From Dyella sp. ASV24 (lineage in GTDB: Bacteria; Pseudomonadota; Gammaproteobacteria; Xanthomonadales; Rhodanobacteraceae): DNA of 64,000 bases. Shown one piece after another: positions 1 through 64,000 of the stretch. The notes under the pieces are model-generated. The model did no database searches. It was not told the DNA's origin and was given only the letters and a program-made list of their open reading frames with translations. Position numbers and translations under genes: made by a program. Location of the stretch: NCBI RefSeq assembly GCF_016428905.1, contig NZ_JAELTQ010000002.1, forward strand, positions 62,001 through 126,000, given 5' to 3'. Numbering within the stretch: the first letter of the stretch is position 1; every line of letters starts with the position of its first letter.

Positions 1-725
1 AGGGCATTGGACCCTACCTTGAAGCCATCAAGGAACCGGAAGCCTTGTCCGCGATCCAGCTTACGCTGCTGGTGGCGGCCATCGCCGTGCCGATGAACGT
101 GGTGTTCGGTGTCGCCGCCGCCTGGGCCATGACACGCTTCGAGTTCCGCGGCAAGGCGCTGCTCGGCGCCTTCATCGATTTGCCGTTCTCCGTGTCGCCG
201 GTGGTTTCCGGTTTGGTCTACGTGTTGCTGTTTGGTGCGCAAGGTTGGTTCGGACCATGGCTGGATCACCATGGCATCAAGATCATCTTCGCCGTGCCGG
301 GCCTGGTATTGGCGACCATGTTTGTCACGTTGCCATTCGTTGCGCGCGAACTTATTCCGCTGATGCAATCACAAGGCAGCGAGGAGGAAGAGGCGGCTCG
401 TGTACTTGGCGCGAGCGGCTGGCAGATGTTTTTCCGCGTCACGTTGCCCAACATTCGCTGGGCGCTGTTGTACGGCGTGCTGCTGTGCAATGCCCGCGCC
501 ATGGGTGAGTTCGGCGCGGTTTCGGTCGTGTCGGGTCACATCCGTGGACTGACCACCACCATGCCGCTGGAAGTGGAAATGCGTTACAACGAATACGAAT
601 ACGTCGGTGCCTTCGCGGTCGCCTCGTTGCTGGCCTTGCTGGCGCTGGTCACACTGGCGGTGAAAACCCTGCTGGAATGGCGGTACGGTGACGAGATCGC
701 CGCGCACGCTCCCGGCGGGCATTGA
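1..725 (+). CDS. cysW: Sulfate/thiosulfate ABC transporter permease CysW (5' end cut by window)
   Basis: Inner-membrane permease of the sulfate/thiosulfate importer. It pairs with CysT in the membrane and is energised by CysA. The reading frame is open from the first bases of the window, so the true start lies upstream; what remains is about 240 residues, most of the family length. Several hydrophobic segments are visible, and the cytoplasmic EAA loop that docks on the ATPase is present as [17 protein letters not shown] followed by LP. The phrase [19 protein letters not shown] is typical of CysW. The stop lies 12 bases before cysA, so the two are almost certainly one operon, with cysT and a sulfate-binding protein expected upstream outside the window. 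Confidence 0.93.
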
Positions 726-737
726 GAGGGCCGTACG

Positions 738-1853
738 GTGCTTGAATTGTCCCGACTCCATCGCCGTTTCGCTGGTTTCCAGGCGTTGGACGACGTCAGC
801 CTGGACATCGCACCGGGCGAATTCCTCGCCTTGCTCGGGCCATCGGGTTCGGGCAAGACGACGCTGCTGCGCATCCTGGCTGGGCTCGATTACCCCGACA
901 GTGGCAGCGTGCTCAGGAATGGTGACGACTTCCTCGCCACGCCTGCGCGCGAGCGTCGCATCGGCATGGTCTTCCAGCATTACGCCTTGTTTCGCCACCT
1001 GACCGTGATTGAGAACATCGCCTTCGGCCTGCGCGTGCGACCCTGGCGTTCACGGCCGTCGCGAAGCGAGATTCGTGCGCGCGTGGACCGGCTGCTGCGT
1101 CGCGTGCAATTGGATGGGTTGGGTACGCGTTATCCCACCCAGCTTTCCGGCGGCCAGCGACAACGCGTGGCACTGGCCCGTGCGCTGGCGGTGGAACCGG
1201 ACATGCTGTTGCTGGACGAACCCTTCGGCGCGCTCGACGCGCAGGTGCGTGTGGCCTTGCGACGCTGGCTGCGAGAGCTACATGAGGAGCTTGGACTTAC
1301 CAGCATCTTCGTCACGCATGATCAGGAAGAAGCTCTGGAGCTGGCCGACCGCGTTGCGGTGATGAACAAGGGACGTATCGAGCAGGTGGGGCCACCCGAG
1401 GTCATCTACCAGCAACCCGCCACACCCTTCGTCTGTGAGTTCATCGGCAAGGTAAATCGCTTCTCGGTACGGAGGCACGCTGGCGGGTTTGCTGCCGCAG
1501 GATGGATGCCGGAAGGCGATCCGTGGCAGGGGCGCTTTACCGAAGCCGTGGCTTATGTACGACCGGAGCAGCTGCGGCTGGCGACGCCGTCGTCGCTGCC
1601 TGCATGGCAGGCGCATCTAAGACATATCTACCTGGCGGGCGGCGTCGCCCACCTTGATCTCCACGTCGCCTCGCTCGACCTTGCGCTGGAAGCGGACGTA
1701 GCAAGCGAAGATCTTTCGCGGTTCGGGCTGCAGCTGGGCATGGAGCTGCGTGTGGCGCCACGTAGCGTGGTGATGTTTCCACTGGATGGGAAAGGCGAGC
1801 CGCTCAGCGAGGAGCGCTGGATCTGGCACGCGCGTAGCCCTGTGCCTGCGTGA
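738..1853 (+). CDS. cysA: Sulfate/thiosulfate ABC transporter ATP-binding protein CysA
   Basis: ATPase of the sulfate importer, a peripheral protein on the cytoplasmic face that drives CysT/CysW. Walker [10 protein letters not shown] is at about residues 34-42, the signature LSGGQRQR near 135, Walker [13 protein letters not shown] near 155-166 and the switch histidine in FVTHDQEEA. The C-terminal third (about 240-371) is the regulatory TOBE-like extension seen in CysA/MalK-type ATPases. The start is GTG at 738. An earlier in-frame start would run into cysW, and the alignable ABC core ([10 protein letters not shown]) begins directly after this GTG. Length of 371 residues is normal for the family. 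Confidence 0.95.
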
Positions 1854-1860
1854 GCGTGAC

Positions 1861-2889
1861 TCAGCGAGCTTCGCCGGGACGGCCCAGTATCGTTGCAGGG
1901 ACGGCCGGCTTGAAGGCAACGGCCGGCCCTGGCGCGATGTGCTTGCGCCACAAGGCGAGCTGCTCGGCAATGCCTGTGCCCACGCTCATCTGCGGCTCCG
2001 ACGGTGTCAGCTTGTCCTTGGCTTCCCACTGGGCGATTTCGGACGAGGCTTGGCGATAGGCCTCCATGAAATCCGTGGTGTGGTTAAGCCCGTCGACCAG
2101 CCATGCGTGCCCGAAATACGTGATATCCGAATCGCTGCCGCAACCGAATGAGCTGCGATCAGCACGTGCTGCCGTGATGACCAGCGTGCCTGGACCTTGC
2201 AGCGATGGCACGAAGCCGCCGGAGTAGCAGGCGTTGACCACCACGACCTTCCACTTGAAGGGGCGCTTGGAAAGGATGCCGGAGAGATCGTCCGTGCCGA
2301 TCTGGTCCAATGGGATCGGATCCATGTCCACCAGCAGGGTGTGGTCCTCACCACCATGCGTAGTGAGATAGACCAGCAGAATGTCTTCGTCCGGCTTCAT
2401 CAGGGTCGCGATGCCGTCGAGGGTTTCTTCCAGATTGCTCCAACTGGCGAGAGGGTGTCGATCCAGCGAGCCAGGATTGTTCTCCAGCACGACCACATGC
2501 GTGTCGGGGCCGAAGCGCTTTGGAAACATCGTCGCCGCGTACTCAGCCTCGTTGCGGAACACATCCTCGCCACCATCGCCGCCGAAGGCCACGACATAGA
2601 GGTTGGGCCGGCCCGGCGTACGTGGACCCAGTTCCGCCAGTGCCTTGTGCACCATGTTGCGCTGTGCGTACATGACCTGCTCGGGCGACGGCGCCTGCTC
2701 GGGCCAATTGTCCGAGGGGGCGCTGTCTTCGTCCGTCGTGGCCGTGCTGGCCGACGCGGGTGAGCTCGTGCCTTGCGCGGCCTGTTCCTGCGCGCCGACT
2801 GCAGGAGCAGGAGGCGCGCGATGAGACAGCCCCACCATGAGCAATACGCCGGCTGCAAAGGCGAGCAGGGCGGTCAGGGCAGTACGCAT
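1861..2889 (-). CDS. Secreted or membrane-anchored C13 (legumain-type) cysteine peptidase
   Basis: Predicted caspase-fold cysteine peptidase of family C13. The first 25 residues form a hydrophobic signal or anchor segment, followed by a low-complexity Ala/Ser/Thr-rich linker to about residue 70, then one catalytic domain. The catalytic pair is visible: His in LVYLTTHGGEDH (about residue 180) preceded by a hydrophobic strand, and Cys in VVVVNACYSGGFVPSL (about residue 221). This His-Gly/Ala-Cys arrangement is the C13/clan CD pattern. The substrate is unknown; bacterial members are often annotated only as peptidase C13. It lies tail to tail with cysA (7 bases apart) and 17 bases downstream of mtnC on the opposite side, so it may be read through from the mtn operon. 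Confidence 0.8.
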   Translation of the reverse strand: MRTALTALLAFAAGVLLMVGLSHRAPPAPAVGAQEQAAQGTSSPASASTATTDEDSAPSDNWPEQAPSPEQVMYAQRNMVHKALAELGPRTPGRPNLYVVAFGGDGGEDVFRNEAEYAATMFPKRFGPDTHVVVLENNPGSLDRHPLASWSNLEETLDGIATLMKPDEDILLVYLTTHGGEDHTLLVDMDPIPLDQIGTDDLSGILSKRPFKWKVVVVNACYSGGFVPSLQGPGTLVITAARADRSSFGCGSDSDITYFGHAWLVDGLNHTTDFMEAYRQASSEIAQWEAKDKLTPSEPQMSVGTGIAEQLALWRKHIAPGPAVAFKPAVPATILGRPGEAR

Positions 2890-2906
2890 GGTGGCAACCC
2901 GGAAGG

Positions 2907-3593
2907 TCAGAGGGTGATGTCGTCGAACGTGCGGTAGGCCGGGTGACGCGGCGCGTCCGGCATGTCCAGGGGGGCACGCAACAGCCAGCCCGTGCGGAAT
3001 CCGGCGGCACGCGCGGCATCAAGCTCCTCCACGATGTCGGAGAGGAACAGGATGTGCTCGGGCAACTCGCCAATGGCATTGGCGATCAGCTCATAGGAGC
3101 GCTGTTCGCGCTTGGGACCAGTCTCGGTATCGAAATAACCAGAGAACATCGGGGTCAGATCACCCGCTTCGCTGTAGCGGAAGAACAACTTCTGAGCAGG
3201 TACCGAGCCCGAGGAATAGACATACAGGTGCAGGCCATCGGCACGCCACTCGTGCAGTTTGGCCGACACTTCGGGATAGACGTGCGCTTGGTATTCGCCG
3301 CCGGCATAACCTTCCTGCCAGATCATGCCCTGCAGCGCCTTCAGCGCGGTGGACTTGCGGTCTTCCTTGATCCAGCGAAGCAGCAGTTCGATCACTTCCT
3401 GGCGCGGGGCTTCGACGATGCCCGCCTCTTTGGCTGCCTCGTGCAGCCAGTGCTGCACTTCCGGCGTGTCGCCATGCGTTTCAATGAAGGCGGGCAGGCG
3501 CTTGTAGGCGTACGGGAACAGTACGTCCTTGACGAAGCTGATCGAGCTGGTGGTGCCTTCGATGTCGGTGACGATGGCGCGGATGACGGTCAT
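2907..3593 (-). CDS. mtnC: Acireductone synthase (enolase-phosphatase E1) MtnC
   Basis: HAD-superfamily bifunctional enzyme of the methionine salvage pathway. It enolises and dephosphorylates 2,3-diketo-5-methylthiopentyl-1-phosphate to acireductone, the substrate of MtnD. The nucleophile motif is at the N terminus (VTDIEGTT, Asp10 and Glu12), the second HAD motif is YVYSSGSVPAQK and the C-terminal acidic motif is LFLSDIVEELDAA. I chose the ATG at 3593, giving 228 residues, the usual size. The open frame extends to 3911, but that extension is out of family and overlaps mtnD. It follows mtnD after about 130 bases and completes the mtnB-mtnD-mtnC operon. Confidence 0.95.
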   Translation of the reverse strand: MTVIRAIVTDIEGTTSSISFVKDVLFPYAYKRLPAFIETHGDTPEVQHWLHEAAKEAGIVEAPRQEVIELLLRWIKEDRKSTALKALQGMIWQEGYAGGEYQAHVYPEVSAKLHEWRADGLHLYVYSSGSVPAQKLFFRYSEAGDLTPMFSGYFDTETGPKREQRSYELIANAIGELPEHILFLSDIVEELDAARAAGFRTGWLLRAPLDMPDAPRHPAYRTFDDITL

Positions 3594-3721
3594 GCGGGAA
3601 AGCTTGATAGGGGGAGCGACAAGCTTACCCGGCCCCCACCCCTGGGGCGAGGGGCGGTATGCCGGTTCATGATCCGGGTCACCCGGCCGGCCCTTATGGC
3701 CGGGCCGGGCCGGTGCAGGCC

Positions 3722-4288
3722 TCAGGCGGCCTGCGCGGAGGTGTGCGGCGTCATGCGGGGGAACCGCGTGGCGATGTCCTCGCCGGTGAACTGCGCTACC
3801 CAGCCTTCCTTGTTGGTGAACAGGCGGATCGCCACGAAGTAGGGCGCCTCGCTCATGTCGAACCAGTGGCGCGTGCCGTCCGGTACGCCGATCAGGTCGC
3901 CTTGCTCGCACAGCACATCGTAGACCTTGCCGTTGAGATGGAGAGTGAACTGGCCAGCGCCGGCCACGAAGAAGCGCACCTCGTCTTCGCTGTGTGTGTG
4001 CTCGCTGAGGAACTTCTGGCGCAGCGTGGCCCGATCCGGATGGTCCGGCTTGAGGCTGATCACATCGACGGCCTGGTAGCCCTCTTCGGACATCAGTCGG
4101 TCGATGTCGCCGCGGTAGGCCGCGATGACTTCATCCTGGCTGGCGCCCGGAGCGATCGGCTGGTTGGCCTCCCATTGCTCAAAGCGAACGCCGACCTTGG
4201 CCAGCTCGCTGGCGATATCGCGGTGCTCGGTGTGGACCGAGAGCGGAGCATCGGGTTGGGTATCGTTGAAAATGCGCAGACGGCTCAT
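3722..4288 (-). CDS. mtnD: Acireductone dioxygenase MtnD
   Basis: Cupin-fold metalloenzyme that oxidises acireductone with O2 to 2-keto-4-methylthiobutyrate (Fe form), the direct precursor of methionine. The metal ligands lie in [18 protein letters not shown] (two His and the Glu) and in [10 protein letters not shown] (third His). Length 188 residues matches bacterial ARD. Its ATG overlaps the mtnB stop by four bases (ATGA), indicating translational coupling. No mtnA or mtnK is visible here, so the first steps of the salvage pathway must be encoded elsewhere. Confidence 0.95.
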
Positions 4289-4932
4289 GCCGACAACCTC
4301 CGGAGATCAAGTTCGCAACCGAGCAGGAATTCGAGTGCCTCCAGGTGACGGCGCGTCTCGGCCATGTCGCGGCCCCAGGTGTAAATACCGTGGCCGTTGA
4401 TGAGATAGGCGTGCAGGGGGCGGCCGCTATCCAGCCACGCATCCACCTGCGCGACAAGCTCCGGCATGTGCTGTGTGTTCGGGAACACGGGGATCGCCAG
4501 TTCGGCATCGTGCGTCGTCTGCCCGGCGATAGCCTTCTGCAGCTCCCAACCTTCCAGTTTTACGACGCCATCGGGAGCGAACAGCCGCGAGGCCACGCTC
4601 TGGGTGCGCGAATGCGTGTGCAGCACCACGTTGATCTCCGGGAAGCGACGGTAGATCTGGGTGTGCAGTTCGGTTTCCGCACTGGGACGAGCGCTGGTGC
4701 CCACGGCCTTGCCGTGCATGTCGATCAGCATGATGTCGTCGCGACCCAGCTTGCCCTTGTCGCGGCCGGAGATGGTGATCGCGGCGTGATCACCGTCGAT
4801 GCGCATCGAGAAATTGCTGCTGGTAGCGGGCGTCCAGCCGGCGGTAGCGAGTTCGCGCGCAGCGTCGGCGATGGCGTCGGAACGCTCAGCGAACAAGGCG
4901 GGCGAAATGGTGTCGGGGAGAACCTGGCTCAT
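4285..4932 (-). CDS. mtnB: Methylthioribulose-1-phosphate dehydratase MtnB
   Basis: Class II aldolase-fold zinc enzyme that dehydrates methylthioribulose-1-phosphate in methionine salvage. Zinc-ligand histidines are in [12 protein letters not shown] and in [11 protein letters not shown], and the N-terminal phosphate-binding loop region reads [10 protein letters not shown]. Length is 215 residues. It is the first gene of the mtnB-mtnD-mtnC operon and overlaps mtnD by four bases. A -10-like hexamer and a short palindrome lie just upstream (see the regulatory entry). Confidence 0.94.
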
Positions 4933-4938
4933 GATGTA

Positions 4939-4965
4939 TGGACGTCCAAACGGGCTGGCACTATA
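4939..4965 (-). promoter_or_regulatory. Candidate mtn promoter -10 box and palindrome
   Basis: Read on the minus strand, TATAGT (4960-4965) is a plausible -10 element about 30 bases before the mtnB start. Immediately downstream, around the expected transcription start, sits the perfect 10-bp palindrome TGGACGTCCA (4939-4948). Its core resembles the MetJ half-site AGACGTCT at six of eight positions, but I see no second adjacent copy and MetJ is not known to me from Xanthomonadales. No convincing -35 was found. Confidence 0.3.
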
Positions 4966-5095
4966 CCACGCCCGATTTTTCTGATGCGCCGAAAATGCGA
5001 TCCATTCTCACGACTTATCGACGAGACGAGTAGGATCGGCGGAGGTTTGTCACGGGCGTGGCAAACATGAATGCTTTACGACGGAGGTTGGACCC

Positions 5096-5428
5096 ATGTC
5101 GCAAGAGAAAGATATCGAATCGCGCCGCCGGTTTCTCAAGGCCGCAGCCGGGACGGCTGTCGCAGCTGCCATGATCGGCACTTTGCCGCGCGTCGCGCGC
5201 GCTGCCGACTTGCCGCACCTGGCTGATTCGGATCCGACTGCCAAAGCACTCGGTTACGTTGAAGACGCCAGCAAAACGACCGATGCAAAGCACAAGGCGG
5301 GCGACACCTGCGCCAACTGCCAGTTCTACTCCGGTGGTCCGACGGGTTACGGTCCGTGCCAGCTCTTCCCAGGCAAGGCGGTAAGCGCGAAGGGTTGGTG
5401 CGTATCGCACGCACCAAAGAAAGCCTGA
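5096..5428 (+). CDS. High-potential iron-sulfur protein (HiPIP), Tat-exported
   Basis: Small periplasmic electron carrier with one [4Fe-4S] cluster. The N terminus carries a twin-arginine signal (SRRRFLKAAAGTAVAAAMIG, residues about 9-28) ending near ARAADL. The mature part has the four cluster cysteines in the HiPIP spacing: CANC, then C in YGPCQLF and C in KGWC. Length is 110 residues with the signal. A good ribosome site (GGAGG) lies about 8 bases before the ATG. It is a single-gene unit ending in a strong intrinsic terminator. Its redox partner is unknown; the cyo oxidase in this window takes quinol and is not an obvious one. Confidence 0.93.
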   Translation: MSQEKDIESRRRFLKAAAGTAVAAAMIGTLPRVARAADLPHLADSDPTAKALGYVEDASKTTDAKHKAGDTCANCQFYSGGPTGYGPCQLFPGKAVSAKGWCVSHAPKKA

Positions 5429-5451
5429 TCGCTGCGTTCAACGTGAGATCG

Positions 5452-5483
5452 AAGGCCGGCATCACGCCGGCCTTTCTTTTTTT
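5452..5483 (+). terminator. Rho-independent terminator after HiPIP gene
   Basis: Perfect 9-bp stem AAGGCCGGC (5452-5460) / GCCGGCCTT (5466-5474) with a 5-base loop, followed by a run of T with one C. It lies 24 bases past the HiPIP stop. Confidence 0.9.
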
Positions 5484-5544
5484 ATGACGCGTTCGTCACG
5501 CACGCGATCACGTTTTACGCGATGCGTATGTTGTGTTCGCAAGT

Positions 5545-5724
5545 GAAGACTCGAACCGAAGAACTCGGTGAGAGAGAAGATGCTGCCCAGACGCGTCAGG
5601 CCGAGGAGCTGACCCGCCTGACGCGCCGGGCGGCAATCCGGGGCCCACTGCCAAGTGATCAACCCACGGAGCACAGATGATACTCCTGGCAGGGCATTTT
5701 TGGGCCCGCGGGGCCCAAAATTTT
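5545..5724 (+). ncRNA. Candidate structured small RNA, unassigned family
   Basis: No gene fits 5429-5889. This part instead shows nested base pairing. TGCTGCCC (5581-5588) pairs with GGGCGGCA (5628-5635), with one G-U wobble that works only for a plus-strand RNA. Inside it a 10-bp helix joins 5592-5601 to 5616-5625. A second domain pairs CTGCCA (5648-5653) with TGGCAG (5687-5692), and a small CCGA/TCGG hairpin sits at 5556-5568. The series ends in a strong terminator-like hairpin at 5698-5720. I do not recognise an Rfam family, and no clear promoter was found upstream. The 5' end is a guess. Confidence 0.35.
5697..5724 (+). terminator. Perfect GC-rich terminator hairpin
   Basis: TTTTGGGCCC (5698-5707), loop GCG, GGGCCCAAAA (5711-5720), then TTTT. 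The stem is perfect over 10 bp and flanked by T-runs, so it could terminate the proposed small RNA. The upstream A/T arms also make it a possible bidirectional terminator. Confidence 0.7.
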
Positions 5725-5821
5725 CTCGAAAAAGTCTCGTTAAAATGATTAAAATCAACGAGTTGCAAGTTTATTAAAGACTGGGCCTCACGAATCCTCG
5801 CCGGGCGGCAATTATTCGTTC

Positions 5822-5882
5822 CCAGGAGGTGAGGTACCTCCTGGTGGCATTTTCGGCGACGTTGGCGGCAAATCGCCGCCAA
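5822..5882. repeat. Two adjacent inverted repeats downstream of permease gene
   Basis: CCAGGAGGT (5822-5830) / ACCTCCTGG (5836-5844), and TTGGCGGC (5862-5869) / GCCGCCAA (5875-5882), both perfect. They lie just past the stop of the minus-strand permease gene. Neither is followed by a T-run on the minus strand, so they are not classic intrinsic terminators. They may protect or attenuate the transcript end. Confidence 0.5.
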
Positions 5883-5889
5883 TGCGCCC

Positions 5890-7341
5890 TTATCCCTGTT
5901 TGGCCTGCTGGCGGAGCCGGCTGTGGCGGACGCCATAGCCGAAGTAGATGGCGAGGCCCAGCACGGTCCAGATGATCATCAGGAGCCAGTTGAACCAGCT
6001 CATGAAATAGAGCAGGGACAGGCAGCTGATCACGCCCGCCGGGCAGATAAACCAGGCCCAGGGCACGCGGAAACCGCGATGCAGGTGGGGCGAGGTATAG
6101 CGCAGGATCAGCACGCCAGCGCAAACCGCCACAAAGGCGATCAGCGTACCCATCGAGGTCAGGTCAGCAAGCAAGTCCAGCGGAAATACCGCCGCCAGGA
6201 TGGCGATGCCGACACCGGTGATCACGGTGTTGATGTGCGGCGTGCGGTGCTTGGGATGGATGCGATTGAACACCTTCGGCAGCAGACCGTCGCGCGACAT
6301 GATCATGAAGATGCGCGGCTGCGCGATGATCATCACCAGGATCACGGACGACAGGCCGATGAGTGCACCGATCTCCACCACCAGTCGCAACCAGCCGAGC
6401 TGCGGGTAGTTCTTCACCGCCGTCACGACAGGCTCCGCCGTGCCGAGCTGGGTGTAGGAGATCAGGCCGGTGAGCACGGCAGCCATCGCCAGGTAGAGCA
6501 CGGTGCAGATCACCAGCGAGACCAGCGTGCCGAATGGCAGGTCGCGCTGTGGGTTTTTGCATTCCTGCGCCGCTGTCGATGTTGCCTCGAAACCGATGTA
6601 GGCGAAGAACACCATGGCCGCGCCGCGCATGATGCCAGACCAGCCGTACTTGCCGGGCGCTTCGTTGGCGGGAATGAACGGGTGCCAGTTGGCCGGGTCG
6701 ATGTAGCGATAGCCGGCGACCACCACGATGATGATCAGGCCAACCTTAAGCGCCACCATCAGGACATTGAGCCCCGACGATTCCTTGATGCCCACGTAGC
6801 ACAGCGCGGTCAGCGCCAGCACGATGGCCACCGCCGGAAGATTCATCAGGTGACCGGTAGCTACCAGGTGGCCGTCGGTGAAGGCCAGTGGTGCTTCCGT
6901 CAGCGCGATGGGCAGATGGATGCCCATGCTGTCGAGCAGGCTGGTGAAGTAGCCGGTCCAACTCGCGGCCACTGCGGAGGCGGAGATGCCGTACTCAAGC
7001 ACCATGTTCCAGCCGATGAACCAGGCGACCAGCTCACCCAGTGTCGCGTAGGCGTACGAGTAGGAGCTGCCGGAGATCGGGATCAGCGTGGCGAACTCGG
7101 CGTAGCACAGCGCGGTGAAGGCACTGCAGATCGCTGCCAGCATGAAAGAGATCAGCACGGCAGGGCCGGCGTGCTCCGCGGCAGCTTGGCCGGTCACCAC
7201 GAAAATGCCGGTGCCGATAACCGCGCCGATGCCCAGCGCAGTAATGCCCCAAGGGCCTAGCGTGCGGCGAAGGGTAGGGCCGTGTGAAGCGTCGTCGGCG
7301 TCGGAGAAGTCGGTTTTGCGAGCGAATAACTGTTTGAGCAT
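5890..7341 (-). CDS. APC-superfamily amino acid permease (first paralogue)
   Basis: Inner-membrane amino acid transporter of the APC superfamily, probably of the cationic amino acid transporter/YfnA type. About 12 hydrophobic segments are visible across 483 residues. The substrate-site signature in TM1 reads GIGAVIGTGIFVVTGQAA, and TM3 is preceded by ISGSSYSYAYATLGELVAW. It is followed by conserved SVILVMIIAQPRIFMIMSRDGLLP and the HRTPH loop. It is closely similar throughout to the neighbour at 7415-8908, so the pair is a tandem duplication. The exact substrate cannot be read from sequence. Confidence 0.88.
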   Translation of the reverse strand: MLKQLFARKTDFSDADDASHGPTLRRTLGPWGITALGIGAVIGTGIFVVTGQAAAEHAGPAVLISFMLAAICSAFTALCYAEFATLIPISGSSYSYAYATLGELVAWFIGWNMVLEYGISASAVAASWTGYFTSLLDSMGIHLPIALTEAPLAFTDGHLVATGHLMNLPAVAIVLALTALCYVGIKESSGLNVLMVALKVGLIIIVVVAGYRYIDPANWHPFIPANEAPGKYGWSGIMRGAAMVFFAYIGFEATSTAAQECKNPQRDLPFGTLVSLVICTVLYLAMAAVLTGLISYTQLGTAEPVVTAVKNYPQLGWLRLVVEIGALIGLSSVILVMIIAQPRIFMIMSRDGLLPKVFNRIHPKHRTPHINTVITGVGIAILAAVFPLDLLADLTSMGTLIAFVAVCAGVLILRYTSPHLHRGFRVPWAWFICPAGVISCLSLLYFMSWFNWLLMIIWTVLGLAIYFGYGVRHSRLRQQAKQG

Positions 7342-7381
7342 GCGTCGGCCTGGTGCTGCGGGAGGCGCGGGTCAAAACGAG

Positions 7382-7404
7382 AGGGCCGGCGCTGGGCCGG
7401 CCCT
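7382..7404 (-). terminator. Hairpin between the two permease genes
   Basis: Perfect 9-bp stem AGGGCCGGC (7382-7390) / GCCGGCCCT (7396-7404), placed 10 bases past the stop of the upstream permease gene on the minus strand. Only a weak T-tract (CTCGTTTTG) follows, so it may attenuate rather than fully terminate. Confidence 0.5.
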
Positions 7405-7414
7405 TCGTGTCGGA

Positions 7415-8908
7415 TCAGGAGTTTTGCTTGCGGAGCTTGCTATGGGAATACCCATAGATGGCATAGATGAGCATGCCGATGGTAGTCCAGCCGAGCATCA
7501 GCGGCCAATTGGCGCGGAACGACTGCCAGAACAGGTACAGGCAGATCACCGCGCCGGCGAGGCTTACGAACCAGATGCCGGGGACGCGGAACGAACGTGG
7601 CAGTTCAGGGCGGGTGTAGCGCAGGATCAGCACGCCGATGCAAACCGTGGTGAACGCCAGCAGCGTGCCCATGGACACCAGCTCACCGAGGATGCTCACC
7701 GGGAACAGGCCGGCAATGACCAGCGCCGCAACGCCACCGATGATGGTGGCCACGTGCGGCGTGCGGTGCTTGGCGTGAACGCGGGACATGCCTTTCGGCA
7801 GCAAGCCGTCCTTCGCCATGCTGAAGAAGATGCGCGAGGTGCCCAGCAGCATCACCAGGATCACTGACGAAAGGCCGGCGAGCGCACCGAACGACACGAT
7901 GGCCTTCAGCCAGGTCAGCTGCGGATAGAGACTCAGTGCAGTCGCGACCGGTTCCGGCGTGCCCAACTTGTAGTACGGCGCAATGCCCGTGAGGGTCAGT
8001 GCCATCGCGATGTACAGAACGGTGCAGATAGCCAGCGAGCCGAGGATGCCGATGGGCATATCGCGCTGCGGGTTCTTCGCTTCGCCTGCCGCCGTCGAGA
8101 CTGCGTCGAAGCCGACGTAGGAGAAGAACACCAGCACGGCGGCGCGGAAAATACCGCTGGTGCCGAAACGACCCGGGCCTTCTTCCGGCGGAATGAACGG
8201 ATGCCAGTTGGCCGGATTGATGAAGCGGAACGCGAAGATCAGAAACAGTGCGATGACCACGACTTTGATGGTCACGATCAGCGAGTTGACGAAGGTCGAC
8301 TGCGTGATGCCCACGTAGCACAACCATGTCAGGCCGCTGACGATGAGCACGGCCGGCAGGTTGATCAGTGCGCCCGTGGTGACGATCTGGTGCGTGTCGG
8401 TGAACTTGAGCGGCGCGGTCGACAAATAGTCGGGCAGGGCCAGCGATAGTCCAGTCCAGTGGCCGAGGATGGAAAGGCATTCGTTGAAGTAGCCGGACCA
8501 GCCCGCCGCCACTGTCGCCACGGCGAATAGATACTCAAGAACAAGGTTCCAGCCGATGAACCAGGCGACGATCTCCCCCAGCGTTGCATAGGAATAGGCG
8601 TATGCGCTGCCGGAAACGGGGATCATCGCCGCGAATTCCGCGTAGCACAGGCCTGCGAAAGCACAGGCGATGCCGGCGACGATAAAACTGATGATCAGGG
8701 CGGGGCCGGCGTGTTCCGCGGCGGCCTGTCCAGTGATGACGAAGATACCGGCGCCGATGACTGCGCCAACGCCGAGCGTCACCAGATGGCGAGCGGTAAG
8801 TACGCGCTTGAGGCTGGCTTCGCCTTCCAGGCTGTCGTGCGGCAGCTCGCCTGCATCGACGTGTGGCGACGCCTGAATCGGGTGCGTCGCGAACAGGTTT
8901 TTCAGCAT
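7415..8908 (-). CDS. APC-superfamily amino acid permease (second paralogue)
   Basis: 497-residue polytopic transporter with the same architecture as the downstream paralogue. TM1 signature is GVGAVIGAGIFVITGQAA, then VSGSAYAYSYATLGEIVAW, SVILVMLLGTSRIFFSMAKD and the KHRTPH loop. The N-terminal tail is about 15 residues longer. The start ATG at 8908 has a good ribosome site, GGGGAGAAAC, directly before it on the minus strand. Adjacent same-strand paralogues suggest divergence in substrate (for example cationic versus neutral amino acids), which is inference. Confidence 0.88.
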   Translation of the reverse strand: MLKNLFATHPIQASPHVDAGELPHDSLEGEASLKRVLTARHLVTLGVGAVIGAGIFVITGQAAAEHAGPALIISFIVAGIACAFAGLCYAEFAAMIPVSGSAYAYSYATLGEIVAWFIGWNLVLEYLFAVATVAAGWSGYFNECLSILGHWTGLSLALPDYLSTAPLKFTDTHQIVTTGALINLPAVLIVSGLTWLCYVGITQSTFVNSLIVTIKVVVIALFLIFAFRFINPANWHPFIPPEEGPGRFGTSGIFRAAVLVFFSYVGFDAVSTAAGEAKNPQRDMPIGILGSLAICTVLYIAMALTLTGIAPYYKLGTPEPVATALSLYPQLTWLKAIVSFGALAGLSSVILVMLLGTSRIFFSMAKDGLLPKGMSRVHAKHRTPHVATIIGGVAALVIAGLFPVSILGELVSMGTLLAFTTVCIGVLILRYTRPELPRSFRVPGIWFVSLAGAVICLYLFWQSFRANWPLMLGWTTIGMLIYAIYGYSHSKLRKQNS

Positions 8909-9165
8909 GTTTCTCCCCTACCGCCGGATCTGTCGTTTCTTATGAACTTGCCACCGTGACTTTCGCCACGGTCCATGCATGCGTCGCCTCCCCAGCGACG
9001 ACAGGCCACCATAGCCCAGCCGACCTTGGCGGTACAAGTTGCACCGCGGTCACCCGTCGGGCCGCTTTCCAACGGGGTCAAGCCCGCCCATCTCTGAAAT
9101 AATGCGGGCCGGCGGCGGCGCAGGCCCGCGGCCACTTTTCTATGTTCTTACGTAATGGATGGTCC

Positions 9166-9699
9166 ATGAGCGCACTGCTCTCACAGTTTCAGCACTACGG
9201 CCAGCAATGGCCCCACGAGGGCGATGTTCCGCATTTCATCGATTTTTTGGCGGGCGGTCAGCAGGTGTTTCTGCGTGAATCCCTTGAGGGGCATTTCACC
9301 GGTTCGGCATGGCTGGTCAGTGCCGATGGCGAACGTGTCCTGCTGACCCATCACCGTAAGTTGGGCCGTTGGTTGCAACTGGGTGGCCACGCTGACGGTG
9401 ATATGGATCTTTCGCTGGTTGCCTTGCGCGAGGCGGAAGAGGAATCCGGGCTCACCGGCCTTCATGCCGAGCTCGTGCCATTCGATCTCGATCGTCATCG
9501 CATCCCTGCTCGTGGGCAGGAGCCGGAGCACTGGCACTACGACGTGCGTTACGTCGTGCGTGCAGGAGCGAATGAGACTTTCGAAGTCAGCGAGGAATCA
9601 CACGCACTGGCATGGCGCTCCATTCGGGAGATCGCCGAAGACTCTGCGAGTGACGAATCGTTGCGCCGCATGGCCAACAAGTGGCTGCAGCGTAGCTGA
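9166..9699 (+). CDS. NUDIX hydrolase
   Basis: Single-domain NUDIX hydrolase of about 177 residues. The NUDIX helix is visible as GGHADGDMDLSLVALREAEE followed by ESGL, matching Gx5Ex7REUxEExGU except that the first Glu is replaced by Asp. The N-terminal FTGSAWLVSADGERVLLTHH is a typical NUDIX strand pair. The substrate (a nucleoside diphosphate linked to another group) cannot be assigned. I chose ATG 9166, which has a GGATGG stretch before it. An in-frame ATG at 9142 has no ribosome site. It is convergent with the dioxygenase gene. Confidence 0.85.
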   Translation: MSALLSQFQHYGQQWPHEGDVPHFIDFLAGGQQVFLRESLEGHFTGSAWLVSADGERVLLTHHRKLGRWLQLGGHADGDMDLSLVALREAEEESGLTGLHAELVPFDLDRHRIPARGQEPEHWHYDVRYVVRAGANETFEVSEESHALAWRSIREIAEDSASDESLRRMANKWLQRS

Positions 9700-9709
9700 G
9701 GCTGAGGGC

Positions 9710-10231
9710 TTAGGCGTACTTCGCGGGTGCCGGATTCAGGTGCCCGCATTCCACGCAGGTGCGGGCATCGATTGAGCGGTAGAAGCGTTCGAACACGGGT
9801 GGGAAATCCTGCTCAATGCTGTCGAGGGTGAAGTACTCCTCGTACAACTTGTGGTTGCAGCGCTCGCAGTACCACATCAGGCCGTCTTTCTCGCCAGCGA
9901 GGCGTCGCCGTTCGATCACCAGGCCGATAGATTCGGGCATGCGTTGCGGTGAGTGCGGCACGCAGGGTGGAAGGTAGAACATCTGGCCCGCGCGGATCGG
10001 AATGTCGCGCAGCATGCCCTCGTCCTGCACCTTCAGCACCATCTCGCCTTCGAGTTGGTAGAAGAACTCCGGACCTTCGTCATAGTGGAAGTCCGTGCGC
10101 GCGTTCGGGCCGCCCACGATCATCACGATGAAGTCGCCGTCCACGATGCACTTGTTGCCGACGGGCGGTTTCAGCAGATGACGGTGTTCGTCGATCCAGC
10201 GTTGCAGGTCGATGGGTGGCGTCAGGGCCAT
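9710..10231 (-). CDS. nbaC: 3-hydroxyanthranilate 3,4-dioxygenase
   Basis: Cupin-fold Fe(II) ring-cleaving dioxygenase that converts 3-hydroxyanthranilate to aminocarboxymuconate semialdehyde, in the kynurenine route to NAD or in tryptophan breakdown. From the chosen start the Fe ligands fall at His49, Glu55 ([12 protein letters not shown]) and His93 (PCVPHSP). A C-terminal rubredoxin-like Cys4 site, CERC at 122-125 and CVEC at 159-162, is typical of bacterial forms. The start at 10231 (MALTPPID) is preceded by GGAG at good spacing and gives 173 residues; a longer in-frame start at 10261 looks wrong. No other kynurenine-pathway gene lies nearby. Confidence 0.93.
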
Positions 10232-10284
10232 GTAGGGCTCCGTCGGTGGGGAGGGCGACAAACGGGGAGTGTAAGCACCACGGC

Positions 10285-11355
10285 TCAGTCGATCCAGCGC
10301 CCCTCGCGGAGCACTGTTTCCAGGCGAGACCGCTCGTCGGGCTGGTGGAGACCTGCGCGATCCAGCCAGTCTTTATCGTAGTAGGAGCCGCTGTAGCGAT
10401 CACCGCCGTCGCAGATAAGGGTGACCACCGGACCGTGCTCGCCTCGTGTTTTCATTTCAGCCATCAGCTGCAGTGCACCGACCAGGTTCGTACCGGTCGA
10501 GCCTCCGCATCGGCGCCCGAGTAGTGCTTCCAGGAGGCCAAGGGCGGCGATGCTGGCCGCATCGGGGACGCGCAGCATGCGGTCGATGACGCCGGGCATA
10601 AACGATGGTTCCACACGCGGACGACCGATACCTTCGATACGGGAGCCGCGCGACAGCTGCAGACTTGGATCGCGATGGTGGTAGTAGTCGTAGAACACCG
10701 AGTGTTCCGGATCGACCACGGCCAGTTGCGTGCGCTCGAGCTGACCGCCGCGATAACGGATATAGCGGCCAATGGTGGCGGAAGTGCCGCCCGTGCCAGC
10801 CGGCACGACAATCCAGCGCGGGGTGGGATCGGGCTCGTGCTGCATCTGCCGGAAGATCGATTCGGCAATATTGTTGTTACCGCGCCAGTCGGTGGCGCGT
10901 TCGGCATAGGTGAACTGGTCCATGTAGTGGCCGCCGATCTCGTTGGCCAGCTGTTGCGCGGCACCGTAGACATCGGTGTTATCGATGAGGTGACAGTGGC
11001 CGCCGAAGAACTCGATCTGCGCGATCTTGTCGCGTGAGGTGCTGCGCGGCATCACCGCAAAGAAGGGCAGCTCAAGCAGCCGTGCGAAGTAAGCCTCGGA
11101 AATCGCCGTGCTGCCGCTGGACGCTTCCACCACGGGGCGTCCCTGCTCGAGCCAGCCGTTGCAGATGGCATAGAGGAACAGTGAGCGCGCCAGCCGGTGC
11201 TTCAGGCTGCCGGTGGGATGGACCGACTCGTCCTTGAGGTAAAGCGGAATGCCGGGAAACGCTGGGAGATCCAGCCGGATGAGGTGCGTGTCGGCCGAGC
11301 GGTGGGCCTCGGCGTCCAGCGTCTGGATGGCGCGGCTGATCCAATGGGCGTGCAT
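10285..11355 (-). CDS. PLP-dependent cysteine synthase/desulfhydrase family protein
   Basis: Fold-type II PLP enzyme of 356 residues. The PLP lysine is in [14 protein letters not shown], the Asn/Ser cofactor site in [15 protein letters not shown] and the glycine-rich phosphate loop in [18 protein letters not shown]. It resembles L-cysteine desulfhydrase Cds1 and cysteine synthase homologues more than housekeeping CysK/CysM: the tail is longer and the active-site loop reads SSGSTA rather than TSGNTG. Reaction could be cysteine to pyruvate, ammonia and sulfide, but this is inferred. It is about 50 bases upstream of the dioxygenase gene on the same strand and could share its transcript. Confidence 0.8.
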
Positions 11356-11427
11356 TCCGCGAGATTAGCACCCGCCCAGGTGAACGCCTTGTCCCCGATC
11401 ATGGACAAGGCGCTGCGGCCTTTGCGA

Positions 11428-12786
11428 TCAGGGCGACCAGCCCAGGCTGTGAGCCAGCGAGCGACCGGTGAGTCGATAACCGTCCGGGCTGAGGTGAATC
11501 AGGTCGTGGCCCATCAGGCTGGGTTGCGCATGCGCCCAGCCGTAGCTACCGCCTTGTCCACCCATGAGGTCCTGCCAGCTCCAGGCTGCGCAACCGAAAC
11601 GGCTACCCACGTCCCGTTGTACCTGTTCGATGCGCTGGTGTACGCGGCTGTAGGTGAGCAGCGGTAGCGTGCCACCCTTGCCCTGGCGCAACACGCCGCG
11701 GTCAGGCGGCCCCACCAGCACACACGATGCCTTGGGAAATACCTGCCGCATATTGCCGAGCGCGCGCTCCAGCATCGCGGCGTACTTCTCGGCGTCGAAG
11801 TCCGGGTCGGCGCCTTCGTTGGTACCGAATTCCAACAACACGCCGTCGTAACTCACGCCGTGCAGTGATTGGGCGAACGAGCTCGGATTGACGTTGGCCC
11901 AGCCCTTTACCGTCGCGGAAGGCAGGCCGAATACGTCGAAGCTGACATCGGGCATCTGCGGGCGATCAAGGATGAAACCCTGCAGCACCAGCTTGCCCTG
12001 CGATACGCGCAACTTGATGGTGGACATGGCGCCGTTGGTACCGAGCGCCAACGCCTGGCTGGTATTCGTCGCCGGCAATGTCACGGTGCGCTGTGCGCCA
12101 TCGTCGATCACGTAATCGATCGTTGCGCCAGCCGGCGCGCTGTAAATCACCTGGAGCTGGCGCACATCGGCTTGCCGCGAGGGATTGCGCACGTCGAGCC
12201 AGACGTAGCTGTCCGGCCCGGCATCGACGACGCGGTTGGCCAACCCTGGTCCGATGTCGAGCGGTGATGGCGAGGTGTAGGCGATGTCGGTCGTCCAGCT
12301 CGAGCCGATGCAGTACGCGCGCAAGCCTGGGAGCACCACATTGGCGCGGCCCATGGTCGGTGGCAGCAGGCGAGGGGCGACGCTCAATCCCTTGTCGCGC
12401 AGCGACTGGATTAGCGTCGATGCAAACGGACCGCCGGCGATATGGCTGTCTCCCCAGATGGCGATGCGTCGCGGTTGCTCGCTGTTGCCGGGTGCGAATC
12501 CAGTAAGGGTCTGTGCATCAACCAGGGGTTGCGGACGAATGGTTGTCCTGGCCAGCGGGCCGAGTTCGGCGTCGCTGGGCATCTGGGTGCCGCTCATGTT
12601 TACGCGGGCGGCGGGGCGTCCTGGCACCGGCTTGGGTGGAGCTGGCGGCGCGTTGGGGCAGACCAGGTCACTGACGCCGCCAAACGACGCAGGGGCGTCC
12701 TGGGCTTGAGCGGGAAGGCTGCAGGAAAGAGCGGAAAGGCCAGCGCACCAGGCACTGATCATCAAAAAACGTGTTACTGGTGCCAT
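11428..12786 (-). CDS. Secreted SGNH/GDSL-type hydrolase-like protein
   Basis: Exported protein of about 452 residues. It has a Sec signal peptide ending near LPAQAQDA and a Pro-rich stretch, then an SGNH-fold domain: block I IWGDSHIAGG (Gly-Asp-Ser), a GTN-like block III in LLEFGTNEGAD and the terminal DxxH in DLIHLSPDGY. SGNH domains act as carbohydrate esterases or acetyl-group transferases on glycans. I chose ATG 12786 because GGAG lies 10 bases upstream; the longer frame uses a TTG at 12810. It directly follows, and is probably coupled to, the acyltransferase gene whose stop is at 12807, suggesting a joint role in acylating or deacylating an envelope polymer. Confidence 0.8.
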   Translation of the reverse strand: MAPVTRFLMISAWCAGLSALSCSLPAQAQDAPASFGGVSDLVCPNAPPAPPKPVPGRPAARVNMSGTQMPSDAELGPLARTTIRPQPLVDAQTLTGFAPGNSEQPRRIAIWGDSHIAGGPFASTLIQSLRDKGLSVAPRLLPPTMGRANVVLPGLRAYCIGSSWTTDIAYTSPSPLDIGPGLANRVVDAGPDSYVWLDVRNPSRQADVRQLQVIYSAPAGATIDYVIDDGAQRTVTLPATNTSQALALGTNGAMSTIKLRVSQGKLVLQGFILDRPQMPDVSFDVFGLPSATVKGWANVNPSSFAQSLHGVSYDGVLLEFGTNEGADPDFDAEKYAAMLERALGNMRQVFPKASCVLVGPPDRGVLRQGKGGTLPLLTYSRVHQRIEQVQRDVGSRFGCAAWSWQDLMGGQGGSYGWAHAQPSLMGHDLIHLSPDGYRLTGRSLAHSLGWSP

Positions 12787-12806
12787 GCGCCATATGCTCC
12801 GGTCAT

Positions 12807-15305
12807 TCAAGAATCCGTGCCCGCGAGGTTCTCGGGCAGGCCATTCTGCTTCAGATACGCAAGGTGTTTCTTGCGCAGCTTCATGGTGTAGATGCCATCG
12901 GGTGTTTCGCTGAGGATCAACTGCAGATCACGCACGACGTCGCCGCGCTCACCCAGGTGGAACGTCTGTGCCAGCACGCTCTCTCGCGTATACGTATTGG
13001 GCGAGGCGGAGTGCGGGCGACCCAGTGCCGCCACGCAACGCCAGCGTACGAAGCCGATGGGTTTGACGACGTCGCCCGCTTCATTCGTCCAGCCCTGCGT
13101 CGAGATGCGGTTGGCGACTTCGATCTGCTGGGCGGGCGTAGCTTCGGCAGGGGTAGGGGCAAACTGATCGCCGCCCCAGGTTTTCCAATCGTCCACCGAC
13201 ATGCCCAGCCCACCAGAATGACGACCGCCGTTCTGCCAATTGGCATCCGTCTCGCAGCGGGCCATCTTGTTCCAGTAGTCGTCGCTGGCCACCGGTTGCG
13301 GGGCGAGTTCAAGCGTGGGCGAAAGATCACCCGTGGCATGAGATGCCGTAGTCTCGGCCGTGTCTGCTGCTGCGGTTTCCGCCTTGTCACGCGCCAGGTG
13401 ACCCGAGCGCATGATTTCCGTGATGAAGGCCCGCTGGCCAATGGTGGTCAAGTGAACGCCGTCGGAAACGAAGTAGTCGGGCTGATTGTCCGACGCGTCG
13501 TTCCAACGCACGGTGACCACGTTCGGGAAGTCAGGTGCGACATGGTCGATCAGTGCGTTGTTGGCTTCCATCCAGCGACGTGGCACGTGCGTGTTGACCA
13601 GCACGACGCGCTTGCAGTCGGACAGCATGGAAAGGATCTGTCGCAGCTGATCTTCCGTGACGTAGCCGTTGGTTCCCAGGTGCACCAACGCCACCTCGCG
13701 TACAGCACCTGCGCTCTTGAGTGTCTTGATCTGACGGATGACGTCGGCAGCTTGCCAGCCCATCGTTGCGTGCACGTCCGCGCCGGGCAGCGTGGCCTTC
13801 AGCAGGCGGCTGGAGCCTAGTAACACGGAGTCGCCCACGGCCGTCAGTTCGTCACCGGTGAAGGTTTCCACGGCCGGTTGATCCGGTTGCGTGTCGACCA
13901 CCGGTGCAACCACGGGCTCGACAGGTGCTTCCACCGATACGGCAGGAATCGGGGTGAGCGTGTCCTGCACTTGAATCGGCGCCACCGGTGCACTGAGGTC
14001 GAGTGCCTCGCGCACGTCTTGCGCGGGCTTCGCTTCTGCGGGTGCGTGCCAGAGCGAGACGCCCATGGAGGTGAACACCAGCACCAGGGTGGCGATCACT
14101 GCCACGCGCCCCGACCATGCGTGCCGGCGAGGGTTGGTGAAGATGCGTCCAAGCGCGCCACGGCGAATGGGCATTTCCAGATAGCGGTAGGAGAGTGCTG
14201 CCACGACGAGTGTCAGCACGATGCGCACGACGAGCACCGAGCGGTTATCCAGCGCGCGCAGATCGATACCCGGACGCGTCAGCATGAACACCGGCCAGTG
14301 CCACAGGTAGATGCCGTAGGAGCGTTCACCGATCCAGCGCATCACAGGATTGTCGAGGCAGCGGCCGAACGCCATGCCCGGGTGCGTGGCGATCATGATC
14401 AGCGCGAGGGACGTCGCAGCAGCGGCAAGGAAGCCCCACGGGTAAAGCCTGGGCGTGTCTTCGCCCATCATGGCAAACAGCGCAATCATGCACGTCAATG
14501 CGATCAGGCCGAGCAGCCAGCCGGTGGCGCGAGCCATCACGCCCGGGCGATCCAGTTCAGGCGAGGGTTGCCAGAGCAGACCCAGGGCCGAACCGAGCAG
14601 CAGGGCGAAGCCGTGGGTATCGGTACCGAAGTACAAACGCGACGGATCGCCTTGTCCGGGATAGCCGATCTTGTGCGCCAGCAGTGCCATCCACGCGGCG
14701 GAAGCTGCGGCAAGCGCGATAGCGATGAACGCCATGCCGCGACGCTTCATGCGCGGTAGAAGAATGAAGGCCAGCGGCGCCCACAGAATGTAGAACTGCT
14801 CTTCGATGGCGAGCGACCACAGGTGTTGCAGCAGCGGCGGCCGGCCCGTGGCTTCGAAGTAAGAGGTCTGGCTGCGCAGCAGCTCCCAGTTGGTGACGTA
14901 GGCAAGCGACGCGACGACGTCGTTGCGCAGATGGGGCAGCGCGTCGCGCGCTACCCACGCCGACACAGCCACTACCGCTGCCATCATTAGCCACGAAGCG
15001 GGAAGCAGGCGTTTGGCGCGACGCCAGTAGAAGTCACGCAGATCCAGTCGGCCTGTGCGGTCCACTTCGCGGGCCATCAGCCCCGTGATGAGGAAGCCGG
15101 AAATGACGAAGAACAGATCGACGCCGAGGTAGCCACCCCGCGCCCAGTAAAAATCAGCATGGAAAAGCACGACCGCCGACACCGCCATGGCCCGGAGGCC
15201 ATCGAGTCCGGAAAGTCGTGTCTGTACGGATGGAACGATCTGCGTGGTGACTGCTGCCACATCCGGGTGGCCTTCCACTTCCTGTGGATACTCTGCGAGT
15301 AGCAT
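12807..15305 (-). CDS. Acyltransferase-3 / SGNH protein with a C-terminal Rpf (lysozyme-like) domain
   Basis: 832-residue envelope protein. Residues about 30-385 form a polytopic acyltransferase-3 (OafB/OatA-type) domain: LDGLRAMAVSAVVLFHA, GGYLGVDLFFVISGFLIT and SLAIEEQFY. A linker leads to a periplasmic SGNH domain near 485-640 (AVGDSVLLGSS, HLGTNGY, SDGVHLTT). Unusually, residues about 677-760 match the resuscitation-promoting-factor/transglycosylase-like fold: ARCETDANW with the catalytic-type Glu, GGLGMSVDDWKTWGG, PAQQIEVANRI and the second Cys in RWRC. The last 50 residues (LGERGDVVRDLQL then PDGIY) look like a truncated peptidoglycan-binding motif. The likely role is O-acylation of peptidoglycan or another periplasmic glycan; the tail would give glycan recognition or cleavage. 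Fusion function is inference. Confidence 0.85.
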   Translation of the reverse strand: MLLAEYPQEVEGHPDVAAVTTQIVPSVQTRLSGLDGLRAMAVSAVVLFHADFYWARGGYLGVDLFFVISGFLITGLMAREVDRTGRLDLRDFYWRRAKRLLPASWLMMAAVVAVSAWVARDALPHLRNDVVASLAYVTNWELLRSQTSYFEATGRPPLLQHLWSLAIEEQFYILWAPLAFILLPRMKRRGMAFIAIALAAASAAWMALLAHKIGYPGQGDPSRLYFGTDTHGFALLLGSALGLLWQPSPELDRPGVMARATGWLLGLIALTCMIALFAMMGEDTPRLYPWGFLAAAATSLALIMIATHPGMAFGRCLDNPVMRWIGERSYGIYLWHWPVFMLTRPGIDLRALDNRSVLVVRIVLTLVVAALSYRYLEMPIRRGALGRIFTNPRRHAWSGRVAVIATLVLVFTSMGVSLWHAPAEAKPAQDVREALDLSAPVAPIQVQDTLTPIPAVSVEAPVEPVVAPVVDTQPDQPAVETFTGDELTAVGDSVLLGSSRLLKATLPGADVHATMGWQAADVIRQIKTLKSAGAVREVALVHLGTNGYVTEDQLRQILSMLSDCKRVVLVNTHVPRRWMEANNALIDHVAPDFPNVVTVRWNDASDNQPDYFVSDGVHLTTIGQRAFITEIMRSGHLARDKAETAAADTAETTASHATGDLSPTLELAPQPVASDDYWNKMARCETDANWQNGGRHSGGLGMSVDDWKTWGGDQFAPTPAEATPAQQIEVANRISTQGWTNEAGDVVKPIGFVRWRCVAALGRPHSASPNTYTRESVLAQTFHLGERGDVVRDLQLILSETPDGIYTMKLRKKHLAYLKQNGLPENLAGTDS

Positions 15306-15341
15306 GGTGCCGTTCTTGGTTAGGGGCCTTGTCCATAAGCA

Positions 15342-15371
15342 TGGCCGTCGTTTGTGCTGCAGCGACGGCCA
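15342..15371 (-). terminator. Hairpin past parE
   Basis: Perfect stem TGGCCGTCG (15342-15350) / CGACGGCCA (15363-15371), 40 bases past the parE stop on the minus strand. There is no T-run after it, so it is a weak terminator candidate. Confidence 0.4.
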
Positions 15372-15410
15372 AAACGGGCAAATCCGGGGCGACTTGCTGC
15401 GCCCCTGCGG

Positions 15411-17300
15411 TCAAACCTCCAATGTCGCCAGATCGCCTTTTTCCTCAAGCCACGCCTTGCGGTCGCTGGCGCGCTTCTTGGCAAGCAGCATGTCCATCAG
15501 CTTGGTCGTGCCATCGTCGCCTTCCACGGTGAGCTGCACCAGGCGGCGTGTGTCCGGGTGGATGGTCGACTCGCGCAACTGGCCCGGATTCATCTCACCA
15601 AGGCCCTTGAAGCGGGTGGTGCTGACCTGGCCCTTCATCTTCTCGCGCTGCACGCGTTCGAGCATCGCGTTCTTCTCGTTTTCGTCCAGGCAGTAGAACA
15701 CCTGCTTGCCCACGTCCACGCGGAACAGGGGCGGCATGGCGACGAATACATGTCCTTCGCGAACCAGTGCCGGGAAGTGCCTGAGGAACAGCGCACTGAG
15801 CAGCGTTGCGATGTGCAGGCCGTCGGAGTCCGCGTCCGCAAGGATGACCACCTTGCCATAGCGCAGGCCTGACAGGTCGTCCTTGCCAGGGTCGCAACCA
15901 ATGGCGACGGCGAGGTTGTGCACTTCTTCGGAGGCGAGCACCGAACTGGACTCGACTTCCCAGGTGTTGAGGATCTTGCCGCGCAGCGGAAGGATCGCCT
16001 GGAATTCCTTGTCGCGTGCTTGCTTGGCGCTGCCGCCCGCCGAGTCGCCTTCCACCAGGAACAGCTCGGTGCGGGTGAGGTCGGTGGCCGTGCAGTCGGC
16101 GAGCTTGCCGGGCAGGGCGGGGCCTTGGGTAATCTTCTTGCGCACCACCTGCTTGGCGGCCTTCAGGCGTGCACTGGCGCGCTCGATGGCGAGCTGGGCG
16201 ATGCGCTCACCCAGGTCCACGTGTTGGTTGAGCCACAGGCTGAAGGCATCGTGGATGACGCCTTCGACCATGCCAGCCGCATTGCGTGAGGACAGGCGCT
16301 CCTTGGTCTGGCCGGCGAACTGCGGATCTTGCAGCTTGGCCGACAGCACGAATGCGAGGCGCTCCCACACGTCTTCCGGCGCAAGCTTTACGCCGCGCGG
16401 CAGCAGGTTGCGGATGTCGCAGAACTCGCGGATGGCGTTGGTAAGGCCCGAGCGCAGGCCGTTCACGTGCGTGCCGCCCTGTGCCGTGGGAATCAGGTTG
16501 ACGTAGCTTTCCTGCACCAGCTCGCCTTCAGGCAACCAGGCCAGCGCCACATCAAGACCATCGGCCTCGCGCTGGATGTGGTGCACGAACAGTTCCGCCG
16601 GGATCGCCTCGGCGCTGGACAGCTCATCGCGCAGGTAATCGCGCAGGCCGTCTTCGTAGTACCACTCGTTGACGTCGCCCGTGGCTTCGTCGACCAGCTT
16701 CACGTTGAGGCCGGCGCACAGCACGGCCTTGGCGCGCAGGAGGTGACGCAGCTTGCCGAGCGAGATCTTCGGCGAATCGAAATACTTCGGGTCGGCCCAG
16801 AAGCGCACGGTGGTGCCGGTCTTTTTCTTGGGTACCGTGCCAATGATCTCGAGCTCGCTGGCGCGATCGCCGTTCTCGAAGGCCATGCGGTATTCATTAC
16901 CGTCGCGGCGGATGGTGACTTCCACGCGATTGGACAGCGCGTTCACCACCGATACGCCCACGCCGTGCAAGCCGCCGGAGAAGTTGTAGTTCTTGCCAGA
17001 GAACTTACCGCCCGCGTGCAGACGCGTGAGGATCAGCTCGACGCCCGGCACGCCTTCTTCCGGATGGATGTCCACCGGCATGCCGCGACCGTCGTCGCTC
17101 ACCTCGACCGAGCCGTCGGTGTGGACGATCACCTCGATGGATTTGGCGTGGCCGGCGAGGGCCTCGTCCACCGAGTTGTCGATCACTTCCTGCGCCAGAT
17201 GGTTCGGGCGGGAGGTGTCCGTGTACATGCCGGGTCGGCGCTTGACCGGGTCAAGGCCAGAGAGGACTTCAATGTCGGCGGCGTTGTAGCGACTGCTCAT
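15411..17300 (-). CDS. parE: DNA topoisomerase IV subunit B ParE
   Basis: ATPase subunit of topoisomerase IV, which decatenates replicated chromosomes with ParC. GHKL ATPase motifs are present: the Asn motif in EVIDNSVDEALAG, the Asp/Gly motif in DDGRGMPVDIHPEEG and GLHGVGVSVVNALS. The TOPRIM motifs EGDSAGGSAKQARD and ILADADSDGLHI lie near residues 410-500. Length of 629 residues without the large GyrB insert identifies ParE rather than GyrB. The start ATG at 17300 (MSSRYNAADIEVLSGL) agrees with the family. Confidence 0.96.
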   Translation of the reverse strand: MSSRYNAADIEVLSGLDPVKRRPGMYTDTSRPNHLAQEVIDNSVDEALAGHAKSIEVIVHTDGSVEVSDDGRGMPVDIHPEEGVPGVELILTRLHAGGKFSGKNYNFSGGLHGVGVSVVNALSNRVEVTIRRDGNEYRMAFENGDRASELEIIGTVPKKKTGTTVRFWADPKYFDSPKISLGKLRHLLRAKAVLCAGLNVKLVDEATGDVNEWYYEDGLRDYLRDELSSAEAIPAELFVHHIQREADGLDVALAWLPEGELVQESYVNLIPTAQGGTHVNGLRSGLTNAIREFCDIRNLLPRGVKLAPEDVWERLAFVLSAKLQDPQFAGQTKERLSSRNAAGMVEGVIHDAFSLWLNQHVDLGERIAQLAIERASARLKAAKQVVRKKITQGPALPGKLADCTATDLTRTELFLVEGDSAGGSAKQARDKEFQAILPLRGKILNTWEVESSSVLASEEVHNLAVAIGCDPGKDDLSGLRYGKVVILADADSDGLHIATLLSALFLRHFPALVREGHVFVAMPPLFRVDVGKQVFYCLDENEKNAMLERVQREKMKGQVSTTRFKGLGEMNPGQLRESTIHPDTRRLVQLTVEGDDGTTKLMDMLLAKKRASDRKAWLEEKGDLATLEV

Positions 17301-17491
17301 GCGGGAAAGTGGACAGCAAGGTTAATCGCGGGAGGATGAGTGGCGGGCGCGGGGAGGTCAAGCATTGACACGATCTTGCGGTGTTTCAGGGGCCTTGTGG
17401 GGGTCGCTGGCTGCCCCGGCATGACCAGCCACAAGGCCGCCGGGCTGCGTACATACATATAGTTAGCGGCTGTCCGTCTTGCCTGGGGGCA

Positions 17492-17989
17492 TCAGTCAGG
17501 ATAGGTCTTGCCGATCCGGTGCCGGGGCGTGAGATAGATCCCTGCGGTGTAGGAGCGGGGCTCGCCATGTGCGCTGAGCTGGCCCCAGGGTAGCTCCCAG
17601 GTACTGCCGAATGCAGGGGCATGGGTGAACGTGGCATGGTCGGCGGGGCGGCCCAGCGCAGTTTGCGCCATGCGCATCAACACCCGGATTTCCTGCTTGA
17701 GCAGGGTCTCGTTGATCCGGTTCCAGTCGAACGGGCTCATGGGGCCATTCACGAGACGGATGGACAGGCCGGCCCCGCGACCGCGGTAGAACGTCAGCGC
17801 AACCTGCAGCCGGCACGCGTCGATGGTTTCCTGCCAGCCGTTGAGCGTGAGCAGGTCTGGCACATATGAATTGGGGTGGTGGCTAAGCCCAGCGTAGACC
17901 CGGGTCTGCTCAAAGGCGGCCAGTTCGCCATCGACGGCCAGCGTTTCGCCAGCGCCGAAATCCACGATGCCCCCGGGCAGGTCAAGCAT
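17492..17989 (-). CDS. Conserved hypothetical protein downstream of pepP-like gene
   Basis: 165-residue protein I do not recognise. It has no signal peptide or membrane segment. It begins MLDLPGGIVDFGAGE and has a mixed alpha/beta character, with notable aromatic and Asn/His patches (GLSHHPNSYVPDLLTLNGW, FDWNRINETLLKQEIRVL). The start codon lies 16 bases after the stop of the aminopeptidase gene, so the two are likely co-transcribed. It could be a cytosolic accessory protein, but nothing in the sequence points to a reaction. Confidence 0.6.
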   Translation of the reverse strand: MLDLPGGIVDFGAGETLAVDGELAAFEQTRVYAGLSHHPNSYVPDLLTLNGWQETIDACRLQVALTFYRGRGAGLSIRLVNGPMSPFDWNRINETLLKQEIRVLMRMAQTALGRPADHATFTHAPAFGSTWELPWGQLSAHGEPRSYTAGIYLTPRHRIGKTYPD

Positions 17990-18004
17990 GTCGTCTTCTG
18001 CCTG

Positions 18005-19804
18005 TCAGAGTGGTGCGCAATGCCGCTCGAGCCATGCCAGGTCGGCGTCTTCCAGTAATGGCGCCAGTGCTGCGCGGACGGTGGCGTGGTAATCGTCCAG
18101 CCAGGCACGTTCCTCGGGATTGAGCAGGCTGGGTTCCAGCGCACGACGGTCGAACGGGCACAGGGTCAGCGTTTCGAACCCATAGAATTCGCCGAACTCG
18201 GTCCTTTCGGCCTCGACCACCACTGCCAGGTTCTCATGGCGGATGCCGTGACGGCCGGGTTTGTACAGGCCCGGTTCGATCGATGTGATCATGCCCGGGT
18301 CCAAAGGCACCAGCGTGGCGCCGGAGGCGGGCGGGCGGATGCCGTGCGGCCCTTCATGGACATTGAGGAAGTAGCCCACGCCGTGGCCGGTGCCATGGCT
18401 GTAATCCATGCCGCTGGCCCAGAGTGGGGCGCGAGCCAGTGCGTCAAGTTGGGGGCCACTGGCTCCTTTCGGGAAGCGGGCGCGGCTAAGGGCGATCATG
18501 CCCTTCAAGACGAGTGTCGCATCGCGCCGTTGCTCAGGTGTGGTTTCGCCCAGGGCAAGCACGCGTGTGATGTCGGTGGTGCCACCCAGATACTGACCGC
18601 CGGAGTCGATCAGCAGCAGGCCCTGAGGCTTGAGTGTGCTGTGCGCCTCCGGCGTGGCGCGGTAATGCGGCAGCGCGCCGTTGGCCATATAGCCGGCGAT
18701 GGTCGAGAAACTCTCGCCGACGAAGTTCGGTTGGGCCGAGCGCTCTTCGCGCAGGAGGGTGTCCACATCCAGTTCGGTCTGCGTCATGCCGGCGGTGACG
18801 CGCTCCTCCAGTCTGCGGAAGGCGCGTGCGAGCGCTGTGCCATCCCGGCGCATCACGTCGCGAATATGTTCCAGCTCAGCTTCCGTCTTGCGCGACTTGA
18901 GCAGGGTGGATGGATTGGCGGCCTCGACCAGTTCCGTCGCGCGGGGAATCGCGGCGGCCACGGCCACCACGACGCGGTTGCCGTCGAGCAGCAGGCGATC
19001 CTGCGCGCCGAGCTCGGAAAGCGCGTCTGTCACCGTGCCGTAATCAGCGATACGAATCTGATCGGTGCCGAGCGCGCTTACGAGCGCATCGGTGAGCTTG
19101 CCGCGATCGACAAACAGCGTGGCGTGACCTTCTGCCTGCACCAGCAGGTGGGCGAGGAACACTGGGTTGCACTCGACGTCACTGCCGCGCAGGTTGGTCA
19201 GCCAAGCGATGTCATCAAGGCTGGAGACCAGGTGGTGAGTTGCGCCCAGTTTGCGCATGGCAGTGCGCAAGCGGCCGAATTTGTCGCTGCGCGGCTGGGT
19301 CGCATAACGGATGGCGTGCTCAATAACGGGAGCGGAGGGCAGGGCCGGGCGATCCGGCCAGATCAGTCCGGGCAGGTCCAGGTCGGTGCGCAAGCGGGCG
19401 CCGATGCGCTCCAGGCGTTGCTTAAGCTGTCGTGCGCCGGCCAATGGAAAACTGTCGCCAGCAATGGCGAGGGTTTGTCCCTCGGACAGATGGTCCAGCA
19501 GCCACTCGATGTGTTCGGGCGCATGGGCTACGCGCTGCTTCATCAGGTCAACACCGCTACCGGCCAATTCGGTGGCGGCCTGCGCGAAATAGCGGCCATC
19601 GGTCCACAGTCCCGCGTGGCTGGCGGTGACCACCAGCGTTCCCGCCGAGCCCGTGAATCCGGAAAGCCACTCGCGGGCTTGCCAGTGCGCGGGCAGGTAT
19701 TCGGAGAGATGCGGATCGGCGCTGGGGATCAGGCAGGCGGCAACGTCGTGCTGCTGCATGGCTTGCCGCAGGGCGGCCAGTTTCGTCGGCGTGGTGTGGT
19801 CCAT
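18005..19804 (-). CDS. Xaa-Pro aminopeptidase (M24B family, three-domain type)
   Basis: Metalloaminopeptidase that removes an N-terminal residue preceding proline. At about 599 residues from MDHTTPTK it is of the long, three-domain type common in eukaryotes and some bacteria, not the E. coli PepP size of about 440. Two creatinase-like N-terminal domains precede the pita-bread catalytic domain. Metal ligands are visible: LLIDSGGQYLGGTTDITR (two Asp), GTGHGVGYFLNVHEGP (His), MITSIEPGLYKPG (Glu) and the terminal HENLAVVVEAE (Glu). The frame opens at a TTG (19858), but the family match begins at the ATG 19804. It is probably cytosolic. Confidence 0.9.
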   Translation of the reverse strand: MDHTTPTKLAALRQAMQQHDVAACLIPSADPHLSEYLPAHWQAREWLSGFTGSAGTLVVTASHAGLWTDGRYFAQAATELAGSGVDLMKQRVAHAPEHIEWLLDHLSEGQTLAIAGDSFPLAGARQLKQRLERIGARLRTDLDLPGLIWPDRPALPSAPVIEHAIRYATQPRSDKFGRLRTAMRKLGATHHLVSSLDDIAWLTNLRGSDVECNPVFLAHLLVQAEGHATLFVDRGKLTDALVSALGTDQIRIADYGTVTDALSELGAQDRLLLDGNRVVVAVAAAIPRATELVEAANPSTLLKSRKTEAELEHIRDVMRRDGTALARAFRRLEERVTAGMTQTELDVDTLLREERSAQPNFVGESFSTIAGYMANGALPHYRATPEAHSTLKPQGLLLIDSGGQYLGGTTDITRVLALGETTPEQRRDATLVLKGMIALSRARFPKGASGPQLDALARAPLWASGMDYSHGTGHGVGYFLNVHEGPHGIRPPASGATLVPLDPGMITSIEPGLYKPGRHGIRHENLAVVVEAERTEFGEFYGFETLTLCPFDRRALEPSLLNPEERAWLDDYHATVRAALAPLLEDADLAWLERHCAPL

Positions 19805-19885
19805 CGACGCATGGTAGCAGGGCGGCAAAGCGTCAGAATTTTGGCGGTTTTCTACCAAAGTCGACGTGCGAATGCGGGTGCGCGC

Positions 19886-19906
19886 ACTTGCATTTTTTAG
19901 TCAAGT
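19886..19906. promoter_or_regulatory. Inverted repeat upstream of cyoA
   Basis: ACTTG (19886-19890) and CAAGT (19902-19906) form a short inverted repeat around a T-rich spacer, about 115 bases before cyoA. It could be an operator for an oxygen-responsive regulator, but it does not match the FNR consensus TTGAT-N4-ATCAA well. Confidence 0.2.
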
Positions 19907-20021
19907 GGTCGCAGGCGTCTGCGCAAAAAATTACATGTGCGGCATTGTGTCTCAAAGAAGTACCAACGCGAACCTAACATGGCTACCATGCCGCGTCCCC
20001 ACGCTGCACCCCAGGTAGTCA

Positions 20022-21014
20022 GTGAACATGCAAGCCCTCTTTTCGCGCCTGCGTTACGCAGGCGTCGGCGTCGCTGTGTTGCTCAGCGGCTGCAACTTGG
20101 AAGTCCTCACGCCCAAGGGCGATGTGGGTGTCCACGAGAAGTCCCTTATCCTGATCGCGCTGGGCCTGATGGCCGTGGTGGCGATTCCGGTGATCGCGAT
20201 GACGCTGTGGTTTCCCTGGCGCTACCGCTCGTCGAACAAGAAGGCCACCTACGCGCCGAACTGGTCGCACTCGAACAAGATCGAGGTGGTGGTGTGGACC
20301 ATCCCGGCCATCATCGTGGCGATTCTCGCGGTGATCACCTGGACGAGCTCGCATGAGCTTGATCCGTACAAGCCGCTGGAATCCGAGGCCAAGCCGGTGA
20401 CGGTGCAGGTCGTGTCGATGGACTGGAAGTGGCTGTTCGTCTACCCGGAATACGGCGTGGCCTCGGTGAACGAGCTGGCCTTCCCGACGGATCGCCCGGT
20501 GAACCTCCAGATCACTTCCGATTCGGTCATGAACGCCTTCTTCATCCCGCAGCTTGGCAGCCAGATCTACGCCATGGCGGGCATGGAAACCAAGCTGCAC
20601 CTGATTGCGCGTGAGCCGGGCACCTATGCGGGCCTTTCCACCAACTTCAGTGGCGAGGGCTTCTCGGACATGCACTTCAAGGCCATCGCGACCTCTGAAG
20701 ATGGCTTCAACGAGTGGATCGCCAAGGCCAAGGCCTCGCAGGCGAACCTTGATGACGCTGGCTACAAGGCGCTGGCGCAGCCCAGCGAGAAGGCTCCGGT
20801 CGCTTATTACGGCAACGTGACGCCCAACCTGTTCGTCAACGTGATCAATCAGCACATGGGCGAGATGTCGCACGACGCCGCCAAGCACGGCGAGATGCAG
20901 ATGGAAGGCATGCATCACGACGCGCCGCAGGAAAGCATGCAGATGGACATGCACAACCACGAGGGCGGGGACGCGGTGTCCTCGAACATCACCCCGGCCA
21001 AGGCAGAGAAGTAA
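20022..21014 (+). CDS. cyoA: Cytochrome bo3 ubiquinol oxidase subunit II CyoA
   Basis: Quinol oxidase subunit II, anchored in the inner membrane with a periplasmic cupredoxin domain. The N terminus has a lipobox (AVLLSGC near residues 17-24), then two TM helices (about 42-64 and 88-110). The region where cytochrome c oxidases carry CuA ligands reads STNFSGEGFSDMHF and lacks the Cys pair, so this is a quinol oxidase. The tail is extended and rich in His and Met (about residues 275-325), which is unusual and might bind copper. Start is GTG 20022, with an ATG two codons later at 20028 as an alternative. It is the first gene of cyoABCD, with 3 bases to cyoB. Confidence 0.95.
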   Translation: MNMQALFSRLRYAGVGVAVLLSGCNLEVLTPKGDVGVHEKSLILIALGLMAVVAIPVIAMTLWFPWRYRSSNKKATYAPNWSHSNKIEVVVWTIPAIIVAILAVITWTSSHELDPYKPLESEAKPVTVQVVSMDWKWLFVYPEYGVASVNELAFPTDRPVNLQITSDSVMNAFFIPQLGSQIYAMAGMETKLHLIAREPGTYAGLSTNFSGEGFSDMHFKAIATSEDGFNEWIAKAKASQANLDDAGYKALAQPSEKAPVAYYGNVTPNLFVNVINQHMGEMSHDAAKHGEMQMEGMHHDAPQESMQMDMHNHEGGDAVSSNITPAKAEK

Positions 21015-21017
21015 GCC

Positions 21018-23042
21018 ATGTTTGGAAAGCTCACCCTTGACGCGGTCCCGTATCACGAGCCAATCGTGATGGGCACGCTCGTCGCCGTCATTCTTGGCGG
21101 TCTGGCGATGCTCGCCATCGTCACCAAGTTCCGTCTGTGGGGTTACCTGTGGAAGGAATGGTTCACCTCGGTGGACCACAAGAAGATCGGCATCATGTAC
21201 ATCATCGTGGCGCTGGTCATGCTGCTGCGCGGCTTCTCCGACGCCATCATGATGCGTGCGCAGCAGGCCATGGCCGCCGGTGAATCGGCCGGTTATCTGC
21301 CGCCGCACCACTTCGATCAGGTGTTCACCGCGCACGGTGTCATCATGATCTTCTTCGTGGCCATGCCGTTCATCACGGGTCTGATGAACATGGTGGTGCC
21401 GCTGCAGATCGGCGCGCGCGACGTGGCCTATCCGTTCCTGAACTCGCTCAGCTTCTGGCTGTTCATGTCGGGTGTGGTGCTGGTGATGGTGTCGCTGTTC
21501 GTGGGCGATTTCGCCGCCACCGGCTGGCTCGCTTACCCGCCACTCTCGGGGATCAAGTACAGCCCGACCGTAGGCGTGGATTACTACATCTGGTCACTGC
21601 AGCTGTCTGGCCTGGGTACCACGCTGAGCGGTATCAACTTCATCGTCACCATCATGAAGATGCGTGCCCCTGGCATGACACTGATGAAGATGCCAGTGTT
21701 CACCTGGACCGCGCTGGTCACCAACATCCTGATCGTGGCTGCGTTCCCGATCCTGACGGTGACGCTGGCGTTGCTCACGGCGGATCGCTACCTCGACATG
21801 CACTTCTTCACGAACGAGCTTGGCGGCAACGCCATGATGTACGTGAACATGATCTGGATCTGGGGTCACCCGGAGGTCTACATCCTGATCCTGCCGTGCT
21901 TTGGTGCGTACTCGGAAATCGTCGCGACGTTCTCCAAGAAGCCGTTGTTTGGCTACAAGTCGATGGTCTACGCGACGTCGTGCATTGGTGTGCTGTCGTT
22001 CGTCGTGTGGTTGCACCACTTCTTCACCATGGGTTCGGGCGCCAGCGTCAATGCCTTCTTCGGCATCACGACGATGATCATCTCGGTGCCCACGGGTGCG
22101 AAGCTGTTCAACTGGTTGTTCACGATGTATCGCGGCCGCGTTGAATACAACGTGCCGATGCTATGGACGGTGGGCTTCATGGTCACCTTCGTGATCGGCG
22201 GCGTCACTGGCGTGCTGATGGCTGTGCCGGGCGCGGACTTCGTGCTGCACAACAGCGTGTTCCTGATCGCGCACTTCCACAACGTGATCATCGGCGGCGT
22301 GGTGTTCGGCGTGTTCGCGGCCATCAACTACTGGTTCCCGAAGGCCTTCGGCTTCCGCCTCAACGAGTTTTGGGGCAAGGCTTCCTTCTGGTGCTGGCTG
22401 GTCGGCTTCTGGATGGCCTTTGCGCCGCTGTACGTGCTCGGCCTGAAGGGCATGACGCGTCGCATGAACCACTACGCCAATCCGGATTGGCAGCCGTACC
22501 TGATCGTCGCCGCCATGGGCGCCGCGGTGATCGCCGTGGGCATCCTCTGCACCCTCGTGCAGTTCTATGTCTCCATCCGCGATCGCAAGAAGCTCACCGA
22601 TCCCAGCGGCGACCCATGGGGTGGCCGCACCCTGGAGTGGGCTATCAGCTCGCCCGCACCTTTCTACAACTTCGCCATCGTTCCCCAGATCAAAGAGCTG
22701 GACCAGTTCTGGGAAGACAAACAAAACGGAGTCGCCTACGTGCAACCTGCCAAGTACGAAGACATTCACATGCCCCGTAACACCGGCGTCGGTGTGGTCA
22801 TGGGCGCGTTCGGTACGGTCCTGGGTTTTGCCCTGGTGTGGCATATCTGGTGGATGGCCGCCCTTGGCCTGGTCGGCATGATCGCCGCCTTCATCGTCCG
22901 CGCTTACGACCGTGACATCGATTACTGGGTGCCGGCGGCCGAGGTCGAGAAGATCGAGCGCTCGCGTCACGCCCAGCTCAAGCAGTTCCAGACCACGCAG
23001 GTGGCTCCGGTGGCCGCGCCGCAGCGTCAGAAGGTGGCGTAA
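21018..23042 (+). CDS. cyoB: Cytochrome bo3 ubiquinol oxidase subunit I CyoB
   Basis: Catalytic heme-copper oxidase subunit that reduces O2 to water and pumps protons. About 15 TM helices lie in 674 residues. The low-spin heme His is in [10 protein letters not shown], the Cu-B/Tyr-type region is [14 protein letters not shown] with the D-channel Glu, the Cu-B His pair is in [11 protein letters not shown], and the high-spin heme His is in [10 protein letters not shown]. The N- and C-terminal extra helices match CyoB rather than CtaD. It is the second gene of the operon. Confidence 0.97.
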
Positions 23043-23045
23043 CCC

Positions 23046-23675
23046 ATGAGCAGTCCTGCAGTAAGCGCCACGCACGGCGCACTCGACGACGTTACTCACG
23101 GCGGTCACGAGCATCACGACGACGGATCCAAGACCCTCCTGGGGTTCTGGATCTACCTGATGAGCGACTGCCTGATCTTCTCGGGACTGTTCGCAACCTT
23201 CGCCGTGCTGGGTAACAGCACGGCCGGTGGCCCGACCGCCAAAGAACTGTTCGAGCTGCCGTATGTGCTCGGCGAGACCATGCTGCTGCTGATCTCGTCG
23301 GTCACCTTCGGCATGGCCATGCTCAGCATGCATGCCGGCAAGAAGGGCGGTGTGGTGGCGTGGCTGGCGGTGACCTTCCTCTTCGGTGCTGGCTTCATCG
23401 GCATGGAAGTGTATGAGTTCGCCAAGCTCGTCCATGAGGGCGCCGGTCCGAGCACCAGCGCGTTCCTGTCCAGCTACTTCACGCTGGTGGGTACGCACGG
23501 TCTGCACGTCACCTGCGGCCTGATCTGGCTGGTGGTGATGATGGACCAGATCCGCCGCTTCGGCCTGACGGATGCCACCCAGCGTCGCCTGTCGTGCCTG
23601 AGCCTGTTCTGGCACTTCCTGGACATCGTCTGGATCTGTGTCTTCACCTTTGTCTACCTGCGGGGTGCCATCTGA
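23046..23675 (+). CDS. cyoC: Cytochrome bo3 ubiquinol oxidase subunit III CyoC
   Basis: 209-residue polytopic subunit III with five visible TM helices after a His-rich N-terminal tail ([11 protein letters not shown]). The typical phrase [20 protein letters not shown] carries the conserved His-Gly-x-His. It starts 3 bases after cyoB. Its stop shares one base with the cyoD start (TGATG), so translation is coupled. Confidence 0.95.
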
Positions 23676-24049
23676 TGTCCGGCAACCACTCATCCCACGA
23701 TGCCCACCACGGCGTCGAGCATGCCGATCACGGCAGCACCAAGTCCTACATCGTCGGCTTTGTGCTGTCAGTGGTGCTGACGCTGGCGTCGTTCGGCGTG
23801 GTCATGAGCGGCAAGGTTCCGCACGACCTGATGATGCCGGGCATCATCGTGTTCGGCGTGGCCCAGCTCATCGTCCAGTTGAAGTATTTCCTGCACATGG
23901 GCCTGTCGCCGTCTCAGCGCGGCAACTTCGCCATCATGCTGTTCACCCTGCTGATCCTGGCCATCGTGGTGGTTGGTTCGCTGTGGGTGCTGCACAACAT
24001 GAACGTGAACATGATGCATCCGACGTCCCAGATGGTGCCGGTCGAATAA
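23675..24049 (+). CDS. cyoD: Cytochrome bo3 ubiquinol oxidase subunit IV CyoD
   Basis: 124-residue small subunit with three TM helices after a His-rich tail (SSHDAHHGVEHADHG). It stabilises the oxidase complex. The start at 23675 overlaps the cyoC stop; an upstream in-frame opening at 23594 lies inside cyoC and is not used. It is the last gene of the operon and is followed by a strong terminator. cyoE (heme O synthase) is not in the window. Confidence 0.93.
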   Translation: MSGNHSSHDAHHGVEHADHGSTKSYIVGFVLSVVLTLASFGVVMSGKVPHDLMMPGIIVFGVAQLIVQLKYFLHMGLSPSQRGNFAIMLFTLLILAIVVVGSLWVLHNMNVNMMHPTSQMVPVE

Positions 24050-24070
24050 GCCGGCTCATCAGGGTTCGCG

Positions 24071-24100
24071 ACGGGGCGCCTTCGGGCGCCTTTGTCGTTT
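24071..24100 (+). terminator. Terminator after cyoABCD
   Basis: GGCGCC (24075-24080), loop TTCG, GGCGCC (24085-24090), then TTTGTCGTTT. The stable UUCG tetraloop and T-rich tail, about 22 bases past the cyoD stop, make this a credible rho-independent terminator. Confidence 0.8.
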
Positions 24101-24189
24101 CTGGGGTAGGGCGGGTGGCTTCAGTTTTCGGCCCGCCTTTCCAGTCTGCGTCGGAATGACAGGCAAAAGCGGTGCTGACAACGCCCTAG

Positions 24190-26818
<2,629 letters not shown>

Positions 26819-26819
<1 letters not shown>

Positions 26820-27079
26820 TGTCGTCACAAGAGCCATTGATCGCGCTGCTGACCGAGATCCGTGATCTCCAGCGCGAGCATCTCGAGCTCTACAGGAAAC
26901 AAAGCGAGCAGGCGGAGGCCAGGGTTAAGCAGGCCCTGGCCAAGCAGGAGCAGGCCCTTGCCGGGCAGGGGCGTGCATTGGAATTCATCGAGCGCTTTCG
27001 CAAGCGCAGCCGCCTGCTGGGCATCTGCATCGCTGTTATTGTTATCGCATTAGTCGTACTTCGTTTGCTTCCTCACTAA
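26819..27079 (+). CDS. Small coiled-coil membrane protein between kdsA and eno
   Basis: 86-residue protein not recognised as a named family. Residues about 5-60 are a charged, Gln/Glu/Lys-rich amphipathic helix likely to form a coiled coil (LTEIRDLQREHLELYRKQSE). They are followed by a single TM segment, about 65-84 (LLGICIAVIVIALVVLRLL), ending two residues later. The topology suggests the N terminus in the cytosol and a C-terminal tail anchor. The start is the ATG sharing one base with the kdsA stop, and eno begins 22 bases after its stop. It might organise or tether partners at the membrane, which is inference. Confidence 0.7.
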
Positions 27080-28414
<1,335 letters not shown>

Positions 28415-28430
28415 GGGAGACGCTTAGCCC

Positions 28431-28754
28431 ATGGTGCGTTGGGTCGCTCTGATCCTGATCCTTCTACTGATCGCCCTGCAGGTAAAACTGTGGAACGGTC
28501 ACGGCGGCGTGCACGAAGTGGAAACGCTACGTGCCGCCGTCAAGAAGCAGGGCGAGGACAACGACAAGCTGACCACGCGCAATCAGGCCCTCGGTGCGGA
28601 CGTGAGCGACCTCAAGCACGGCGAGCAAGCCGTGGAGGCCCGTGCCCGCGCCGAGCTCGGCCTGATCAAGCCGGGCGAAACGTTCTATCAAGTCGTGGAA
28701 AAGCCGGGCGCCGCACAGGCGCCTGCGTCTGGCTCTAGCAGCGGTAACCCATGA
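28431..28754 (+). CDS. ftsB: Cell division protein FtsB
   Basis: Bitopic divisome protein forming the FtsQLB complex that activates septal peptidoglycan synthesis. It has a short cytoplasmic tail, one TM (about residues 3-20) and a periplasmic coiled coil (about 27-70, VETLRAAVKKQGEDNDKLTT), then the conserved ARAELGLIKPGETFYQVV. Length is 107 residues, slightly long because of a Ser/Gly/Pro-rich tail. The position between eno and ispD is the classic gammaproteobacterial one. Its stop overlaps ispD by four bases. Confidence 0.93.
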   Translation: MVRWVALILILLLIALQVKLWNGHGGVHEVETLRAAVKKQGEDNDKLTTRNQALGADVSDLKHGEQAVEARARAELGLIKPGETFYQVVEKPGAAQAPASGSSSGNP

Positions 28755-29443
28755 GCGCGACATTGTGGTGCGTGGTGCCTGCGGCGGGGCGCGGCACGCG
28801 TGTAGGTGGCACCATCCCCAAGCAATACCTGCCTTTGGCTGGCAGGCCGCTGATCCTGCATACGTTGGAGCGGTTGGCGATTCATCCCCGCATCGCCGGC
28901 CTGATGGTGGTGTTGGGCGGCAATGACGGGCACTGGCCGGGCGTCGACAGTCTTTACGGAAAGCCTGTGCTCACCACGCTGGGTGGGGCAGAGCGCTGCG
29001 ACTCGGTATTGGCCGGCATTCGCGCCTTGCCCGGTGACGTAGCAGAAGACGCTTTCGTACTGGTGCACGACGCCGCGCGCCCATGCGTGCGCGAAGCCGA
29101 CATCACGCGGCTCATCGATATCGGTGTTCCTGCTGGCGGTGGGCTGCTTGGTGCGCCGTTGCGCGACACGCTCAAGCGAGCGAACGGTGAAGGCCGCAGT
29201 GAAGTCACCGAACCGCGTGACCACCGGTGGCGCGCATTCACGCCGCAGATGTTCCGCCGGGGCGAACTGGAAGCAGCGTTGCAGTCGGCATACACGGCCG
29301 GCGTGACGGTGAGCGACGAGGCCATGGCGATGGAGCGCGCTGGTTTTGCGCCGTTGCTGGTCGAGGGCGCCGAAGACAATATCAAGGTCACCACGGCAAC
29401 GGATTTCGCATTGGCCGAATTCCTGTTGTCGCGTATGAAGTGA
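28751..29443 (+). CDS. ispD: 2-C-methyl-D-erythritol 4-phosphate cytidylyltransferase IspD
   Basis: MEP-pathway enzyme joining MEP to CTP in isoprenoid synthesis. The nucleotide-binding N terminus reads [20 protein letters not shown], and further sites are [11 protein letters not shown] and the C-terminal [19 protein letters not shown]. Length of 230 residues is normal. It overlaps the ftsB stop and is followed by ispF. Confidence 0.95.
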
Positions 29444-29472
29444 AAGCCCAGACGGGCTGCAAGGAGTTCCCC

Positions 29473-29949
29473 ATGATGCGGATCGGACAGGGTTTCGACG
29501 TCCATATCTTCGGCGAAGGCGATCACGTGATGCTCGGCGGTATACGCGTGCCGCATACGCACGGCATCGTGGCTCACTCCGATGGTGACGTGGTGATCCA
29601 TGCGCTGTGCGATGCCATCTTCGGCGCGCTTGCACTGGGCGACATCGGCCGGCATTTCCCGCCCAGCCAAGAGCAATGGCGTAACGCAAATAGCCGGATA
29701 TTCCTGCGCCACGCCGCCAAGCTGATGCGCGAGCAGGGTTACGCGCTGGGCAACGCAGACGTCACTGTCATCTGCGAAGCGCCCAAGGTAGGGCCGCATT
29801 CACTCGCGATGCGCGAGGCCGTGGCCGAAGAGCTTGGCTGCGATCTCGACCGTATCAGTATCAAGGCCACGACCACCGAAAAGCTCGGTTTTACCGGTCG
29901 CGGCGAGGGCATCGCGGCGCAAGCCTGCGTGCTGCTGGTACTGGCATGA
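29473..29949 (+). CDS. ispF: 2-C-methyl-D-erythritol 2,4-cyclodiphosphate synthase IspF
   Basis: Zinc enzyme of the MEP pathway that forms the cyclic diphosphate, releasing CMP. Metal ligands are in GQGFDVHIF, and the motifs [18 protein letters not shown] and DIGRHFPP are intact, as is the C-terminal [21 protein letters not shown]. The ATG 29473 has AAGGAG seven bases upstream and gives 158 residues; the longer open frame from 29227 overlaps ispD and is rejected. It overlaps mgtE by four bases. Confidence 0.95.
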
Positions 29950-31364
29950 GCGAGGCCGGGGGCCGAGGTTCGGCCTCGCGCCTGCACGATCAGCTCGACG
30001 ATATCAGCGAGCTGCTGCGGCGATTGCGCGGCCTTGGTCGGCTGCCCCAACCCGATGCCGACGAGGGATTTCGCGAAGCGCAGCAACAATTGCAGGCCTT
30101 GCTCGATGCGCTGCATCCGGCGGACATTGCCTACGTGCTGGAAGCGTTGCCGTTGGTCGATCGACTGGCTGTCTGGCACCGCGTCAAAGCCGAGCGCGAT
30201 GGCGAGATCCTGCTGGAGGTATCGGACGCCGTGCGCGAGTCGCTCATCGCGGACATGGACGAGCGCGAGATCCTCGCCGCCATCGAGCCGCTGGACGCGG
30301 ACGAACTGGCCGACCTCGTTGAAGACTTGCCCACCGAAGTGCTGCCGGAGCTCATGGCCAGCCTCGACGCGCAGCAGCGCGAACGTGTGCAGGCGGCGCT
30401 TTCCTATCCGGAGGATCAGGTCGGCGCGCTGATGGACTTCGAGATGGTCACCATCCGCGAAGACATTAGCCTCGAAACCGTGCTGCGCTATCTGCGCCGG
30501 TTCGATGAACTCCCTGAGCAGACCGACAAGTTGTTCGTGGTCAATCACGACAACCTGCTGACTGGCGTGCTGCCACTGCATTGGTTGCTGGTGAACTCGC
30601 CTGAGAAGCAGGTGAGCGAGGTGATGGCGCCGGACGTGAATACCTTCCATCCGGAAGATGACGCCTATGAAGTCGCGCAGGCCTTCGAGCGCTACGACCT
30701 CGTGACTGCTCCGGTGGTCGACGGCAACGGCCACCTGATCGGCCGCATCACCATTGACGCGATGGTGGACGTGCTGCGCGAGGAAAGCGAAAGCGAAGCA
30801 CTGAGCCGTGGCGGCCTGCGCGAAGAAGAAGACATCTTCGCCTCGGTATGGAAATCCATCCGCAACCGCTGGGCGTGGCTGGCGATCAACCTCGTAACGG
30901 CGTTCATCGCCTCGCGTGTGATCGGCCTGTTCGAAGGCTCCATCCAGCAACTGGTCGCGTTAGCCGCATTGATGCCCATCGTCGCCGGCATTGGCGGTAA
31001 TTCGGGTAACCAGACCATCACCATGATCGTGCGCGCCCTCGCGCTTGACCAGATTACGCCCGCGAGCGCGCGGCGTTTGTGGCGCAAGGAGATTGCCGTC
31101 GCCCTGATCAACGGCCTGGTATGGGGCGGTGTGATCGGCGTGGTGGCGTGGTTGCTCTACGATAACGCGATGTTGGGCGTTGTCATGACGGCGGCCATGA
31201 CGCTCAACCTTGTGCTGGCCGCATTCTGCGGCGTTGGCATTCCCCTGTTGATGATGCGGTTGGGCAGGGATCCTGCCTTGGGTTCCAGCGTTCTGATCAC
31301 TGCGATGACCGACTCGGGCGGGTTCTTCATCTTTCTCGGCCTCGCCACACTGTTCCTGATGTAA
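29946..31364 (+). CDS. mgtE: Magnesium transporter MgtE
   Basis: Mg2+ channel/transporter of the inner membrane with a cytosolic gating domain. From the N terminus: MgtE N domain (about 35-150, with [15 protein letters not shown]), two CBS domains (about 155-280, [20 protein letters not shown]) and a five-helix TM domain (about 310-472) holding [20 protein letters not shown], the family's pore signature. Length is 472 residues. Its ATG overlaps the ispF stop, so it is part of the ftsB-ispD-ispF transcript. This position is unusual, since ispF is normally followed directly by truD. Confidence 0.94.
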
Positions 31365-31416
31365 TACGCCGCTGGCGCGATCTTTCTTTTGTTGCCGGCG
31401 ATGCCGGTGGAGTCCT

Positions 31417-32433
31417 ATGTCCGATCTCGAATTGCCTTATGCCTATGGCAACCCGCCGCTGACTGCGGTCCTGCGCAGCACGCCTGACGATTTCCAGGTC
31501 GAGGAAATCCTTGGCTATGACGCCGACGGTGAAGGTGAACATGCCTTGCTGTGGGTGGAGAAGCGCGGTGCCAACACCGACTGGGTGGCGCGCGAGCTGG
31601 CGAAATTCGCAGGCGTTCCGCCGTTGGATGTGGGGTATGCGGGACTGAAAGACCGCCACGCGGTGACGCGCCAGACGTTCTCAGTGCAGTTGGCAGGCAA
31701 GCCTCATCCGGACTGGACTGCCTTTCCCGGTGAGGACGTGAAGGTATTGGCCGTCACCCGCCATAAGCGCAAGCTCAAGCGCGGAGCCTTGCGCGGCAAT
31801 CGCTTCGTGCTGGTACTCCGCCAGGTCGAGGGTGATCGCACCGTGGCCGAACAAGTGCTGACGCAGATCGCGCAACGTGGTGTGCCTAACTATTTCGGTG
31901 AGCAGCGTTTCGGACGCGAAGGCGGCAACGTCGCGCAGGCTCGTGCCATGTTCGCTGGGCGCCGGGTGGATCGGGACAAGCGGCACTTCCTGCTGTCTGC
32001 AGCGCGTTCGCACATCTTCAACGCCGTGCTCGCGGCTCGTGTCGAACGTGATGCATGGGATTCGCCCATGGAGGGTGAGATCTGGTCACTGGCTGGTTCG
32101 CGCTCATGGTTCGGACCTGAGGCGTTCGATGCCACGCTGTCACAGCGATTGGCGACGGGTGATATCCATCCGTCGGGCCCGTTGTGGGGGCGTGGTGAAA
32201 CGCCGGCGAAGGAGGAGGTCGCTGCCCTGGAGAATGCGATTGCCGCGGAGAATGCCGATCTGGCTGATGGATTGGTGGCGGCGAAGATGGATCAGGAGCG
32301 CCGGGCGTTGCGGATGATTCCCAAGGACTTGAAGTGGCGCTGGTTGGACGATGCTGCGCTGGAGTTGAGTTTTGAGTTGCCGGCGGGGGCGTATGCGACG
32401 ACGGTGGTTCGGGAGTTGGCGCGGGCGGGTTGA
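31417..32433 (+). CDS. truD: tRNA pseudouridine(13) synthase TruD
   Basis: Modifies U13 in tRNA-Glu and others. The catalytic Asp is in VGYAGLKDRHAVTRQTFSV. The TruD insertion domain follows, and further conserved parts are GVPNYFGEQRFGREGGNV and the C-terminal LPAGAYATTVVRELAR. Length is 338 residues. The ATG has GGTGGAG just upstream. It ends the pyrG-truD block, and a repeat island starts immediately after the stop. Confidence 0.94.
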   Translation: MSDLELPYAYGNPPLTAVLRSTPDDFQVEEILGYDADGEGEHALLWVEKRGANTDWVARELAKFAGVPPLDVGYAGLKDRHAVTRQTFSVQLAGKPHPDWTAFPGEDVKVLAVTRHKRKLKRGALRGNRFVLVLRQVEGDRTVAEQVLTQIAQRGVPNYFGEQRFGREGGNVAQARAMFAGRRVDRDKRHFLLSAARSHIFNAVLAARVERDAWDSPMEGEIWSLAGSRSWFGPEAFDATLSQRLATGDIHPSGPLWGRGETPAKEEVAALENAIAAENADLADGLVAAKMDQERRALRMIPKDLKWRWLDDAALELSFELPAGAYATTVVRELARAG

Positions 32434-32441
32434 GTTTTTCT

Positions 32442-32464
32442 CCCTCTCACCTACGGGGAGAGGG
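32442..32464. repeat. CCCTCTC/GAGAGGG hairpin after truD
   Basis: CCCTCTC (32442-32448) pairs with GAGAGGG (32458-32464), 8 bases after the truD stop and following a T-run. Similar CCCTCTC-CGGGGAGAGGG elements are scattered in many proteobacterial genomes. It may terminate truD transcription from either direction. Confidence 0.5.
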
Positions 32465-32499
32465 GTGGGTGCTCGCCTTATCGTTTCATTCATGCCGTC

Positions 32500-32519
32500 A
32501 TCCCTGCGCAGGCAGGGAT
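32500..32519. repeat. Short intergenic palindrome ATCCCTGC-GCAG-GCAGGGAT
   Basis: Perfect 8-bp stem with a GCAG loop inside the phrase GTCATCCCTGCGCAGGCAGG. This resembles a widespread intergenic repeat type of xanthomonads and other proteobacteria (recalled, not searched). Confidence 0.5.
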
Positions 32520-32556
32520 CCAGAGCCTCGGTGCTTGGTTGTCGCGTGGCGTCGAT

Positions 32557-33329
32557 CTGGCCGCCTACGCGGCGGGCGTTTCGACCTCCTGCCGGAGGCC
32601 GAGTCACTTTTCTTTGCTTGCCCAAAGAAAAGTAACCCAAAGAAAGGGCCCCCCGGAATCGGCGCCTTCCGGGCTTCGCCCTCCAGGTACGCGGTCGGGT
32701 TCCGGGCTTTTCGACGGGGCTCCTGCCCCGGCGAAAAGTGGCTGGCCTCCGTGCCAGCCACCCCTGCGGGGCCTTTTCTCCACCCGTCCGCCGCCTCATA
32801 CGGGGCCCGGAAGATCAAAAGCGAAAGCGGACGGCTCGTGCAGCTTTGCTGCACATCGCATCGCGGCAGGTCGCGCTGCTCCTGCCCTGGAGCAGAGAGC
32901 AGGCACACAAAGCCAAGGCAGAAGGACGCCGCTGTTAGGTATCGAGTTCTCCACAGCGGTCGGGAAGCGTAGCGACCTCTTTACCTTGCCCTGGTGGTAG
33001 GGAAGCGTAGCGTCCCCTTTGCTTTGCCTCGGCGGTGGGAAAGCGTAGCGCCAGCTCTACCTAGCCTCTGCGGTAGGGAAGCGTAGCGCGGCCTGCTTTA
33101 AGTCCTCTGCGCCATGGCGCGTTGCGAAGCGCTCCGGTGTACCCGCTGTGTAGAGGCGAAGGTTGCCAAGCAACGCGATTCCTCAGCCGTTCGGGCTTAT
33201 CCCAAGGTCATGCTGCGGGCGTTGGCTTTACGGCCATTTTCTTTGGGTTACTTTTCTTTTGGGCCAGCAAAAGAAAAGTGACTCGAGCGTCGGCAGACGA
33301 TCGAAACGCCCGCTGCGTAAGCGGCCAGG
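32557..33329. mobile_element. MITE-like element with ~90-bp terminal inverted repeats, no transposase
   Basis: The left end (32557-32645) and the reverse complement of the right end (33238-33329) match over about 90 bases. They share CTGGCCGC-TACGC-GCGGGCGTTTCGA, then GAGTCACTTTTCTTT, then GAAAAGTAACCCAAAGAAA. Each end itself folds into a CTTTTCTTT/AAAGAAAAG hairpin. The 590-bp interior codes for nothing credible (all frames are short and Arg/Pro-rich) and includes four tandem units of about 38 bp. This is the build of a non-autonomous element, though it could also be two independent dispersed repeats in opposite orientation. Confidence 0.5.
32962..33113. repeat. Four tandem ~38-bp units sharing GGGAAGCGTAGCG
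   Basis: GGGAAGCGTAGCG or a one-base variant occurs at 32962, 33000, 33037 and 33076, spaced 38, 37 and 39 bases. Between the shared boxes lie partially similar tails (for example ctttaccttgccctggtggt and ctttgctttgcctcggcggt). It sits inside the inverted-repeat-bounded element. Confidence 0.7.
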
Positions 33330-33366
33330 TCACGGTAACGTTTAAACCGAGCGATACATCTCACCA

Positions 33367-33912
33367 CTAACCCTTCAACAGCACCACCACCGCCCCCGTC
33401 CCCCCCTGCATCGGCCGCGCCGAAGCAAACGCCACTACATCGTCCCGGCGACGAAGCATCCGATCCGTCAGCGCTTTCAACACGGGACCGGCCGCCCGCG
33501 ACCGCAACCCCTTGCCATGCACGATGCGTACGCAACGAATCCCCTGGTGTTTCGCCTCCGCCAGAAAATCCACAATGCAGGCCTGCGCAGTGGCCGCGTT
33601 CATCTGGTGCAGGTCGATCTCGTCCTGGACGCTGTATTGGCCTCGCTTGAGCTGGCGCAACAGCTTGGGTGGATAGCCGTCCCTGAGATAGCTCAGTTCC
33701 TCGCCGACCTCGATCAGCGTCGGATCGAATGCCATATCGAGCAGTTCGCCCGGCACGGCGGCTTCGTCCGCTTCCAGCATGTACGGGTGCGGCTCGGGCT
33801 TGGGGGCAGCAGGAGCGGGCTCGACCGGGTCGAACGCCTTGACGTCGCCAATGGCCTCGCGGAACAGGCGGGTGTCGTCCTCTGAAACCGGGGTGGGCGG
33901 GCGATGTTTCAT
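33367..33912 (-). CDS. Smr-domain protein (SmrA-like endonuclease)
   Basis: 181-residue protein. The N-terminal half is Pro/Glu-rich and partly disordered (about 1-50), and the C-terminal Smr domain (about 95-181) has EIDLHQMNAATA, RIVHGKGLRS and GGTGAVVVLLK. These match the DxH, HGxG and C-terminal motifs of the stand-alone Smr/YdaL nuclease family, which cleaves DNA or RNA. The stop is a few bases outside the repeat island. It is transcribed away from surE, with a divergent intergenic region at 33913-34101. Confidence 0.88.
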   Translation of the reverse strand: MKHRPPTPVSEDDTRLFREAIGDVKAFDPVEPAPAAPKPEPHPYMLEADEAAVPGELLDMAFDPTLIEVGEELSYLRDGYPPKLLRQLKRGQYSVQDEIDLHQMNAATAQACIVDFLAEAKHQGIRCVRIVHGKGLRSRAAGPVLKALTDRMLRRRDDVVAFASARPMQGGTGAVVVLLKG

Positions 33913-34101
33913 ACCCTAAATCCTAATGCAGTCGGGAGCCCGGCGCGTCGTGTTGCGGCTGAGTCGACGCCTGGGGCGGGATGCGTCGGAAAGGTGAGGC
34001 GGCATCATGTGAAACCGCTGCGCCGGTCCGGTAGACTTCGGGCTTGACCCGGTGAGCGCTGCCCGAGCAGCGTCGCCGCGACTGGCTTTGAACGGATCAT
34101 C

Positions 34102-34896
34102 ATGCGAGTACTCGTAAGCAACGACGACGGGGTGGATGCACCGGGCATCCGCGTGCTCGCCGAGCGCCTTGGCGCGATCGGCCAGGTGACGGTGGTGGCG
34201 CCTGATCGCGATCGCTCCGGCGCGAGCAATTCCCTCACGCTGGATGCGCCTATCCGCGCGCTGCGCATGGACAACGGCTATTACCGCGTCGCTGGTACAC
34301 CCACCGACTGTGTGCATCTGGCGCTGGCGGGCATGCTCGATCACGAGCCTGACATGGTGGTATCCGGTATCAATAACTCCGCCAACCTTGGCGACGATGT
34401 CATCTATTCCGGCACCGTGTCGGCCGCTATGGAAGGGCGCTTTCTTGGCTTGCCGGCCATCGCGGTGTCGCTGGTCAGCAAGGACCACAAGGGCGAGCAT
34501 TACGACTCGGCCGCCAATGCTGTGCTGCTGCTCATGCAGCGCCTGCGGGTCGATCCACTGCCCGCCGACACCATCCTTAACGTCAACGTGCCTGATCTGC
34601 CGTGGGAGCAGATCCGTGGCTTTGAAGTGACGCGACTGGGCAAGCGCCATCGTTCCGAGCCGTGCATCAAGCAGACTGATCCGCGTGGCAAGGAAATCTG
34701 GTGGATCGGCCCGGCCGGCGATGTGGACGATGCCGGCCCTGGCACGGACTTCAATGCCGTGCGCCGCGGATATGTGTCGGTCACGCCTATCCATGTCGAC
34801 CTGACGCGCTTCCAGGCGTTGGAGAAAGTCAGCAGTTGGGTGGGTGCATTGAACCAGGGCGTGGCCGCTGGCAAGCCTGCTGACGAGGCAGCATGA
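34102..34896 (+). CDS. surE: 5'/3'-nucleotidase SurE
   Basis: Stationary-phase survival phosphatase acting on nucleoside monophosphates. The metal site is [16 protein letters not shown] (Asp-Asp pair near residues 8-9), followed by [14 protein letters not shown] and [20 protein letters not shown]. Length is 264 residues. It heads the surE-pcm-yqaA-nlpD group, and pcm begins 4 bases after its stop. Confidence 0.95.
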
Positions 34897-34900
34897 AAGC

Positions 34901-35581
34901 ATGAACGTGCATCCGTTGCCGCCATCTGCATTCAAAGGCGAGGGCATGACCTCGCAGCGCGCGCGCGACCGCCTTGCTGTGAAGCTCAAGGAAGAAGGCA
35001 TTCGTGACCAGCGCGTGATCGACGTGATCCGCAACACGCCGCGCCACCATTTCATCGATCAGGCGCTGCATTCGCGCGCCTATGAAAACACCGCGCTGCC
35101 GATTGGCCATGGTCAGACCATTTCCCAGCCGTGGGTGGTGGCTCGTATGACCGAGGCACTGCTCGAGTTCGGGACGCCGCAGAAGGTGCTCGAGATCGGT
35201 ACCGGCTCGGGTTACCAGGCCGTGGTGCTGGCGCAGGTCGTTCCACAGGTCTTTACGGTCGAGCGCATCGAGGAGCTGTTGCGCCAGGCGCGCCGTCGTT
35301 TTCGTCAGCTCGGCCTGACTAACATCCGTTCGCGCCATGACGATGGCAAGCTGGGTTGGGCGGACGAGGCTCCGTTCGACGCCATCATTCTGACCGCGGC
35401 CGGCGATGCGATTCCGCATGCCGTTCTTGACCAGCTCAGCCCCACGGGTGTGCTGGTGGCGCCGGTGGGTTCACCCAGTAACCAGACGCTGATCCGCATG
35501 CGTGGCGACGGGCAGGGCGATTTCGTCCAAGAGGAGCTGGCTGCAGTCAGTTTCGTGCCCCTGCTCGGCGGCATCGGCTGA
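34901..35581 (+). CDS. pcm: Protein-L-isoaspartate O-methyltransferase Pcm
   Basis: SAM-dependent repair methyltransferase for isoaspartyl residues in ageing proteins. Family motifs are [20 protein letters not shown], the SAM-binding [16 protein letters not shown] and [14 protein letters not shown]. Two starts are possible: ATG 34901, kept here because it follows surE by 4 bases, or ATG 34946 ([10 protein letters not shown]), which has an AAAGGCGAGG stretch before it and gives 211 residues. The Xanthomonas proteins I recall also have the short extension. Confidence 0.93.
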
Positions 35582-35603
35582 TGTCACAAGGAAGCTACTA
35601 AGC

Positions 35604-36212
35604 ATGCGTCTGTTTGGACCGCTGTATGCGCGCGCACTCACGTGGGCGCGCCACCCCCGGGCTGTGTATTACCTGTGCGGCCTGAGTTTTGTCGAAGCCT
35701 TCATCTTCCCGATCATGCCGGAAGTGATGCTGGCGCCGATGATGTTGGGCAAGCGCCACAAAGCGTTTTTCTACGCCAACATCAGCCTGTTGTTCTCGCT
35801 ACTGGGTTCGCTGGTGGGCTATGCGTTGGGCCACTGGGCCTTTCATGCACTGTCACCGCTGCTCGACAGCCTGCATCTGCTCGCACCCATCGAGAAGGGC
35901 GTGGACAACTTGCGCATGCAGATGAACCAGCATTGGCTTGGCCTGATGGTGGTACTGGCGCTGGCCGCGTTGCAGCCGGTGGTGCCGATGAAGTTCGTTA
36001 CCTGGGCGGCGGGCATTGTCGGTGTGCCGATCGTCCCGTTCCTGGTGTGCATGGCCGTGGGCCGTGGCAAGCGCGTGTGGCTGCTCGCGCTGCTCATCCG
36101 TATTTTTGGCGAGCGGGCCGAGCGCATCCTGCACAAGCACATCGAGCGCATTGGTTGGGCAGCGTTGATTATTCTGGCCGGGTTGGCGGCGTGGTGGCTC
36201 CTGTCGCGCTGA
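35604..36212 (+). CDS. YqaA-family (DedA/SNARE-associated type) inner-membrane protein
   Basis: 202-residue membrane protein of the YqaA/DedA-like superfamily. Amphipathic and TM segments are at about 20-45, 50-75, 110-150 and 180-200. The family pattern EAFIFPIMPEVMLAPMMLGKRHKAFFYA (first part FIFPIMPEVMLAP) and PVVPMKFVTWAAGIVGVP is present. Its function is not settled; relatives contribute to membrane homeostasis and lipid scrambling. ATG 35604 has AAGGAAG upstream; the longer frame from 35502 overlaps pcm and is not used. Linkage between pcm and nlpD is typical of xanthomonads. Confidence 0.85.
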   Translation: MRLFGPLYARALTWARHPRAVYYLCGLSFVEAFIFPIMPEVMLAPMMLGKRHKAFFYANISLLFSLLGSLVGYALGHWAFHALSPLLDSLHLLAPIEKGVDNLRMQMNQHWLGLMVVLALAALQPVVPMKFVTWAAGIVGVPIVPFLVCMAVGRGKRVWLLALLIRIFGERAERILHKHIERIGWAALIILAGLAAWWLLSR

Positions 36213-36253
36213 ACACCAGGCGTCACTTTTTCACGCCTGTCGCTATAGCACGC

Positions 36254-37270
36254 ATGAAAATACCGTCCCGCCTCGTTATGCTGACCACCATGAATGGATA
36301 TCTCCGGTCGCTGACCATCGCCTCTGCCGTCCTGCTGGCTGCCTGCGGCACGCAGCGATCCGTCGTCGTGGAACCGGCTAACGGTTCATCGCGCGTCGTT
36401 GCGCCGTCGGCCCGGCCCGCTCCAGGCGGAAGCTACAAGGTGGTGAAGGGCGATACGCTTTATTCGATTGCCTTCCGTAATGGCGTGGATTTCCGCGACC
36501 TGGCTAACTGGAACCACATCGATTCGCCCTACACGATCTGGCCAGGGCAGGAGCTGCAACTGGCCCCCGCCAACGGCAGGCCGCCCTCTACGACCGCCAT
36601 GCATACCGCAGCTGTCGTGACGACCGCCAAGCCGGTGGCGTCTGCCGGCCATGTCGTCCCGCCGACCCAGGACACTCAGCAGGGCTTCCAGCCGGCAGCA
36701 ACAGTGGCAGCGGATGCTGCGTCGGTCGCAGCTCCGGCAGCGGCTGCCAGCACGGCGGCTCCTGCGCACGCGTCAACCACTCCCGCGACCGCGACGACTC
36801 CGGTGGTTCCGGTGGCTGGTGCGCCTGCAGCGACCGCCAGCAATACGCCGCCGCCGGCACCGCCCACGCCCGCAGCCCCTGGGGCCACCCGCAGCAATGG
36901 TGGTGTGACTTGGCGCTGGCCGGCAGATGGCACGCTTATCAAGCGCTTCCAGTCCGGAGATGCCATTCCGGGCATCGAGATTGGCGGCAAGACGGGCGAC
37001 CCTGTGAGGGCGGCAGCAGATGGCGTGGTCGTCTATAGCGGCAACGGCCTGGTGGGCTATGGCGAGCTGGTCATCGTCAAGCACAACGACAGTTACCTGT
37101 CGGCTTATGGCCACAACAGCAAGCGATTGGTGAAAGAAGGCCAGCGCGTCACGGCGGGCCAGCAGATCGCCGAAATGGGGTCGACGGGCGCGTCGCGTGA
37201 CGAGCTCCAGTTCCAGATTCGCAAAGACGGTAATCCTGTCGATCCGATGGGCTACTTGCCATCGCGGTGA
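36254..37270 (+). CDS. nlpD: LysM/M23 lipoprotein NlpD (amidase activator type)
   Basis: Outer-membrane lipoprotein that activates a septal amidase. The signal ends in a lipobox (SAVLLAACG). A LysM domain follows (GGSYKVVKGDTLYSIAF to WPGQELQLAP), then a long Ala/Thr/Pro-rich linker of about 110 residues and a C-terminal LytM/M23 domain. The metal-site positions are lost (ELQFQIRK where active enzymes have HLHFE; PGIEIGG where they have a His), so it is a non-catalytic regulator. Three in-frame ATGs exist (36254, 36278, 36290); the last gives the tidiest signal peptide, and none has a clear ribosome site. rpoS, its usual neighbour, is absent. Confidence 0.9.
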   Translation: MKIPSRLVMLTTMNGYLRSLTIASAVLLAACGTQRSVVVEPANGSSRVVAPSARPAPGGSYKVVKGDTLYSIAFRNGVDFRDLANWNHIDSPYTIWPGQELQLAPANGRPPSTTAMHTAAVVTTAKPVASAGHVVPPTQDTQQGFQPAATVAADAASVAAPAAAASTAAPAHASTTPATATTPVVPVAGAPAATASNTPPPAPPTPAAPGATRSNGGVTWRWPADGTLIKRFQSGDAIPGIEIGGKTGDPVRAAADGVVVYSGNGLVGYGELVIVKHNDSYLSAYGHNSKRLVKEGQRVTAGQQIAEMGSTGASRDELQFQIRKDGNPVDPMGYLPSR

Positions 37271-37289
37271 TGGCGAGTGCTCTTGCTGC

Positions 37290-37312
37290 GGGAGCGCTCT
37301 TCATGCGCTCCC
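37290..37312. terminator. Hairpin between convergent nlpD and Mth938-like genes
   Basis: GGGAGCGC (37290-37297), 7-base loop, GCGCTCCC (37305-37312), followed by ATTGTTCA. It sits 19 bases past the nlpD stop and about 20 bases from the end of the opposite gene. It could serve both. Confidence 0.6.
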
Positions 37313-37330
37313 ATTGTTCAGGATCGAGGC

Positions 37331-37708
37331 TTATTGGGCCGGCAGGATAAAGGCCACAACCACTCGGCGGCTCTCGCCAGCCAACAGGTCATAGGTCCGG
37401 GCTGCGGCGGCATTGTCCATCACTTCGATTCCCACGCCTTTGCGCAGCAAGCCGGCCATGAAGGCGTGAGCGGGAAAGATTTGCCGTTCACCCGTGCCTA
37501 GCAATACCACCTCAGGCTTCAGCTCGAGGATTGCCTCGACATGGCTGGCTTCGAGTTCGCTCGCCGCTGTCACCGGCCAATTCTCGACGGCGCGTTCCGG
37601 CGACAGAAGGAAGCTCGTGGTGAGTTCGCGGTCGACAACGAAGATCGAGCGGGGGCCGACCCGCCGAACGAACAGATAATTGCCGGGACGATCGAGCGAC
37701 AGGTCCAT
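37331..37708 (-). CDS. Mth938-like domain protein (DUF498 family)
   Basis: 125-residue single-domain protein of the Mth938/NDUFAF3-like fold. Typical features are the GPRSIFVVDRELTTSFLLSP strand pair, VVLLGTGERQIFP and the closing MDNAAAARTYDLLAGESRRV. The mitochondrial relative NDUFAF3 helps assemble complex I, but the bacterial role is unknown. No membrane segment or signal is seen. It lies 14 bases downstream of yhbY on the same strand. Confidence 0.82.
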   Translation of the reverse strand: MDLSLDRPGNYLFVRRVGPRSIFVVDRELTTSFLLSPERAVENWPVTAASELEASHVEAILELKPEVVLLGTGERQIFPAHAFMAGLLRKGVGIEVMDNAAAARTYDLLAGESRRVVVAFILPAQ

Positions 37709-37722
37709 CAGCGAAACTCCGC

Positions 37723-38019
37723 TTAACGGGGCAGGGCGAGCTTGGGCTCGTCCTCGTTGCGGCGGAACAGCACCACGATGTGGCCGATCTGCTGCACATT
37801 CTCCGCCCCGGTACCTTCGGTGAAGAAGTCGATCTGGGCCTGGCGCTCTTCTTTGCCGCCGCCGGACAGCTTCACCTTGACCAGCTCGTGGTGGGATAGC
37901 GCGAGGTCGAGCTCCTTGAGCACGGCATCGGTCGCACCCTTGGCACCCAGCAGGATGACGGGGTTGAGATCATGCGCAAGGCTGCGCAGGTAACGGCGCT
38001 GCGAGGGGGAAAGTGCCAT
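37723..38019 (-). CDS. yhbY: CRM-domain RNA-binding protein YhbY
   Basis: 98-residue ribosome-associated protein with one CRM domain. It begins [20 protein letters not shown], then [18 protein letters not shown] with the GxxG RNA-binding loop (GAKG) and [10 protein letters not shown]. It is divergent from rlmE (84 bases between starts), as in E. coli, where yhbY and rlmE-ftsH also face away from each other. Confidence 0.93.
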
Positions 38020-38103
38020 GCGTTCAGTCTCGGATTCGCTGCGATAGGACCGCTAAGGGTATCATGCGGCCATCTCCCCCGTATCTGTGGCCTTTGCCGA
38101 CCC

Positions 38104-38754
38104 ATGTCTCGCAGCAAAAGTAGTTCCCGCTGGCTGCGGGAACATTTCGATGATGTTTATGTGAAGAAAGCCCAGGCCGAAGGCCTGCGCTCGCGTGCGG
38201 TCTTCAAACTGGAGGAGCTGATCGACAAGGATCGCCTCCTCAAGCCCGGCATGCGGGTGGTGGATCTGGGGGCGGCCCCGGGCGGATGGTCGCAGCTGGT
38301 GCGTCAGCGTCTGGGCGATACCGGGCACGTGGTGGCCATGGATATCCTGCCCATGCAGGGCATCGGCGGAGTAGATTTCCTCCAGGGGGATTTCCGCGAA
38401 GAATCGGTCCTGCGGGAGCTGGAAAGCCGTTTGCTCGGCCAGCAGGTTGATCTTGTGCTGTCTGATATGGCCCCCAATATGAGTGGTGTGGCCCTGGCCG
38501 ACCAGATCCGGGCGATGGACCTGGCTGAGCTGGCGCTGGATTTCAGCCGGCAGTGGCTGAAGCCGGGTGGGTCGTTCCTGATCAAGTTGTTCCAGGGGAC
38601 CGGCTTTGACGAATACATACGCAGCTTGCGCGCAGACTTCACCCGCGTAACGATGCGTAAACCTAAGGCCTCCCGCGCACGTTCGCGGGAGGTGTATGCA
38701 TTAGCCGTGGGGCGAAAGATCCACGGCGGGCAATCGGGCGAGAACCGTGCATGA
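38104..38754 (+). CDS. rlmE: 23S rRNA (uridine-2'-O)-methyltransferase RlmE (FtsJ)
   Basis: Methylates U2552 of 23S rRNA, a late step in 50S assembly. Rossmann SAM site is [20 protein letters not shown]. The K-D-K-E catalytic set lies in [10 protein letters not shown] (Lys), [10 protein letters not shown] (Asp), [10 protein letters not shown] (Lys) and the C-terminal SREVYALA (Glu). Length is 216 residues from MSRSKSSS at 38104; the frame from 37972 runs through the promoter region and overlaps yhbY. Its stop overlaps ftsH by four bases. Confidence 0.95.
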
Positions 38755-40700
38755 ATGAAATGGCGAAAAACCTCCTGCTCTGGCTGATCATCGCAGTCGT
38801 ACTGCTGACGGTGTTCCAGAGCTTCAATCCGCACGGCGGGGCGTCTTCGGATATGCCCTATAGCAGCTTCGTGCAGAGCGTGGACAACGGCAATGTGGCT
38901 TCGGCCAACATCAGCGCCGACCAGCCGGCCGCCATCAGCGGCAAGCTGAAGGATGGCAGCACGTTCCGCACTGTTGCACCGGTCCTGGGCTGGTCCACCA
39001 ACTCGGTGGTCAAGCAGATGCAGGACAAGGGTGTGGAGGTTCGCCAGGAGCCCTCCAACAACGGCTTCTCGCTGTTGGGCCTGCTGCTCAACTGGCTGCC
39101 CATCATCTTGATCGTTGGCGTGTTCATCTGGTTCATGCGCCAGATGCAGGCGGGTGCCGGCGGTCGCGGCGCCATGAGCTTCGGTCGCTCGCGCGCCAAG
39201 CTGCAGGGCGAGGACCAGATCAAGGTCAACTTCAGCGACGTCGCGGGTTGCGACGAAGCCAAGGAAGAAGTGGGCGAGCTGGTCGAGTTCCTGCGTGACC
39301 CGGGCAAGTTCCAGAAGCTGGGCGGCAAGATTCCGCGCGGCGTGCTCATGGTGGGCCCGCCGGGTACCGGTAAAACCCTGCTCGCCAAGGCCATCGCTGG
39401 CGAGGCCAAAGTGCCGTTCTTCTCGATCTCCGGTTCGGATTTCGTGGAAATGTTCGTGGGCGTGGGCGCCAGTCGCGTGCGCGACATGTTCGAACAGGCC
39501 AAGAAGCACGCGCCGTGCATCATCTTCATCGACGAAATCGACGCCGTCGGCCGCCATCGTGGCGCCGGTCTCGGTGGCGGTCATGACGAGCGCGAGCAGA
39601 CGCTGAACCAATTGCTGGTGGAAATGGACGGTTTCGAAGGCACTGAGGGTGTCATCGTCATCGCTGCCACCAACCGTCCCGATGTGCTCGATCCCGCGCT
39701 GCTCCGACCGGGTCGTTTCGATCGTCAGGTCGTGGTTGGCCTGCCGGACGTGAAGGGCCGCGAGCAGATCCTCAAGGTGCATATGCGCCGGGTGCCGACC
39801 GCAGCCGATGTCGATCCCATGACGATTGCGCGTGGCACGCCTGGGTTCTCTGGCGCCGATCTCGCCAACCTCGTCAACGAGGCAGCGCTGTTTGCCGCGC
39901 GCGAGAACGCCCGTGACGTACGCATGATCCATCTGGACAAGGCGCGCGACAAAATCCTGATGGGTAGCGAACGTCGCTCGATGGCCATGAGCGAGGACGA
40001 GAAGAAGCTCACCGCCTATCACGAGGCGGGTCACGCCATCGTCGGTCGCCTGGTGCCAGAGCACGACCCGGTCTACAAGGTCACCATCATTCCGCGCGGT
40101 CGCGCGCTGGGTGTGACCATGTATCTGCCGGAAGGCGACAAGTACAGCATGAACCGCGTAGCGATCGAGTCGCAGCTGTGCTCGCTGTACGGTGGCCGTG
40201 TGGCCGAGGCGTTGATCTTCGGTGAAGACAAGGTCACCACCGGCGCGTCGAACGACATTGAGCGCGCCACCAAGATGGCCCGCAATATGGCCACCAAGTG
40301 GGGTCTGTCGGACAAGCTTGGTCCGATGACCTATGGCGAGGAAGAGGACGAGGTGTTTCTGGGCCGTGCCGTGACCCAGCACAAGAACGTCTCTAACGAA
40401 ACCGCGCGCAAGATCGATGAAGAAGTGCGCTCCATCCTGGATCGCGCCTATTCGCGCACCAAGGATCTGCTCACCGGCAACATCGACAAGCTGCACGCCA
40501 TGGCCGATGCACTGCTGCAGTACGAGACCATCGACGCGCACCAGATCGACGACATCATGGCTGGCCGCGTTCCGGGTCCGCCGGCGGATTGGTCCAAGAA
40601 CTCCAACACGGGCTCCACGCCGCCACCTCCGCCGCCGCGCGGCGATAGCGGTGCAAAGGTCGGCGATCCGGCAACGCAGAGTCGCATCGCTGATCGTTGA
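38751..40700 (+). CDS. ftsH: ATP-dependent zinc metalloprotease FtsH
   Basis: Membrane-bound AAA+ protease for quality control of membrane and some regulatory proteins (in E. coli including LpxC). Two TM helices flank a short periplasmic domain (about 5-25 and 100-125). The AAA domain has Walker A GPPGTGKT at about 202-209, Walker [13 protein letters not shown] and the second-region-of-homology Arg in [12 protein letters not shown]. The zinc site HEAGH lies near residues 423-427. The C-terminal tail is Pro-rich. Length is 649 residues. It is coupled to rlmE by an ATGA overlap. Confidence 0.97.
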
Positions 40701-40718
40701 TCAGCGTGCGGCAAGCTG

Positions 40719-40748
40719 AAAAAGGCGGCCATGTGCCGCCTTTTTTCT
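40719..40748 (+). terminator. Terminator after ftsH
   Basis: AAAAAGGCGGC, short ATGT-type loop, GCCGCC and a run of six T then CTTT. It lies about 20 bases past the ftsH stop: a strong rho-independent terminator. Confidence 0.9.
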
Positions 40749-40857
40749 TTGTGGGGTAGGGCGTACGTCCTGTGCTTTCAAAGTGCAGGTGCACGTCGGG
40801 TTGGGCGACATCATCGGAAGATGTCTGCGTCGTGCAGATACGAATATCGCCACCCAC

Positions 40858-40914
40858 CTGTGTTTCACATATGTGAAAAAAATTCAGCCAAAGGTCTAGC
40901 CGAATGTGAAACAG
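40858..40914. promoter_or_regulatory. Palindromic TTTCACAT/ATGTGAAA sites upstream of tRNA cluster
   Basis: TTTCACATATGTGAAA (40863-40878) is a perfect 16-bp palindrome. A further ATGTGAAACAG at 40904-40914 repeats its right arm and also pairs with the CTGTGTTTCACAT around its left arm. They lie in the gene-free stretch 40749-41095, 130-150 bases before the tRNA promoter. This is a plausible regulator-binding region of unknown owner. Confidence 0.4.
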
Positions 40915-41003
40915 ATGGCTAAACTAAGCGGCTCGAGTGAAGTGCTTTCACCGCCGAACGTGAAGATTCTCAGACGGCGATGAAAAAAATCTGAAAAAAA
41001 GTA

Positions 41004-41032
41004 TTGACGCACGACTCTCGAATCTGAATAAT
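41004..41032 (+). promoter_or_regulatory. Sigma-70 promoter for the tRNA cluster
   Basis: TTGACG (41004-41009), a 17-base spacer and AATAAT (41027-41032), placed 64 bases before the first tRNA. One mismatch in -35 and one in -10, with ideal spacing. It is the best promoter I can see in the window. Confidence 0.8.
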
Positions 41033-41095
41033 TCCGCTTCTGGCTTCGGCGCTTTCCACCTCAGTGGTTAAGCGACAAAGCAAAAGGTTAAAAAC

Positions 41096-41172
41096 GCGCC
41101 CGTAGCTCAGTTGGATAGAGTACCAGGCTACGAACTTGGTGGTCGGGAGTTCGAATCTCTCCGGGCGCGCCA
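41096..41172 (+). tRNA. tRNA-Arg (anticodon ACG)
   Basis: 77 nt including encoded CCA. Acceptor stem GCGCCCG/CGGGCGC, D-loop GTAGCTCAGTTGGATAGAG, anticodon arm CCAGG-CTACGAA-CTTGG and T-arm with GTTCGAATC. ACG reads CGN codons after inosine modification. Confidence 0.97.
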
Positions 41173-41347
41173 TTTGATAGCAAGTTGCGATGTTTGCATC
41201 GCCATTTGCACCGCAAGGCAGTGAATCGCTAAACGGACCGGACGTAAGTATGAAGTTCGGTATGCTTTGATACGGATTGACTAGACTAGGCGTCACCCGT
41301 AGCATTTCAAAGCTTCAGCCCGCGAAAGGCGGTTGAGGGTTCGAAAT

Positions 41348-41424
41348 CGGGGTATAGCTCAGCCTGGTAGAGCGCCAGCTTTGGGAGCTGGATGTCGGGG
41401 GTTCGAATCCCTCTGCCCCGACCA
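41348..41424 (+). tRNA. tRNA-Pro (anticodon TGG)
   Basis: 77 nt including CCA. Acceptor CGGGGTA/TGCCCCG (the C1-G72 start is typical of tRNA-Pro), anticodon arm CCAGC-TTTGGGA-GCTGG, T-arm GGTTCGAATCC. Confidence 0.97.
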
Positions 41425-41451
41425 TGCAGATGCTATGCACAATGTGCACAA

Positions 41452-41528
41452 GCGCCTGTAGCTCAACCGGATAGAGCATCGGCCTTCTAAGCCGACGGTT
41501 GCAGGTTCGATTCCTGTCGGGCGCGCCA
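41452..41528 (+). tRNA. tRNA-Arg (anticodon TCT)
   Basis: 77 nt including CCA. Acceptor GCGCCTG/CGGGCGC with one wobble, anticodon arm TCGGC-CTTCTAA-GCCGA, T-arm CAGGTTCGATTCCTG. It reads AGA/AGG, rare codons in a GC-rich genome. Confidence 0.97.
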
Positions 41529-41541
41529 GTTCAAAATTTGC

Positions 41542-41619
41542 GGTGGATGTAGCTCAGCTGGTTAGAGCATCGGATTGTGATTCCGAGGGTCGTGGGTTCG
41601 AGTCCCATCTTCCACCCCA
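41542..41619 (+). tRNA. tRNA-His (anticodon GTG)
   Basis: 78 nt including the extra G at -1 that is diagnostic of tRNA-His, paired with C73, and encoded CCA. Anticodon arm TCGGA-TTGTGAT-TCCGA. One U-U mismatch sits in the acceptor stem. Confidence 0.97.
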
Positions 41620-41646
41620 GTTGATGTTGCAGGTAAAAAAGTTTTA

Positions 41647-41722
<76 letters not shown>

Positions 41723-41727
41723 ACTTG

Positions 41728-41764
41728 AAAGGCGCTTAGAGAAATCTAAGCGCCTTTTCTTTTG
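41728..41764 (+). terminator. Terminator of the tRNA operon
   Basis: AAAGGCGCTTAGA, loop GAAA, TCTAAGCGCCTTTTCTTTT. A 13-bp perfect stem with a T-rich tail starts 6 bases after the tRNA-Lys CCA. Confidence 0.93.
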
Positions 41765-42016
41765 TCCGCAGAAAACAGCCGGACCCTTTCACCGCCAGGC
41801 GTCATCGACGCGGATAAGCCCGAACCGGGCTCTGCGTTGGCGCGGTAGGCAGCGCGGATCTTCGCGTAACATCATCAGCAAACCATGCCGCAGAGGTTCA
41901 GTGGGTCGTGCCGTTGTGCGCGTTGGTTGCATGTGGCGCGCGTACACAGTTCGCCTCACTATGCGTTTCGTTACGCCAAGCAATCTCGACATCGATAGCC
42001 GAAGAGGTGATGCCCG

Positions 42017-42811
42017 GTGGAACCTCAAGACTTGTCAGTAGGCGAATTTTCCATTGCCATGGCAACGCCAACACATGGCGGATCCTTCTGCATTGGCTAT
42101 GTGATCAGCGCGCTCGATCTTCAACGCGAGTGCAACCAGCGCAGCATTGGTTTCGAGACACTCTTTGTTGCTCACGTCAGCATCATCGAGCATGCAAGGA
42201 ACCGACTGGCCAATTTGTTCCTGTGGACCACCAACGCGACGCATTTGCTGTTCGTCGACGATGACATGGGCTTTGGCGTCCCGGAACTCATGAAAATGTT
42301 TGAGTGGCGGCGTGCCGATGTGGTGGCCGCCATGTGTCCGAAGAAATCTATCGACTGGGCCCGTATCAAGCGAGCGGTGCTCACCCACCCAAATATCGAT
42401 CCTGCCGTACTCCCCGCGCTCGCGGGCAACTACGAGAACATGTTTCGCCCGGTGGATGACGAGCCGACTGTCGTGGTGGGTCCGAAGCCTTCGCGCGTTT
42501 CCGCCATCGGCGCCGGCATCATGCTGATCTCGCGAGAGTGCCTGATGCGCCTTGTCGATACGGGGCGTGCTCCGCGCATCGAAAACGCCGATTTTCCCGC
42601 GATGGCGGCCAAGGATGGGCGCGTGCCGTACTACCAGTTCTTTCGTACGGAGACGCGCGAGGGGATGACGATAGGCGAGGACATGTATTTCTGCGAGCAA
42701 GTTCGAGCGAGTGGCGGTGAGATCCTGGGATGTTCGTGGATACCGATCACCCATACCGGTAGGTATGACTTCCGCGGCGACCTTCCTGGCATTGCAGCGT
42801 ATCGAGTTTGA
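42017..42811 (+). CDS. Glycosyltransferase-like protein (GT-A fold, DxD-type)
   Basis: About 264 residues. The pattern is that of a widespread GT-A family: MATPTHGGSFCIGYV near the start, EHARNRLANLFLW, then THLLFVDDDMGFGVPELMKM with the metal-binding Asp cluster, and VVAAMCPKKSIDWAR. The acceptor and donor sugars are unknown; relatives occur both in bacterial chromosomes and in phages. The start is GTG 42017 (AGAGG nine bases upstream), with an ATG at 42059 as alternative. It lies alone just after the tRNA cluster, a common insertion neighbourhood, and marks the start of accessory-looking sequence. Confidence 0.65.
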   Translation: MEPQDLSVGEFSIAMATPTHGGSFCIGYVISALDLQRECNQRSIGFETLFVAHVSIIEHARNRLANLFLWTTNATHLLFVDDDMGFGVPELMKMFEWRRADVVAAMCPKKSIDWARIKRAVLTHPNIDPAVLPALAGNYENMFRPVDDEPTVVVGPKPSRVSAIGAGIMLISRECLMRLVDTGRAPRIENADFPAMAAKDGRVPYYQFFRTETREGMTIGEDMYFCEQVRASGGEILGCSWIPITHTGRYDFRGDLPGIAAYRV

Positions 42812-42903
42812 GGGCTTGAGCACTCGCGCGGCTTTTTGATCCAGCTAACCCATTAGCGCCCTGATTGCGTTGCATAGGATGGGCTGCCAACGGAGTGATA
42901 TCG

Positions 42904-43458
42904 GTGAAGAATGTTCCGCGTTCTACGCAAGGGCTTGCCATGATCTTGGTTGGACTTCTGGCCGGCAGCTCTTTCGCCGTATGGGCTCAGGTCGGTGCCG
43001 CGAGGCATGCGCATTCGCAGGACATGGGCACGGCTGTGCTCAAAGCATCGTTGCCGTCATCGCTAGAGCGCGAAAAATTGCTCGCTGAAAAGTTTGTCCA
43101 GGTGCATGACATCGCCGCGTTTCCTGCAAGCTGTAAGCGTGGATTTGCAACGTTGGCACATACGCCTGATTTTGAACTGGCCAATCCGGGAGAGCCCTAT
43201 CAGGCCACGGACGTCATTGGTCGTGGCCCTCGGTTGCCTTGGCGCCGGTTGTTGATTGGCGGGGTATCGAGTGACCGCTGCATTGTCTTCTACGTCATAG
43301 GCGGCTTTGCTCCCTATCGCGCAGCAGTTGTTCTGGATATCTCGAAGAAAGATCCCGTGTTGGTATGGGGCGGCGCGGGCGGAAAGGATCCTGATGATCT
43401 GCCTGCGCTGATCTCGCAGATCGCTGGGGGTGCCTTTACCCAGTCCCCTGGATACTGA
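42904..43458 (+). CDS. Exported hypothetical protein
   Basis: About 184 residues from GTG 42904, which has GGAG at good spacing; the frame is open to a TTG at 42865. A signal peptide or anchor (GLAMILVGLLAGSSFAVWA) is followed by a soluble domain with two cysteines (PASCKRGF and SSDRCIVFYV) that could form a disulfide in the periplasm. The strands GGFAPYRAAVVLDIS and DPVLVWGGAGG suggest an alpha/beta fold. I do not recognise the family and see no catalytic motif. Confidence 0.55.
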   Translation: MKNVPRSTQGLAMILVGLLAGSSFAVWAQVGAARHAHSQDMGTAVLKASLPSSLEREKLLAEKFVQVHDIAAFPASCKRGFATLAHTPDFELANPGEPYQATDVIGRGPRLPWRRLLIGGVSSDRCIVFYVIGGFAPYRAAVVLDISKKDPVLVWGGAGGKDPDDLPALISQIAGGAFTQSPGY

Positions 43459-43589
43459 ACAGATAAAGCCCGGTGCCTGATACTTGCGCCTGAAACCTTC
43501 TTGGGCCCATCTCGCATTTCATCCCGAAACCGCCATCAAGGCGCTAACGCAGGTTTGGCATCGCGCATACACGCGAAGACGGAAATGTC

Positions 43590-43703
43590 ATGCAGAAGAG
43601 GATCGCCTCCTTGGCGTTCTGCCTGACCCTTCTCGTACCTTGGCTCGAGCTGCAACCCGGGCAAGGGCATCCAGGCGGGCCAAATTGCTGGCTGACCCTT
43701 TGA
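43590..43703 (+). pseudogene. Short signal-peptide-like ORF or gene remnant
   Basis: ATG at 43590 opens a 37-codon frame starting MQKRIASLAFCLTLLVPWLE, a textbook signal-peptide start, and stops at 43701-43703. Either it is a tiny exported peptide or the 5' stump of a deleted gene. It is the only coding-like signal in 43459-43758. Confidence 0.25.
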
Positions 43704-43758
43704 ATCCCGGCCGATAATGGATGTGCCGGCAGCGAATATTGAGTGGGCAGGAGGAGCG

Positions 43759-44082
43759 ATGAATCAGTTCGTGGTCCGACCCGCGCTGGATGGAAGCGGT
43801 CGACTGATTCTCGAGTTTCTGGGCGATCATCGGTCGGAGCATTTCCCGTCCGTGATGCTCATTCTTGACCGTCGACTCCGTGGATTCATCGCTTCCGGAT
43901 CGGAGCCTGCGCCCGATGATTTTTTATGGACCTGCTCCTACGCGGGTGGCTCCTTTGAGATCTCCGATGACTGGTGTGGCCTGTTCATCCTTCCGAGGAC
44001 GCATCACGGAGCGGTGCTGGCGGACGTTACCGCAGCCCTTATGGCATCAGGCGTTTTCGAGCGGGTTGCCAGCAACGGCTAG
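43759..44082 (+). CDS. Small hypothetical protein (possible immunity-like fold)
   Basis: 107 residues from ATG 43759, which has the strong ribosome site GGAGGAG directly upstream; an in-frame ATG at 43717 lacks one. It is soluble with no signal, and acidic and aromatic-rich (DDFLWTCSYAGGSFEISDDW, GLFILPRTHHGAVLAD). The size and composition recall small cytosolic immunity or antitoxin-like proteins, but no family is recognised. Confidence 0.5.
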   Translation: MNQFVVRPALDGSGRLILEFLGDHRSEHFPSVMLILDRRLRGFIASGSEPAPDDFLWTCSYAGGSFEISDDWCGLFILPRTHHGAVLADVTAALMASGVFERVASNG

Positions 44083-44233
44083 CGGCCGCCAAGGTTCGCT
44101 TTAGGGCCGAAAGATGTCGATTTGCCGGCCCCTGGTTCGTCGTTGAAAAGCAGGGTTCTCAGATGTAGCCACCCTAAGCTGGTTCGGTACGCCCCCAAAA
44201 CCTCGGTTGGGAAACGGCATAAAGGAGCGAACG

Positions 44234-44944
44234 ATGAAGAGTGAAGTCCATGGCTTCCGCTGTCTGGTCGCGATTTGCCTGTTCTCTGCGCTTGTTGTCA
44301 GCACCATCGCCGCCGCTCAATCGCACCCCAGTTACCCGCGTATGGCGCCGTTGCCGCAATACCTGATGAGCGACCGTGCCGCGGAAATTGCGTTGGCGCG
44401 TAGCGCAGCGCCTGCGGCGATCTCTGACGGCGCCGCCGTTATGGTTCTCGAACCGCACGGCTACGTCACGGCCGTCGAAGGCAAGAACGGCTTTGTGTGT
44501 ATCGTCGAGCGAGGATGGATGTCTCCATTCGACGCCCCCCAGTTCTGGAATCCCAAGTTGCGTGGGCCCGTCTGCTACAACCCAGAGGCGGCCAGATCGA
44601 TCCTGCCCATGACCTATCGAAGAACAGACCTCGTGCTGGCCAGGCAATCCAGGGAGGCGATCAAAAAGAGCATCGAGGCCGCGCTTGCCGCCAGGCAACT
44701 GCCGGCGCTGGAGCCGGGAGGTATGTCTTACATGATGTCCAAGCAAGGGTATCTGGACGACCAGGCCGGTCACTGGATTCCCCATCTGATGTTCTACACG
44801 GCCACAGGCGTGAACTGGGGTGCTGACCAGGCGGGATCGCCCGTCATGCTGAATCCACAGTTTCATGACGCCCCTGAGCCGGTCAACGTGTTCATGGTGC
44901 CTGCCGGCAAATGGTCTGACGGTACCGCTGCGCCAAGCATGTAG
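44234..44944 (+). CDS. Exported hypothetical protein
   Basis: 236 residues from ATG 44234, preceded by AAAGGAG at ideal spacing. It has a Sec signal peptide (VAICLFSALVVSTIAAAQS). The mature protein has conserved-looking patches such as MSDRAAEIALARSAAP, FVCIVERGWMSPFDAPQFW, YMMSKQGYLDDQAGHWIPH and the tail VFMVPAGKWSDGTAAPS. I do not recognise a family or catalytic motif. It is probably periplasmic or secreted and stands alone between two other plus-strand genes. Confidence 0.65.
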   Translation: MKSEVHGFRCLVAICLFSALVVSTIAAAQSHPSYPRMAPLPQYLMSDRAAEIALARSAAPAAISDGAAVMVLEPHGYVTAVEGKNGFVCIVERGWMSPFDAPQFWNPKLRGPVCYNPEAARSILPMTYRRTDLVLARQSREAIKKSIEAALAARQLPALEPGGMSYMMSKQGYLDDQAGHWIPHLMFYTATGVNWGADQAGSPVMLNPQFHDAPEPVNVFMVPAGKWSDGTAAPSM

Positions 44945-45109
44945 GCGCGACGGCCGTCGGCGCACGCAGCGCCAGCGTAACGCTGGGCAGTACCTGCGGC
45001 TGCTTCAGGTGGTCGCGGAGGCTTGTTCAGTCGACAACGGAATCCACACCTGGGCTCTACCCGGGCTTGCGACGGATTTGGTGTAACCTGAACTGGGCCA
45101 AGGGCGGTA

Positions 45110-47383
45110 ATGGAGGTCGAACCGATGGCTGTAGAGTCCGCCTCTGCTGCGTGGATGGCGTTCGGCACGATCGAGATCGACACCCTGGGCCATCGCCTGT
45201 TTGTCGATGGCGAGGAGGTCGGGCTCGAGCGCAAGGCATTCGCCGTGCTTGTCCTGTTGGCGCGCGACCCTGGGCGCGTGTTGAGCCGCGACGAGATTCT
45301 CGACGAGGTGTGGGGGCATAGCCACGTCACGCCTTCCTCGCTGAGTCGCATTATCGCCTTGCTGCGCCATGCGCTTGGCGAGAGCGGTGAAGAAAACCAC
45401 TACCTGCATACCGTGCATGGTGTTGGCTTTCGCCTCGATGCGCAGGTGCAATTTGCCTCGTCGCGCGAGGAGTTGGGCGTCAACAAAGCATTGATTGCCC
45501 CCGAGCTGGTATTCGTGCCCGGCCTCGCGCATGACGTCTCCCTACCTCCGGTGGAAGCCACCACCCATCCGGCAACACCTCTGCCGCCGGGCAAGACGCG
45601 CAAGTTCGGAAAGCTGCTCGTTGCCTTGATCGCAGGTGTACTTGTGGTGGTGGCCGTATTGCTGGGTCGTCATCAGCTTGTGCGTCACCCAGCGGACACG
45701 GCGTCGGTAGTCGATCTCAAGTCCATTGCGGTGCTGCCGTTCGAAAATCTCAGTACGGACAAGAGCAACGCGTACTTCGCCAGCGGTATGCAGGACATGA
45801 TCCTGACCCAGTTGGTAGGTATTGGTGGGCTCAAAGTGATCTCCCGCACCTCGACGGAGAGATACCCCAGCCATCCGGAAGACATCAAAACCATAGCGCG
45901 ACAGCTGGGTGTGGCGACGCTGCTTGAGGGTACGGTGCAGAAGGCAGGCAATCAGGTACTGATCAATGTGCAGCTGATTGATGTGAGCAGCGGCAACCAC
46001 CTTTGGGCGAAAGCCTATACGCGCACGCTGGACAACGTTTTCAACGTGGAGGGCGAGGTTGCGCAGAACATTGCGGAGGCACTGAAAGTGCAGCTGACCT
46101 CCGCTGAGGCCGCGCGTATCGACACCGTGCCCACCCGGAACGCTGGCGCCTACGATCTGTACTTGCAAGCAGGCGCGCACGCTAACCGCGCTTACGACGA
46201 TCCCACGCTGTCATCGACCGAGTTGCCCAAGGCGATCTCGATGTACCAACAGGCGCTGACCATGGATCCGGACTTCGCGCTGGCTGCAGCCGCGTTGGCG
46301 CGGGCCCACATGCAGATGTACTTCTTCGCGCCAGACCGCACGAACGCGCGACTGGCCGAGGCGAAAACGGCCGCCGATCGCGCCTTGGCGCTGCAGCCAA
46401 ACCTGGGGCAGGGACACTACGCACTTGGCCTGTATGACTACTGGGGACACCGGGACTACGCGGGTGCCACCACTCAGCTCGAGTTGGCCCGACAAACGCT
46501 GCCCAACAGTGCCACGGTCGAACTACTGATCGCTGCGATTGCTCGGCGACAGGGGCGGTGGGAAGAAGCCGTGACGCGGTTTCGCGCAGCCACCGTGCTT
46601 GATCCACATAGCGAGTATGCGTTCAACCAGCTCGGTGTGACTTATCAGAGCATGCGTCGCTACGCAGAAGCCGATCAGGCCTACGCCGCTGCCTTTGCGT
46701 TGAGCAAGAATCCTCTTGGTGAGCGCATGGCTCAGGTCTTCAATGAGTTGGTGTGGAAGGGCGATCCGGCCCCGATGCGCGCCACACTTGCAGCGCTCAA
46801 GCCGGGCAGCGATGTCTACGCTGCCAACATCATGTCCATGTACTTCGAGCGCGAATTGGCTCGCGACTATGTCGGTGCCGCCAAGATAGCCGAGGCGGAC
46901 AAGGCAGAGAACTGGGACGATCCGGACAACGTTGTTCTGCCTCGGCGCTTGTATGTGGCGTGGGCCCTTGAGGCGGCCGGAGACACAGCCAAGGCGGCAG
47001 CGGCCTATGACGATGTAGCCACGCATGCTCATACAGCCCTGATCGAGCGGCCTGATGACGCCGACCTGCACCTCACCCTGGGGTTTGCCTATGCCGGGCT
47101 TGGGCGAAAAGCCGAAGCCGTTGCTGAAGGCGAGCGCGCCGTTGCTTTGATGCCGGTGTCCGAGGACGCGCTAACCGGTGCGGACATGCTGGCCTATCAG
47201 GCGCAGCTCTACGTGCGCGTCGGTCAGCCCGATCGGGCTATTCCCTTGCTCGAACGTGTGTTGTCTATGCCCGCGGGCGCCGTCCTGTCGAGCGCCATGC
47301 TGAGGCTCGATCCTCTCTGGGATCCACTGCGCGACAATCCAGGCTTCAAGGCGTTGCTGCAGAAGTACCCCATCGGTAGCTAA
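45110..47383 (+). CDS. Membrane-bound wHTH regulator with TolB-like and TPR domains
   Basis: 757-residue one-component regulator of the CadC/ToxR type. Residues about 18-112 are an OmpR-type winged helix (FAVLVLLARDPGRVLSRDEI, then TVHGVGFRL). A Pro-rich linker leads to one TM helix at about 166-185 (LLVALIAGVLVVVAVLL). The following segment, about 200-330 (SIAVLPFENLSTDKSNAYFA, ARQLGVATLLEGTVQ), is the TolB-N/FlgO-like domain common in such proteins. TPR repeats fill about 345-745. The periplasmic TPR part probably senses a partner or ligand. The target genes are unknown; the convergent secreted protein at 47514-49190 is a nearby candidate. Confidence 0.88.
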   Translation: MEVEPMAVESASAAWMAFGTIEIDTLGHRLFVDGEEVGLERKAFAVLVLLARDPGRVLSRDEILDEVWGHSHVTPSSLSRIIALLRHALGESGEENHYLHTVHGVGFRLDAQVQFASSREELGVNKALIAPELVFVPGLAHDVSLPPVEATTHPATPLPPGKTRKFGKLLVALIAGVLVVVAVLLGRHQLVRHPADTASVVDLKSIAVLPFENLSTDKSNAYFASGMQDMILTQLVGIGGLKVISRTSTERYPSHPEDIKTIARQLGVATLLEGTVQKAGNQVLINVQLIDVSSGNHLWAKAYTRTLDNVFNVEGEVAQNIAEALKVQLTSAEAARIDTVPTRNAGAYDLYLQAGAHANRAYDDPTLSSTELPKAISMYQQALTMDPDFALAAAALARAHMQMYFFAPDRTNARLAEAKTAADRALALQPNLGQGHYALGLYDYWGHRDYAGATTQLELARQTLPNSATVELLIAAIARRQGRWEEAVTRFRAATVLDPHSEYAFNQLGVTYQSMRRYAEADQAYAAAFALSKNPLGERMAQVFNELVWKGDPAPMRATLAALKPGSDVYAANIMSMYFERELARDYVGAAKIAEADKAENWDDPDNVVLPRRLYVAWALEAAGDTAKAAAAYDDVATHAHTALIERPDDADLHLTLGFAYAGLGRKAEAVAEGERAVALMPVSEDALTGADMLAYQAQLYVRVGQPDRAIPLLERVLSMPAGAVLSSAMLRLDPLWDPLRDNPGFKALLQKYPIGS

Positions 47384-47452
47384 TTCGCTATTCGCGTAGC
47401 AGATCTTGAAAAGAGCGGCGGGGCGACGCCGTTACGACGGTGGTTATCGACA

Positions 47453-47480
47453 AGGCGCCGGCACGTTTTCGCCGGCGCCT
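47453..47480. terminator. 10-bp hairpin between convergent genes
   Basis: AGGCGCCGGC (47453-47462) / GCCGGCGCCT (47471-47480), perfect, with the loop ACGTTTTC. It lies between the regulator stop (47383) and the opposite gene's stop (47514). No T-run follows on either side. Confidence 0.5.
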
Positions 47481-47513
47481 CCCGTCGTGATTCAGTACTT
47501 CCCAATAGCGGGT

Positions 47514-49190
47514 TTAGTGGTGATCGTGATGGTGATCGTCCGGATCCTGATCCGGGGTAAACGAGATGCCACGAAGCACTTCCGCAAAGTTGGCGGTGCG
47601 CAGTGTCACGAATTTTTCCTGCGCGGCGACAGTGGCATTGCTGTTCTTCAATGTGTCGCGAATGGCCACGAGCTGGTTCGGGTCAGCGCCTGTATCGCCA
47701 TTGCCGCTGACGGTTGATGTTGTGGCCCAGATCGTCACGCGACCATCGCGATCGACGCGACCTACGAGGTTGCGCAGTCCGTCGGTGGCCGGCGACCACG
47801 GCAGGTCGGTGGCAGCATTGGTGCCGGTGGGATAGCCACTCACCGTGTAGGCCTGGCCAAGATGGAGGCCCGCTTGCAGGGTATAAGCCAGCGCCCAGGT
47901 CTTGCTCTGGCTGTCGTACACCCACTTCTGCAGGCCTGCGGTGGTCTGCGCGGCGGCGTGCGTGTACAGATCGGCGCCACCCACATAGCCGTCCCCTTCG
48001 TCCGCCACATAAAGCGTATTGGCGTCGGCAAACCACAGCGAGAACGGGTAAGCCAGGGTCTTGGCGGTCTTTGCAGGCGTGGTCGGGAATCCCGCGAGGA
48101 TGCACATATTGGTCGGCAAACCGTTGCTCAGCACGGTGCTCGCGTTGTACGCCAGCGGTGCACTGGGCAATGCCGCGCCAGCGACCGGCACGCCAACCCC
48201 GTTGGGGCAGGCGGTGCCCGTGGTGTCGACGAAATACACCGTGTTCACGCCATTGCTGCCGCTGCCCTTGGTGAAGTACACGACGTTGTCGTGCACAGTC
48301 ATGCCGCGGAAGTTATCGTCCTTGCCAATCTTGTCAGCCTTCAGGCCTAGCGCTGCGATGGAGAAGCTGGCCAACGGAGTCGTGGCGACGGGGTGTTGCG
48401 CGATCTCCGGCAGGTGCGCCGGTGTGATGAATTGCGCGCCAGCCCCAAGGACGACGCCAGCGGGCTGCGGATTGCTGCCATTGCCCGCATTGCCTGCGGT
48501 GAAGAAGTAGTCGGCGCCACCGCGATTGAGCAGAATCGCGGCACGACCGTTATTACCACTGTAGGCATTGGTTTCCGTGAAGTTGAAGTGGCCCTTGCGG
48601 TCAATCGTGGCCACTGCCCGGTAAACACTTTGGCCATCCGGATTCGTCGGATCCACTGCGCCGGGTGTGTTTGAATTGGACACGTCGATGGCATTCACCG
48701 GCGCGACGTAACCCATGAAGCTGAGGTACTTGTGATCCTGCGACAAATGCAGCGCAAGCTCGGACTTTGAACTGAAGCTCGTCACCAGTTCGCCCTCAGG
48801 CGCGGTCGGCAGAAGGCTGTTGGGAACCTGCAGCGAATTGATCAAATAGCCGTCCGGAGTAAGCTGGTCCAGATAGATGCGCGCTGTGACGCCAAAACTG
48901 CCATCGTACAGGTCGTTGTTCCACACATAAGGGTACGTGCCATCGAAAGGCGCACCGCTGGCAGCACCACAGCCACCCGTTGTATTGGCGCAGTTCACCG
49001 GGAGGATGGTGCCGACCTGGACGTTGCTTGCCTTGTTGTCGTACACGCTGCGGCTCAGCACAAGATTGCCTGGCCAAAAATGGAAGTCACGCCGATTCCA
49101 TGAATCATCGGCGTGGGCAATAACGCCCGTGCCGAACAAAACGAGGGCAAGGGTCGCGCCAATACGCTGCCGAGCAAAACGATTTGTCAT
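47514..49190 (-). CDS. Large secreted protein of unknown function with His/Asp-rich tail
   Basis: 558 residues. Sec signal peptide (TLALVLFGTGVIAHADD), then a long domain rich in Gly, Asn, Thr and aromatic strands. Repeated phrases such as DNVVYFTKGSGSNGVNTVYF, WFADANTLYVADEGDGYVGG and DRDGRVTIWATTSTVSG suggest a beta-propeller. Cysteines occur in NCANTTGGCGAA, TACPNG and NMCILAG. It ends DPDDHHHDHH, a natural metal-binding type tail. No catalytic motif or named family is recognised. It is probably periplasmic or extracellular. Confidence 0.65.
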   Translation of the reverse strand: MTNRFARQRIGATLALVLFGTGVIAHADDSWNRRDFHFWPGNLVLSRSVYDNKASNVQVGTILPVNCANTTGGCGAASGAPFDGTYPYVWNNDLYDGSFGVTARIYLDQLTPDGYLINSLQVPNSLLPTAPEGELVTSFSSKSELALHLSQDHKYLSFMGYVAPVNAIDVSNSNTPGAVDPTNPDGQSVYRAVATIDRKGHFNFTETNAYSGNNGRAAILLNRGGADYFFTAGNAGNGSNPQPAGVVLGAGAQFITPAHLPEIAQHPVATTPLASFSIAALGLKADKIGKDDNFRGMTVHDNVVYFTKGSGSNGVNTVYFVDTTGTACPNGVGVPVAGAALPSAPLAYNASTVLSNGLPTNMCILAGFPTTPAKTAKTLAYPFSLWFADANTLYVADEGDGYVGGADLYTHAAAQTTAGLQKWVYDSQSKTWALAYTLQAGLHLGQAYTVSGYPTGTNAATDLPWSPATDGLRNLVGRVDRDGRVTIWATTSTVSGNGDTGADPNQLVAIRDTLKNSNATVAAQEKFVTLRTANFAEVLRGISFTPDQDPDDHHHDHH

Positions 49191-49614
49191 GGTGGTCTCC
49201 AGTGGGTCCGGCTCGCCCAGGGCTGGGTGAGCGGGGCCACGCTAGTGACACGCCATGAAGGATTCTTGACAGGTTTCTTTGGATTCAATTAGCGAGCGGG
49301 ACTTCTATATGTCCGCGTCGCGGCGTGAATTTCACGCTTTCGAAAAAGCCTGCGTTGACCAGTTTTTTCCGAACATCAATGTCCTCGAAATTCGTTAACT
49401 GAATCGATTAATGCCGTCTTTGCATGTGGTCAAGATCAATGATGTCATGATGGGTATGGCGAAACTTTTTGCGTCGCGAGATATCACATAGGGATGCCAC
49501 GTTCACGTGGGCGCGGTCCGGGTTGAGTGTCATGCCTGTGCCAGGCCGCGATGGTCATGTTTCTCCACTGACACGTTCTCATGCAAAAGCGTTCGCTCTC
49601 AATCGGTGGCATCC
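49191..49614. other. AT-richer intergenic region between divergent genes
   Basis: About 420 bases without a credible gene, clearly lower in GC than the flanks. It must hold the promoters of both divergent secreted-protein genes. TTGACA at about 49266 and TTGACC near 49357 are -35-like, but neither has a good -10 at 16-18 bases. I see no repeat or RNA structure. Confidence 0.4.
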
Positions 49615-50724
49615 ATGAAAACAAGGCGCGATTTTCTAAGGCAGTGCTCCATGGCGGCAGGAGCCTTCTATCTTGGTTCGGTGGGTGATGGCCTTGCAGG
49701 CACCGCGTTTGCCTCGGCGGCCAAGCCGTGTGTCATGCCGGATGAAGGTGAGCACCACAAAGCGACGTGGATGGCCTTTGGCCCCAGCGAAGAAGTCTGG
49801 GGGAGAGATCTTCTAAAGGGCGCTCAACATGCGTTGGGTTCCATTGCGAAGGCCATTGCGGCCCACGAGCCGGTCAACATGTTGGTGCGCGAGGATGACT
49901 ACGACCTCGCACAGGAGCTGTGCGGATCGAACGTCCATCTTGTCGTCCAGGATATTGACGATCTTTGGATGCGTGATACGGGCCCGGTCTTTGTAAAAAA
50001 CAGTCAGGGCGAACTGGCAGGCATCGAGTTCAACTTCAATGGCTGGGGTGGCAAGCAAGAGCATGATGCCGACGCTTTGGTGGCCCGCGCCGTCAATCGC
50101 CTTGCAGGAGCGCAGTCACTGACGACACGGCTCGTACTGGAAGGCGGCGCCATCGAAGTGGATGGCGCGGGTACGGCCATTTTGACCGAGAGCTGCATAC
50201 TCAACCGTAACCGCAATCCCGGTTTGACCAAGGCGGCATGCGAAGCCGAGCTAAAGCGACTACTAGGGTTGGAGAAGATCATCTGGATCCCCGGCATTGC
50301 CGGCAAGGACATCACCGACGGGCATACAGATTTCTACGCGCGATTCGCCAGGCCCGGCGTCGTGGTGGCCGGATTGGATACCGATACCTCGTCGTACGAC
50401 CATGCCGTTACCAAACGCCACCTCGACATACTGCGTAATGCCGTGGATGCGAAAGGGCGCAAGTTGGAGGTGGTTGTGCTGCCCGCACCATCGTCCATTC
50501 GACCCGAGTACGAGACGAAGGATTTCGCGGCGGGCTACGTCAATTTCTATGTATGCAACGGCGCTGTGATTGGTCCGGAGTTTGGCGATGCCAAGGCTGA
50601 TCGGGATGCCCAGGCCATGCTTCGGGAGTTGTTCCCCTCTCGCGAAGTGATACAACTTAATATTGATGCCATTGCCGCTGGTGGTGGCGGCATTCATTGC
50701 ACGACGCAGCAGCAACCCGCATAG
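49615..50724 (+). CDS. Tat-exported agmatine deiminase family protein
   Basis: 369 residues from ATG 49615. A twin-arginine signal (KTRRDFLRQCSMAAGAFYLG) is followed by a complete peptidyl-arginine-deiminase/agmatine-iminohydrolase domain. Catalytic-site motifs are present: DDLWMRDTGPVFV, LEGGAIEVDGAGTAILTESC, ITDGHTDFYARF and the nucleophile Cys in GGGGIHCTTQQQP. The family converts agmatine to N-carbamoylputrescine and ammonia. Cytosolic AguA has no signal peptide, so export implies a periplasmic substrate, perhaps free agmatine or a peptide arginine. The frame from 49507 is longer but would bury the Tat signal. Confidence 0.88.
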   Translation: MKTRRDFLRQCSMAAGAFYLGSVGDGLAGTAFASAAKPCVMPDEGEHHKATWMAFGPSEEVWGRDLLKGAQHALGSIAKAIAAHEPVNMLVREDDYDLAQELCGSNVHLVVQDIDDLWMRDTGPVFVKNSQGELAGIEFNFNGWGGKQEHDADALVARAVNRLAGAQSLTTRLVLEGGAIEVDGAGTAILTESCILNRNRNPGLTKAACEAELKRLLGLEKIIWIPGIAGKDITDGHTDFYARFARPGVVVAGLDTDTSSYDHAVTKRHLDILRNAVDAKGRKLEVVVLPAPSSIRPEYETKDFAAGYVNFYVCNGAVIGPEFGDAKADRDAQAMLRELFPSREVIQLNIDAIAAGGGGIHCTTQQQPA

Positions 50725-50855
50725 GGTGTTTGGTTCGCCGTTTTGCGTGCTCTTATTGAAATAAGCCAGGCGCGGGCACTGGGTGCCAAGAGAGGAGCGG
50801 AGCCGTGTTTCGTTCACTCGGTCGCTGGCTACACTTTCGTCAATTTAGGTGACTC

Positions 50856-51341
50856 ATGTTGAACAAGTACATTGGTATGGCGTCCCTCTGCTTCTTCGTA
50901 TCCTTGGGTGCGATGGCAGCAGAGGCCAAGCAGGATGTCAGCGCAGCCAAAGTCATCTCTCCCAGTGAGCTGCCTTTCGTTCAAGTATCGCAGGGTGTGC
51001 GGCTGAAGGAGCTCACGGGCCGTGCGGCCCCCGATGGCGCCAAATCACAACTGGGCAGCGTCGCGCTATTCGAACTCGACCCGGGGCATGCAAGCGCGTG
51101 GAGCCATAACAAGGCTGGCGAAGAATCCTTCTTCATTCTGGAGGGGCATGGTGAGGTTTGGACGGGCGGCGTGGCGCATCCGGTAGGGCCTGGCGACTAC
51201 ATCCTGATTCCACCCGCGGTGGTGCGCTCCATTCGCGCCAGCAAGGGCGAGGTTCTCAAGTTCTACGCCATCACAACGCCCGCGTGGAGCAAGGATGACG
51301 ATGTGCTGGTGCCCGCGCCCAAGGGTGCACCCAGTCCCTAA
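50856..51341 (+). CDS. Periplasmic cupin-domain protein
   Basis: 161 residues with a signal peptide (MASLCFFVSLGAMAAEA) and one cupin barrel: motif 1 around SAWSHNKAGEESFFILEGHG and motif 2 around VGPGDYILIPPAVVRSI. Only one clear metal-type His remains in motif 1 (SHNKAGEE) and none in motif 2, so metal binding is uncertain. It lies 131 bases after the exported deiminase gene on the same strand and may work with it; the substrate is unknown. Confidence 0.75.
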   Translation: MLNKYIGMASLCFFVSLGAMAAEAKQDVSAAKVISPSELPFVQVSQGVRLKELTGRAAPDGAKSQLGSVALFELDPGHASAWSHNKAGEESFFILEGHGEVWTGGVAHPVGPGDYILIPPAVVRSIRASKGEVLKFYAITTPAWSKDDDVLVPAPKGAPSP

Positions 51342-51344
51342 AGG

Positions 51345-52610
51345 TCATGGGATGACAGCCGACGACGGCATGGTGCATTTGTCCGCGTAGCGCAGGGGCA
51401 AGCCTTCTCGCCATGGGTGATAGTCGTTGGCGATCTGGATCCGTTCGGCAATCGAAGGATGCGTATAGAAGAAGGCACGGGCAAACGCGTCGGGCTGTAC
51501 CCAATCCGTGCCTTGTTGCGCCCATGATGCAAACAGACGGGCGGCGGCATCGTTTTCGTGCGAAAGCTCCAAGCCAAAGCGATCGGCTTCGCGCTCGATA
51601 TGCCGGTCAAAGGCGAGAAACGCCGGTGTCACTGCCAGCCATAACGCAGTGATGCAAAGGATGAGCAAGGGCAGTGATGCCGGGTCATCAAGGCTTGAAA
51701 AGCCTATGCGTTGCTGAAAGCGACGTGTCGCCCAGTGGCCCACGCGGTAGGTGAGCCAGAACCCGAGCAGCGCCAAAGCCATGGCGATAGGTAGCAGCTT
51801 CCAGTTATCGCCAAGGACGTAATGCTTGAGCTCATGGGCAATGGTGAAGCGAATCTGGTCGGGTGTTTCCTCCTTGGCCAAGTTGCTTTCAAGGAAGATG
51901 CGCACCGTAGGACCCACCCCATAGACCGCTGTATCGCTGCCGCCAACGACCACGGCGACATGGACAAGGCCGCATCGCGATGCGAGATCGTCGATGGATG
52001 CACGCAAGTTCGCATTCGCCAGTGCGACGTAGGGCGTTGTCAGTGGTTTTATCCATACGGGTTGCGCGATCAGAAAGAACACGGTCACAGGGGCGGTAGC
52101 CACCGCGGCCCAGAGCCACCAGCGTCGCGGACTGCGGCGCATCAACGCATAGGGAATCCACAACAGGAGCATGGCCGCCACAATCCACGGAATCAGGCCC
52201 AGGGCTTGTGCCCCCAGCCATTGCCCAACGGTTTGGTCGTGCAGCCACCCCAACGACATGGGAAGCCGGTAATGGCGCGCATAGTCCAGTGGCAGGCTGA
52301 GCAGCGTGTACAGCACCACGTAGGCGCTGCCGAAGAGCCCGATGGTGAGAAAGCGCGCGTCGCGCACTTGCCCGCCCAACCATCGACACAGGCGTGCACC
52401 ATATCCGCTGCAAAGCAGCGCCAAGGGAAGCAACAGTTGTAATGCCTTGCTGCCCAGCCAGTACGCATCCAGCAATCGATTGAGGTTCGCCTCACGGGGC
52501 GACACCGGGGGAATGGGTACCTGGGCGTGCACCGTTGCGGCAACGCTGGCCAGTCCCAGGAGGGCTGCTACGCCTGCGGCTCGCCAGTACGCATCCGTCT
52601 TCTTCGCCAT
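51345..52610 (-). CDS. M48-family (Ste24-like) membrane metalloprotease
   Basis: 421 residues. A signal or first TM is followed by several TM helices, with the zinc site HELKH in RFTIAHELKHYVLGDNWKL and the third ligand region in FDRHIEREADRFGLELSHEN. It is the CAAX-prenyl-protease-like (Ste24/HtpX) fold. Bacterial members degrade misfolded membrane proteins or process envelope proteins. It is divergent from the LytTR gene across about 150 bases carrying three short direct repeats. Confidence 0.86.
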   Translation of the reverse strand: MAKKTDAYWRAAGVAALLGLASVAATVHAQVPIPPVSPREANLNRLLDAYWLGSKALQLLLPLALLCSGYGARLCRWLGGQVRDARFLTIGLFGSAYVVLYTLLSLPLDYARHYRLPMSLGWLHDQTVGQWLGAQALGLIPWIVAAMLLLWIPYALMRRSPRRWWLWAAVATAPVTVFFLIAQPVWIKPLTTPYVALANANLRASIDDLASRCGLVHVAVVVGGSDTAVYGVGPTVRIFLESNLAKEETPDQIRFTIAHELKHYVLGDNWKLLPIAMALALLGFWLTYRVGHWATRRFQQRIGFSSLDDPASLPLLILCITALWLAVTPAFLAFDRHIEREADRFGLELSHENDAAARLFASWAQQGTDWVQPDAFARAFFYTHPSIAERIQIANDYHPWREGLPLRYADKCTMPSSAVIP

Positions 52611-52673
52611 ACATTGTTCTCGTGGAGTTCACCGGGCAAGCCTATGATTTAGCTGGGCTTGTACCTAGACCGG

Positions 52674-52704
52674 TTCGGCACGGTTTCGGCACGGCTCGGC
52701 ACAA
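52674..52704. promoter_or_regulatory. Three direct repeats of (T/C)TCGGCAC in the M48/LytTR intergenic region
   Basis: TTCGGCACGG (52674-52683), TTCGGCACGG (52685-52694) and CTCGGCACAA (52695-52704) are head-to-tail at 11- and 10-base steps, about one helical turn. They lie midway between two divergent genes, one of which encodes a LytTR DNA-binding protein; that family binds direct repeats. A binding site is plausible. Confidence 0.4.
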
Positions 52705-52761
52705 ATTCCACCGGATGCTCCCGGGATAGACGGCACGCATGGCTCGCGGCAGACTGCGCGC

Positions 52762-53637
52762 ATGGATGCCACCCGGGCGATGATTCACCCCGTGCCTCCC
52801 CTGTGGTTACGCCAGGGGGCCTATGGCTTCATCTACTGGCTCGCCTTTCTGCTGGTGCTTGAGCCGGGCAACCTCATGCGCGCGTCGGAGATGGGCGCCC
52901 ACCTGGGTCTGTCCCATGAGGCCGTTCGAATGCTTGGGGCAGCCCTGATTGGCGCGGCGACAACGCCAGCCATGCTCCTGCTGGGAGATCGCTTCCCAGT
53001 CCGGGGGCAGCATCGCCTGCGCAATCTGCTTTTTCAGGTTCTCGGCATCGGTGGATTTGCCCTGGGCCTGATCCTGCTTTCCTGCCTGCTGGCGGCCTGG
53101 GGGTTTTCCCATGCGTGGCTGCCAACCTTGGGGGAAATCTATTGGCAGGTGGCCGACAACTGGCTGCTGCTGGTCTATGCCTTGATCGCTCAAGCAGCGG
53201 TGGCTCACTTGTTGACTACATGGCGGAGGTCGGGAGGCGAAGCGCCTTCGGTCCTGGCTTCAACGGCGGCACGCCCCTTGTCGCATGTCACGACGAAGGT
53301 CCGCGGACGCCAGGTGCAGGTGGCACTCGACCGAGTGGATTGGCTGGAAACCCAGGGCAACTACCTTGCCCTGCATGCAGGCGACACCACGTATCTCATC
53401 AGGCAAACCATCACGGCTTTTGAAGCCCAACTGGACCCTCGGCAGTTCGTGCGTGTGCACCGTCGGGCCATGGTGTCCCTGCATGGCATCCGGGATCTGA
53501 AACCACTCACCAACGGCGACGCGGAACTGCGCCTTCGCACGGGACAAGTCGTGCGTGTCAGCCGGAGCTACAGGAAGCAGCTCGCAGCCGGCATCGAACA
53601 GATAAAGGTCACGGCGGATAGTTCGCGCTCGTTCTAA
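52762..53637 (+). CDS. Membrane-anchored LytTR-family transcriptional regulator
   Basis: 291 residues. The N-terminal 155 residues hold four TM helices with no recognisable sensor domain (GFIYWLAFLLVLEPG, LIGAATTPAMLLLGD and others). The C-terminal part, about 180-285, is a LytTR DNA-binding domain: QVALDRVDWLETQGNYLALH, FVRVHRRAMVSLHGIRDL and VVRVSRSYRKQL. This 4TM-LytTR one-component design recurs in Xanthomonadales. The ligand is unknown. Start ATG 52762, with ATG 52780 also possible. Confidence 0.85.
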   Translation: MDATRAMIHPVPPLWLRQGAYGFIYWLAFLLVLEPGNLMRASEMGAHLGLSHEAVRMLGAALIGAATTPAMLLLGDRFPVRGQHRLRNLLFQVLGIGGFALGLILLSCLLAAWGFSHAWLPTLGEIYWQVADNWLLLVYALIAQAAVAHLLTTWRRSGGEAPSVLASTAARPLSHVTTKVRGRQVQVALDRVDWLETQGNYLALHAGDTTYLIRQTITAFEAQLDPRQFVRVHRRAMVSLHGIRDLKPLTNGDAELRLRTGQVVRVSRSYRKQLAAGIEQIKVTADSSRSF

Positions 53638-53653
53638 CTCAAGAGCTGGATTG

Positions 53654-53675
53654 TTCGAGTAATCACTCACTCGAA
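53654..53675. repeat. Inverted repeat between convergent genes
   Basis: TTCGAGT (53654-53660) / ACTCGAA (53669-53675) with an 8-base loop, between the LytTR stop and the end of the hydrolase gene. It has no T-run, so the terminator role is uncertain. Confidence 0.35.
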
Positions 53676-53794
53676 CTCATCGTCGAGCTTCCAACGCTCA
53701 CTCGATGACTTTCGCGTAGGTCTGCACGCGAAGATATCGGGGCTTGGCTTTCCTCATTTCCAGACACGGCGCCGTGGCGAAGCACTGCGAACAC

Positions 53795-55009
53795 TCAAGG
53801 GGATCGTTCTGCTGCGCGGAAATCGAGTGTCATGAAATGCTTCGGTACGCCATGTTCGGCAGGCGCATCCTTGAGAAAGGCCATCTCAGCGGCGTCGTCC
53901 TTCAGATAGGCGTTCAAAAAAGCCAGCGTATAGCGTGCCATCCACCCATAGCTCACATTGACGTCATCCCGGCCATAGTCCGCCATCTGGTTCTCAGCGA
54001 ACTTCTTTTCGCTGCTCGCTCGCTGATACATCGACGCAAAGGCAGGATGGGACATGCCAAGCATATGGGCCGTCAAAAGGTCGCCATGCGTCCATGCATT
54101 GAGCACACTCGGCCCCTCGTTATCGGCGGTGGCAAAGCGATTCCAATCCTCGAGAGAGAGATATCCCCGCGTAAAGAACAGCAAGGGGAGGGTCATGCGT
54201 TCGGGATGAATGTCGCCCGATTTTTCTATCAGGCCCGGGTAGTAACGCATGCTTCCATCCAGCGCGATCAGCGCCTTGATCCGGCTGTCACGATGGGCAG
54301 CGAAGAGATTGGCCATGCCGCCCCAGCTCCACCCTGCAACCGCGGTTTTGGAGATGTCCACGTCGGGGAGCGTGCTTGCATAGTTGATCAGGAACGATAT
54401 GTCGGCAGCGGCCGCATAGATATCGTCGAGGTTGTCGTCGGCATCCCGTGTCGATTTGCCAAGCGACGGACTGGCAATAACGACATACCCGTGGCTTGCG
54501 AGGTACTCGCAGAGATCCGCATTATCCCAGGGTACGGATGATTGGCCGGGCGCATAAACGACAAGCGGAAAGTGCCCATCGGCCATGGTGGCATCACGCT
54601 GCGCCCAAAGCAGCGCGTTTGCCGACGCAGCCAGCTTCACTACCCACTTGTTGTTCTTTTCGGGTTGGCTGAAATCAACTCCCGTCTTCGCGAGTTGTGC
54701 GTAGTCGCCGGCAGTCATCGTTATGCCGTTGCGGTTGGAAGTGGGATACCACACCAAGGTCTGGATGGGGCGCGGACCAGTGTGGCCAACGGCCGGCGTT
54801 GCATTGTCCGAGGGGGGCAGGGCGAACGTCCTGGAGCGGTCGTATTGATGGATAACTTTCAATCCGACGGCATAAGGCCCAGGCTTCTCCGTGAACTGAA
54901 ACCCTATGGATGGCGTCTGCGCCATGGCCGAAGAAAAGGGGATGATCAGGGCTACCAGCACGGATAACGCAACGGCCGGAAGTGAGTGCAACGCGTCAGA
55001 TCGTTTCAT
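53795..55009 (-). CDS. Secreted alpha/beta hydrolase (dienelactone/acyl-hydrolase-like)
   Basis: 404 residues from ATG 55009, which has AGAGGA at good spacing; the longer frame to 55054 adds a non-signal extension. Sec signal peptide (VALSVLVALIIPFSSAMAQ). The alpha/beta-hydrolase nucleophile elbow is GWSWGGMANLFA, preceded by the oxyanion region LVVYAPGQSSVPWDN. The lid and C-terminal part are long, ending near MTLDFRAAERSP. The substrate is unknown; relatives act on esters or lactones. Confidence 0.8.
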   Translation of the reverse strand: MKRSDALHSLPAVALSVLVALIIPFSSAMAQTPSIGFQFTEKPGPYAVGLKVIHQYDRSRTFALPPSDNATPAVGHTGPRPIQTLVWYPTSNRNGITMTAGDYAQLAKTGVDFSQPEKNNKWVVKLAASANALLWAQRDATMADGHFPLVVYAPGQSSVPWDNADLCEYLASHGYVVIASPSLGKSTRDADDNLDDIYAAAADISFLINYASTLPDVDISKTAVAGWSWGGMANLFAAHRDSRIKALIALDGSMRYYPGLIEKSGDIHPERMTLPLLFFTRGYLSLEDWNRFATADNEGPSVLNAWTHGDLLTAHMLGMSHPAFASMYQRASSEKKFAENQMADYGRDDVNVSYGWMARYTLAFLNAYLKDDAAEMAFLKDAPAEHGVPKHFMTLDFRAAERSP

Positions 55010-55241
55010 GGGTATCCTCTTCAGCTTCCATTGCCTGGAAGGGCGCAGGCCCATGCCTCGTGGCGAGATGCGCCCGCCTTGGCATGACCTCGCGTAGCGT
55101 CCCGTTCTTGTTCATTGTCCCGAACTGGAAGGCTAGCGCTCTGCCATGGACTAGAGATGTGTCGTTGGTCATTGCTGTACAGGGGCAGCGTTACGCCCAA
55201 GATGTGCGCTGGGGAACCGAACCTGTCGTGGGAGAGGATTC

Positions 55242-56708
55242 ATGAATAGCGCTACGAAGATGCTGGCACTGGGAATGTCTGCGTTGACCTTGAGCCTCTC
55301 GGCACACGGGCAAGGACAGCCGGCCGCAAGAGATACGCAGGCCAGAATCAGTGCTATCGAATCCTGTCTCCCTGATGCCGTCGTCATCCATGGCGAGAAG
55401 CGTCCCTGCGAGACACTTTTGCAACGCATGCAGGCCAGCCACGTACCCGCTGTAAGCGTGGTCGTGATTCACCATGGCGCTATCGAATGGGCGAAAAGCT
55501 ATGGTGTTTCGAGCGTAGGCGGCGATGCCGTCACTACACAAACGCTTTTCCAGGCGGGCTCCATGAGCAAGCCGGTGGCGGCGATGGCAGCACTGCGGCT
55601 CGTACAGCAAGGCAAGCTATCACTTGATACGAATATCAACAGCACGTTGCAGCGTTGGAAGGTGCCGCCAAGCCCGCTTGCCCCCGGTGCAGTGGTGACC
55701 TTGCGCGAGTTGCTGAGCCACACCTCCGGTCTCAGCGTTCATGGTTTCCCGGGCTACGCCGCCGGGAAGCCAGTGCCCACCTTGATCCAGGTATTGAACG
55801 GAGAACCACCCGCCAACACGGCAGCCATTCGTTTGGAAAGCATGCCGGGAGCCCAGTGGAATTATTCCGGTGGTGGTTACACCGTCATGCAATTGCTAAT
55901 GGAGGATGTGACGCACGAAGCCTTCGCCCAGTTGTTGCACGATACCGTCATTGCTCCTCTAGGCATGCGTCACAGCACTTATGAGCAGCCGCTGCCTGCG
56001 TCGATGCGCGTCGACATGGCAACGCCCTACGACGCAGACGGCCGTCCCATTCCCGGCGGGGCACACACTTACCCAGAGATGGCGGCAGCGGGGCTCTGGA
56101 GTACGCCGTCGGACCTCGCGCTCTATGTATTGGAGCTGCAACGGTCAACAAAGGACGGCGTCGGCAAGGTGCTGGATAAAAGCACGACAGACCAGATGCT
56201 CACGGCCGGCAAGGGGAAATGGGGCTTGGGCATCGGCATGGGTGGCTCCGCCGACCACCCATACTTTCAGCATTTCGGTGTCAACGAGGGCTTTGAAGGC
56301 GTCCTCTTTGGCTATCGCGATAGCGGCGAAGGCGCCGTCATCATGACCAATGCTGCAGGAGGGTCAGAGCTTGCCAGGGACCTCCTGAGAAGCATCGCGG
56401 TTGCCTACGCGTGGCCGGACTACCAGCCGGTGAAGCGCAATGTCATCTCACTTAAGCAGCCTGTGCTCGAGCGATATGTCGGTACTTATCAAATCGCCCC
56501 TGATCTCGATATACGTATCTCGCTGGAGGACGGCCAGTTGATGAGTCAACTCACGGATCAGCCCAAGCTGTCCATGTTTCCTTCATCAACCTCGAAGTTC
56601 TTCACACGGACAAATATGGAGCTCGAATTTGTCCCGAGCCCCAGTGGTCAAATCGAAGAAGTCCTACTTCACCAGACCAATGAGGATCTCAAGGGGAAGC
56701 GGCGCTGA
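55242..56708 (+). CDS. Periplasmic serine hydrolase (beta-lactamase/PBP-like)
   Basis: 488 residues. Signal peptide (LGMSALTLSLSAHGQ), then a class C beta-lactamase-like fold: SxxK in QAGSMSKPVAAMAALRLV, the YxN-type position reads NYSGGGYTVMQ, and FQHFGVNEGFEG replaces the KTG region. The last ~90 residues form an added beta domain typical of serine-hydrolase family proteins. Probably an esterase or D-aminopeptidase-type enzyme rather than a true beta-lactamase. ATG 55242 has GAGAGG upstream. It is followed by a convergent gene. Confidence 0.85.
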   Translation: MNSATKMLALGMSALTLSLSAHGQGQPAARDTQARISAIESCLPDAVVIHGEKRPCETLLQRMQASHVPAVSVVVIHHGAIEWAKSYGVSSVGGDAVTTQTLFQAGSMSKPVAAMAALRLVQQGKLSLDTNINSTLQRWKVPPSPLAPGAVVTLRELLSHTSGLSVHGFPGYAAGKPVPTLIQVLNGEPPANTAAIRLESMPGAQWNYSGGGYTVMQLLMEDVTHEAFAQLLHDTVIAPLGMRHSTYEQPLPASMRVDMATPYDADGRPIPGGAHTYPEMAAAGLWSTPSDLALYVLELQRSTKDGVGKVLDKSTTDQMLTAGKGKWGLGIGMGGSADHPYFQHFGVNEGFEGVLFGYRDSGEGAVIMTNAAGGSELARDLLRSIAVAYAWPDYQPVKRNVISLKQPVLERYVGTYQIAPDLDIRISLEDGQLMSQLTDQPKLSMFPSSTSKFFTRTNMELEFVPSPSGQIEEVLLHQTNEDLKGKRR

Positions 56709-56851
56709 TCTTGCTGCACCGTGGTGATATAGCCATCGCTCTTCGCAAGAGCGCATGAAACATCGCCCCTGGTGTTTTCGTCGTGCAGCCTGTACCCAAG
56801 GCTGGATTGGACTTGACGCGACCCCAAGCAGCCGTTTACGGGAAGACATGC

Positions 56852-57799
56852 CTACTGGCATTGCTCTGGCAGGAAGGGCAGAGGGATGTCCGGACTCTGG
56901 CATGTCCAGACAATGGCGCCATCGTGCCCTTCGGCGACCAGTGTCAATCGCTTGCCGCGCAGGCGTTCGGGGGCGTTCTCGCCGAACATGGTCTCCAGTG
57001 CAGTGCCTTCGTCGATGGCCAGCACGGCGAAGCCGATCAGATCGTTACTGGCATACGCCTCGGCTTCTTTCAGGCCGGCTTGAGCGTTGTTCTTTGGCCA
57101 AGCGCGATTGCGGTCGATCGAATCCAGAACCTGTTGCTTCAATGGCTCGGCTTGCACCAATGCCTGGGTCACATGAACCCGCAACACATAGGTCTGATAG
57201 AGCGGTAGCGCGACGGCGCCGACGACGGCGATGAAGGGTATGCCCAGCAGTACCCAGAACACGACCTTGGACGCCTTGGGCTGGGTCTGTCCGGTCTGCT
57301 GCCAACGCGCCAGCCAGGTCAATTGTCCCTGCAGATACAGCGTATTGAAGAAGAACAGCGTGATGCCGCCGATCCGGACCGGGAGTCGATAGGAGGCCAT
57401 GTGCTGGCGGATCGAGGCTGACATGGCGAAATAGGCGCCATAGAAGAGCACGCTAGTAGCTAGCTGCAGCAGCCAGCCAAAACGCTCTCTGGAAGTCGGT
57501 GGCGACATATCGCCAGCCGGTGTCCAGGCGGGAATAAAGAAGAACGAAACGATGATGCCGCCCAGCCATAGCCAAAGCATCAGCGACGCATTGCTGCGCG
57601 GATCAATCTTGCGTACCCAGTTGGCCTGGATAAAGGGCCAGACGATGGCGAAGATGCCAAGCGTGAGTATGCTCAACAGGAAAACCCAGCCCCAATGCAG
57701 CGACGGCGGGGGTGGCAGATAGGCGCGATCAGCGAATTCCGGGAGCCCAGGCTCGGCATGCCGATCGGCTTGCCTTGACATCATGTCGTTGCGATCCAT
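56852..57799 (-). CDS. Polytopic membrane protein with type IV pilin-like C-terminal domain
   Basis: 315 residues from ATG 57799 (GGGG five bases upstream; a start at 57874 is less likely). After a Pro-rich tail (RAYLPPPPSLHWG), four or five TM helices fill about 35-175. The sequence then switches to a pilin pattern: a hydrophobic helix running into ALPLYQTYVLRVHVTQAL, NRAWPKNNAQAGL and the closing VWTCQSPDIPLPFLPEQC, which matches the W-x-C...LP-x-x-C end of PilA-type pilins. The prepilin peptidase site GFTLIE is missing. It is probably not a fibre subunit; the globular domain should sit in the periplasm as a sensor or adaptor (inference). Confidence 0.72.
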   Translation of the reverse strand: MDRNDMMSRQADRHAEPGLPEFADRAYLPPPPSLHWGWVFLLSILTLGIFAIVWPFIQANWVRKIDPRSNASLMLWLWLGGIIVSFFFIPAWTPAGDMSPPTSRERFGWLLQLATSVLFYGAYFAMSASIRQHMASYRLPVRIGGITLFFFNTLYLQGQLTWLARWQQTGQTQPKASKVVFWVLLGIPFIAVVGAVALPLYQTYVLRVHVTQALVQAEPLKQQVLDSIDRNRAWPKNNAQAGLKEAEAYASNDLIGFAVLAIDEGTALETMFGENAPERLRGKRLTLVAEGHDGAIVWTCQSPDIPLPFLPEQCQ

Positions 57800-57994
57800 T
57801 CCATTCCCCTTTGGCCGGATCGCAAGATTATGCGGATATCTTTCCCTGGTGCAAAGCCCGAACCCGGTGATCAATGCTGCGCGCGCGTGGACTAGTAGCG
57901 CCCGGGAGGCTGGTGTGCATCGGTAGAATCACCGGGAGGGGCAAGTTCGGATTCTTACTTGAATATTCTGGCGGAAGCCGATGAATTCGGTGGG

Positions 57995-58006
57995 TCCGCT
58001 TTCGAC
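57995..58006 (+). repeat. Half copy of the intergenic hairpin repeat
   Basis: TCCGCTTTCGAC matches the left arm and loop start of the five hairpin repeats found from 58969 onward; the right arm is missing. It lies just beside the transposase remnant. Confidence 0.4.
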
Positions 58007-58013
58007 TGCGACT

Positions 58014-58102
58014 TCAGCCGGTCAACGCAACACATCGCTGGAATCGTTCGGCCGGTGTATCGAAGTCCAACGTTTGTCGCGGCCGTCCGTTTAGCTCACG
58101 GG
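58014..58102 (-). mobile_element. IS30-type transposase remnant (C-terminal end only)
   Basis: Read on the minus strand, about 29 codons give VARELNGRPRQTLDFDTP, then AERF and finally CVALTG and a stop at 58014-58016. This is the recognisable end of IS30-family transposases, which typically read LN-x-RPRKTL...TPAERF. The frame loses resemblance above about 58105 and no inverted repeats or upstream transposase are left, so this is a truncated relic. It occupies part of the 351-base gap before the lipoprotein gene. Confidence 0.7.
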
Positions 58103-58103
58103 C

Positions 58104-58121
58104 GACCGATACAGATCGGTC
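58104..58121. promoter_or_regulatory. Perfect palindrome upstream of lipoprotein gene
   Basis: GACCGAT (58104-58110), ACAG, ATCGGTC (58115-58121), 30 bases before the ATG at 58151. It may be an operator or a leader hairpin. Confidence 0.35.
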
Positions 58122-58150
58122 ACTATGCAGGTCTTTCACAGGGGGAAGAT

Positions 58151-58960
58151 ATGGTCTCATTGTTTCGCTTCATGATCGTGTGTACGTGCCTATGCTTGGC
58201 GGCCTGTAGCCAACAGGCCATGATCGACAAGTTCACGCCCCATCCGGCTGCGGAGATCGCACGATCCGTGCTCGATCAGGTACGAAAGGGTGATATGGAG
58301 CCCGTCAAGGCCAAGCTTGACGATGCGCTTCGACAAGATCCAAGCGTCGAGGCCAAACTGAAGGAACTCACCGGATACTTTCCCTCCGGAACGCCTCGGG
58401 CAGTGAAGCTGGTTGGCACCAACACGGTTGCCGTAAACGGAGCCCGCCGCTATGACCTTACCTATGAATATGAGTTTGCCGACGGATGGGTGCTGGGCAA
58501 CGTTGTGCTGGCTGGTGAGGGGGATGCCGTGCGTGTGGAAGGCATGCACGTGAGGCGAATGACGCAATCATTGGAACAGCAGAACGCCTTCACTCTCAGT
58601 GGCAAGGGGCCCGTGCACTGGGTCGTATTGCTGGCTTGTATCGCAATCCCGGCAACGTGCATCTATGCCTTCGTGCTTTGCCTGCGCACCCCGATCACGC
58701 GCCGCAAATGGCTGTGGGCAGTTGGCACCCTGCTCGGCTTCGCGACGCTGCGCTTCAACTGGACCACGGGGTCCTTTGACTTCCAGCTGTTGTCGTTTCA
58801 GCTCTTCGGAGCCTCGGGCTTTAGCAGCCCTTATGGCCCCATGATTATGGGGATGTCGTTACCCTTGGGTGCCATTTGGTTTCTGGCTTGCCGCAGCGGA
58901 TTGATGGCCAATGCGGCAGCGACGAAGGCGGCAGCCCCCGTCGGTCCAGAGCATGCTTGA
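58151..58960 (+). CDS. Lipoprotein with C-terminal membrane helices, unknown function
   Basis: 269 residues from ATG 58151, which is preceded by GGGGGAAG. The N-terminal signal ends in a lipobox-like CLCLAACS. A periplasmic domain (about 25-155; DALRQDPSVEAKLKELTGYF, YDLTYEYEFADGWVLGNVVL) is followed by three or four TM helices to about 250. A lipidated N terminus with TM helices behind it is unusual. The longer frame from 57959 overlaps the transposase remnant and is not used. It is the first gene of the hairpin-punctuated group; copy A of the repeat begins 8 bases after its stop. Confidence 0.65.
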   Translation: MVSLFRFMIVCTCLCLAACSQQAMIDKFTPHPAAEIARSVLDQVRKGDMEPVKAKLDDALRQDPSVEAKLKELTGYFPSGTPRAVKLVGTNTVAVNGARRYDLTYEYEFADGWVLGNVVLAGEGDAVRVEGMHVRRMTQSLEQQNAFTLSGKGPVHWVVLLACIAIPATCIYAFVLCLRTPITRRKWLWAVGTLLGFATLRFNWTTGSFDFQLLSFQLFGASGFSSPYGPMIMGMSLPLGAIWFLACRSGLMANAAATKAAAPVGPEHA

Positions 58961-58968
58961 GTAGCGAG

Positions 58969-58994
58969 TGTCCGCTTTCTACCCAAAGCGGACA
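58969..58994 (+). repeat. Hairpin repeat copy A
   Basis: TGTCCGCTTT (58969-58978), loop CTACCC, AAAGCGGACA (58985-58994): a perfect 10-bp stem starting 8 bases after the preceding stop codon. No T-run follows. Confidence 0.85.
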
Positions 58995-59116
58995 TTGCAA
59001 TCGTTAGCACGATCATTCATTGCGTGCTTGCAGGCAGGCCATCAACGGGGAAGTGGCCATTCCAACAACTGCCATCAAGCAACTGCTGCCTGTTCAATCA
59101 TTGTCAGGACTGAGCT

Positions 59117-59572
59117 GTGCCGAATCTAGAGGTGTCAACAACTCTAAGTCGCGTCGTACGTGTGGTTGTGGCAGGCGTGGGGCTCTATGCAGTTTGGCTT
59201 GGTGTCTATAGCGCCAGGCACTATCCACCTGCCCCGATGGATTCTGTCCGACAGGCATTGGCCGGAATTGAGGATCCGGGCACCGTGAGGGTCACTCAAG
59301 ACCTGAGGCTCATCGACCGGGGCGGCACGCGCTATGCTCAGAAATACTACGTGTCGAATGAAACACCCCAGCAGATTACCGATCGCTATGTCAGCGAGTT
59401 TCAGGGAAAGGGGTGGCGACGCATAGGTGGTGTTAGCAACGACGATTACGCGTCAACGTTCTGCAAGAACAAGCTTCTTGGAACTCTCTACTTCTACGGC
59501 GTGAGAGAAGGCTCGTCCGCCTTCTCCATTACGGTAAGAACTGGTGGGAGTCAAACGGAGATCTGCGACTGA
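59117..59572 (+). CDS. Small membrane-anchored hypothetical protein
   Basis: 151 residues from GTG 59117 with AGGA six bases upstream. One N-terminal TM helix (about 13-32, VVRVVVAGVGLYAVWLGVY), then a soluble, probably periplasmic domain with VRVTQDLRLIDRGGTRYAQK and a Cys pair (TFCKNKLL and the C-terminal EICD). The family is not recognised. It is the second gene of the hairpin-punctuated array; copy B lies 23 bases after its stop. Confidence 0.55.
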   Translation: MPNLEVSTTLSRVVRVVVAGVGLYAVWLGVYSARHYPPAPMDSVRQALAGIEDPGTVRVTQDLRLIDRGGTRYAQKYYVSNETPQQITDRYVSEFQGKGWRRIGGVSNDDYASTFCKNKLLGTLYFYGVREGSSAFSITVRTGGSQTEICD

Positions 59573-59594
59573 AGTGTGATCGTTGGCAACGACA

Positions 59595-59622
59595 ATGTCC
59601 GCTTTCGGCCCAAAGCGGACAT
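59595..59622 (+). repeat. Hairpin repeat copy B
   Basis: ATGTCCGCTTT (59595-59605), loop CGGCCC, AAAGCGGACAT (59612-59622): perfect 11-bp stem. Same orientation of the asymmetrical loop as the other copies. Confidence 0.85.
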
Positions 59623-59659
59623 GGCTGGGCCTGTCGCATCATTCAATGCTGGAGGGGGA

Positions 59660-59881
59660 ATGCTTTCGTATTTGCCGTTGATTGTCGGCGCCTTGGCCTG
59701 GTCCGTAGGTGCGAGCGTGATCTTTGCCAGGCTGGCAAGGCGAAGCGGCCGTCACTGGCCGATGTTTCCTCCGCTGTCTAGCCTCTCGACGTTGAGCCTC
59801 ACTGAAACACTGCTACTGACGTCTTTCCTGCTGATGGCGTTCGCTGGTTTTGCACTAACAGTGGTTCTCACAACGCCATAA
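59660..59881 (+). CDS. Small two-helix membrane protein
   Basis: 73 residues from ATG 59660, which has GGAGGGGGA directly before it. Two TM segments, about 4-22 (YLPLIVGALAWSVGASVIF) and 48-70, are linked by a basic, Pro-rich loop. A longer frame from 59576 would translate the hairpin repeat (NVRFRPKAD), which I consider an artefact. No family is recognised. Copy C follows 5 bases after the stop. Confidence 0.5.
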   Translation: MLSYLPLIVGALAWSVGASVIFARLARRSGRHWPMFPPLSSLSTLSLTETLLLTSFLLMAFAGFALTVVLTTP

Positions 59882-59886
59882 GCTAA

Positions 59887-59912
59887 GGTCCGCTTTCGAC
59901 CCGAAGCAGCCA
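59887..59912 (+). repeat. Hairpin repeat copy C (degenerate)
   Basis: GGTCCGCTTTCGACCC followed by GAAGCAGCCA. The left arm and loop are intact, the right arm has two or three changes that break the stem. Confidence 0.7.
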
Positions 59913-59975
59913 TTGCGCCGGCGGCTGGACTAAGGCGCTCTCGTATTCACATGCGGCGCTATACAGAGGTTACCC

Positions 59976-60290
59976 ATGCAGCTGATTGCCAAGGAAAGCA
60001 TGTTCGGCTGTCGACCGGGAGGCGAGCCATTTGAAATCTCGATTGAGATCGAGGCTCCTAGCGAGTCCCCGGACTATCAACACGAGTGGGTGTGCCGAGT
60101 CCGTCTGACGCCTTTCCTTTCGAAATCGCGCGATGTTCGCGGTGACAGCTCACTCCAAGCCCTATGCCTGGCGTTGTCTTACGTCAGGAAGACTCTTGGC
60201 TGCGTTCTAGAAGAAGGCAGCCGACTGACCTATGCCTCGGGTGAAGACTTCCCGCTAGATGCGGTTTTTGGGACTACACAGTGGCAGTAG
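59976..60290 (+). CDS. Small soluble hypothetical protein (DUF6968-like pattern)
   Basis: 104 residues from ATG 59976 with AGAGG upstream. There is no signal or TM. The layout, an N-terminal strand, HEWVCRVRL and GDSSLQALCLALSYVRKTL, recalls a family of small proteins often listed as DUF6968 in contexts with toxins or immunity genes; this is from memory and uncertain. Third small gene of the array; copy D follows 13 bases after the stop. Confidence 0.5.
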   Translation: MQLIAKESMFGCRPGGEPFEISIEIEAPSESPDYQHEWVCRVRLTPFLSKSRDVRGDSSLQALCLALSYVRKTLGCVLEEGSRLTYASGEDFPLDAVFGTTQWQ

Positions 60291-60303
60291 CAGCAAGTTC
60301 TAA

Positions 60304-60329
60304 TGTCCGCTTTCGACTCATAGCGGACC
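60304..60329 (+). repeat. Hairpin repeat copy D
   Basis: TGTCCGCT (60304-60311), TTCGACTCAT, AGCGGACC. An 8-bp arm set with one end mismatch, same orientation as the other copies. Confidence 0.75.
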
Positions 60330-60359
60330 TTTTGGGGGAAATAGGCGTACGGGGGCAGG

Positions 60360-60881
60360 ATGACTGGAAAGCTGAGCTGGGTTGCGCCCATCGAGCCAGG
60401 GCGGCAAATGATGGGACTAACACTGGGGATGAGCGAAGAAGAAGTGTGGACGGCGCTCGGCCTCAGCGACGACGACTTGGTGAAGGAGGTGGCATTTGTC
60501 GGCGGCCCTTCTCTAATTGTCGATAGCCGCAAATCCGGAGTTATCTATTTGCGAACGCCTTGGGTGAAAGACGCGACTTACGAGTGGCAAGACAAGGTTG
60601 GACGACTGGTCTTCGCCCAAGGTGTGCTGACCAATGTCATAGCCCAACTGTTGCCTTTCGACGAATGCCCGGACGTGTACGCAGGAAGATTTGACGGAGA
60701 CTTTGGGCTTCAATCCCCGGTATCCGCTGCCAAGAGATTCGGCTCGCTTGAGTACGATGATACCGAGGAAGTCTTCTATATTCCTGGCCTGGAAGGCCTG
60801 GAGTTTGCCGGGTCGAATAGCTGCGACCTGTCATTGGCACCGGAGCAATACGTTACGTTTCTACGAGTCTTTCAGTCCTAA
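60360..60881 (+). CDS. Soluble hypothetical protein in hairpin-punctuated array
   Basis: 173 residues from ATG 60360 with GGGGGCAGG directly upstream. No signal or TM. It begins MTGKLSWVAPIEPGRQM, then GLTLGMSEEEVWTALG, a pattern typical of SMI1/immunity-like or SmpA-like small folds. The rest is acidic and aromatic (YVTFLRVFQS at the end). The family is not recognised; a role as an immunity-type protein is speculation from size, acidity and neighbours. Copy E lies 25 bases after the stop. Confidence 0.55.
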   Translation: MTGKLSWVAPIEPGRQMMGLTLGMSEEEVWTALGLSDDDLVKEVAFVGGPSLIVDSRKSGVIYLRTPWVKDATYEWQDKVGRLVFAQGVLTNVIAQLLPFDECPDVYAGRFDGDFGLQSPVSAAKRFGSLEYDDTEEVFYIPGLEGLEFAGSNSCDLSLAPEQYVTFLRVFQS

Positions 60882-60906
60882 GAGGAAAGCCAAGCCTTAG
60901 GACCAA

Positions 60907-60933
60907 TAGTCCGCTTCCGACCCATAGCGGACG
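60907..60933 (+). repeat. Hairpin repeat copy E
   Basis: TAGTCCGCT, TCCGACCCAT, AGCGGACGT. Arms pair over 8 bp. It is the last of the five copies. Confidence 0.75.
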
Positions 60934-60970
60934 TCACCGGGGCAAGGACAGAAGAGCGACAGGGGCGCAG

Positions 60971-61273
60971 ATGAGCAGGATTGCAAGCAAAGAGAATCTA
61001 TTGGTCATGCTGGATGTATTGATGCAGCCGAAAAAGCATGGGCTCAATCAACAAGCTGCCGATCGGGCCCTGATAGATTTTTGCGCCAGTTGTCCCGACC
61101 CAGTTCTGGCGCGGTGGTTGGTTGCCGAATGTCTCGATCCCATGACGGACGAAGAACTGGTGAGCCGTGCACTAGCGATGCCGATTCGCCCATTGGCGGA
61201 CGTTCCCACGACGATTGTTCCAGCCGAACACCCAGTTAGAACGGTGCGTGGCTCGGCACAATCGCTCCATTGA
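60971..61273 (+). CDS. Small helical hypothetical protein, last gene of the array
   Basis: 100 residues from ATG 60971. No signal or TM. The first 75 residues look all-helical (ENLLVMLDVLMQPKKHGLNQ, ALIDFCASCPDPVLARWLVA). No family is recognised. It follows repeat copy E, and degenerate mobile-type sequence begins within 20 bases of its stop. Confidence 0.5.
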   Translation: MSRIASKENLLVMLDVLMQPKKHGLNQQAADRALIDFCASCPDPVLARWLVAECLDPMTDEELVSRALAMPIRPLADVPTTIVPAEHPVRTVRGSAQSLH

Positions 61274-61455
61274 AGGAGCAAGGGGCGGTGCCGAAACTGG
61301 GGTCCGAAACTGGGGTCAGAGTGCACTTTTTTCAGGGTCGCTACGAAACGATCCACTACTTTATCGATCACTACGGAAATCAGCCGAGATTCCAGAAGCC
61401 CGTTGCCCAAATGCAGGCGTACCTTGCCAAACATCCCGAACCGAGGGGTGTGTAA
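61270..61455 (+). pseudogene. Degenerate ORF with repeat at its 5' end
   Basis: The frame (TTG start at 61270) runs through a doubled CCGAAACTGGGGT repeat, then gives RYETIHYFIDHYGNQPRFQK and PVAQMQAYLAKHPEPRGV. The last 45 codons look like real protein, the first 15 do not, so this seems to be the 3' end of a lost gene joined to a repeat. It fills most of the 316-base gap before the next gene. Confidence 0.3.
61291..61316 (+). repeat. Direct repeat CCGAAACTGGGGT x2
   Basis: Exact 13-bp tandem duplication (61291-61303, 61304-61316) followed by CAGAGTGCACTTTTTT. The phrase GGGGTCAGAGTGCA recurs next to mobile repeats in many proteobacteria (recalled). Confidence 0.6.
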
Positions 61456-61589
61456 AGCGGTATCGAGCCAAGGGTAAGAGTGCTTCGCGCTCGCTCGACT
61501 TCAGGTCAGGCTGAATCCAATCGCCAGGGTTGCTGCATCTAAGTCACTGAGACCGCCATGTCGGCGGGTGACCTGGAGAGCAATCGCCC

Positions 61590-63104
61590 ATGATCAATCG
61601 CACCGTTTTCGCCAGGATCGCGATCCGTGCGCTCCGCATTCTTCCCCTCCCGGCTGCGCTGTTTTGCGTCGCGACCCAGGTCGCCGCGGCGGGCCCCGCG
61701 CCAACTCAGTTACCTGATACGCCGGTTGGCCAGCTTGCCGGCGAGCTGATCCGCCACGTCAATGGCGAGAATCCCGCGCAGATCGGGCCGTGGGCGACGA
61801 CAATCCTGTCTGCATCCATCGGGCAGGAAGACAAGGCGGCTTTTGTCACGGACCTCGCTTCAGCCGCGCGCGAAAGTGGTGGCCTGGACGTGTTCGATGT
61901 GCGCACCGATCCACGCCAGCCCGGGTTGCTTGAAGTGGCCGTCAAGGCGCGTCGTACCGGTAAGGCCGCATTGTTCTGGTTGGCTGCTGATTCGGCCCAG
62001 CCGGACCGACTCGCGCAGGCGATGCTGACCCCGATGGATAACTCGCTTTATGCGGACTGGCCCAAAGGACCGGTGTCACACGCGGAGCTGGGCAAGCACA
62101 TACGCACCCTGTTGGACCGACTGGTCAGCGTGTCCGACTTCTCCGGTTGTGTGAGTGTTTTCGATGGCGGCGAAACCGTGTTCGACGAGTGCCGTGGTCT
62201 TGCCGAGCGCAGCTTCAAGGTGCCGGCTGATCACCGGACGAGGTTCCGTATCGCCTCGGTCGGAAAGATGTTCACCGCGGTAGCCATCGGGCAATTGGTT
62301 GAGGCTGGCAAGCTGTCTTGGGATGACACGCTGGCGACGCTGGTTCCGGAATATCCCGACCAGGCGACGGCGAAGAAAATCACCGTGTGGGAGCTCCTGC
62401 ACCATACCGCTGGTCTGGGCGACTTCATGGTGCCGGAATACTTCGAGCACTCCCAACGCTACGTCAACCCGGTGGACTATCTGGCGCTGATCGCCCGCCA
62501 GCACATGGCCGGCGAGCCGGGTATGGGCCTGAGTTACAGCAACGCCGGTTACGTTCTGCTCGGCCGCATCATCGAGAACGTCTCCGGCGAGAACTACTTC
62601 GACTACATACAGCACCATATTTTTGATCCGGCGCAGATGACATCCAGCGGCTTCGAGAGCGTGGACGAAATCGTGCCCGGACTTGCGGTCGGCTACTTCC
62701 ACGATGATGGGGTGTTCTCAAGAAAGTGGAAGGCAAACTGGATGCAGGGCATCTATAAGGGCAGTCCTGCCGGCGGCGGCTACTCCACCAATACCGACCT
62801 ATTGCGGTTCGCCAAGGCCTTGCATGGGGGCGAACTGATCAAACCCGCCACGCTGGCGAAGATGTTCGACGGCGGAGTGCCGGCTGGCCCCGGTGTCATG
62901 GGTGCAGGCATCGACGAACGGCTTTCGCACGGCCGCCACATTCGTGGCCACCAGGGCGGTATCGAAGGCACTACGGCAAATCTGGTCATGATCTGGGAAA
63001 CCGGTGCGGCCGTGGCTCTGACCAGCAACGAAGGGCCGTCGCAACACTGGTTGCTGGCTGAGCAGATTGCAGACCTGCTCGCCGCGGAAGGCGCCAAGAA
63101 TTGA
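61590..63104 (+). CDS. Periplasmic serine hydrolase with complete PBP/beta-lactamase triad
   Basis: 504 residues. Signal peptide (LPLPAALFCVATQVAAAG), an N-terminal accessory domain to about 170, then a beta-lactamase-like domain: SVGK in FRIASVGKMFTAVAIGQL, YSNAGY in LSYSNAGYVLLGRI and HQG in IRGHQGGIEGTT. All three active-site elements are present, so it is likely active, probably as an esterase or D-alanyl peptidase. ATG 61590 has GGAGAG at nine bases. It is only distantly like the serine hydrolase at 55242-56708. Confidence 0.87.
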   Translation: MINRTVFARIAIRALRILPLPAALFCVATQVAAAGPAPTQLPDTPVGQLAGELIRHVNGENPAQIGPWATTILSASIGQEDKAAFVTDLASAARESGGLDVFDVRTDPRQPGLLEVAVKARRTGKAALFWLAADSAQPDRLAQAMLTPMDNSLYADWPKGPVSHAELGKHIRTLLDRLVSVSDFSGCVSVFDGGETVFDECRGLAERSFKVPADHRTRFRIASVGKMFTAVAIGQLVEAGKLSWDDTLATLVPEYPDQATAKKITVWELLHHTAGLGDFMVPEYFEHSQRYVNPVDYLALIARQHMAGEPGMGLSYSNAGYVLLGRIIENVSGENYFDYIQHHIFDPAQMTSSGFESVDEIVPGLAVGYFHDDGVFSRKWKANWMQGIYKGSPAGGGYSTNTDLLRFAKALHGGELIKPATLAKMFDGGVPAGPGVMGAGIDERLSHGRHIRGHQGGIEGTTANLVMIWETGAAVALTSNEGPSQHWLLAEQIADLLAAEGAKN

Positions 63105-63183
63105 GTTGCTGAAACGGAAAGCGCGTCGCCCTTTCATCTGTTACTAAAGCCTTCTGGCTCGATATACCCTCTGGAGCAAGACC

Positions 63184-63552
63184 ATGGATTACTTTTTGAT
63201 TCCCCTCGTAGTGATGTCGGCCCCGGTGCTTATCATCCTGATCGTGCTGCGCTACAGCTACCAACGTACACAGGCTCGTTACGACACGCTGTTACAACTG
63301 GCCGACAAGGGCGTAGACCTGACGCCTGAGTTATTGCGGGAGCCGGGCGTGGCGTATAGCGAACGACGCAGGGCGTTGGTTCTCATGGGTGGAGGCCTGG
63401 GACTGATAGCCATGTTTTTGACGTTACCTGGCCAACTGGACAATGGCCTGGGGATCAGTCGTCTATGGGGCATCGGTTTGTTGCCGTTGATGACGGGCTT
63501 GGGCTATCTCGCCAGTTGGTGGCTGAACCGGCGAGGAGATACGCGTGGCTGA
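63184..63552 (+). CDS. Small membrane protein (DUF6249-like) co-transcribed with ECF sigma factor
   Basis: 122 residues. One N-terminal TM (PLVVMSAPVLIILIVLRYSY), a cytosolic stretch with DTLLQLADKGVDLTPELL, then two C-terminal TM helices. This pattern (DKGVxLTPELL between TMs) is that of a small membrane family found next to ECF sigma factors, which I remember as DUF6249. It overlaps the sigma gene by 8 bases and may act in sensing or as an anti-sigma partner (inference). Confidence 0.7.
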   Translation: MDYFLIPLVVMSAPVLIILIVLRYSYQRTQARYDTLLQLADKGVDLTPELLREPGVAYSERRRALVLMGGGLGLIAMFLTLPGQLDNGLGISRLWGIGLLPLMTGLGYLASWWLNRRGDTRG

Positions 63553-64000
63553 TAGCGCCGCTGAGGCGCGTATCGATCAGGCCCTGGTAACACGCGCACA
63601 ACGGGATGGCGACCGTCGCGCATTCGAACAATTGGTGCGCCGACATCAAGGCATGGTGCGTGCGCAGCTGCGTCGGCTGCTACACGGTGATGACGCAGCG
63701 GCAGACGACATGGCGCAGGAAACCTTTATGTTGGCGTGGCGAAACCTGGACAAATTTCGCGGCGAGGCACGTTTTTCCAGTTGGCTGTATCGCATCGCCT
63801 ATACCTGTTTCTTGCAGGCGCACCGAAGCACGGTGCGGCACCACGGCGTCGACGATGAGGTGTTGCAACAGGTGGAGGGCCCGAGGCACGCAATGGATCT
63901 GCAGCTCGACCTGAAACGTGCGATGCAGCAGTTGTCCGTCCCCGAACAGACAGTGCTGCTGCATTGCGCTCAGATGGGCCTCAGTCACGAGGAGGCCGCC
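63545..64000 (+). CDS. ECF-type RNA polymerase sigma factor (cut by window end)
   Basis: The frame from GTG 63545 runs open to the window edge (152 codons). Region 2 is present: FEQLVRRHQGMVRAQLRRLL, ADDMAQETFMLAWRNLDKF and RFSSWLYRIAYTCFLQAHR. Region 4 begins with MQQLSVPEQTVLLHCAQMGL and SHEEAA. These match ECF sigma-70 factors. The GTG start overlaps the end of the upstream membrane protein gene (stop 63550-63552), so they are coupled. The C-terminal helix-turn-helix is outside the window. Confidence 0.9.
   Translation, partial: MADSAAEARIDQALVTRAQRDGDRRAFEQLVRRHQGMVRAQLRRLLHGDDAAADDMAQETFMLAWRNLDKFRGEARFSSWLYRIAYTCFLQAHRSTVRHHGVDDEVLQQVEGPRHAMDLQLDLKRAMQQLSVPEQTVLLHCAQMGLSHEEAA

Follow-up and report, generated by a model that had tools for sequence, protein, structure and literature searches.

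A gene in the Gram-negative Dyella sp. ASV24 encodes a probable wall-acetylating enzyme of the Gram-positive (OatA) type, which carries a C-terminal tail composed of a resuscitation-promoting factor (Rpf) domain and a short peptidoglycan-binding-like module. The Rpf part, a wall-cutting type of domain, most resembles domains from viruses that infect actinobacteria, and the next gene probably removes acetyl groups. We propose, with a probability of about 0.6, that the pair is a Gram-negative unit for peptidoglycan O-acetylation and de-O-acetylation, of the OatA type and not the PatA/PatB type, in which the tail of the transferase is muralytic or glycan-gripping. O-acetylation and lytic cleavage are known to control each other through separate proteins in the systems described. 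Here, both domain types lie on one chain beside a probable esterase, in a Gram-negative without a detected PatA, which makes the coupling directly testable.

Architecture of the gene pair

The window, as we call the whole stretch of 64,000 nucleotides that was analyzed, contains the following features of the pair and its flanks.

12807..15305, minus strand: fusion gene, 832 aa, AT3 - hydrophobic stretch/linker - SGNH - linker - Rpf - peptidoglycan-binding-like module (ORF list, Pfam, near-full-length relatives)
14187..15212, minus strand: AT3 domain, residues 32-373 (PF01757, E 1.2e-38, 133 bits, cut-off 31)
13851..14108, minus strand: residues 400-485, a hydrophobic stretch from 400 (putative 11th TM helix, by eye, which would place SGNH outside the membrane), then a Pro/Ala/Val-rich linker (sequence)
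13401..13850, minus strand: SGNH domain, residues 486-635, with GDSV at 491, GTNG at 544 and DGVH at 615 (phmmer, Foldseek, invariant columns)
13011..13301, minus strand: Rpf (transglycosylase-like) domain, residues 669-765 (PF06737, RpfB structure match)
13251..13253, minus strand: codon of Glu685, equivalent to RpfB Glu292 (invariant column)
12831..13010, minus strand: short peptidoglycan-binding-like module, residues 766-825 (common to phage proteins, weak fold match)
11428..12810, minus strand: Ape1-like SGNH protein, whose TTG start overlaps the fusion stop by 4 bases, with an alternative in-frame ATG at about 12786 (4k3u match, Pfam)
15411..17300, minus strand: parE (identified by eye), flanking the pair upstream (conserved flank, empty-site comparison)
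10285..11355, minus strand: PLP-lyase-like gene (identified by eye), flanking the pair downstream (follows parE at empty sites)

The open reading frame of the fusion, reported in an earlier note on this DNA, is genuine. All the tail motifs quoted there were found, and the numbering of Glu685 and Cys684 was right (RCET from 683), the second Cys of the Rpf domain being C757 (RWRC from 754). A fusion by chance or by assembly error was ruled out by strong domain scores and by near-full-length matches in nine other records (L036-L044, among the best 80 of 383 AT3-SGNH relatives, which were the ones analyzed). A tenth, L102, was recognized from its ORF; for the MAG records L042-L045 and L102, the taxonomy follows the record labels. 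A survey of the spread of the fusion had been suggested, and the architecture proved rare: it was found in 5 of 101 relatives and, with at most 12 candidates scored per genome, in 7 of the 398 genomes sampled from the order.

The SGNH part matched OatA of S. aureus (6vjp) by phmmer (E 2.8e-17) and by Foldseek (TM 0.90 on target, rmsd 1.6), and OatA structures were the top five Foldseek matches. Its Ser, Asn, Asp and His columns (Asp-x-x-His) were invariant in 34/34 rows. The acyltransferase had been described as OatA/OafB-type; the OatA half of this label stood, whereas an OafB-type O-antigen enzyme is not favored, since the first match of the SGNH part is OatA in both sequence and fold. AT3-SGNH relatives occur in Bacillota and Actinomycetota (among the best 80 of 383).

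The next gene, previously noted as another SGNH protein, could be refined to Ape1-like, as it matched 4k3u by phmmer (E 1.2e-10). The structure table lists 4k3u as a GDSL-like lipase, and we take it to be N. meningitidis Ape1. The neighbor belongs to Lipase_GDSL_2 (PF13472, 36 bits, cut-off 32.9), shares the SGNH motifs and a W.WQ..MGG stretch with 4k3u, and keeps GDSH, [FY]GTN and D..H in 10/10 copies. It also matched the SGNH proteins 8gkd and 8gld at 1e-4, for which the table gives no functions. A CBM35 stretch (PF18099, residues 204-272), at 15 bits below the cut-off of 23, sits between GDSH and the remaining SGNH part. Ape1 is assigned to GDSL-2, and the CBM of NmApe1 is inserted in its SGNH domain (PMC9487903).

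The neighbor lies beside the fusion in the window and in 8 of 10 other fused loci; the L043 contig ends too soon, and L042 does not have the neighbor. Beside non-fused AT3-SGNH genes it was found at 1 of 70 other loci (best 80 of 383), namely L045, which falls in the same clade of a quickly built AT3-SGNH tree that has no bootstrap and leaves out L105 and L108. Thus, L045 is a pair without the tail and L042 a fusion without the neighbor, and both count against the pair model, as do three other AT3 matches in the same genome, which could do the acetylation. The C-terminus of L045 was scored for a tail remnant and was no better than chance (112/500 shuffles as high). The pair is missing after parE in 16 of 19 genomes of the genus, as judged at this position only, and in 12 of these 16 the PLP-lyase-like gene directly follows parE; PF06737 was absent genome-wide from all 16. 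MBOAT/PatA (PF03062) gave 0 matches in the genome of the window (635 contigs, completeness given as 100), and control matches were obtained in 3 of 14 genomes.

Fold and residues of the tail

The Rpf assignment, for which a Pfam search had been proposed as a check, was borne out well over the curated cut-off (PF06737, E 3.6e-12, 47.2 bits against 27). M. tuberculosis RpfB was matched by phmmer at 5e-5 from the whole fusion, and at 4e-10 when a profile built on 11 fused tails was the query. In a first tail model (alignment A2), most of the Rpf part was below pLDDT 50; a second prediction used the more diverse alignment A5, which is A4 (39 rows) minus L181, L203, L184 (first codon rendered as M on translation), L198 and L195, and reached a mean pLDDT of 93. 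This model supports the lysozyme fold expected around Glu685, as it superposes on RpfB (3eo5) with Z 13.6 and rmsd 1.1 A over 77 residues. The Z scores were 11.2 for the RpfC crystal structure, 6.1 for the RpfC NMR model, 11.0 for RpfE and about 6 for c-type lysozymes. Foldseek with the tail model also placed RpfB first (E 8e-4), and no entry in the structure match lists (Foldseek and Z-ranked) spanned SGNH, Rpf and binding module together.

The peptidoglycan-binding-like stretch had been called a remnant. The module is present, but it is kept in 12/12 aligned rows with low omega, which argues against a remnant. Residues 103-166 of the model matched peptidoglycan-binding domains with Z 5-6, a level that, according to the tool, possibly reflects only a common arrangement. 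PF01471 (PG_binding_1) had no match in the fusion protein up to E 10; it scored 17 bits (cut-off 23) in the phage relative L177, and none was reported in four other phage relatives scanned. The omega values were 0.08-0.21 for Rpf, 0.05-0.20 for SGNH and 0.17-0.63 for the poorly conserved linker of residues 400-485, from pairs that share sequences and often have dS > 1, and the lowest value of the second linker (0.09) is as low as those of Rpf. Sequence comparison thus indicates that the tail is under purifying selection, and a degenerating tail is not favored, given the low omega in these overlapping pairs with many dS > 1.

The catalytic Glu and both disulfide Cys, as stated in the earlier note, are invariant in 11/11 fused tails. 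For RpfB, Glu292, Gln310, Asp312, Thr315, Gln347 and Ala351 are among the residues reported to bind triNAG (PMC11978375). The Gln347 equivalent is kept in 11/11 fused tails, the Gln310 and Asp312 equivalents are altered in 11/11, and the Thr315 position holds Asp in 8/11, but Thr in 22/28 viral rows; Ala351 could not be aligned. The altered residues count against cutting by the tail. They would suit a glycan-binding module of weak or lost catalysis that merely brings the SGNH domain to peptidoglycan, as would the joining of Rpf to a peptidoglycan-binding-like module in a transferase that needs to find its glycan. We consider such a tail unlikely, because Glu685 is also invariant in the 39/39 rows of A4, and the viral rows have likewise changed two of these positions (Gly for Gln310 in 27/28, the Asp312 equivalent in 0/28), and those phage proteins are probably active. 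The low omega is compatible with binding and catalysis alike.

Relatives and origin of the tail

Rpf proteins were described in 2005 as occurring in actinobacteria only (PMC1084345). The domain found here in Dyella lies outside this range; it is filed under PF06737, and the protein is not filed under Rpf. Among 398 sampled Pseudomonadota (at most 13 candidates scored per genome), only the genome of the window passed the Rpf cut-off. A 211-aa ORF without other domains in one further genome of this sample (G451) was rejected at 22.8 bits, under the cut-off. One additional genome-group search scored at most 17 candidates per genome.

A viral scan with profile A1 alone returned no relative; with A3, it returned 543 loci, from which the best 80 were kept. 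Both tail modules were shared by 21 of these 80 (IMG/VR contigs such as L177), reduced to 15 by dropping near-identical ones, and the best match reached 40% identity across 177 columns (E 2.7e-37). The closest relatives found for the tail, among these top 80 viral loci, are lysin-like proteins of environmental phages, and the single contig of this kind that was inspected harbors two WhiB genes. A second lysozyme-type domain at the protein end was over the cut-off in L177 and L203, under it in L166 and L217, and not found in L164 (five scanned). The earlier note held that Rpf domains are known mainly from Actinobacteria; the tail is indeed Rpf, but its nearest kin are these phage proteins and not the sampled cellular actinobacterial Rpfs.

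We also weighed the derivation of the Rpf part from a cellular actinobacterial Rpf instead of a phage lysin. Cellular Rpfs of the GGLG subfamily exist (L130/L309, 48% identity over 94 aa) and are many in the class of genome G941. Two Rpf trees were built on 87-89 columns, the first with long-branch warnings, the second with 12 of the 37 actinobacterial domains, 14 newly added ones, and L202 and L309 left out. In the second tree the fused rows are sister to the phage rows (94/97, not starred), and in the first their relation is unresolved, so the direction is not proven. However, both trees unite fused and phage rows in a single set (100/99 and 99/99) that contains no cellular row. Additionally, Rpf and peptidoglycan-binding-like module were seen together in one protein in the fusions and in phages; actinobacterial samples of 166 and 395 genomes gave no two-module protein among their matches (scoring up to 21 and 8 candidates per genome, respectively). 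A full-tail match in G941 (7-159) was discarded, as it runs through stop codons with no convincing peptidoglycan-binding module beyond. We consider a cellular source unlikely.

Proposed function and comparison with known systems

In the proposed unit, AT3 would carry an acyl group, probably acetyl, through the inner membrane, and the periplasmic SGNH domain would transfer it to the glycan, most likely at MurNAc O-6. Tethered by a flexible linker and aided by the peptidoglycan-binding-like module, the Rpf domain would grip the glycan and probably cleave MurNAc-GlcNAc bonds at sites with a free O-6. The Ape1-like protein would take acetyl groups off, such that acetylation would limit the sites of the fused cutter and the esterase would re-license cutting. 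The domains, the conserved catalytic residues, the fold, selection, the gene pairing and the phage-type affinity of the tail come from the analyses above; that the group is acetyl and the substrate peptidoglycan is inferred, as are the esterase activity of the neighbor, cutting by the tail and their coordination. Peptidoglycan is pointed to by the fused SGNH being closest to OatA and the neighbor closest to 4k3u. As a precedent for the pair model, Neisseria LtgA and Ape1 are reported to form a complex and to stimulate each other (PMC7083599). Acetyl at O-6 is reported to block lytic transglycosylases (PMC6174289), so the two halves of the fusion would work against each other at a single residue.

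An acceptor other than peptidoglycan (O-antigen, exopolysaccharide or osmoregulated glucan), with the tail only positioning the enzyme at the wall, is very unlikely: AT3-SGNH proteins are described as acting on several glycans (PMC9558356) and the AT3 part matches the phage O-antigen acetylase profile phrog_6705 (5.7e-75), but the two SGNH parts are similar to peptidoglycan enzymes, and the type of the tail is peptidoglycan-lytic.

More tentatively, the proposed unit could be extended to a self-limiting wall-remodelling enzyme with a captured phage-type lysin block as its cutting arm. The Rpf arm would cut, acetyl would cap neighboring MurNAc against further cutting (by the enzyme itself, by other transglycosylases or by invading lysins), and the Ape1-like partner would reopen sites. 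If this extension is true, it would be, to our knowledge, the first demonstration of an Rpf-type enzyme at work in a Gram-negative, as well as the first case of OatA coupling to an Ape. Among the open-access papers searched, no title or abstract opening described an AT3-SGNH and Rpf fusion, and the word "transglycosylase" was absent from the main text of PMC9558356 and PMC9833829.

The results document an Rpf domain outside Actinobacteria, with phage lysin-like proteins as the nearest kin found. Those proteins have the block of Rpf and peptidoglycan-binding-like module in common with the fusion and do not carry AT3-SGNH; L177 and L203 have a second lysozyme-type domain at their end, whereas the bacterial fusion has none. 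With RpfB, RpfC and RpfE, the tail shares the PF06737 domain, the catalytic Glu and the Cys pair; it differs in being joined to a membrane acyltransferase in a Gram-negative, in having GGLG (or GGLD, GGLA) for GGLQ/GGVQ, and in an insert before the second Cys. OatA of Gram-positives likewise combines AT3 with an extracytoplasmic SGNH domain, that of S. aureus being closest, but the fusion has a Gram-negative host and the C-terminal Rpf and peptidoglycan-binding-like tail. Compared with 4k3u, presumably NmApe1, the CBM35 part of the neighbor is only weakly seen (15 bits against 23). Finally, the PatA/PatB/Ape1 (OAP) cluster also unites a transferase and an Ape1-type SGNH protein in a single gene cluster, whereas here one AT3-SGNH protein replaces the MBOAT PatA and PatB, no MBOAT match occurs in the genome, and the transferase itself bears a muralytic-type domain.

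Domains and predicted fold of the fusion protein

The earlier note described an acyltransferase-3/SGNH protein ending in an Rpf-like lysozyme domain, and every tail motif that it quoted was present in the following ORF.

12807-15305, minus strand: fusion ORF, 832 aa (ORF reading)
Residues 32-373: Acyl_transf_3 (AT3) domain (Pfam, 133 bits)
Residues 673-739: Transglycosylas domain PF06737, Rpf family (Pfam, 47.2 bits, cut-off 27, E 3.6e-12)

The profile score confirmed an Rpf-type domain in the C-terminal tail, which also holds a short peptidoglycan (PG)-binding-like module. The SGNH part was weak in Pfam (13.6 bits). It was clear when the whole protein was compared with solved structures: 6vjp ranked first (E 2.8e-17), and the protein's next matches were RpfB, RpfC, and RpfE. 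In a model of residues 483-832, the SGNH part was confident, and the top five Foldseek matches were all structures of OatA, the Gram-positive peptidoglycan O-acetyltransferase; 6vjp matched the SGNH model with a TM of 0.90 on the target and an rmsd of 1.6.

A second model (residues 665-832), built from a more diverse alignment, had a mean pLDDT of 93. The part spanning its residues 12-100 has a predicted lysozyme-type fold, scoring Z 13.6 against RpfB (rmsd 1.1 over 77) and Z about 6 against c-type lysozymes. Foldseek alone also ranked RpfB first (E 8e-4). Residues 103-166 of this model matched peptidoglycan-binding domains with Z 5-6, a level that may mean only a common arrangement.

No variation was seen across the 11 aligned fused tails at the Glu, the two Cys, GGL, or the STQGW block. 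The RpfB contacts with triNAG given in an extract of PMC11978375 include Glu292, Gln310, Asp312, Thr315, and Gln347. The equivalents of Glu292 and Gln347 were retained in the fused tails, those of Gln310 and Asp312 were altered in 11/11, and that of Thr315 was Asp in eight of the 11. At the Gln310, Asp312, and Thr315 equivalents, 28 viral rows held Gln in 1, Asp in 0, and Thr in 22.

Omega (NG86, nine pairs) ranged over 0.08-0.21 for the Rpf domain, 0.06-0.30 for the PG-binding-like module, 0.05-0.20 for SGNH, and 0.08-0.29 for AT3; the linkers gave 0.17-0.63 (first) and 0.09-0.86 (second, with no value in 4/9 pairs). Omega is a rough measure here because the pairs share sequences, many dS exceed 1, and the closest pair gave a higher value for Rpf (0.10) than for SGNH (0.05). 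Taken as such, these sequence-derived values are compatible with a tail maintained by selection.

Distribution and genomic site

The survey of how widespread the fusion is found it to be rare: PF06737 matched in 5 of 101 relatives, and when 398 genomes of the order were sampled, 7 matched the tail profile. All these matches lay inside ORFs of 844-942 aa, so the scored candidates showed no stand-alone copy. Two of 398 sampled Pseudomonadota genomes matched, only the window's own being above the cut-off. The fused relatives came from Dyella, Rhodanobacter, an unclassified member of the Rhodanobacteraceae, a Thermomonas MAG, and three more MAG records. One of these fusions, in a 2.1-Mb MAG titled Klebsiella pneumoniae (L044), closely resembled the fusions in two other MAG records, and the label of L044 looks wrong.

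AT3-SGNH relatives were taken as the best 80 of 383 loci; 10 of these were fused, among them the fusion of bacterial record L102, which was recognised from its ORF. Most of the other 70 were proteins of actinobacteria, Chloroflexi-type bacteria, or Bacillota, and a number of them were truncated where the contig stops. One ORF (L105), with an AT3 start and, by eye, an RND-transporter-like end, probably reflects a chimeric contig. A quick-method tree of 79 AT3-SGNH rows grouped the 11 fused rows and the tail-less L045 with a support of 100; this group shares an open fork with actinobacterial rows of Nanopelagicales type. Since L045 branches inside the fused set, two changes of the fused label are required, such as a gain followed by a loss.

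The gene next after the fusion encodes a second SGNH protein:

11428-12810: Ape1-like SGNH protein gene, best solved relative 4k3u

The structure 4k3u (E 1.2e-10), which we take to be N. meningitidis Ape1, was followed by 8gkd and 8gld at 1e-4. The motifs GDSH, [FY]GTN, and D..H were retained in 10/10 aligned copies. Within the best 80 of 383 loci, this gene adjoined 8 of 10 fused genes and 1 of 70 others (L045); it was absent beside the L042 fusion, and the L043 contig ends too soon to show it. After parE in 19 genus genomes, the fusion was found in three, a PLP-lyase-like gene in 12, and the gene at 9710-10261 directly in three; in one, parE was followed by neither of the latter two. This stretch (window 9710-15305; L279-L297) is variable in the genus: a genome may lack the fusion pair, the PLP-lyase-like gene, or both. 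No parE was found in the flanks of the L041 fusion. From the neighbour pairing and the post-parE comparison, the two genes appear to form a cassette at a single site. No PatA, the Gram-negative MBOAT counterpart of OatA, was detected, as the genome gave no MBOAT match.

Phage and actinobacterial relatives of the tail

The tail matched 98 annotated phage records (Mycobacterium 90, Rhodococcus 7, unnamed host 1) and 28 plasmid records, the latter all from actinobacterial genera; no record of either kind reached 80% tail coverage. Viral contigs were scanned with a query that aligned the window's own Rpf domain with 11 from actinobacteria, and 543 relatives were returned. Among the best 80 of these, 21 aligned in one piece over the whole tail, taking in both the Rpf domain and the PG-binding-like module; the top one had 40% identity (E 2.7e-37). 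An apparent signal peptide was seen by eye in all six whole-tail viral proteins inspected. Of five viral proteins scanned, L177 and L203 had a C-terminal lysozyme-type domain that passed the cut-off, L166 and L217 had matches that fell short of it, and none was found in L164. L177 and L203 carry two different lysozyme-type domains, Rpf and a C-terminal SLT/lysozyme domain, on one chain, with a PG-binding-like module between, an arrangement weaker in L166 and L217.

The fused and phage rows formed one set in the Rpf-domain trees of 76 rows (100/99) and of 64 rows with extra same-subfamily cellular relatives (99/99), and neither tree placed a cellular row inside it. In each tree a single branch set the fused rows apart (support 98/89 and 98/85, respectively). 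Whole-tail searches of sampled actinobacterial genomes matched the Rpf or the binding part in 39/166 and 79/395, and both parts in one ORF were not found in either sample. The single apparent whole-tail match was spurious. The 79 of 395 belong to the class of sampled genome G941 and matched mostly at the Rpf part. This class (L310-L323) has a common Rpf subfamily with Gly for the classical Gln after GGL/GGV.

WhiB genes are characteristic of actinobacteria and of the phages that infect them. Two, scoring 56.6 and 51.1 bits against a cut-off of 23.6, lay on L264, the contig that encodes the best phage relative and the one whole-tail viral contig whose wider surroundings were viewed:

L264:17413-17745: WhiB-like gene, profile match
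L264:19442-19753: WhiB-like gene, profile match

Given the phage whole-tail matches, the Rpf trees, the actinobacterial searches, and the WhiB contig, the tail is, as judged from sequence, of the actinophage-lysin type, and we infer its transfer from phage to bacterium.

Comparison with known systems

The separate parts are already known. Rpf was called confined to actinobacteria in 2005 (PMC1084345, in extract), and AT3 fusions with SGNH, with alanine racemase domains, and with others in Eukarya are noted in the portion available of PMC9833829. Our literature search, covering titles and abstract starts, found no description of an AT3-SGNH-Rpf protein. As far as the literature was searched, what is new is the joining of AT3, SGNH, and Rpf, together with the phage-type tail and the Ape1-like partner.

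The neighbour is a Pfam GDSL-2 protein in which a weak match to CBM35 separates GDSH from the remaining domain. An excerpt of a review (PMC9487903) gives the same Pfam family and CBM placement for Ape1. A lytic transglycosylase and Ape1 stimulate each other, according to part of PMC7083599, and the fusion, whose tail may cut the glycan or just hold it, would represent a covalent variant of this type of coupling.
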